Virus record (IMG/VR): IMGVR_UViG_3300020731_000092
Coordinates: 1 to 21,325 of that record
Origin: a virus
Length of the DNA stretch: 21,325 nt
Reading direction: 5' to 3' (one strand)
Position numbers and translations under genes: made by a program. The notes under the pieces were generated by a model. That model made no database searches. It was not told the origin of the DNA and worked only from the letters and a program-made list of their open reading frames with translations. Numbering within the stretch: the stretch's first letter is position 1; each line of letters begins with the position of its first letter. Shown here in pieces: positions 1-21,325 of this stretch.

Positions 1-47
1 GCCATGATGTTGTTCACGAGTGTGGTTGATAAAGTTACTTTGTCCAT
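1..47 (-). CDS. Partial phage protein, N-terminus only
   Basis: The gene is cut by the left window edge. It starts at an ATG at 47 after an AAAGGAT ribosome binding site and reads MDKVTLSTTLVNNIMA before the sequence ends. It is the next gene downstream of the 28-aa membrane protein, whose stop codon lies 3 bp upstream of this ATG, so it belongs to the same late transcript. The opening resembles small unknown proteins found downstream of tail-fibre genes in other phages, but sixteen residues are too few to name a family. Confidence 0.7.
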   Translation of the reverse strand, partial: MDKVTLSTTLVNNIM

Positions 48-49
48 TT

Positions 50-136
50 TTATCCTTTAGAAATTAAAATTCCCATTGCGTAACCAATTATAAAAGCCAC
101 CATTGGATGACAAATAAACTTGATTACTTTTGTCAT
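50..136 (-). CDS. Tiny single-span membrane protein (28 aa)
   Basis: This short gene starts with an ATG at 136 that overlaps the TGA stop of the upstream gene as ATGA, which implies translational coupling. The product is 28 residues: a short basic start (MTKVIKFICHP), one hydrophobic stretch of about 17 residues (MVAFIIGYAMGILI) and a final SKG. That is the shape of a one-helix inner-membrane peptide with no cleavable signal. It sits after the tail-fibre genes, where some phages carry holins or spanins, but 28 residues with one helix is short for either, so no function is assigned. Confidence 0.7.
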   Translation of the reverse strand: MTKVIKFICHPMVAFIIGYAMGILISKG

Positions 137-486
137 GCCGTTTGCCAAGGAAGGGGAGGTGTAACAACAGTAGGATTGATCTGTGCGTTAATCATGCCAT
201 CCAATGCGGTCTGTGTTGCAGTTTGGTCAACGCCATTTTCATAAATCCAATTCAATACCTCTGCCTGTGTCAAATTGGCATAAGGTATGTATTGTTCATT
301 AGGGTTGTAAACAATGTTGCAAGTGCTATAAATCCTTGCGGTATAGGGGACTGTTTGCCCATTGACCTCATGGGTTTGGTCGCTAGTAGCAACACATTGC
401 CAATGGGCGCAGAACACGCAATCAGGTTGTGGTGTTGTTGGATATGCGTCTAGCGCAGAGATTGTCCATGTGTAAGTGTTTGCCAT
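133..486 (-). CDS. DUF7936-like phage protein (117 aa)
   Basis: A 117-aa protein whose opening, a Tyr-Thr-Trp-Thr-Ile-Ser-Ala-Leu-Asp-Ala run followed by a beta-rich segment, resembles the DUF7936 family of small phage proteins usually encoded next to tail-fibre genes. The first ~60 residues look like one small beta sandwich. The rest is helical (TQAEVLNWIYENGVD) with a proline-rich end. A strong AGGAG site precedes the ATG, and the start is 2 bp beyond the stop of the fibre gene. Position suggests a virion-associated or fibre-accessory role. Biochemical function is unknown and the family name is from recall, not a search. Confidence 0.8.
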   Translation of the reverse strand: MANTYTWTISALDAYPTTPQPDCVFCAHWQCVATSDQTHEVNGQTVPYTARIYSTCNIVYNPNEQYIPYANLTQAEVLNWIYENGVDQTATQTALDGMINAQINPTVVTPPLPWQTA

Positions 487-488
487 TT

Positions 489-3383
489 TTAAACTCCTAG
501 TTTTGCTTTAAGTGCGTTAACTTCTGCTGATAATTCTTGAATGGCTTTTACTAGCGTTGGTACAAGTGTTTCGTAATTGATGTTTTTATACTCAATACCA
601 TCTGCACCAGCCTTTGATGTACCAACGCATTCAGGAAATACATTTTCAAATTCTTGCGCTATAAAACCAGCAACATTCTTTTTATCTTGACCTTTACCTT
701 CTTTCCAGTCAAAACGTCTAGGTTTTAATGCCAATATTGTGTTAAGACCAGTATCAATGTCTCTAACATTTTCTTTTAAACGCTCATCTGAAATAGCGGT
801 AATAACAATGCTTGTAGCATGAATAGTTCCACCCATATCAACATAAAAACGATATGCGCTTGCACCTGTTGAATATAAAGTAATTCCAGTAACAGCAGAC
901 GATGAAGAAGCTAATGCTGTTTGTATGCCGCCACCGCTAGTAAGAGATGAACCTACTGTTGTTTGACTTTGGCTTGTCTGCCCCACTAACAAGTTACCAC
1001 TAGAGTCTAGTCGCATTTTTTCAGATTGACCAATTCCATAGCCAGTATTAGTTACAAATGCTAAATCTGTTCTATCTGAATATGCACCATTTGGTTGGCG
1101 TTCAGATAAAATAATGTTGCCACCAACCGTAATCTGAGAACCAATAATTTCAGAACCACTGCTATTAGGGTTAGCAATATTAGTTGAATTTGTATAAATA
1201 CTGTAATTGCCTGTTCCACCACCATTGGTAACACCCAATTTCCCAGCAGGAGAAGTTGTACCTATACCTAGATTGCCTGCGCTTGTGAGGCGCATCAATT
1301 CATTTTGACTGCCACCGTTATAATTTAAAAATGTAAGCGATGTTGCATTTGTTGATGTTGATTCAAGCAAACCTTTAATTGCAGCGGCTTTATTGTAATA
1401 ACTTGAGTTATAAAACGCAGATGATGGATTCAAGCTAAGAGTAGCTACATTTCCAACAGTTGGAGTAGCTGAATTAGTTATACTAATTGTTGGTGCTGAT
1501 GAATCATAAACAGCAATTTTTCCATATACAGTATTTGTTCCAACACCAAAATTAGTCCCATCAAAAGTCAACGCAGACCCAGTAGCCAACGCACTTGTAC
1601 TTGTAGCGTATGCCACGCCATTCGTTGTTAAGCCACTTAATCCTGTTGATATAGGCAATCCTGTTGCATTAGTCAATGTAACGCTAGATGGCGTTCCAAG
1701 GGCAGGAGTTACCAATGTAGGAGAAGTGTTCAACACCACGCTACCTGTACCCGTAGATGTAGTCACACCCGTACCACCATTGGCGACATTCAAAGTGCCT
1801 GCCAAAGTCACTGCGCCTGTTGTGGCGGTACTTGGAGTGAATCCTGTCGTTCCTGCGCTGAATGAAGTGACTGCAACGCCTGACAATGTTGACCATTGCG
1901 GTGCAGAACCAGTTGAAGTAAGAATTTGACCACTAGAACCTATCCCCAATTTGGATAATGCTGTACCAGACGCATAGTAAGGCAAATCACCTGCGGTGTA
2001 TGTTGATAGTCCAGTACCGCCTCTATTGGTTGCAATAGTTGCACCATTCCAAGTCGCAGATGTAATTGATCCTGCGTAATCTAATGTATTGGTTGACCAG
2101 GATACATTCGATGGCGCAAAGTTGTGTACATCCCAAGAACCTACAGAGGTTGCATTAGACAACAAAATAACTTCTACAAATCCACCAGACTGAATAGTAG
2201 AAATTGTTGTTCCAGAATTGTTTGTAACAACAATAGTGCCTGAACTTTGATTGTTATTGAATGTGTAATTTACGCCATTTGCCAAAGTAGTAGCATCAGG
2301 CAGTTTATAAGTTTGTCCACCAGAACCTGTAACTACAAAATTAGGAGCAGATCCAACTGTAAGAACTGTTGTTGTTCCTGTGGCAGCAACATTACTAAAA
2401 CCTTCAGTAATAGAATTTGCGCTGATGTTTTGGTTTGCATCTCTCAAAACAATAGAATTTGCGCCAGATGTTGTTGCAGATAAAGCTAAAGTTCCACTTG
2501 TCGTAATAGGAGAACCCGTTACCGACATGAATGTAGGAACAGTCATTGCAACAGATGTTACTGAACCTGATCCAGAACCATTTGTGCCACTGTAACCAGA
2601 AATACCTGAGTAACCTGAATAGCCAGAATAACCACTAATACCCGACCCAGAATATCCGCTTATCCCACTATATCCAGAATAACCACTTATACCTGAATAA
2701 CCAGAGTAACCAGAAATACCGCTACCAGAATATCCCGAATAACCTGATACACCGCTTCCCGAATAACCCGAATAACCAGATATACCAGAACCAGAATAAC
2801 CGCTTATTCCACTATAACCAGAAATTCCAGAAAACCCCGAAATTCCTGATGCGCCACTAAATCCTGAAATTCCAGAATAACCACTAAATCCTGATATGCC
2901 AGAACCCGAATAACCCGAATACCCTGAAACACCAGAACCTGAATATCCGCTTATTCCTGAAAAACCACTGATTCCAGAATATCCCGAAAAACCTGAAATT
3001 CCAGAATAACCAGAGTACCCAGATATACCCGAATAACCACTATAACCTGACAAACCCATTTGAATCCAAGCAGACGGAGAACTCCAAGTAATTGTAGATC
3101 CAGCCAATGAACTAACAATAGCAATAGATGCCCATACAATTTGCGTAGGAGTCGTTGGAGGCGTTGAAGACCATCCTGTAGGGGGTACACCTACGTTTGT
3201 TTGAAAATTCCAAGAACCGCCTGTAGGAGTCGCAGGTTGAGTAGCAGATTGTTGGAAAATAAACCATTCAAAGTAAGTCCCACCATAATAAGTGATGTTG
3301 CCATAAAGACCAGTAGACTCTGATCCCGCAACAGTTGTTACTATTGAATTTAAACTACTGCCATATAGGCCACCTGTTGCCAT
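489..3383 (-). CDS. Tail fibre/spike with collagen-like shaft and S74 chaperone domain
   Basis: A 964-aa trimeric-fibre type protein. Residues 1-109 form a head/tail-proximal domain rich in Trp, Thr and Pro. Residues 110-274 are a Gly-X-Ser collagen-like shaft. Residues ~275-790 are Ser/Thr/Gly-rich with NGGTG-type turns, as in beta-helical fibre bodies. The last 100 residues begin SDERLKENV at S865 and match the peptidase S74 intramolecular chaperone of endosialidase-type fibres. In that family the chaperone helps the trimer fold and then cuts itself off just before this serine. The C-terminal coiled coil (LVPTLVKAIQELSAEVNALK) fits. It probably binds the host receptor. RBS AGGAA precedes the ATG. 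It lies directly after the adaptor gene. Confidence 0.93.
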   Translation of the reverse strand: MATGGLYGSSLNSIVTTVAGSESTGLYGNITYYGGTYFEWFIFQQSATQPATPTGGSWNFQTNVGVPPTGWSSTPPTTPTQIVWASIAIVSSLAGSTITWSSPSAWIQMGLSGYSGYSGISGYSGYSGISGFSGYSGISGFSGISGYSGSGVSGYSGYSGSGISGFSGYSGISGFSGASGISGFSGISGYSGISGYSGSGISGYSGYSGSGVSGYSGYSGSGISGYSGYSGISGYSGYSGISGYSGSGISGYSGYSGYSGISGYSGTNGSGSGSVTSVAMTVPTFMSVTGSPITTSGTLALSATTSGANSIVLRDANQNISANSITEGFSNVAATGTTTVLTVGSAPNFVVTGSGGQTYKLPDATTLANGVNYTFNNNQSSGTIVVTNNSGTTISTIQSGGFVEVILLSNATSVGSWDVHNFAPSNVSWSTNTLDYAGSITSATWNGATIATNRGGTGLSTYTAGDLPYYASGTALSKLGIGSSGQILTSTGSAPQWSTLSGVAVTSFSAGTTGFTPSTATTGAVTLAGTLNVANGGTGVTTSTGTGSVVLNTSPTLVTPALGTPSSVTLTNATGLPISTGLSGLTTNGVAYATSTSALATGSALTFDGTNFGVGTNTVYGKIAVYDSSAPTISITNSATPTVGNVATLSLNPSSAFYNSSYYNKAAAIKGLLESTSTNATSLTFLNYNGGSQNELMRLTSAGNLGIGTTSPAGKLGVTNGGGTGNYSIYTNSTNIANPNSSGSEIIGSQITVGGNIILSERQPNGAYSDRTDLAFVTNTGYGIGQSEKMRLDSSGNLLVGQTSQSQTTVGSSLTSGGGIQTALASSSSAVTGITLYSTGASAYRFYVDMGGTIHATSIVITAISDERLKENVRDIDTGLNTILALKPRRFDWKEGKGQDKKNVAGFIAQEFENVFPECVGTSKAGADGIEYKNINYETLVPTLVKAIQELSAEVNALKAKLGV
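2562..3056 (-). repeat. Collagen-like Gly-X-Ser coding repeat
   Basis: A short-period tandem repeat inside the fibre gene encodes residues 110-274. The unit is Gly-(Tyr/Ile/Phe/Val)-Ser, often grouped as GYSGYSGIS. About six Gly-Ser dipeptides break the triplet phase (for example GYSGSGVSG). The third position is always Ser, and Pro is absent, unlike vertebrate collagen. The nucleotide repeat is degenerate at codon level, so it is maintained as protein rather than as recent DNA slippage alone. Confidence 0.92.
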
Positions 3384-3392
3384 GATTGATTC

Positions 3393-4382
3393 CTATCTGA
3401 AACTATAACGATAATCTCTAGGTTGAAATTCCGAGGTGAGATGCTGATCTCCACCACGCCATTTATCCTTGAAGTTTTGATCCTCAATCAATCCATATGC
3501 TTCGTCAAGCCTTGCTCTCCACTTTTCCGCTTCAGTAGTGTTTTTATTTTTATCGTAGTAACTTTCTAAAGTTCCGTAAAAATAACCTTCAGGGAATGTG
3601 GATAAAACCGCATTGTTTTGAACAATAGGATTGTTCGTGTCTGTGGTAGGACTAAACAAAAACGGAAAAGTTCTTTGATAATACGCTTTAATAGTAACAT
3701 TAGCTCCTGGATTTGGAGTAAAAACGTAGTTAGGACCCACTTCAGAAAATGAAGCCCTAATAACCCTTGGCACACCAAATGGTTTGACATACAACTGATC
3801 AATCATTCGTCTGCGAATAATCTCCCGATCACCAACGCGATCATAAATAATCCAAGGACCAAATCCAGCAGCCAAGCTACCTGGTGAAACATCAGAATTT
3901 GGTGTCTCTTGGAAAAACAAAATAGGCCAATTCATGTCCGCAGGAATAGGAGCCATTCCATTGGCATCAGTTGTCAAAAATGTTGGGTAATTAGGATCGT
4001 AAGGACTGGTTCTTAGTCCTGGCAATTCAACTGTCCTCATCTTCAATTCAGCCATTTGAATACAATTTTGTATTTCAATTGACGATTGTGTGGGAAGCTT
4101 AAGAATAGGTGTGGGTAAAGAAGCACCCAACCAAATTCCATCTGGATCCACTACAGTAACAGTGGTGGAAGAAATTGCAATAACAACTGTATAAGGATAT
4201 TGGTATCCAAATCCAATGAAATCACCAACATTCACAATTCCAATTAAAGAAGATGAAGTTGTAATGATTCCAGTGCTAGAAGCATATGCCGTAGCATTAA
4301 TTGCCGTACTTGAAGGAATTGCCCCAACCCATGATGCAACTCTGCTAACCAATGTATTTGCAGATTGAATAAATTGAGACAT
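3393..4382 (-). CDS. Head-tail adaptor / connector protein (SU10 adaptor-like)
   Basis: A 329-aa protein between the capsid module and the tail fibre, the usual place for the ring protein that joins the portal to the tail in short-tailed phages. The N-terminal ~100 residues are beta-rich and Ser/Thr-rich. The middle carries an aromatic-rich stretch (PADMNWPILFF). The C-terminal ~75 residues are helical and end in a pattern of the form YGTLESYYDKNK...AEKWRARLDEAY, which resembles the C-terminal helices of phage adaptor proteins of the SU10 and P22 gp4 type. A clear AAGGATTT site precedes the ATG. Assignment rests on position and general pattern, so the family name is moderately sure. Confidence 0.65.
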   Translation of the reverse strand: MSQFIQSANTLVSRVASWVGAIPSSTAINATAYASSTGIITTSSSLIGIVNVGDFIGFGYQYPYTVVIAISSTTVTVVDPDGIWLGASLPTPILKLPTQSSIEIQNCIQMAELKMRTVELPGLRTSPYDPNYPTFLTTDANGMAPIPADMNWPILFFQETPNSDVSPGSLAAGFGPWIIYDRVGDREIIRRRMIDQLYVKPFGVPRVIRASFSEVGPNYVFTPNPGANVTIKAYYQRTFPFLFSPTTDTNNPIVQNNAVLSTFPEGYFYGTLESYYDKNKNTTEAEKWRARLDEAYGLIEDQNFKDKWRGGDQHLTSEFQPRDYRYSFR

Positions 4383-4391
4383 CTGAAATCC

Positions 4392-4889
4392 TTAACGTGT
4401 CGGAATGCTTGGATTATACGGGAGTGGTATCTTTCCGCTAGGGTGACAAACAAAATCTGAATAGTATTCGTTCACAATAGCATAGAAAAGAATCTTGTCT
4501 TTTTTATCTCGTTTTATCAGTTCCCAAGGCCGATTATTAAAGTACTTGGAACTGATTTCGTGAGCAAAACACTTGGGCAACTCCATTGCATGAAACGTTC
4601 CAGCAAAAAATGGATTGTCTGTCCCGTGAATAGCGTAAAATTCGCGTTTTTGTTTACAGTCAGCCTTAATTGCCTCTACGTTGTGTTGCGTGTACTGGAC
4701 ATATCGCTCGCCATCAATAGCCCCAACTTTGTAGTCCAAATTGGGTGTATTAAAGGTTTGCGACCAAGTACCAGACTTAACTTCATTGAACAGTTTATTG
4801 TTCTGACGGAATACACCATCAAAACCCGCTTCCAGATTACCTTTTAAATAGTAATCTTCGCTTATCTCATCTGTTTCATACTTTTCCAT
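4392..4889 (-). CDS. Unknown 165-aa protein between capsid and adaptor genes
   Basis: I do not recognise this protein. It is 165 residues, mixed charge, aromatic-rich (many Tyr/Phe) with no membrane segment. An acidic N-terminus (MEKYETDEISEDYYLKG) precedes a region with GFDGVFRQNNKLFNEVKSG and a Lys/Arg-rich end. The E-V-K of NEVKSG after a conserved-looking G-F-D recalls the E-x-K pair of PD-(D/E)XK nucleases, but the rest of that motif is not evident. The ATG at 4889 is used: the closer ATG at 4893 hits a stop after five codons. RBS AAAGGAG. It is in the late operon, so it may be a virion or assembly protein. Confidence 0.75.
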   Translation of the reverse strand: MEKYETDEISEDYYLKGNLEAGFDGVFRQNNKLFNEVKSGTWSQTFNTPNLDYKVGAIDGERYVQYTQHNVEAIKADCKQKREFYAIHGTDNPFFAGTFHAMELPKCFAHEISSKYFNNRPWELIKRDKKDKILFYAIVNEYYSDFVCHPSGKIPLPYNPSIPTR

Positions 4890-4905
4890 GCATTAGCTCC
4901 TTTCC

Positions 4906-4931
4906 AAAGAAGGCCCGTGAGGACCTCCTTC
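4906..4931 (-). other. RNA hairpin downstream of the capsid gene
   Basis: On the minus strand an 11-bp stem with some G-U pairs (GAAGGAGGTCC with GGGCCTTCTTT) and a TCAC loop lies just after the capsid stop. A smaller 5-bp stem-loop at 4937-4950 (GCTAG arms) spans the stop codon itself. There is no U-tract after it, so it is more likely an mRNA stabiliser or partial terminator that sets capsid expression apart from downstream genes. Confidence 0.5.
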
Positions 4932-4941
4932 AGAAACTAGC

Positions 4942-6117
4942 TTAGGCTAGATAACGCTTGACCTGGCTTGATGAGCGAGGACCAGTTACTGCTGCACCTG
5001 TTGGGCTGATAGCAGCCAAAACAGCAACACCTGCTGGGTTACGCACAATCAATGTACCTTCCATGATGTATTGGTCCAAAGAAGCGTCAGCGTTTGAGAA
5101 CACCTCGTTATTTGGGCCAAGCTCACGGAGTGAGCCCCACTGAACTACGTCAGGATTCAAGAACAAAACAGAAGTGTTGTCTGAACCTGTTTGGTCCATA
5201 ATCCAGTCATCATCGATCTGGTATGTGTAGTTAAAGTCACCTTCGTATGTACCAATAGTATCGCCCTTGTCAGCAGGATTGAACCTGTTGATAGAACGGC
5301 TTGTTGGAATGGTGTCAGAAATATGGGTTCTCATTGAAGTGGGAACAACCATATTAGTGATTTTGGCGTTGAAACGTTGTTCAGCGGTAGTCACTAGTTG
5401 CTTGTACAAATAGGGGCTGAATTGCTGAAGAGTAACACCAGAAGCACTTGCGGTGAAGCTGAAATAACCTAAACCAGCGTTAGCCAATGTGCCGTTAAAA
5501 GGAGTATTGGTGTCAATACCGCTAGTTACGTCATTGCTATCAGAGGTAGCGAGGTTAAGAACAGAAACGCCATCAGCATCATTGCCAGAACGTGTACCAG
5601 CAAATGAGAACAATGAACCGAATCTACGGCCAGAGTTAACAGTTGTTGAACCAGAAGGTTGTGTACCTGCTTGACCAGCATACTTGATAGATGCGCCATC
5701 GGCACGAACCATTTGCAACTCAACGTCAAACATGATCTCAGTCAATTGCTTGACTTCTTGATATGCTTGGGGATCGCCACCAGCTTGCTCAACGGCACGG
5801 GCAGTACCTGTAGCACCAATCACAGTTGTAAAAATCTGTGAATAGTTACCCAAGTTAGAACGTGTGTTAGAGGCAGCAGTTGTTGAATCAACAGATGCGC
5901 CTTCTAATTTGGCATTCAAGCCAGGCTGACGGAAATAGTCATTTGGCCAAATGTGCAAAGTTGAATTGATTTTACGTTTTTTAGACATAGCCATGTTGGT
6001 AACAGGCGTACGATCTTTAACGTAGTTAGAGACTGTTAAGTCCATATCCTTGACAACGATATCGGTTGTATAAGAACCATTACCATTACCAAGACTGGTT
6101 GATGTAATTGTTGACAT
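4942..6117 (-). CDS. Major capsid protein (DUF5309 / SU10 major head protein family)
   Basis: A 391-aa protein with the features of the SU10-type major head protein: an N-arm with V-S-N-Y-V-K-D-R-T-P-V-T-N, the segment IGATGTARAVEQAGG followed by YQEVKQLTEIMFDVELQMV (compare the family's T-G-T-A-x-A-V-x-x-A-G pattern), a glycine-rich loop GRRFGSLFSFAG, and a C-terminal beta domain with GTLIVRNPAGVAVLAAISPTG. The size fits an HK97-fold subunit. It follows the scaffold gene by 17 bp and is preceded by a strong AGGAGT site. It would form the hexamers and pentamers of the head around the scaffold. An RNA hairpin lies after its stop. Confidence 0.9.
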   Translation of the reverse strand: MSTITSTSLGNGNGSYTTDIVVKDMDLTVSNYVKDRTPVTNMAMSKKRKINSTLHIWPNDYFRQPGLNAKLEGASVDSTTAASNTRSNLGNYSQIFTTVIGATGTARAVEQAGGDPQAYQEVKQLTEIMFDVELQMVRADGASIKYAGQAGTQPSGSTTVNSGRRFGSLFSFAGTRSGNDADGVSVLNLATSDSNDVTSGIDTNTPFNGTLANAGLGYFSFTASASGVTLQQFSPYLYKQLVTTAEQRFNAKITNMVVPTSMRTHISDTIPTSRSINRFNPADKGDTIGTYEGDFNYTYQIDDDWIMDQTGSDNTSVLFLNPDVVQWGSLRELGPNNEVFSNADASLDQYIMEGTLIVRNPAGVAVLAAISPTGAAVTGPRSSSQVKRYLA

Positions 6118-6134
6118 GAGAAATACTCCTAAAG

Positions 6135-7247
6135 TTACTTACGTCTTTGTTTGTTTGACGCAAGCATGGTTGCTAAAAGATCCCTAGTCGCATTCTTATC
6201 GCCTTTTGAAGCTCGCTTTTGAAGTTCTTCAGTTGGATCTGGCATGGTTGTTTTGCCTTTAGCAGTTACTTTACCTGCTGCCGCCAATGAACCACCTGCA
6301 TTTTTAACTTTAGGGCCTTCACGGAACTTGTAACCATCCCGTATCAACGCTAAAAGTTGCTCATCACTAGAAACCAAATCAATGTTTGGTATCCCAGGAA
6401 TGGCTGCAAGATTTGCACCTCTCCAATCCTTTGCTATCTTTTCACGCAATTCGTTAAAGTTAGCTTTGTTGGCCAATTCTTTATCAGTGAAGTTTTGTCT
6501 TTGTTGTTCAAGAATGGTCTTGACGTACTCGGTTCTTTGCTGATAAAACTGTTCAATTTTAGGACGATTCGACTGGATGAATTGTGACTTCTCTTCAATC
6601 AACCGCTTATTTTGGGCAATCGCTGCCTGAGCTTCAGCTTGTTGAGCAGGAGTAGTCGCTTCCGACAGGATTTGCGCCCATTTCTGGTTATATTGTTGAA
6701 GGGTTACCAACTCATCCGCTGCACTTTGCAGTTGTGGAGCAATTGTTAACTCTAAACCAATTTGCAATCCGTCTAATTCAGCCCTACGCTTCGCTTCATA
6801 CTCTTCAAAATCGGCCTTTTCGGCTTTCAGTTTGCGAGAATTTTCATCCAAAGCACTTGTTTGACCAAGAAGAGTAGCAGCCTTCTTTGCAGTTAACTCA
6901 ACAAAACCGCCTTCAGCGTTCTTATTGGGTATTTTGAACTTCAATTCAGGATTCTCGTCAGCAAATTCAAAGAAGTTAACAATCGAACTATCTCCTTCGG
7001 AGGGTTCTTCTGCCACTTCTTCATTTACTGCTTCTTCAGCCTCACTCACGCTTTCTTCAGGTTCGCTTCCATCTTCAGGTTGCGCCTGTGGGGATTCGGA
7101 TTTCTCCTCTTCTTGTCCACCTGGTGGCGGGTTGGAACCACTGGGTTGAGGATTGTTTCGTCTGTTGACGGCAATCATCTCAGCTATGGTTGCAACTGGA
7201 TCACCAGTTTGTTGGGTTCCGTTCTCTGTTGAGGTTACGTCTACCAT
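6135..7247 (-). CDS. Capsid scaffold protein
   Basis: A 370-aa protein with a typical scaffold shape. The first ~100 residues are disordered and acidic (Glu, Pro, Ser; for example EEEKSESPQAQPEDGSE). A long helical, Gln/Lys/Glu-rich region, likely coiled coil, covers ~110-285. The C-terminus is basic (KRASKGDKNATRDLL, then KQRRK), as needed to bind the inner face of the capsid shell. It lies between portal and capsid genes, the standard place. Sequence conservation of scaffolds is low, so the call is by composition and position. RBS AGGATAA upstream of the ATG. Confidence 0.85.
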   Translation of the reverse strand: MVDVTSTENGTQQTGDPVATIAEMIAVNRRNNPQPSGSNPPPGGQEEEKSESPQAQPEDGSEPEESVSEAEEAVNEEVAEEPSEGDSSIVNFFEFADENPELKFKIPNKNAEGGFVELTAKKAATLLGQTSALDENSRKLKAEKADFEEYEAKRRAELDGLQIGLELTIAPQLQSAADELVTLQQYNQKWAQILSEATTPAQQAEAQAAIAQNKRLIEEKSQFIQSNRPKIEQFYQQRTEYVKTILEQQRQNFTDKELANKANFNELREKIAKDWRGANLAAIPGIPNIDLVSSDEQLLALIRDGYKFREGPKVKNAGGSLAAAGKVTAKGKTTMPDPTEELQKRASKGDKNATRDLLATMLASNKQRRK

Positions 7248-7273
7248 AAGTTTATCCTATTCTTTAATAAATG

Positions 7274-7594
7274 TTAATTCTTTTCTATCTTAGACTGAAC
7301 GCCTTTAGATAAAAATACTGTTAGTTCAATGAAATCGATTAAATCCCTCGCACCAGCCATGTAATGTGAGTTAGTTATCCTTTCGTCATCTGTTTTTGAA
7401 TCTTCTATTCTTTCTAACAGATTGAATCTGTATAGATTAAACATCAACGCAAAATCAGTGTTTTTTAAAAGCCTAGTTGCACATTCCCCGTTTTCCAAAA
7501 ACTGGATTTGTTTTTCAGGGTTTGTGCTTTTGGCATCTGAATATTTGGTTCGCTTATTAAAGTAACCCGTGACATTTTCTAGTAGACTTTTCAT
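7274..7594 (-). CDS. Small unknown protein between portal and scaffold (106 aa)
   Basis: Unrecognised 106-aa protein, largely helical, charged, no membrane span. Visible features: a basic N-terminus (MKSLLENVTGYFNKRTKYSD), a central NLYRFNLLERIEDSK helix and a hydrophobic helix LIDFIELTVFLSKGV near the end. A good AAAGGAAG site stands before the ATG, which is 9 bp past the portal stop. Being inside the head-assembly module it may assist assembly or be carried in the virion, but there is no motif evidence. Confidence 0.7.
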   Translation of the reverse strand: MKSLLENVTGYFNKRTKYSDAKSTNPEKQIQFLENGECATRLLKNTDFALMFNLYRFNLLERIEDSKTDDERITNSHYMAGARDLIDFIELTVFLSKGVQSKIEKN

Positions 7595-7603
7595 TTACTT
7601 CCT

Positions 7604-9784
7604 TTAATCAACTTGGACTGCCCTTAATTTATCCCTTGACGCTGCCAACGCTTCGAACATGTTGTCAGTATCGATGTCCTCAGTCTTCTTCTTAATAAAC
7701 TGAGTATTCATGCCAATCTCTTGGGTTTTGGCTTTGTTCATTTCAGCCTTAGATGCTTCAACTTGGTCTTGTGGAGAAGGTGGCATCTTGGCTTTGGATT
7801 GCATGATTTTTGACCATTCTTCCAAGGTAGGCAAATATTGGTCTAAATGCTTAATGCCCAAAGTACGCAACGTTTCCTCATAAGGCAATCTAAGCTTAAT
7901 GAACATCTCAGGTAACTCTAAGGGTACTTGCATCATGGCTTGGCCAAATTGTTGTTGAGCAGCCGTAATTAATTGTTGTCTAGTCAATCGGTTTTCTTCA
8001 CTCATAAATCCCATCGCTAGATCCAAATTAATCATCTTTCGGTCGATAAATTGGTAGCTTTCAACGGCTTGGGCATCCAAGAATCCACCTGCATCCTCAG
8101 AACAAATGTGAGCCAATTGCTGGATGTTGTAATCATCAGCATATTGAATCATGGTCTTCCAAACCAAATAAATAACATCCTTCAATCCAATCGCGCAGTT
8201 CTTCACCATCTCATCTTGGATCAATTGATTTGGACCCATAGCAGTTTGTAATTTAAATCCGCTATTACCATCCTTCATAACTTCTGGATTTAACGTATCG
8301 CCAGGTGAAGTCATGCCAATCAAAGCCATCTTCTCAGTGTCAAATCGCTCCATTGCCGATTGAACGTAAGCAAGATTACCTTGTAGTGGTGCGAATTCAA
8401 AAACGTGTTTATTAGGATCAAACTTGCGATCCAAGATAAACATGGCCGACACGCCACGTTGAACTTCTTCGGCATCCAAAAACTCTGGATTAACACCGAT
8501 CCTTGGTGTGCTTGCTTGTAACGCAAAAGCTAATTCAGCTCTACGAATAGATGTAGCGTATTCCTGCAAAGGAACCATACGCTCACCCAATGAGTAACCA
8601 AAAAAGTTACCCACAAGAGGTTTAGGATTCATGTTAGCCAAAGGAATAAAGTCAACTTCCTTGGCGTAAATAATGTATGACCCTGAGTAACATACCTCAA
8701 TGATCTCTTCTTCCCCGTCATTGTCGATGTCTTTTCTCACCCATGCGGTGGTCAACATCACAACTCTAGAATAGCGATCAGCACCCTGAGAAGCGATCAC
8801 GCCTTGGCCAGGCACTGGGGTTGAATCACGCGCGTGTAAGGCTAGATCGTTTTCTAGTGCACCTGCTTGATAGGCTCCAGCAGGACCATAGGCAGCGTGG
8901 TCGGCAAACTGTTCAAGGTCAATAAAAGGATACAAAACCTTGGCTTCATGGATGGTCATTGGGTCATAGAAACCAATGAAATCTTGGTCAGCAATCTTGG
9001 GGACTGTTGGGTTGCAAACAAAGTAATGTTGGGCAACGTGTTTGATTTTGATGTTGGTAGAGTAACCCGTCAGCTTATACTTTGCTCTGTAAATATAATT
9101 ATTCTTAAGGGCTTCATTCATCTCTTCTGATTGAGATTCAGCCTCTTCGCCTTCTTCCTCTTGTTGAGGATTCATCATTTCCTGCATCGCGCCTTGCAGG
9201 TCAACGTCAATCTTTCTCATGTTTTGACGCTTGTATGTAAGCCCCTTGTCAGCCAAAGTAATTTCAAAAGATCTCAATTGATCCTTGGTTCCTTCAACTT
9301 CCTTGTACATTGTGATGGGTTCACGAATAGGCATGACCATTACAATGCCGTTTTTATGGAGCAATGCGTCTTGAGCCCAATCACGAATAATGGCGTATGG
9401 ATCGTTTTTATCGTTGATAAAGTATTTCACCATGTCCGTTGATTGTGAACAGGCTTTGGCATCGGCTTCACTAAAGCGACCGAATTCAAAGTTAACCTCA
9501 CCATCAGGCATCAAGCATTTAGTAATGACTGCCGTAGCATAGTCAATAGCAGGCGTAACGATAGGAGCAATATAGTCAATTCCACGAACGGGTTCGGTAG
9601 AGTTGGATACAGGAATTTGTAAATAGTGGTAATCAGTGAATCGGTTATAGGTATTCTTGGATTGAGTCAGACGCAGGTAGTCAACCATTTTGACGTAGAC
9701 TTCATGGGCTACTTGCTCTACGATGCCCCGATGACCAGACTCGGAAGCGATATTGATAACGACTACGTTTTGTTTGTCTAACAT
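7604..9784 (-). CDS. Portal protein (P22-like)
   Basis: The portal forms the ring at one capsid vertex through which DNA is packaged and where the tail attaches. With the start chosen at 9784 the product is 725 aa, the same size as the P22 portal. This ATG has an AAAGGA site 6 bp upstream and lies 1 bp after the terminase stop. The longer reading from 9811 overlaps terminase and lacks a site. Visible features include an N-terminal region with VNFEFGRFSEADAKACSQ and KYFINDKNDPYAIIRDW (portal wing), a Glu-rich disordered patch (QQEEEGEEAESQSEE), a stretch GNFFGYSLGERMVPLQEYAT typical of P22-like portals, and a long helical C-terminus. Confidence 0.9.
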   Translation of the reverse strand: MLDKQNVVVINIASESGHRGIVEQVAHEVYVKMVDYLRLTQSKNTYNRFTDYHYLQIPVSNSTEPVRGIDYIAPIVTPAIDYATAVITKCLMPDGEVNFEFGRFSEADAKACSQSTDMVKYFINDKNDPYAIIRDWAQDALLHKNGIVMVMPIREPITMYKEVEGTKDQLRSFEITLADKGLTYKRQNMRKIDVDLQGAMQEMMNPQQEEEGEEAESQSEEMNEALKNNYIYRAKYKLTGYSTNIKIKHVAQHYFVCNPTVPKIADQDFIGFYDPMTIHEAKVLYPFIDLEQFADHAAYGPAGAYQAGALENDLALHARDSTPVPGQGVIASQGADRYSRVVMLTTAWVRKDIDNDGEEEIIEVCYSGSYIIYAKEVDFIPLANMNPKPLVGNFFGYSLGERMVPLQEYATSIRRAELAFALQASTPRIGVNPEFLDAEEVQRGVSAMFILDRKFDPNKHVFEFAPLQGNLAYVQSAMERFDTEKMALIGMTSPGDTLNPEVMKDGNSGFKLQTAMGPNQLIQDEMVKNCAIGLKDVIYLVWKTMIQYADDYNIQQLAHICSEDAGGFLDAQAVESYQFIDRKMINLDLAMGFMSEENRLTRQQLITAAQQQFGQAMMQVPLELPEMFIKLRLPYEETLRTLGIKHLDQYLPTLEEWSKIMQSKAKMPPSPQDQVEASKAEMNKAKTQEIGMNTQFIKKKTEDIDTDNMFEALAASRDKLRAVQVD

Positions 9785-9785
9785 G

Positions 9786-11378
9786 TTAAATCCTTTGGAC
9801 CTTGCCCTCAATGGGTGTGAACCGCCTCATTTCGAAATTGTTGGCTCTGCTGACAACCGACTCTCCGTGACCCTGAATTAAAGCAAGAATACCAATCCTT
9901 GCGGAATCGATATGGTCATCAGGATCACTAAATCGTCCTTGAGAGTCAATAGCGTAGTTTCTGCATTCATCCAGAAACGCTTTACAATTTTCATTAATCA
10001 TAAAGGTTTTACGCTCAAACCCCATTCGCATTATATTGATTCCATAGGCTTTGTGGTTAGTTACTTTTCCTTGATCATTTACAGGGTTCAAAATAGCACC
10101 TGGAATGCAATTCAACCCATAATTATCTTCAAAAACCTCTCGAACGCTTTGTTCCGTAAGCGTGTATCGACCAGCCGTGGCGGCATCATGCGGTAGCGCA
10201 ATCGGCACACCTTTGGATTCCCGATCAAGCAAGTAGTGAACGTATTCATCAGGCGTTTCCCCAGCAGGGATTTTAATTTGCCTTTGTAAGTAAATAATCT
10301 CTTCAACTGGATCACGGAAAAAGAAACTGATAACTGTCGGGTCATTCTTAATTCCTAAGTCAAAACTAATCAATCGCTCAAGCTTTTCATTGTCCCTAAG
10401 ATCAATATCCGTACTCTTGTAAGTAGGCCAATCCAGAATCGGAAATACCACGCCCTGACCGACCAATGGGATACCTTTCATACGGCAGTCCCGTTCCCAA
10501 GGCATAAAGTCCCTCGACAACTGCTCCCGTTCTTCTTTGGTAAAGAATGGTTCGTCCCATTCGTTGACATAAGGAACATCGTCCCAAGTCACCCGAACAT
10601 GGCAGTATCCCTCTACTTGGTCCCAGAACTTTCGTACAAGTCCTGTAAGTCCTTTAAGCGGAGTAAACGAACATATGACCTGTCCATTTCGGGCAGCAGT
10701 ACGCACGACAAGCTCAGAGAATGTGTCATCAGGAGGTTGTTCGTCAAGTACAACAAGATCGAGTTCATAGCCCTGCAAATGCCTAGTTTCTTGGGTGTAG
10801 TTAGAAAAATATAACTTTGATTTACCACCCGATTTATGCCACACTTCCATTGCCAGGACATTGGCTCCATCCGATCTTATCGATTTAGGATCAATCTTTG
10901 CCCGTGGAATAGCCCCAGAACCCAATTTATACGCTTGCTTGATATCATCGCAACCCAGCAATTTGGACTGTAGCGTTTTTGCAACTTGTTCCCAAGATTC
11001 ACCCGAACACATAACGATGATCGGTTCATCAAAGACTTTGCCTTTCCACCATTTTGGATACTCTCCAGTCAAATGGTAGGCTGCTTCATAGGTACTCGCA
11101 ATGGTTTTACCAGAGCGATTGGCAGCGATCATGCCCCTACGGGTGAATTTGGTTCCTGTTTCAAAGAAACGTTTTTGGTAATCAAAGGGTTTGAACCATT
11201 TAAGTTGGTCAAACATCATGTCATAAGCAATTTTGTCTCTGGCAATTTTCATGCTTGCCAGTTGTTCTTTGCTCATTAACTTGGTGGCTTTCTTACCACC
11301 TGACAATTTCACCAAATATTTAAGTGCCCTTGATTTGTATATAGGCAATACATAATCACTTGCTTCACTTTTTGCCAT
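9786..11378 (-). CDS. terL: Terminase large subunit
   Basis: The packaging motor ATPase and headful/cos nuclease, 530 aa. The ATPase shows a Walker A-like AANRSGKT at residues 85-92, Walker B LVVLDEQP with D212-E213, and a coupling motif SFTP at 237-240. The RNase H-like nuclease has D340 in SFDLG, a likely second acid at D398 (LPHDAA) and a DDHIDSARIG segment at 487-496 giving the third acid. The ATG at 11378 has no good ribosome site but lies inside the end of the preceding 62-aa gene (14-bp overlap), so translation is probably coupled. It feeds DNA through the portal encoded next to it. Confidence 0.95.
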   Translation of the reverse strand: MAKSEASDYVLPIYKSRALKYLVKLSGGKKATKLMSKEQLASMKIARDKIAYDMMFDQLKWFKPFDYQKRFFETGTKFTRRGMIAANRSGKTIASTYEAAYHLTGEYPKWWKGKVFDEPIIVMCSGESWEQVAKTLQSKLLGCDDIKQAYKLGSGAIPRAKIDPKSIRSDGANVLAMEVWHKSGGKSKLYFSNYTQETRHLQGYELDLVVLDEQPPDDTFSELVVRTAARNGQVICSFTPLKGLTGLVRKFWDQVEGYCHVRVTWDDVPYVNEWDEPFFTKEEREQLSRDFMPWERDCRMKGIPLVGQGVVFPILDWPTYKSTDIDLRDNEKLERLISFDLGIKNDPTVISFFFRDPVEEIIYLQRQIKIPAGETPDEYVHYLLDRESKGVPIALPHDAATAGRYTLTEQSVREVFEDNYGLNCIPGAILNPVNDQGKVTNHKAYGINIMRMGFERKTFMINENCKAFLDECRNYAIDSQGRFSDPDDHIDSARIGILALIQGHGESVVSRANNFEMRRFTPIEGKVQRI

Positions 11379-11553
11379 ACTTGTCGCACAAATCTAATAG
11401 TATTTCTGCTGCACTAGCCAAATAGTAAATCTCTTCAGGCTTTAGGGTTTGGGTTCCTCTAAGATTCTTTTCTAAAATCTCAAGGCTTTTTCTTGCACAA
11501 ACTTCAGTTTGGTTATGAAGTTTGTCCCTAAAGACTTCTGAATAGTTTTCCAT
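11365..11553 (-). CDS. Small helical protein upstream of terL (62 aa)
   Basis: A 62-aa protein predicted to be helical, with a charged N-terminal half (CARKSLEILEKNLRGTQTL) and an amphipathic C-terminal helix (EEIYYLASAAEILLDLCDKY). Its ATG directly abuts the stop of the upstream gene (TAAATG), and its end overlaps terL by 14 bp, so it is embedded in a coupled series. A small terminase role is conceivable from position and size, but no HTH is seen, and 13267-12908 is a rival candidate. Confidence 0.65.
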   Translation of the reverse strand: MENYSEVFRDKLHNQTEVCARKSLEILEKNLRGTQTLKPEEIYYLASAAEILLDLCDKYGKK

Positions 11554-12195
11554 TTAAGCCCAAGGATTAGCAATATTCTTTTCAGCAAAAGAAATAATAT
11601 CTTTGTCGATCAACGACCAAATACCAGCACCCTTTTCTCCAATACAGAAAGAATAAATACCTCTACCCTTTTCAGTAAAGGATCCATCTTGTCTACGGAG
11701 AACCATCTCTTCTGTACGGGGATCAATCCAAGAATACTTCTCAGGCTGAGTCTGGCCAAACTTATTGATCCTAGAACCAATAGCAATTTGTTCAACAGGA
11801 CCAGAAATCTGATAAGTAATCATGCCGTTATCGTATTTCCAAAAGTTGATCATAACTTTACGATCAGACTGTGGATCTAGAGGATGGGGCATGTTGGTAG
11901 CACCAAAGAAATGCACCCTAGATGTCTCAGGGGGTAGATCAGGACTACGGGGTGGGATTTCTTTCATTTCGTCAACAGGAATCAATTCCTTTCTGTCAAC
12001 GTAAGGATTCTCATCTGTTTGGTATTCAGACGGAATTTTTTTGCCTTCTAAAGCATTCTTAGCGACCAGATACTGTTCCTCTTTGGGTTTACCAATGAGG
12101 TCCAAAGCAATCTGGGTTTTATCGTAGACAAACTGTGCTAAATCTTTAGCCGTAGGTAAATCAGCCTTTAAGGCATCAACATCATAAGTAGCCAT
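11554..12195 (-). CDS. Unknown late-operon protein (213 aa)
   Basis: A 213-aa protein with no recognised family. It has a helical N-terminal third (DLPTAKDLAQFVYDKTQIAL), then a proline-rich linker (IPPRSPDLPPETSRVHFF), then a beta-rich C-terminal domain with repeated Gly/Tyr/Trp (GMITYQISGPVEQIAIGS, KYSWIDPRTEEM). It has no membrane segment. RBS AGGAATTG precedes the ATG. Its place ahead of the packaging genes suggests an internal or packaging-associated protein, not shown by motif. Confidence 0.75.
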   Translation of the reverse strand: MATYDVDALKADLPTAKDLAQFVYDKTQIALDLIGKPKEEQYLVAKNALEGKKIPSEYQTDENPYVDRKELIPVDEMKEIPPRSPDLPPETSRVHFFGATNMPHPLDPQSDRKVMINFWKYDNGMITYQISGPVEQIAIGSRINKFGQTQPEKYSWIDPRTEEMVLRRQDGSFTEKGRGIYSFCIGEKGAGIWSLIDKDIISFAEKNIANPWA

Positions 12196-12207
12196 TTCAA
12201 TTCCTAG

Positions 12208-12435
12208 TTATACGTTTTTGGGAACGCTTGGTTTTTCAAATTTACCGCGTTGTTTAACATTGTCCGTGTGTTGTGTGGACAAAGTCTTCACTTTGTAAGC
12301 ATCATTGACCGCAGTAGCGATCTTTTTGCCTCTAGCTCTGTTTTCAGCAAGACCCTCGAGTTTATCGTTGATCTCTTTGGTAAGGCCCTTACGCATCGCG
12401 ACCCCACCACTAATCACTTTTCCGTATCCAGACAT
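12208..12435 (-). CDS. Small basic protein (75 aa)
   Basis: A 75-aa Lys-rich protein with a glycine-rich start (MSGYGKVISGGVAMRKG) and one clear amphipathic helix (LTKEINDKLEGLAENRARGKK), ending in a basic disordered tail. It has no membrane span and no zinc-binding cysteines. The composition fits a nucleic-acid or capsid-lumen binding peptide. A GAGG site lies 4-5 bp before the ATG. Function is unknown. Confidence 0.65.
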   Translation of the reverse strand: MSGYGKVISGGVAMRKGLTKEINDKLEGLAENRARGKKIATAVNDAYKVKTLSTQHTDNVKQRGKFEKPSVPKNV

Positions 12436-12442
12436 ATTAGCC

Positions 12443-12754
12443 TCACTTTAACCAAGACTTGCCGTCTTTGGCAATATAACCATCGTTTTTAATCTTGCCA
12501 TCATACAACTCTTTAGGACGGCTCATCATAACAGGTTGCTTTCTACCAGCAGTAACACCAGCAGTCTTACCACCATGAGGTCCAACCTTTGGAGCACCTT
12601 GGCAACCAGGAGGATACATCGTAGAACCATTCTTATTGGTTACTGCGGTCACTCCAGTATCATGGGAAGGAGCAGTCAAATCGTGGTTACCCTTGCGATT
12701 AGGAGCTTGCTTCATCAATGTGGGAGCTTTGTTCCCAGATGTGTAATTACTCAT
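12443..12754 (-). CDS. Small basic, low-complexity protein (103 aa)
   Basis: A 103-aa Gly/Lys/Pro-rich protein that looks largely disordered, with a short ordered C-terminus (KIKNDGYIAKDGKSWLK). One cysteine, no membrane span. Its ATG overlaps the TGA of the upstream 51-aa gene as ATGA. I know no function. Similar basic peptides in this position occur in other phages with SU10-like structural genes, but that is from general recall. Confidence 0.65.
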   Translation of the reverse strand: MSNYTSGNKAPTLMKQAPNRKGNHDLTAPSHDTGVTAVTNKNGSTMYPPGCQGAPKVGPHGGKTAGVTAGRKQPVMMSRPKELYDGKIKNDGYIAKDGKSWLK

Positions 12755-12906
12755 TTCTTATCCTTCTTGGATTTGCGTTTGTGTTCAGCATCTCTCTTCA
12801 CGGCATAAGCAATAGCAACCGCTTGCTTTTCACCCTTACCAGCCTCACGCTCTTTAGCGATATTCTCACCAAAAGCTTTTTTACTCTTTGATTTGATTAA
12901 TGGCAT
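12751..12906 (-). CDS. Lys-rich 51-aa phage protein
   Basis: A short gene missed by usual length cut-offs. It begins ATG at 12906 after an AGAAGG site and ends in a TGA that overlaps the next start. The 51 residues begin MPLIKSKSKKAFGENIAKE and contain KGEKQAVAIAYAVKRDAE, then a Lys-rich tail. The pattern M-P-x-x-K-S-x-S-K-K-A-(x)n-G-K-x-x-K-Q-A-V-A-I-A-(Y/L)-x-V-(K/Q)-R is one I have seen repeatedly as a small uncharacterised protein in phages of many hosts. A nucleic-acid-binding role is only a guess from charge. Confidence 0.75.
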   Translation of the reverse strand: MPLIKSKSKKAFGENIAKEREAGKGEKQAVAIAYAVKRDAEHKRKSKKDKK

Positions 12907-12907
12907 T

Positions 12908-13267
12908 TTAAACCTTCTTTAAAGACTCTAGGAAATTATCCAATGCTTCTTCAGCATCGATCTCATCTTCCTTTTGAATATTCTGTACATGCTCTATCGA
13001 TATGATAGGCGCACGGGAAGACTCAAAAGGAGCAAGCTTGTCAGCAATTCTAGCCTTATCCTTCATATCCAACTCATCAGACTGCATCGCATCAATCAAT
13101 ACTTCCATCGCAGTCTTTAAAGGCGGCAACCCTTTTTCAGCCCTCTCAGCATTCAATCGGTTAAACAACGCACCATACTCCGTTACATTGTTAACCACCG
13201 ACTTCGCTTTAGGCATCCTCTTACCCGTTGCCAATTCAATTGCTATCTGTGCGTCCTTGGTTTTCAT
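12908..13267 (-). CDS. Possible terminase small subunit (119 aa)
   Basis: A 119-aa helical protein, basic at the start (MKTKDAQIAIELATGKRMPK) and acidic at the end (KEDEIDAEEALDNFLESLKKV). The middle has a helix pair, MEVLIDAMQSDELDMKDKARIADKLAPFESS. The pattern of a DELD...KARIADKLAPF helix followed by a short beta strand (APIISIEHVQ) and an acidic C-tail resembles some terminase small subunits, and the gene precedes terL in the late block. No clear HTH is visible, so the call is tentative. RBS GAAGGAA. The gene begins inside the end of the GNAT-like gene (32-bp overlap). Confidence 0.5.
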   Translation of the reverse strand: MKTKDAQIAIELATGKRMPKAKSVVNNVTEYGALFNRLNAERAEKGLPPLKTAMEVLIDAMQSDELDMKDKARIADKLAPFESSRAPIISIEHVQNIQKEDEIDAEEALDNFLESLKKV

Positions 13268-13742
13268 ACCATTCCTTCACATCCATATACGCAAAAGACC
13301 CATGCACTGTAAAACCCCTCTTTGCATGAATCCTCATAAAACCCTGATAATCCCCCCTCACACTCGTAGAACAGACTATCGGTATGCCGTAATGATAAGC
13401 CCATAACAATTGTTGGTCAATCATTTGGTTAATTATTCTATACCTCGTCCTAGTCGGTAAGGACAAATCAACATGGTGAAACTTAGAATTACATATTTCT
13501 TTGGTTGAATAGGGTGCATACCCAAATCGATCAAACCAACAAAACCCCACCATCTTCCCATCAATCCGACAGTGAGCCATAAACTCCTTACTCCTGTCAA
13601 ACAACTGTACAGTCGCTGCCACTGTATACGTCTTCTCCGCAAAACCCCTGTCATACCCCACACTACTATCATTCTGGTAGATAGGCTCAAACGTATCTAG
13701 TACTTCCTTAACCTCCATAGGGTGCGTTAACGTCCATTCCAT
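13236..13742 (-). CDS. GNAT-like acetyltransferase fold protein, first gene of the late block
   Basis: A 168-aa protein with an alpha/beta pattern compatible with the GNAT fold. The strand MAHCRIDGKMVGFCWFDRFG precedes a segment with HHVDLSLPTRTRYRIINQ, a helix, a strand (GIPIVCSTS), and a C-terminal GFMRIHAKRGFTVHGSFAYM that matches the usual GNAT end in which a helix with an R-x-x-x-K-x-G-F is followed by the last strand. The classic acetyl-CoA loop Q/R-x-x-G-x-G/A is not obvious (TRTRYR lies there), so catalytic activity is doubtful. AAGGAG site before the ATG. The promoter-like element is just upstream. Confidence 0.65.
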   Translation of the reverse strand: MEWTLTHPMEVKEVLDTFEPIYQNDSSVGYDRGFAEKTYTVAATVQLFDRSKEFMAHCRIDGKMVGFCWFDRFGYAPYSTKEICNSKFHHVDLSLPTRTRYRIINQMIDQQLLWAYHYGIPIVCSTSVRGDYQGFMRIHAKRGFTVHGSFAYMDVKEWYENQGRTDSN

Positions 13743-13769
13743 TACTAGTCTCCTTTTCCTGTAGATGCC

Positions 13770-13798
13770 AGTATAACGTATTTATCGGTTTATTAAAC
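13770..13798 (-). promoter_or_regulatory. Candidate promoter of the late block
   Basis: On the minus strand a TATACT -10 box (plus coordinates 13770-13775) stands about 20 bp before the AAGGAG of the first late gene. The best -35 is weak (GTTTAA, 17-bp spacer). The copy of TAAACCGAT at 13784-13792 falls between the boxes, suggesting a regulated promoter. The lack of a consensus -35 would fit an activator- or late-factor-dependent promoter. Confidence 0.45.
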
Positions 13799-14070
13799 TG
13801 AAACTTTTTGTAGAAATTTTGGGAACGGGGGAGTGGGCCCCCCTCCTTTCTCCTGGTTCCAGCAGTACCCCCCTCCCCCCTTTTCTCCTCTGAAAAACGC
13901 CTGGGGGGGGGATAGAATTTGGGTGTGATGGGGGGGTCCAATCTCTTTTAGGTTTTAAGTTTAATAATAATGGACCGAATAGTTCGGGCCATGAGGCCAT
14001 TGTCTACTGTATCTGTCCCTAGTGTTTCCCTATACTTTACGGGGGGTTTGTATGTTTTCGAGGGTTTAAA

Positions 14071-14096
14071 GTGTTGCGCCCCATGCATGGTGTTGC
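14071..14096. repeat. Palindrome flanked by direct repeats
   Basis: The perfect 10-bp palindrome CCATGCATGG (14081-14090) is bracketed by two direct copies of GTGTTGC (14071-14077 and 14090-14096, the second sharing one base with the palindrome). The arrangement could be a protein-binding site. No matching copies were seen elsewhere in the window. Confidence 0.45.
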
Positions 14097-14173
14097 TGCA
14101 TTACTTACAAGCTTTCAACTGTTACAAGGGTTATATATATGATTTCACTATATGATAATGGTTTACATTTTAC

Positions 14174-14239
14174 TTGAATAGTTCATATTCAAAATTAGAC
14201 TAGGGTTTAATAGTTAAATTCTATCGATAATGTTAAACC
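14174..14239. repeat. Inverted repeats in the AT-rich leader
   Basis: TTGAATA and TATTCAA (14174-14180, 14186-14192) form a 7-bp stem with a 5-nt loop. GGTTTAA and TTAAACC (14204-14210, 14233-14239) form a 7-bp dyad 22 bp apart enclosing the 8-bp palindrome TATCGATA (14222-14229). They lie upstream of the plus-strand cassette and are candidate operators. Confidence 0.5.
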
Positions 14240-14267
14240 GATTAATTTAATTATTTATATATTAGGG

Positions 14268-14297
14268 TTTATACTTATGTTCTTTTTGTTGTATAGT
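14268..14297 (+). promoter_or_regulatory. Candidate promoter of the plus-strand cassette
   Basis: TTTATA (14268-14273) and TATAGT (14292-14297) are separated by 18 bp and match four of six and five of six consensus positions. A start near 14304 would give a leader of about 50 bp before the first small gene. Being in AT-rich DNA, several other pairings are possible. Confidence 0.35.
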
Positions 14298-14354
14298 CGT
14301 TATATTACTTAGCACTAGGGCGCGTTGACTCTAGACATTTAAAGGGGTTAAACA

Positions 14355-14432
14355 ATGAATACAGTAATCGAATGGTTAGTAACTATCCTATTGTGCATAG
14401 TGATTGGTTATTTTTTGTCTTTTAACGTTTAA
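14355..14432 (+). CDS. Tiny membrane peptide (25 aa), first gene of the cassette
   Basis: ATG at 14355 follows an AAAGGGG ribosome site at ideal spacing. The 25-residue product begins MNTVIEW and then has a continuous hydrophobic span (LVTILLCIVIGYFLSF) before ending. That is a single membrane helix with no soluble part. The next gene follows 10 bp after the stop with its own AAAGGG. The strong site argues that it is translated. Function unknown. Confidence 0.65.
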   Translation: MNTVIEWLVTILLCIVIGYFLSFNV

Positions 14433-14442
14433 AGGGTTTCAA

Positions 14443-14586
14443 ATGATTAATGAATATAGAGTAGATCAAATGAATGATGATCAAATAAGAAAATATTATG
14501 ATCGGCATTTGAATTTAACACTTGCACAATTGGCTCAATTAACGGGAAAAACGATTCAACAACTAAAAACAATTTTATTAAAGTAA
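14443..14586 (+). CDS. Small HTH-like protein (47 aa)
   Basis: The start chosen is ATG at 14443, behind AAAGGG. An upstream reading from 14404 would run through the 25-aa peptide in another frame and has no site. The 47 residues contain an acidic first helix (MNDDQIRKYYDRHLN) and then LTLAQLAQLTGKTIQQLKTI, which has the helix-turn-helix spacing L-x-x-L-A-x-L-T-G-x-T-x-x-x-L. It could be a mini DNA-binding regulator acting on the repeats around this cassette, which is inference. RBS spacing and tight gene order support it being real. Confidence 0.7.
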   Translation: MINEYRVDQMNDDQIRKYYDRHLNLTLAQLAQLTGKTIQQLKTILLK

Positions 14587-14598
14587 AGGGGATTAAAA

Positions 14599-15366
14599 AT
14601 GAAAATGAATAAAAAATTTAAACCATTGGGTTATATAGTATACGAGGGTCCTTCATTACTTGATGGATCTCCAATTGTAATCATAATCAATAAAATTAAA
14701 GCCGCATCAAAAAACACAAAAACGGGCGCATTGGTGCAAAGCTTTATTATCCGATCGGATATTAATCCCGTTGAAGCGCTTAAAACGGGTGACGATGCAT
14801 CGATATGCGGCCACTGTATTCATAGGCCAAGCTTGGCCGCTTATACTGGCGCACCTCCCTGTTATGTAAATGTAGGTCGATCGGTTTTACAAGTATATAA
14901 CGCGTATAAACGTGGCCGATATGTTAAAGCTTCTCCCAATGAGGTAGCACACTATTTAACAGGTTTAAAGTTGCGTATTGGGACCTATGGTGATGGTGCA
15001 GCAGCGCCCGTAAAAATATGGCAACAGTTAACACAATTCACAGCGGATCATGTAGGCTATTCGCATCAATGGGAAAATGCAAAATTTGACCATAGTGCTT
15101 GGGCCCCATTAGTAATGGCCAGCGCCGATACTATTGAAGAAGCCGCCAAGGCTAACCTGTATGGCATGAGGGTTTTTAGGGTTTCAGTAGGTGTTGACAA
15201 GCAAGCGGGGGAAGCTGCATGTCCCGCCAGCGCCGAAAGCGGGAAAAAAACAACGTGTGAGAATTGTATGCTTTGCGCGGGTACTAGTAAAAATGCTAAA
15301 GATATCGTTATCGCGGATCATGCATTAGGTCATAAAAAACGGGTTATTTCAATTGAAAGGGTTTAA
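14599..15366 (+). CDS. Cysteine-rich DUF7227-like protein (255 aa)
   Basis: The main gene of the cassette. The first 60 residues (LGYIVYEGPSLLDGSPIVII, then NTKTGALVQSFIIR) and the cluster DASICGHCIHRP...CYVNVG are those I associate with the DUF7227 family of phage and plasmid proteins of unknown function. Seven cysteines form two groups: C70, C73 (C-x-x-C, with H75) and C88; then C208, C220, C223 and C226 in a CPAS...TTCENCMLC pattern. These look like metal sites, zinc or possibly an iron-sulfur cluster. No membrane span or nucleotide-binding motif is seen. Start at 14599 fits the AAAGGGG site; M3 at 14605 is a less likely start. Confidence 0.8.
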   Translation: MKMNKKFKPLGYIVYEGPSLLDGSPIVIIINKIKAASKNTKTGALVQSFIIRSDINPVEALKTGDDASICGHCIHRPSLAAYTGAPPCYVNVGRSVLQVYNAYKRGRYVKASPNEVAHYLTGLKLRIGTYGDGAAAPVKIWQQLTQFTADHVGYSHQWENAKFDHSAWAPLVMASADTIEEAAKANLYGMRVFRVSVGVDKQAGEAACPASAESGKKTTCENCMLCAGTSKNAKDIVIADHALGHKKRVISIERV

Positions 15367-15367
15367 T

Positions 15368-15589
15368 ATGTTTAATATTGATGCATTATCACGCAGCGAA
15401 CTAATTGCCGAAATTGTCCAGGCCGAAATTAATTACAAGCAAAATCTAGAATTTTTACTATGCGATTATTTTGCGACATTTTCAACAAAAGATCTAAAAG
15501 ATCGATTCATTGATTTTGAGCTACATATTCCCTATATTGAAGCTCAAGAATATATTGACACTGAAAATTCTATGAGAGGTCCATTATGA
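15368..15589 (+). CDS. Small acidic protein (73 aa)
   Basis: Start ATG at 15368, one base after the upstream stop, with AAAGGG inside the end of the previous gene. The in-frame TTG at 15353 is rejected. The product is acidic and helical (LSRSELIAEIVQAEINYKQN), with a middle KDLKDRFIDFELHI. It ends in a TGA that overlaps the next ATG (ATGA). Unrecognised. It probably acts with the DUF7227-like protein since both are translationally linked. Confidence 0.7.
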   Translation: MFNIDALSRSELIAEIVQAEINYKQNLEFLLCDYFATFSTKDLKDRFIDFELHIPYIEAQEYIDTENSMRGPL

Positions 15590-15753
15590 TTAAACGCGGT
15601 AATATTGGGGTTATTGTTACCCGTGAAAACGGATTAATGATTGTAGAAAACGTTTATAAGGGTTTAGTGTATTGCCACCCAATGCGTGGAACTAATCGCG
15701 TGCATGTTTGCACTATTGGCGAATTTTGGGTTTTACTCGACAATTTTGAATAA
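15586..15753 (+). CDS. Small beta-barrel-like protein (55 aa)
   Basis: A 55-aa gene too short for most gene callers. Its ATG overlaps the preceding TGA (ATGA). The product MIKRGNIGVIVTRENGLMIV...FWVLLDNFE alternates hydrophobic and polar residues as in an SH3-like or KOW-type barrel: G-N-I-G-V-I, E-N-G-L-M-I-V, then G-L-V-Y-C-H-P, then V-H-V-C-T-I-G-E-F-W-V-L. It is the last gene before the terminator. Function unknown. Confidence 0.65.
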   Translation: MIKRGNIGVIVTRENGLMIVENVYKGLVYCHPMRGTNRVHVCTIGEFWVLLDNFE

Positions 15754-15772
15754 TTAAATTTTCCCCCTTTAT

Positions 15773-15796
15773 ACCCGCTTAATGCGGGTTTTTTTT
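15773..15796 (+). terminator. Rho-independent terminator of the cassette
   Basis: A 6-bp GC-rich stem ACCCGC/GCGGGT with a TTAAT loop is followed at once by eight T residues. It lies 19 bp after the last cassette stop codon and closes this transcript. Confidence 0.9.
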
Positions 15797-16115
15797 GGTC
15801 TATATTTTTATGCTTATTTGATGCAATAGTAAACCCGTGTTTAAGGGCATTTTTAGGCTATTTGAGCCGTTTTTTTGGGTTTTTGATATCTATATACTTG
15901 CATTAATTTAAATCGATTTAAACCGATTCTACGGGTTTTTTACTACTTTTGGGTTATTCGGGGGGGTTAAGTGAGTGAGTACTTACACACTTTGATGGTT
16001 AGTCAGTGTTCACTTTGCTTATTTTTATAGCAACTGGTAAAAATCACAGACACCCCACCCTTAATTTTTACCCCTCCCTCAAAAATTCACACACTTAAAA
16101 TTAAAGTGATTTTTT
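15797..16115. other. Gene-free region between cassette and early block
   Basis: No supported ORF. Contents: tandem 10-bp repeats TAAATCGATT-TAAACCGATT at 15909-15928; a G7 tract at 15960-15966; a near-palindrome around AGTACT (GTGAGTACTTAC, ~15974-15987); minus-strand G-rich runs (GGGAGGGG and GGGTGGGG, ~16051-16079) that could form a quadruplex; and a weak AT stem CACTT/AAGTG at about 16090-16110 followed on the plus strand by T8, possibly a bidirectional end for the facing transcripts. Confidence 0.55.
15909..15928 (+). repeat. Tandem 10-bp repeats sharing the TAAACCGATT motif
   Basis: TAAATCGATT and TAAACCGATT lie head to tail, one helical turn each. The second unit with one upstream base (TTAAACCGATT) recurs exactly at 14233-14243, and TAAACCGAT recurs on the minus strand at 13784-13792. 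All copies are in gene-free DNA around the plus-strand cassette, so this may be an operator. Confidence 0.5.
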
Positions 16116-16472
16116 TTAATCTTTCCTAATCAAATAAAGAGTGCGGTCAATTTGGGTTTGAATTCCATCAACCAAGGTTTGTATTGCAGAGTCTTGTGGA
16201 AGCTTATTTCTGTTTTCTTCAACGTATTGCTTCAATGCCATCACTTCTTCTTCGCCAGTGCTTGCTGGATGGAAATAGGTTTGAGGGAACTTAGGAACCA
16301 TGTCATAACCTCCCATGATTGCTTCTGCTAGTTCGTCAACCTGGTCAGATAGTATTTCATAGAACTTGCCCAATACGCGGTGCTTGAACCCATTTTTCTC
16401 TTGCCAGTGTAGTAAATGAGCGTTGGTGACGCCATGCAGCATGGTTAACAGGAATTCGCCTACTGGATCCAT
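16116..16472 (-). CDS. DUF5856-like, ferritin/Dps-like helical protein (118 aa)
   Basis: A 118-aa all-helical protein. The first part, TNAHLLHWQEKNGFKHRVLG followed by KFYEILSDQVDELAEAIMGG, follows the Dps/ferritin-like pattern in which a His-Trp helix precedes a helix with D-E-L-A-E. Phage proteins of this kind are annotated DUF5856. It is shorter than Dps (~160 aa) and lacks enough helices to be sure of a four-helix bundle or ferroxidase site. It is the last gene of the early block. Its ATG abuts the stop of the nuclease gene (TAAATG). Confidence 0.7.
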   Translation of the reverse strand: MDPVGEFLLTMLHGVTNAHLLHWQEKNGFKHRVLGKFYEILSDQVDELAEAIMGGYDMVPKFPQTYFHPASTGEEEVMALKQYVEENRNKLPQDSAIQTLVDGIQTQIDRTLYLIRKD

Positions 16473-16748
16473 TTATAGCTCCTCAAATATTTTCTGAAGG
16501 GTTAAGTTTAACGCTTTTAGTTCATCAAGTTTATGAATATTCCACATTCTCTTTTGGCCGTGGATACCATTGATTGACCCCCGATGACAATCAGCACATA
16601 AAGGTAGGCTAGTAAACCATTCGCCTTGGTCGATTTCATGCGCTTCAGATGGACCCGATTGCTCACAGACAATACAGGCCATCTCCTTGATTCTGCCAAC
16701 ATGCTTTCTTTCAAGAGCAGTCATGGCTTTTTTGTTTTTAGAGTGCAT
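16473..16748 (-). CDS. Ref-like HNH nuclease (RecA-dependent nuclease family)
   Basis: A 91-aa HNH-type protein. C25-x-x-C28 (MACIVCE), then SEAHEI with H37, then a PLCADCHRGS segment with C51, C54 and H55, and HGQ (H63) form the zinc and catalytic pattern seen in the phage P1 Ref family, which cuts DNA at RecA-made strand-exchange loops. Start chosen at 16748, where ATG overlaps the previous stop as TAATG. The longer reading begins at TTG 16799 with poorly spaced SD. It sits with a single-strand annealing protein and an SSB-tail protein, so a recombination role is likely. Confidence 0.8.
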   Translation of the reverse strand: MHSKNKKAMTALERKHVGRIKEMACIVCEQSGPSEAHEIDQGEWFTSLPLCADCHRGSINGIHGQKRMWNIHKLDELKALNLTLQKIFEEL

Positions 16749-17077
16749 TACATTTGGTTTTTTATTTCGACCCGTCTGTTGTACTCTAAAACTTTCCAAA
16801 CCTCAATCTTTAGCTTGGCAGCATCCAACATATATTTGAGGTGCTCGCGTTGATTCTCGGCCGTTTTAAGGGCATCTAGCATCTCTATGTACTTAGGATG
16901 AGAGTAGGCATAAGCTTCTTTAGCCCCCAAGGTTCCTGATTCTTCATTCATTAACTGGGATTTAATGGTTTTTAAGAATCTTTCAAGATGGTTTGCATCG
17001 GAATAAGCCTGGGCATAGTTTTTAGATTCTCTAGCAATAAAATCTATTGCTTTTGTAGGATCAATTTCATCGGTCAT
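16748..17077 (-). CDS. Helical phage recombination-module protein (109 aa)
   Basis: A 109-aa, fully helical protein. Its core YAQAYSDANHLERFLKTIKS, then YAYSHPKYIEMLDALKTAE, then KYMLDAAKLKIEVWK matches a small phage protein I have seen encoded beside annealing proteins and Ref-like nucleases. It is uncharacterised. Upstream gene overlap is ATGA, downstream TAATG. RBS AAGGATTT. A partner of the adjacent nuclease is likely by coupling, unproven. Confidence 0.7.
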   Translation of the reverse strand: MTDEIDPTKAIDFIARESKNYAQAYSDANHLERFLKTIKSQLMNEESGTLGAKEAYAYSHPKYIEMLDALKTAENQREHLKYMLDAAKLKIEVWKVLEYNRRVEIKNQM

Positions 17078-17307
17078 GTGTTTAAATCCTTTAATCTTGC
17101 TTCAGTTAATTGTTGAACCCTATCTGCATATTCACCTGCCGTCATAAATTGATTGAAATTTGCATCATGCTTTATGAGAACTCGATCATCTTTTGTCAAT
17201 CCCACCCATTCTTTTTGTTTAGAAACCAATGGAGGTTCCATGATGTAATCAATTAAATATTGTCTTTTCTTTGCAATACGTTCAAATTCTTCATCTTCTT
17301 CAGTCAT
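17074..17307 (-). CDS. Unknown early protein (77 aa)
   Basis: A 77-aa charged, helical protein (acidic start MTEEDEEFERIAKKRQYLID, C-terminal EYADRVQQLTEARLKDLNT). Unrecognised. Start uses AAGGGGACAAGA and overlaps the upstream stop as ATGA; its end overlaps the next start as ATGA as well. It has no membrane span. Confidence 0.65.
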   Translation of the reverse strand: MTEEDEEFERIAKKRQYLIDYIMEPPLVSKQKEWVGLTKDDRVLIKHDANFNQFMTAGEYADRVQQLTEARLKDLNT

Positions 17308-17510
17308 TCTTGTCCCCTTTCTTTTATCATTGCATCTGCATATTGATAAGCCTTACCACCCACAAACTCAAGAGTTGTTGTAAATCTATTGTCTTCTCTG
17401 CCAATAATTGCTTGCATAGCCTTTGCCGCAAAGTAGTCACGCAATGTCATACCTGTACAAGTAATGTCTTTATGCATCCAAGGAAATGCAGTTGGTAGTT
17501 CATTAATCAT
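17304..17510 (-). CDS. Small phage protein with MTLRDYFAAKAMQ motif (68 aa)
   Basis: Start taken at 17510 (MINELPTAFPWMH), which has AAGGGG 6 bp upstream and overlaps the previous stop as ATGA; the reading from 17543 has no site and would extend back into the neighbouring gene. The 68-aa product carries TGMTLRDYFAAKAMQAIIGR and a C-terminal YQYADAMIKERGQE. Proteins with this G-M-T-L-R-D-Y-F-A-A pattern and an A-Y-x-x-A-D-A-M end are common in phage early regions, with no known function. Confidence 0.75.
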   Translation of the reverse strand: MINELPTAFPWMHKDITCTGMTLRDYFAAKAMQAIIGREDNRFTTTLEFVGGKAYQYADAMIKERGQE

Positions 17511-17758
17511 TCTTGTCCCCTTGCTCGGATTGCACCAGCACATTCGCTTGCTCCTTCACCCATGAATTCATATCTACCTTGTATGTCTATCCATGATAAG
17601 TAAAAACCATCACAAATTTCAGCACACGCCTCACGTTCTTTTTCTGCTACCAACTTAGCAAACTCTTCTAGTTTATCTAACCACATTGGCTTACCTCGAA
17701 CATAGTCGTGAGGTAACTTTGCTTGATTAGCCATCTTTATGATTTCTTCGTCAGTCAT
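17507..17758 (-). CDS. Small phage protein ending ARGQE (83 aa)
   Basis: Start chosen at 17758 (MTDEEIIKMANQAKLP); reading from 17788 adds ten residues without a site. The product has helices LEEFAKLVAEKEREACAEIC and a C-terminal AGAIRARGQE. This pattern, in which an E-R-E-A-C-A-x-x-C is followed by A-I-R-A-R, is widespread in small phage proteins of unknown function. The last codons double as the ribosome site of the next gene. It overlaps the upstream gene by 8 bp. Confidence 0.7.
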   Translation of the reverse strand: MTDEEIIKMANQAKLPHDYVRGKPMWLDKLEEFAKLVAEKEREACAEICDGFYLSWIDIQGRYEFMGEGASECAGAIRARGQE

Positions 17759-17933
17759 TATTTTTGCCTTCAAAGTCAAACCATTCATAAAATTGATAGG
17801 TCAAAGCATCCCTGATGGCTTCTTTAATTCTTGTTTCAGGAGGGTCTTCGTCATACTTATGTGAAGCCCTCCATCCAGATTCGATTCCATTTTCTATGCA
17901 CATATCCAATACGGCCATTGATTTGGGTTTCAT
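17751..17933 (-). CDS. Small acidic phage protein (60 aa)
   Basis: A 60-aa protein: MKPKSMAVLDMCIENGIESG, then GWRASHKYDEDPPETRIKE, then a helix ending in EWFDFEGKNND. The opening helix with G-I-E/D-x-G and H-K-Y-x-D is familiar from small phage early proteins, uncharacterised. AAGGA site before ATG. Its stop falls inside the next gene (8-bp overlap). Confidence 0.7.
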   Translation of the reverse strand: MKPKSMAVLDMCIENGIESGWRASHKYDEDPPETRIKEAIRDALTYQFYEWFDFEGKNND

Positions 17934-17941
17934 ATTAATCC

Positions 17942-18187
17942 TTAAAAGGGTAAATCGTCATCGGGAAGATCGGCAGCTTTACGGGTTGGCTCACTGCTTT
18001 GGCGGTCTTTAGGAGTTAATTTAATACTCATAAAGCTTGCGCCCTGCTTACTAGTCCTTACCCATGAAGACATCCAGTATTCTTTGCCTTCAACGTTGAT
18101 TTGGCCTTTGTAAGCAGGGTCAGTATCCTTTTGTTTTTTATCGTTTTTAAACAATGTGCCTGAGTTGGTGTTGTCGTACTGAGTCAT
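17942..18187 (-). CDS. SSB-tail phage protein (81 aa)
   Basis: An 81-aa protein whose beta-rich body (KGQINVEGKEYWMSSWVRTS, GASFMSIKLTPKDR) is compatible with a small OB-type fold. The C-terminus is a flexible acidic segment ending DDDLPF, the hallmark tail through which bacterial SSBs recruit partners. It is short compared with SSB (~170 aa). It follows the annealing protein gene with an ATGA overlap and an AAGGA site. I infer a single-strand DNA-binding or SSB-mimic role. Confidence 0.75.
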   Translation of the reverse strand: MTQYDNTNSGTLFKNDKKQKDTDPAYKGQINVEGKEYWMSSWVRTSKQGASFMSIKLTPKDRQSSEPTRKAADLPDDDLPF

Positions 18188-18783
18188 TTTGATTCCTTAA
18201 GTTGATTTTTGATTGCTGAACGAATTTTAGAATCCAATAGACTCCAGAGATACGTCTTCTCTTCTACATCGGTAACAGTCATCACCTCTTCGACTGCACC
18301 TATGATGTCCCCCTGCTCGAAATGGTCCCTGATTGAAGTGGCCACATCATGCAACATTGATTTTTGTTTTTCAGTTACTAAAGCGCCATCGGTAGGCTTG
18401 ATCTTGGTTACCGCTTCCTCTGGCAGATCCTCGCCTGAGTAAATGTATAAGCCAAGGCCATGAAGGGACAGCGCTTTGGTCATACAACGCATGATTGCAG
18501 TGTTAACCGCAAAGGCATCGGGGTTAGTAATGGCTTTGTTTCTAAAGTCCATCACGGGGAGCTGGCAGGTCATTGGTTTACCAAAAATGGTGACAGTGAC
18601 AAACACCATCGCAGTGCCGTTAATATCCATGTAGCACTTATCCCCGAACATCTCGACTTTATATGTCGCTTGTTCGTCTGCTTTAAGTGCCAAATCCCAT
18701 GCCCATGCCCATGATAGATAAGTAAGGTTACCCTTCTTTTCTGTATGTTCATTAACATTGAGTTTAAGTAAGTCTTTAATCAC
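18184..18783 (-). CDS. Sak3-type single-strand annealing protein (DUF1071)
   Basis: A 199-aa protein of the DUF1071 family, which includes the Lactococcus phage Sak3 single-strand annealing recombinases. Diagnostic segments: NVNEHTEKKGNLTYLSWAWAW at the start (residues 9-29), VMDFRNKAI in the middle, and RCMTKALSLHGLGLYIYSGE (about 99-118) followed by DLPEE. The C-terminal third is helical and variable. Start is GTG at 18783, because the first ATG lies far inside the conserved region; the GTG overlaps the upstream stop as GTGA and has GGAG about 6 bp upstream. It anneals complementary strands during phage recombination/replication. Confidence 0.9.
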   Translation of the reverse strand: MIKDLLKLNVNEHTEKKGNLTYLSWAWAWDLALKADEQATYKVEMFGDKCYMDINGTAMVFVTVTIFGKPMTCQLPVMDFRNKAITNPDAFAVNTAIMRCMTKALSLHGLGLYIYSGEDLPEEAVTKIKPTDGALVTEKQKSMLHDVATSIRDHFEQGDIIGAVEEVMTVTDVEEKTYLWSLLDSKIRSAIKNQLKESK

Positions 18784-18983
18784 AGTTTCTCTCCAAATGC
18801 CTTGGCATATTCTTGTTCAATAATTCTTAGTTGATCTTTATCTGAGAACATATTAAACTCAATAAAGAGTTTATGTTCGCAGCATTCTTTTTTATAACCG
18901 CGTGGATTCATACAGTGACCACAGTACTCAATAAATTGAGAGTGCTCCTTGTAGGAATCTACAAAATTCTTTGACATGCTCAT
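18780..18983 (-). CDS. Small cysteine-containing protein (67 aa)
   Basis: A 67-aa protein with C21-x-x-C24 (YCGHCMNP) and C34-C35 then H37 (ECCEHK), a possible single zinc site, followed by an amphipathic helix (SDKDQLRIIEQEYAKAF). Unrecognised. It begins at ATG 18983 behind AAGGATT and couples to the annealing protein by a GTGA overlap, so it may affect the same process. Confidence 0.65.
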   Translation of the reverse strand: MSMSKNFVDSYKEHSQFIEYCGHCMNPRGYKKECCEHKLFIEFNMFSDKDQLRIIEQEYAKAFGEKL

Positions 18984-18984
18984 T

Positions 18985-19188
18985 TCAATCCTTTAGTACA
19001 AATGCAACGATTAACGCAAAAAACAAAACAATGTAAATCAGGGTTGCAATCATTTCCATATTGAAACCCCTGCGATTGTTTAACAACAAATCTTGAATCA
19101 ATTCCTCGTCATAAGTGAAATCAATTCGTTGATTAGGAAGAGTGTAATGTTTACCAATTGACACTTTGTCGAGTTTATACGGGGTCAA
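18985..19188 (-). CDS. Small tail-anchored membrane protein with possible internal start (67 or 24 aa)
   Basis: The ORF can begin at TTG 19188, which has a near-perfect GGAGGTG 5 bp upstream, giving a 43-residue soluble part (PNQRIDFTYDEELIQDLLL) and then a C-terminal membrane helix (ATLIYIVLFFALIVAFVL) ending KD. It can also begin at an in-frame ATG at 19059 with its own AGGGG, giving just the 24-aa helix. Both signals are good, so two products from one frame are possible. Function unknown. The 14-bp overlap with the upstream gene supports the longer form. Confidence 0.55.
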   Translation of the reverse strand: MTPYKLDKVSIGKHYTLPNQRIDFTYDEELIQDLLLNNRRGFNMEMIATLIYIVLFFALIVAFVLKD

Positions 19189-19363
19189 TTTTCACCTCCA
19201 CAGACTTAGAGATCTTTTCATTGGAATAACGCAATGCCCCTATGCACCGAGATAGTTCACACATCTCTTCGTTAACCAAGTGAATCTTGTCGCATTTAAA
19301 GATCACTGCATCACGAAACTTAACCATCGCTCTTTCAATTTCAATCAATTCATTTAAAGTCAT
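19175..19363 (-). CDS. Small helical protein (62 aa)
   Basis: Start set at ATG 19363 behind AAGGAACT; the TTG-led extension to 19381 is rejected. The 62-aa product is helical (MTLNELIEIERAMVKFRDAV) with two cysteines close to acidic residues (EEMCELSRCIGALR). Its last codons carry the GGAGGTG ribosome site of the next gene. Unrecognised. Confidence 0.65.
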   Translation of the reverse strand: MTLNELIEIERAMVKFRDAVIFKCDKIHLVNEEMCELSRCIGALRYSNEKISKSVEVKIDPV

Positions 19364-19365
19364 TT

Positions 19366-19590
19366 TTAGTTCCTTAACCAACTTAATGGAATTCTTGCTA
19401 CTTCATCGTGTAGATTAATGATAATCTCACAATACTTGTCTTTCTCTTCCTGCTTACCTTCTTCAACATAGTCTAAATCCTCTACACAAGCCATTAGAGC
19501 GGTTAACCATGTCTCACCCATACCAAACCCTACAGGCTTTGAATGAATCGCGCCTGGAGGGAAATACTTTGCTACTGCTTTGAATAACAT
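19366..19590 (-). CDS. Unknown early protein (74 aa)
   Basis: A 74-aa protein, RBS AAGGATTT, with PPGAIHSKPVGFGMGETWL near the N-terminus and an acidic middle (EDLDYVEEGKQEEKDKY). No known family recognised. It stops 3 bp before the next gene. Confidence 0.65.
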   Translation of the reverse strand: MLFKAVAKYFPPGAIHSKPVGFGMGETWLTALMACVEDLDYVEEGKQEEKDKYCEIIINLHDEVARIPLSWLRN

Positions 19591-19599
19591 ATCAAATCC

Positions 19600-19788
19600 T
19601 TAGTAAATGTATTTCTCAACCGCACTGTAAATAACATCGTTATCTTGATTTAACTTTTCAATCGCTTCATCATCAAGGGGTTCACCATCTACAAAATAAC
19701 CACCAGAAATGTAAGCATCACAAAAATCAGGATAATCTGAGTAGTTAATACCTTCAACTTGCAAAGATTTAAAATCAACTTCTTTCAT
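19600..19788 (-). CDS. First gene of the early block, acidic 62-aa protein
   Basis: A 62-aa acidic protein that starts 20 bp after the predicted transcription start and has a strong AAAGGAG. The pattern F-K-S-L-Q-V-E-G-I with YPDFCDAYI, a G-Y-F-x-D-G-E and an acidic helix DDEAIEKLNQDND is one I have seen in small proteins from several phages. Function unknown. Being first in the early operon it may be a host-modifying protein, which is inference. Confidence 0.75.
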   Translation of the reverse strand: MKEVDFKSLQVEGINYSDYPDFCDAYISGGYFVDGEPLDDEAIEKLNQDNDVIYSAVEKYIY

Positions 19789-19800
19789 ATCAGCTCCTTT

Positions 19801-19874
19801 GTTAAAGTAAGGTTAGTCTATCAAAGTTAAATAAACATTGTCAACAAGTTAAACTTATTCCCCTAAAGTTTACT
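19801..19874. promoter_or_regulatory. Array of GTTAA(A) half-sites: candidate operators
   Basis: Four related sites run through the divergent control region: GTTAAAG at 19801, GTTAAAT at 19826, GTTAAAC at 19848 and GTTTAC at 19868, spaced 25, 22 and 20 bp. The third lies in an 11-bp palindrome AAGTTAAACTT (19846-19856) adjoining the leftward -35 box. One lies between the leftward -35 and -10 boxes. The Cro-like protein encoded just to the right is the likely binder. Confidence 0.5.
19815..19844 (-). promoter_or_regulatory. Leftward early promoter
   Basis: Minus strand TTGACA (19839-19844) with an 18-bp spacer and TAGACT (19815-19820). The -35 is a perfect consensus. Predicted start near 19808 gives a 20-nt leader with AAAGGAG for the first early gene. 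Confidence 0.75.
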
Positions 19875-19880
19875 AGGTTA

Positions 19881-19909
19881 TTTACATTTCATTGGTTTTT
19901 AGTTATTAT
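19881..19909 (+). promoter_or_regulatory. Rightward promoter giving a leaderless mRNA
   Basis: TTTACA (19881-19886), 17-bp spacer, TATTAT (19904-19909). Only six bases separate the -10 from the ATG at 19916, so transcription should start at or next to the A of the start codon. No ribosome site is present, consistent with a leaderless message as for lambda cI. Confidence 0.65.
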
Positions 19910-19915
19910 AACCGA

Positions 19916-20098
19916 ATGAACATTGAAACCTTAAAAACCAAAGCCACACTTTATCAAATCAGCCAAATACTGAAGATAAAGCCTCCAGCCGTTTACAAGT
20001 GGGCAAAAACTGGAAAGATTCCAGAATTGCGCTTGTATCAATTGAGAGAGCTACGCCCTGAGTGGTTTGTTCCTCCTCCTATCCATAAAGACAAGTGA
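19916..20098 (+). CDS. Cro-like transcriptional regulator (60 aa)
   Basis: A 60-aa DNA-binding protein. The first helices TLKTKATLYQISQILKIKPP, the A-V-Y-K-W-A-K recognition helix and G-K-I-P-E-L-R-L-Y-Q-L-R-E-L-R are the Cro/YdaS-type layout in which an H-T-H is followed by I-P-x-x-R. ATG at 19916 chosen since the TTG-led extension to 19892 would lie inside the promoter. It sits at the divergent point between early-left and replication-right transcripts, and the nearby GTTAA array offers targets. It is expected to repress one or both promoters. Confidence 0.85.
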   Translation: MNIETLKTKATLYQISQILKIKPPAVYKWAKTGKIPELRLYQLRELRPEWFVPPPIHKDK

Positions 20099-20196
20099 TT
20101 ATTTATTTCACATTGCTGGTGTTCGCAACTGCATTAATTGCTTTTGTGATCACCCTTTTTTTTCTTTACTGGATCTTGTCTGATGAAAATTACTGA
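20095..20196 (+). CDS. Tiny membrane protein with GTG start (33 aa)
   Basis: GTG at 20095 overlaps the upstream stop as GTGA and opens a 33-residue frame of which about 25 residues form one long hydrophobic segment (FTLLVFATALIAFVITLFFL) followed by YWILSDENY. Only a weak AAGA site precedes it, so coupling is needed. The stop overlaps the next gene by 14 bp. A single-span phage membrane peptide of unknown role. Confidence 0.55.
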   Translation: MIIYFTLLVFATALIAFVITLFFLYWILSDENY

Positions 20197-20383
20197 AAAT
20201 GAGTACAGAGATATCTGTGCTGATTTGAACTTTAAGTACAAACAATGGAATGTAGAGTACGAATCCAAGAAGAACTACTTTGAGAGTTGGGCTTGGTGGA
20301 ATTCGGAAGAGCAAAGAAGGAAACGTAAGATTTACATTGATTATTGGAACCATGCAAAGGCTACTTATGAACGAAAACGATAA
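20183..20383 (+). CDS. Small aromatic and charged protein (66 aa)
   Basis: A 66-aa helical protein rich in Tyr, Trp, Lys and Glu (YKQWNVEYESKKNYFESWAW, then QRRKRKIYIDYWNHAKATYE). It overlaps the genes on both sides by 14 and 17 bp. No family recognised. A nucleic-acid or coiled-coil role is possible. Only a weak GGA site is upstream of the ATG. Confidence 0.6.
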   Translation: MKITENEYRDICADLNFKYKQWNVEYESKKNYFESWAWWNSEEQRRKRKIYIDYWNHAKATYERKR

Positions 20384-20750
20384 CTGCTTTGACTTGTTTT
20401 GGGCTCTCTGGCCATCTTCTCCTCGAAAAGCCAGTAAGTCCAAGTGTCTAGAGAGATGGAAAAAGAAGGCTTTAGACAAACAATGGAAACAGATTCACGC
20501 GCATCTGACCTGGATGAAAACAACAGATATGTGGAAAAAAAGCAACGGCGATTTTATTCCTGCTCCTTTGGTCTACATCAACCAAGAAAGATGGGATGGA
20601 GCAGAGATTCCTAGCCCTGTGACGATCAATATTCACTATAGAGATCCAGTCCTAGATAAGCTAGAAAACGACACCAAGAACGCTGCGCCCATGCCTGAAG
20701 ATGTAAAAAAAAGAATGATGGAGTTAAGAAGGGCTCTAAAGTCGATATAA
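20367..20750 (+). CDS. Small replication protein (replisome-organiser C-terminal type, 127 aa)
   Basis: Start chosen at 20367 (AAAGG 7 bp upstream); a reading from 20280 lies in the previous gene and has no site. The residues FDLFWALWPSSPRKASK at 8-24, WKKKALDKQWKQIHAHL in the middle and FIPAPLVYINQERWDG at 63-78 match the helicase-loader-contact C-terminal domain seen in phage replisome organisers, in which F-W-x-x-Y/W-P...K...A is followed by a (Y/F)-I-P-x-P-x-x-Y-(L/I)-N-Q-x-R-W. Whole organisers have an N-terminal winged-helix DNA-binding domain; none is present, so this one is a stand-alone domain and may need a partner for origin binding. Confidence 0.8.
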   Translation: MNENDNCFDLFWALWPSSPRKASKSKCLERWKKKALDKQWKQIHAHLTWMKTTDMWKKSNGDFIPAPLVYINQERWDGAEIPSPVTINIHYRDPVLDKLENDTKNAAPMPEDVKKRMMELRRALKSI

Positions 20751-20751
20751 T
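20724..20751 (+). promoter_or_regulatory. Promoter of the noncoding RNA
   Basis: TTAAGA (20724-20729), 16-bp spacer, then consensus TATAAT (20746-20751). The -10 box contains the TAA stop codon of the replication gene. Predicted start is near 20758. Confidence 0.6.
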
Positions 20752-20757
20752 CCGAAC

Positions 20758-20859
20758 TGTTGCCGTGCAAAGCAATAAGTTGAAGCCGTTTAAGTCTGTA
20801 TCTTGCCAATAGGGGAACCTGTTGGTTTGCACCAAGGTACAGTTTTAAACGGCTTTTTT
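20758..20859 (+). ncRNA. Compact pseudoknotted phage RNA with terminator
   Basis: No ORF covers this stretch. A ~22-pair stem joins 20784-20805 to 20833-20854 (outer 10 bp AGCCGTTTAA/TTAAACGGCT, inner CTGTA and CTTG pairs, with two G-U pairs and one mismatch). Inside it sits an 8-bp hairpin at 20806-20825 (CCAATAGG/CCTGTTGG) with a GGAA (GNRA) loop. The remaining seven bases TTTGCAC (20826-20832) are the exact reverse complement of GTGCAAA at 20765-20771 in the 5' end, making a 7-bp pseudoknot. The outer stem runs into T6 (20854-20859), an intrinsic terminator. Own promoter upstream. Could be a regulatory sRNA, attenuator or anti-host RNA; the family is unknown to me. Confidence 0.7.
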
Positions 20860-21101
20860 GTTTTGTACGCAACGCTGATCGGGGTTAGACAACCAGACCC
20901 TTGAGAATGTGAATGCGACAGACTCAGATAAACGTGCTGAATCAGGCAGGTATCTCCTAGAGACTAGATCTTTTCGGGGTAGTGAAAAACTGAACAAGGT
21001 AACTTGTAAGCTAGATAAACGAGAGCATTAGCAAAGATGAAGTGAATAATCTTTGTGGTTATCAGAAAGTCCTCTGGTTGATAGTCCGTGGGTAAGACAA
21101 T
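20860..21101 (+). other. Second structured gene-free stretch before the DUF5710 gene
   Basis: No ORF. Visible stems: CTGAT/ATCAG (20875-20879, 20941-20945) enclosing a GGTT/AACC hairpin and TTGAG/CTCAG (20901-20905, 20923-20927); ACAAG-GTAA-CTTGT (20994-21007, GNRA loop); CAAAGAT/ATCTTTG (21032-21038, 21049-21055); and TATCA/TGATA near 21060-21083. TCGGGGT (20879, 20974) and AGATAAACG (20926, 21013) each occur twice in the same order, hinting at a duplicated domain. AGAGACTAGA (20959) and ATAGTCC (21081) look like group I intron P7 strands. It may be a structured leader or an intron-like RNA. Confidence 0.45.
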
Positions 21102-21325
21102 ATGAGAATAGATTTAAAAGTTAGTTACGAAGAAAAAGATAAAGCAAAAGCTCTTGGTGCTCGATGGGATGTTGCAAGAAAAACGTGGTATCTCATAGAT
21201 CCTGAGAACCTGCACCCTTTCAAGAAGTGGTTAAACATTAGCGAACCAAAGAAAGTTAAAAAGAAAAATAAAATTAAAAATAAAAATGTTTACACAACTG
21301 GAGAATACGAGCATTTGTGTGATTG
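21102..21325 (+). CDS. DUF5710-type protein, C-terminus cut by window end
   Basis: ATG at 21102; 74 residues are seen before the edge. The N-terminal ~45 residues (LKVSYEEKDKAKALGARWDV, then RKTWYL) are the DUF5710 module, a small domain with an E-K-D-x-A-K-x-L-G-A-R-W-D motif also found in DNA-processing proteins of phages and plasmids. A Lys/Asn-rich linker follows, then VYTTGEYEHLCD, the start of another part. The ribosome site is weak (GGGTAAG), so the leader fold may govern access to the start. The function of the whole protein cannot be judged. Confidence 0.8.
   Translation, partial: MRIDLKVSYEEKDKAKALGARWDVARKTWYLIDPENLHPFKKWLNISEPKKVKKKNKIKNKNVYTTGEYEHLCD

Follow-up and report, generated by a model that had tools for sequence, protein, structure and literature searches.

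Background

The right end of an uncultivated phage genome raises the question of whether a stretch of about one hundred nucleotides, lying between a TATAAT hexamer and a run of six T, encodes an RNA of its own and, if so, to which class this RNA belongs and what it may do. The window (the whole stretch of DNA analysed, 21,325 bases, an IMG/VR virus record) had been given a first-pass annotation, which proposed that this segment encodes a new noncoding RNA of phages, folded into a pseudoknot, equipped with a promoter and a terminator of its own and outside every named class. The proposal is supported by the sequence tests described below, without transcript data. On these grounds, positions 20758-20859 of the window are one member of a predicted RNA family that is absent from Rfam 15 and is referred to as RNA A.

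The nearest deposited relative of the phage is Podoviridae sp. ctfne034 (MW202484.1, Manatee Spring; host unknown), the large terminase of the window being 81% identical to its counterpart. The right end of the window has the lambdoid layout: single-strand annealing and SSB proteins are encoded in a leftward operon, which is followed by a rightward one, in which a Cro-like gene, a small ORF and a replisome-organizer-like gene precede RNA A. At the other end, the minus strand (489-3383) encodes a protein of 964 aa that resembles a tail fibre; it contains collagen-like GYSG repeats, and its end is reminiscent of an intramolecular chaperone domain (DERLKENVRDI...). These likenesses were noted by eye only.

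The features of the region are as follows.

19919..20098 (+): Cro-like DNA-binding protein gene (PHROG 6401 and 409, relatives); opens the rightward early operon
20370..20750 (+): gene of a replisome-organizer / replication-initiation-like protein (PHROG 9474 and 270), upstream of RNA A
20724..20729 (+): possible -35 element TTAAGA (consensus scan), 16 nt before the -10 element; weak, such sites being no commoner than in shuffles
20746..20751 (+): -10 element TATAAT (sequence and spacing in relatives), overlapping the TAA stop of the replisome-organizer-like gene
20758..20777 (+): predicted 5' recognition hairpin TGTTGC/GCAATA, 6 bp, with the 8-nt loop C-GTGCAAA; stem conserved and covarying in 27 relatives
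20765..20771 (+): variable 7-mer (seed) GTGCAAA, the pseudoknot half in the hairpin loop; the leading G-T does not vary within the family
20778..20781 (+): linker AGTT between the first hairpin and the main stem (sequence, fold)
20782..20805 (+): main (terminator) stem, 5' strand (fold, alignment)
20806..20825 (+): apical hairpin (fold), 8 bp, loop GGAA in the window; hypervariable in sequence and length among relatives
20826..20832 (+): 7-nt bulge TTTGCAC (fold), the exact complement of GTGCAAA; complementarity in 37 of 37 relatives
20833..20856 (+): main stem, 3' strand (fold); 21 nt from bulge to T tract
20854..20859 (+): T6 tract, putative intrinsic terminator (sequence); T6-8 in all 27 aligned relatives
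20860..21101 (+): noncoding stretch from RNA A to the next gene; no match to the RNA B model, structured RNA B, B2 or B3 being found here in relatives

Results

Fold of RNA A in the window

RNAfold assigns -45.4 kcal/mol to RNA A of the window (z = -6.0), and none of 200 shuffles is as good. The element is 103 nt long in the window and 93-126 nt across the family. Both its promoter hexamer and its T6 tract are where the first-pass annotation placed them, and the long stem is present as well, although the 22 pairs claimed become 23 in the RNAfold count (20782-20805 with 20833-20856), with one T/T mismatch. The complementarity of GTGCAAA and TTTGCAC is indeed perfect; however, GTGCAAA does not lie in a free 5' tail but inside the loop of a hairpin that had been missed. 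Since it makes up seven of the eight loop bases, its pairing with the bulge yields a loop-bulge pseudoknot. The assertion that every base is used is slightly overstated, because C20764, the GGAA loop and the T/T mismatch remain unpaired. The GNRA loop GGAA exists in the window but is not conserved in relatives. The competing stem TTGGT/ACCAA, from which a two-state switch had been suggested, is found in the window only and is absent from relatives, which leaves the switch without support.

Copies of RNA A in other phages

We collected 67 distinct copies of RNA A from uncultivated phages of fresh water; they contain 25 different 7-mers, which are always complementary to the bulge. The copies were reached through a search with the replisome-organizer protein, through pattern scans and through a scan for which the Cro-like protein was aligned; all but one originate from metagenomic contigs. 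The protein search led to two contigs (L003 and L004) with 90% identity in the replisome organizer, where the hairpin, linker and terminator are as in the window and at the same place, and where the 7-mers differ: GTCGTGT pairs with ACACGAC in L003, and GTGGTTA with TAACCAC in L004. MW202484.1 is the sole deposited phage record with a copy, and an annotated hypothetical protein overlaps it there. This 119-aa protein, UOF77725.1 (L173:2898-3257), overlaps RNA B as well and is probably a spurious ORF.

Covarying copies in related phages, one of the checks suggested in the first-pass annotation, do exist, and an Infernal model built from the fold detects further copies and none in unrelated DNA. 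By this type of model, RNA A is present in 28 of 78 Cro-related early regions; with so many related regions lacking it, RNA A is dispensable or replaceable. No locus contains a second copy, as far as partial genomes allow. In 300 genomes the RNA A model gave one weak 58-nt match (32.6 bits), which was not counted, and the pattern scan of genome contigs, which returned chance matches only, was used as a negative control. The relaxed structural scan is noisy in unrelated DNA and was applied only to GT-seeded matches also found by the covariance model; the E-values of the covariance models built here are rough.

As regards known families, neither RNA A nor RNA B reaches the gathering threshold of any of the 4227 Rfam 15 families, and E-value scans are empty, too. 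In the same Rfam scans the covariance model of the C4 antisense RNA (RF01695) gave no match to RNA A. The class is apparently undescribed so far; only open-access literature was considered, and an unindexed description is not excluded.

The slot of RNA A differs among relatives: after cro, or before or after the replisome organizer. Different ORFs follow it, so that no constant downstream gene or pathway can be named and the criterion for a cis-regulatory leader (riboswitch or attenuator) is not met. Considering that RNA A often adjoins the replisome-organizer-like gene, one may think of an element acting as DNA, e.g., a replication origin with cruciform potential near that gene. Nevertheless, L048 carries RNA A directly 3' of cro, and the G-U wobble pairs, the strand-specific T tract, the -10 spacing and the loop-bulge pseudoknot point to RNA; we see next to no chance for an origin or similar DNA element.

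Evidence for the pseudoknot

The seven base pairs of the pseudoknot can be formed in all 37 aligned copies (in 36 of them by Watson-Crick pairs alone), and several positions show all four Watson-Crick pair types. When the whole structure is placed on the sequence alignment, both sides change in 30 of 44 pairs, with a covariation score of 0.456 compared to 0.202 for shuffles and at most 0.12 for slid partners. Compensated seed changes, with both sides altered, occur in 24 pairs of near-identical copies; between L210 and L240, the whole element differs only at the two partners of one pair. Because the 7-mer halves vary rapidly between viruses and yet always match, we consider the fold to be real.

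A blind test was made with a covariance model of the nested part only, the pseudoknot being left out. With this model, the window and 28 Cro-related loci score at least 67 bits; below them, at under 27 bits, come matches to the opposite strand of the same palindromes, and unrelated DNA does not exceed 17.3 bits. Complementary 7-mers are present in 28 of these 28 loci. The strict seed-based scan yields one false positive in 885 kb of unrelated DNA. We believe that the RNA A class, its predicted ends and its pseudoknot are well supported at the bioinformatics level; this does not extend to the function, which has not been demonstrated.

Promoter, terminator and geometry

A -10-like hexamer precedes the hairpin by 5-6 nt in 61 of the 67 copies; hexamers matching at no fewer than five of six positions were counted in 54 of 67 copies, compared to 8 of 201 control windows. 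Given this fixed distance, the hairpin would begin where +1 is expected. Pairs one and two of the loop (G-C, U-A) are invariant, the remaining five of the seven are variable, and position 4 of the 7-mer holds a purine in 24 of the 25 seeds, the exception being the window (C). The bulge is 18-21 nt away from the T tract in 67 of 72 copies; the apex, by contrast, differs greatly in both length and sequence. Such a distance fits docking in cis along approximately two helical turns, and we infer an arrangement in which the 5' hairpin and the pseudoknot helix run beside a main stem of constant length.

With a perfect long stem and T6-8 in all copies, RNA A could be understood as merely a structured terminator or insulator between early genes, in which the pseudoknot does no more than make termination faster or stronger and the sequence drifts freely while it pairs. 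The apex is equally variable, and the position between genes varies, as this explanation would have it. A terminator, however, needs no fixed -10 spacing, no invariant G-U and no conserved 5' hairpin, and the change in the seed is far above that in the flanks (see below), so a terminator alone is, in our opinion, unlikely.

The fixed geometry would also suit an RNA that binds a protein or RNA polymerase (a decoy or a put-like antiterminator), the variable helix being a scaffold and the G-U, the hairpin stem and the GCC/GGC stem forming the binding site. The early-operon location is like that of HK022 putR (PMC9378689), and other structured RNAs follow. An intrinsic terminator at the end is nevertheless unlike putRNA, no second copy occurs in the same contig, and the invariant sequence outside the stems is short; we regard such binding as improbable.

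Rate and mode of change

Divergence was measured on contig pairs by comparing 200-nt upstream flanks with the five variable positions; duplicates were kept, because the removal of identical elements introduces a bias. At a flank divergence of 1.8%, the five variable seed positions differ by 17% and the hairpin stem by 1.7%; at 6.2%, the corresponding values are 42% and 1.9%. The five positions thus evolve approximately 7-10 times faster than the flanks. Single compensated pair changes distinguish L195 from L201 and L220 from L249, and the whole cassette is replaced behind an identical flank in the pair L175/L214. Whether the rapid change is due to diversifying selection or to weak constraint plus recombination remains open. 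Phages from one sample seemed to differ in their seeds; the numbers are too small to make a claim.

Search for a second partner

The complement of the loop 7-mer occurs elsewhere in the 38 phage contigs 11 times compared to 12.5 expected, and the other sense 19 times compared to 18.8, the expectation being the frequency of the other phages' 7-mers. As the complement is not enriched, a second partner has not come to light, and pairing of RNA A with itself in trans has not been established.

These counts bear on the possibility of a trans-acting sRNA with a safety lock, where the loop 7-mer is a seed for host mRNAs, the bulge is its competitor in cis, and the phages diversify the seed. Such an sRNA is not expected to have its target within the phage, and none is enriched there; its 5' hairpin loop with the U-turn-like G-U-N-R and its Rho-independent terminator are what one commonly finds in sRNAs. 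The difficulty is that the seed and the lock change together among almost identical phages, which probably share hosts, whereas a conserved host target would keep the seed constant. We hold the locked sRNA to be rather unlikely.

RNA B and other RNAs at the locus

Behind RNA A there is usually a further structured RNA, of which several kinds exist. One of them is RNA B, with a core of about 183 nt, which lies directly 3' of RNA A in about 50 unique contigs (e.g., L173:2988-3166 in MW202484.1, L005:3733-3909 and L048:8329-8511). Its helices covary (e.g., CACAAGG/CCTTGTG and CAATTGG/CCAGTTG), its own pseudoknot is intact in 23 of 23 sequences, and among the 78 Cro-related loci it is confined to those bearing RNA A. 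RNA B was found neither in 7 chosen genomes nor in 399 genomes of the order of a Comamonadaceae MAG. Its model has no match in the window, L003 or L004, and the fold of 20860-21101 in the window is no better than that of shuffles.

Slots without RNA B hold other noncoding stretches of about 250 nt with conserved segments of their own behind RNA A: B2 (L273, L274, L314 and L332-L334), B3 (L280 and L300) and the further stretches in the window (20860-21101), L003 and L004. Several RNA families seem to exchange at one locus. A reading of the downstream stretch of the window as a group I intron or a tRNA-like element found no support.

Some further observations concern the same locus. In L178, L185, L190, L205, L212, L230, L238 and L245, a different terminator-like RNA (AACCCCATAG...GTGTGGTCTTG...CAAGACCACAG...TATGGGGTTTTT) replaces RNA A just upstream of RNA B. 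The loop pairing is longer, 8-10 bp, in L176, L183 and L186, and L183 and L186 differ by one compensated pair. In L241, about 200 nt of inserted sequence come between RNA A and RNA B; they include a T arm like that of a tRNA (TCTGGTTCGAATCCAGA), and ARAGORN finds no tRNA there. Short direct repeats TTAAGATnnA, perhaps origin-like iterons, come after RNA B (L178, L179, L054 and others), and are followed by a conserved hairpin, GGAGnGGG..GGATA / TATCCACCC, and then by the next ORF.

Discussion

We have hardly any doubt that RNA A constitutes a new class of short self-terminating phage RNAs, as predicted from the comparison of its copies: a -10 element, a hairpin at +1 with an N-G-U-N5 loop, a loop-bulge pseudoknot, a main stem of fixed length with a free apex, and compensated change in five of the seven pairs, in part by cassette exchange.

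The function is a different matter. We presume, tentatively and with less than even confidence, that RNA A as a whole is best explained as a regulatory RNA of the early operon whose variable helix is self-specific; this is an inference, without transcript evidence. RNA A would then be both a stable sRNA and a terminator met by rightward early transcripts before RNA B and the downstream genes. Its loop would dock on the bulge during RNA synthesis, and the variable 7-bp helix would act as a self-specific address in the manner of the recognition loops of plasmid antisense RNAs, so that, in a cell infected by related phages, the RNA of each would fold or pair with its own kind alone. The U-turn-like loop with its purine at position 4 in nearly all seeds suggests, by analogy, a resemblance to antisense recognition loops.

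It is tempting to go further and propose a self/non-self address, by which RNA A, through its fast-evolving helix of loop and bulge, recognises only copies from the same phage, e.g., for counting genomes or timing early transcription. If recognition were limited to self, co-infecting relatives would not cross-regulate, as in plasmid incompatibility, with both partners residing in one RNA. This extension rests on analogy, and we consider it doubtful.

Several points stand against the regulatory RNA with a self-specific helix. The loop motif is GUNR and not the classical YUNR, and the 7-mer of the window breaks even this motif by its C at position 4. There is no transcript evidence, host or cultured phage. 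The phage contigs have revealed no second partner of the 7-mer, and RNA A is present in only 28 of the 78 related early regions. Finally, the rapid change of the seed could also be explained by weak constraint plus recombination.

Irrespective of the function, an apparently undescribed RNA class, with no fewer than 67 distinct copies, can now be assigned to a large group of uncultivated phages from fresh water. Its pattern of evolution is rare, too: a tertiary helix is altered rapidly and never loses its pairing, and among the copies are near-identical ones that differ only by one compensated pair. Owing to this pattern, RNA-based specificity between competing phages can be tested by swap experiments. 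As RNA B, with a covarying pseudoknot of its own, adjoins RNA A, one early-gene slot holds several unknown RNA families.

Comparison with known systems

The C4 antisense RNA and the P4 CI immunity RNA are structured phage RNAs near early genes, and their loops are thought to set specificity. They pair with neighbouring leader sites and stop transcription; no such sites were found for RNA A, and no repressor gene was noticed in the early region examined. RNA A resembles HK022 putRNA in being a structured RNA in the rightward early operon of a lambdoid layout. However, putRNA consists of two stem-loops (about 70 nt), is antiterminating and occurs in both early operons, whereas RNA A is predicted to terminate, has a pseudoknot and is present in a single copy. 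GOLLD, ROOL and other ornate phage RNAs are structured noncoding RNAs from lake and other metagenomes (PMC12286853, PMC2864571; the latter also lists the C4 antisense RNA). All of these are several hundred nucleotides long, and RNA A has no sequence or model match to them. With the RNAs of type III toxin-antitoxin systems (ToxI), RNA A shares a pseudoknotted RNA followed by an intrinsic terminator; ToxI, though, is composed of tandem units of about 36 nt upstream of the ToxN gene, while RNA A is a single unit without a consistent toxin gene downstream. HK022 putRNA, the C4/CI RNAs and type III antitoxin RNAs each have defining features that RNA A lacks.

In plasmid antisense RNAs such as FinP and CopA, the loop sequence varies among close relatives while the stems are kept, which gives allele specificity. 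Like ColE1 RNAI, R1 CopA and F FinP, RNA A is a short RNA with a 7-8 nt hairpin loop, a U-turn-like motif and an intrinsic terminator. Unlike them, it carries the complement of its loop within itself, in the form of the bulge in its terminator stem; no target gene is encoded opposite it, and none was detected elsewhere in the phage. Because RNA A contains its own partner and an antisense target is not in evidence, we place it outside the plasmid antisense families. Its recognition loop is G-U-N-R in 24 of 25 seeds compared to the classical YUNR, i.e., UNR is kept and Y is replaced by G; in the plasmid antisense RNAs, a U-turn in the recognition loop speeds up pairing, and changes in the loop lead to new incompatibility groups (PMC4485353).
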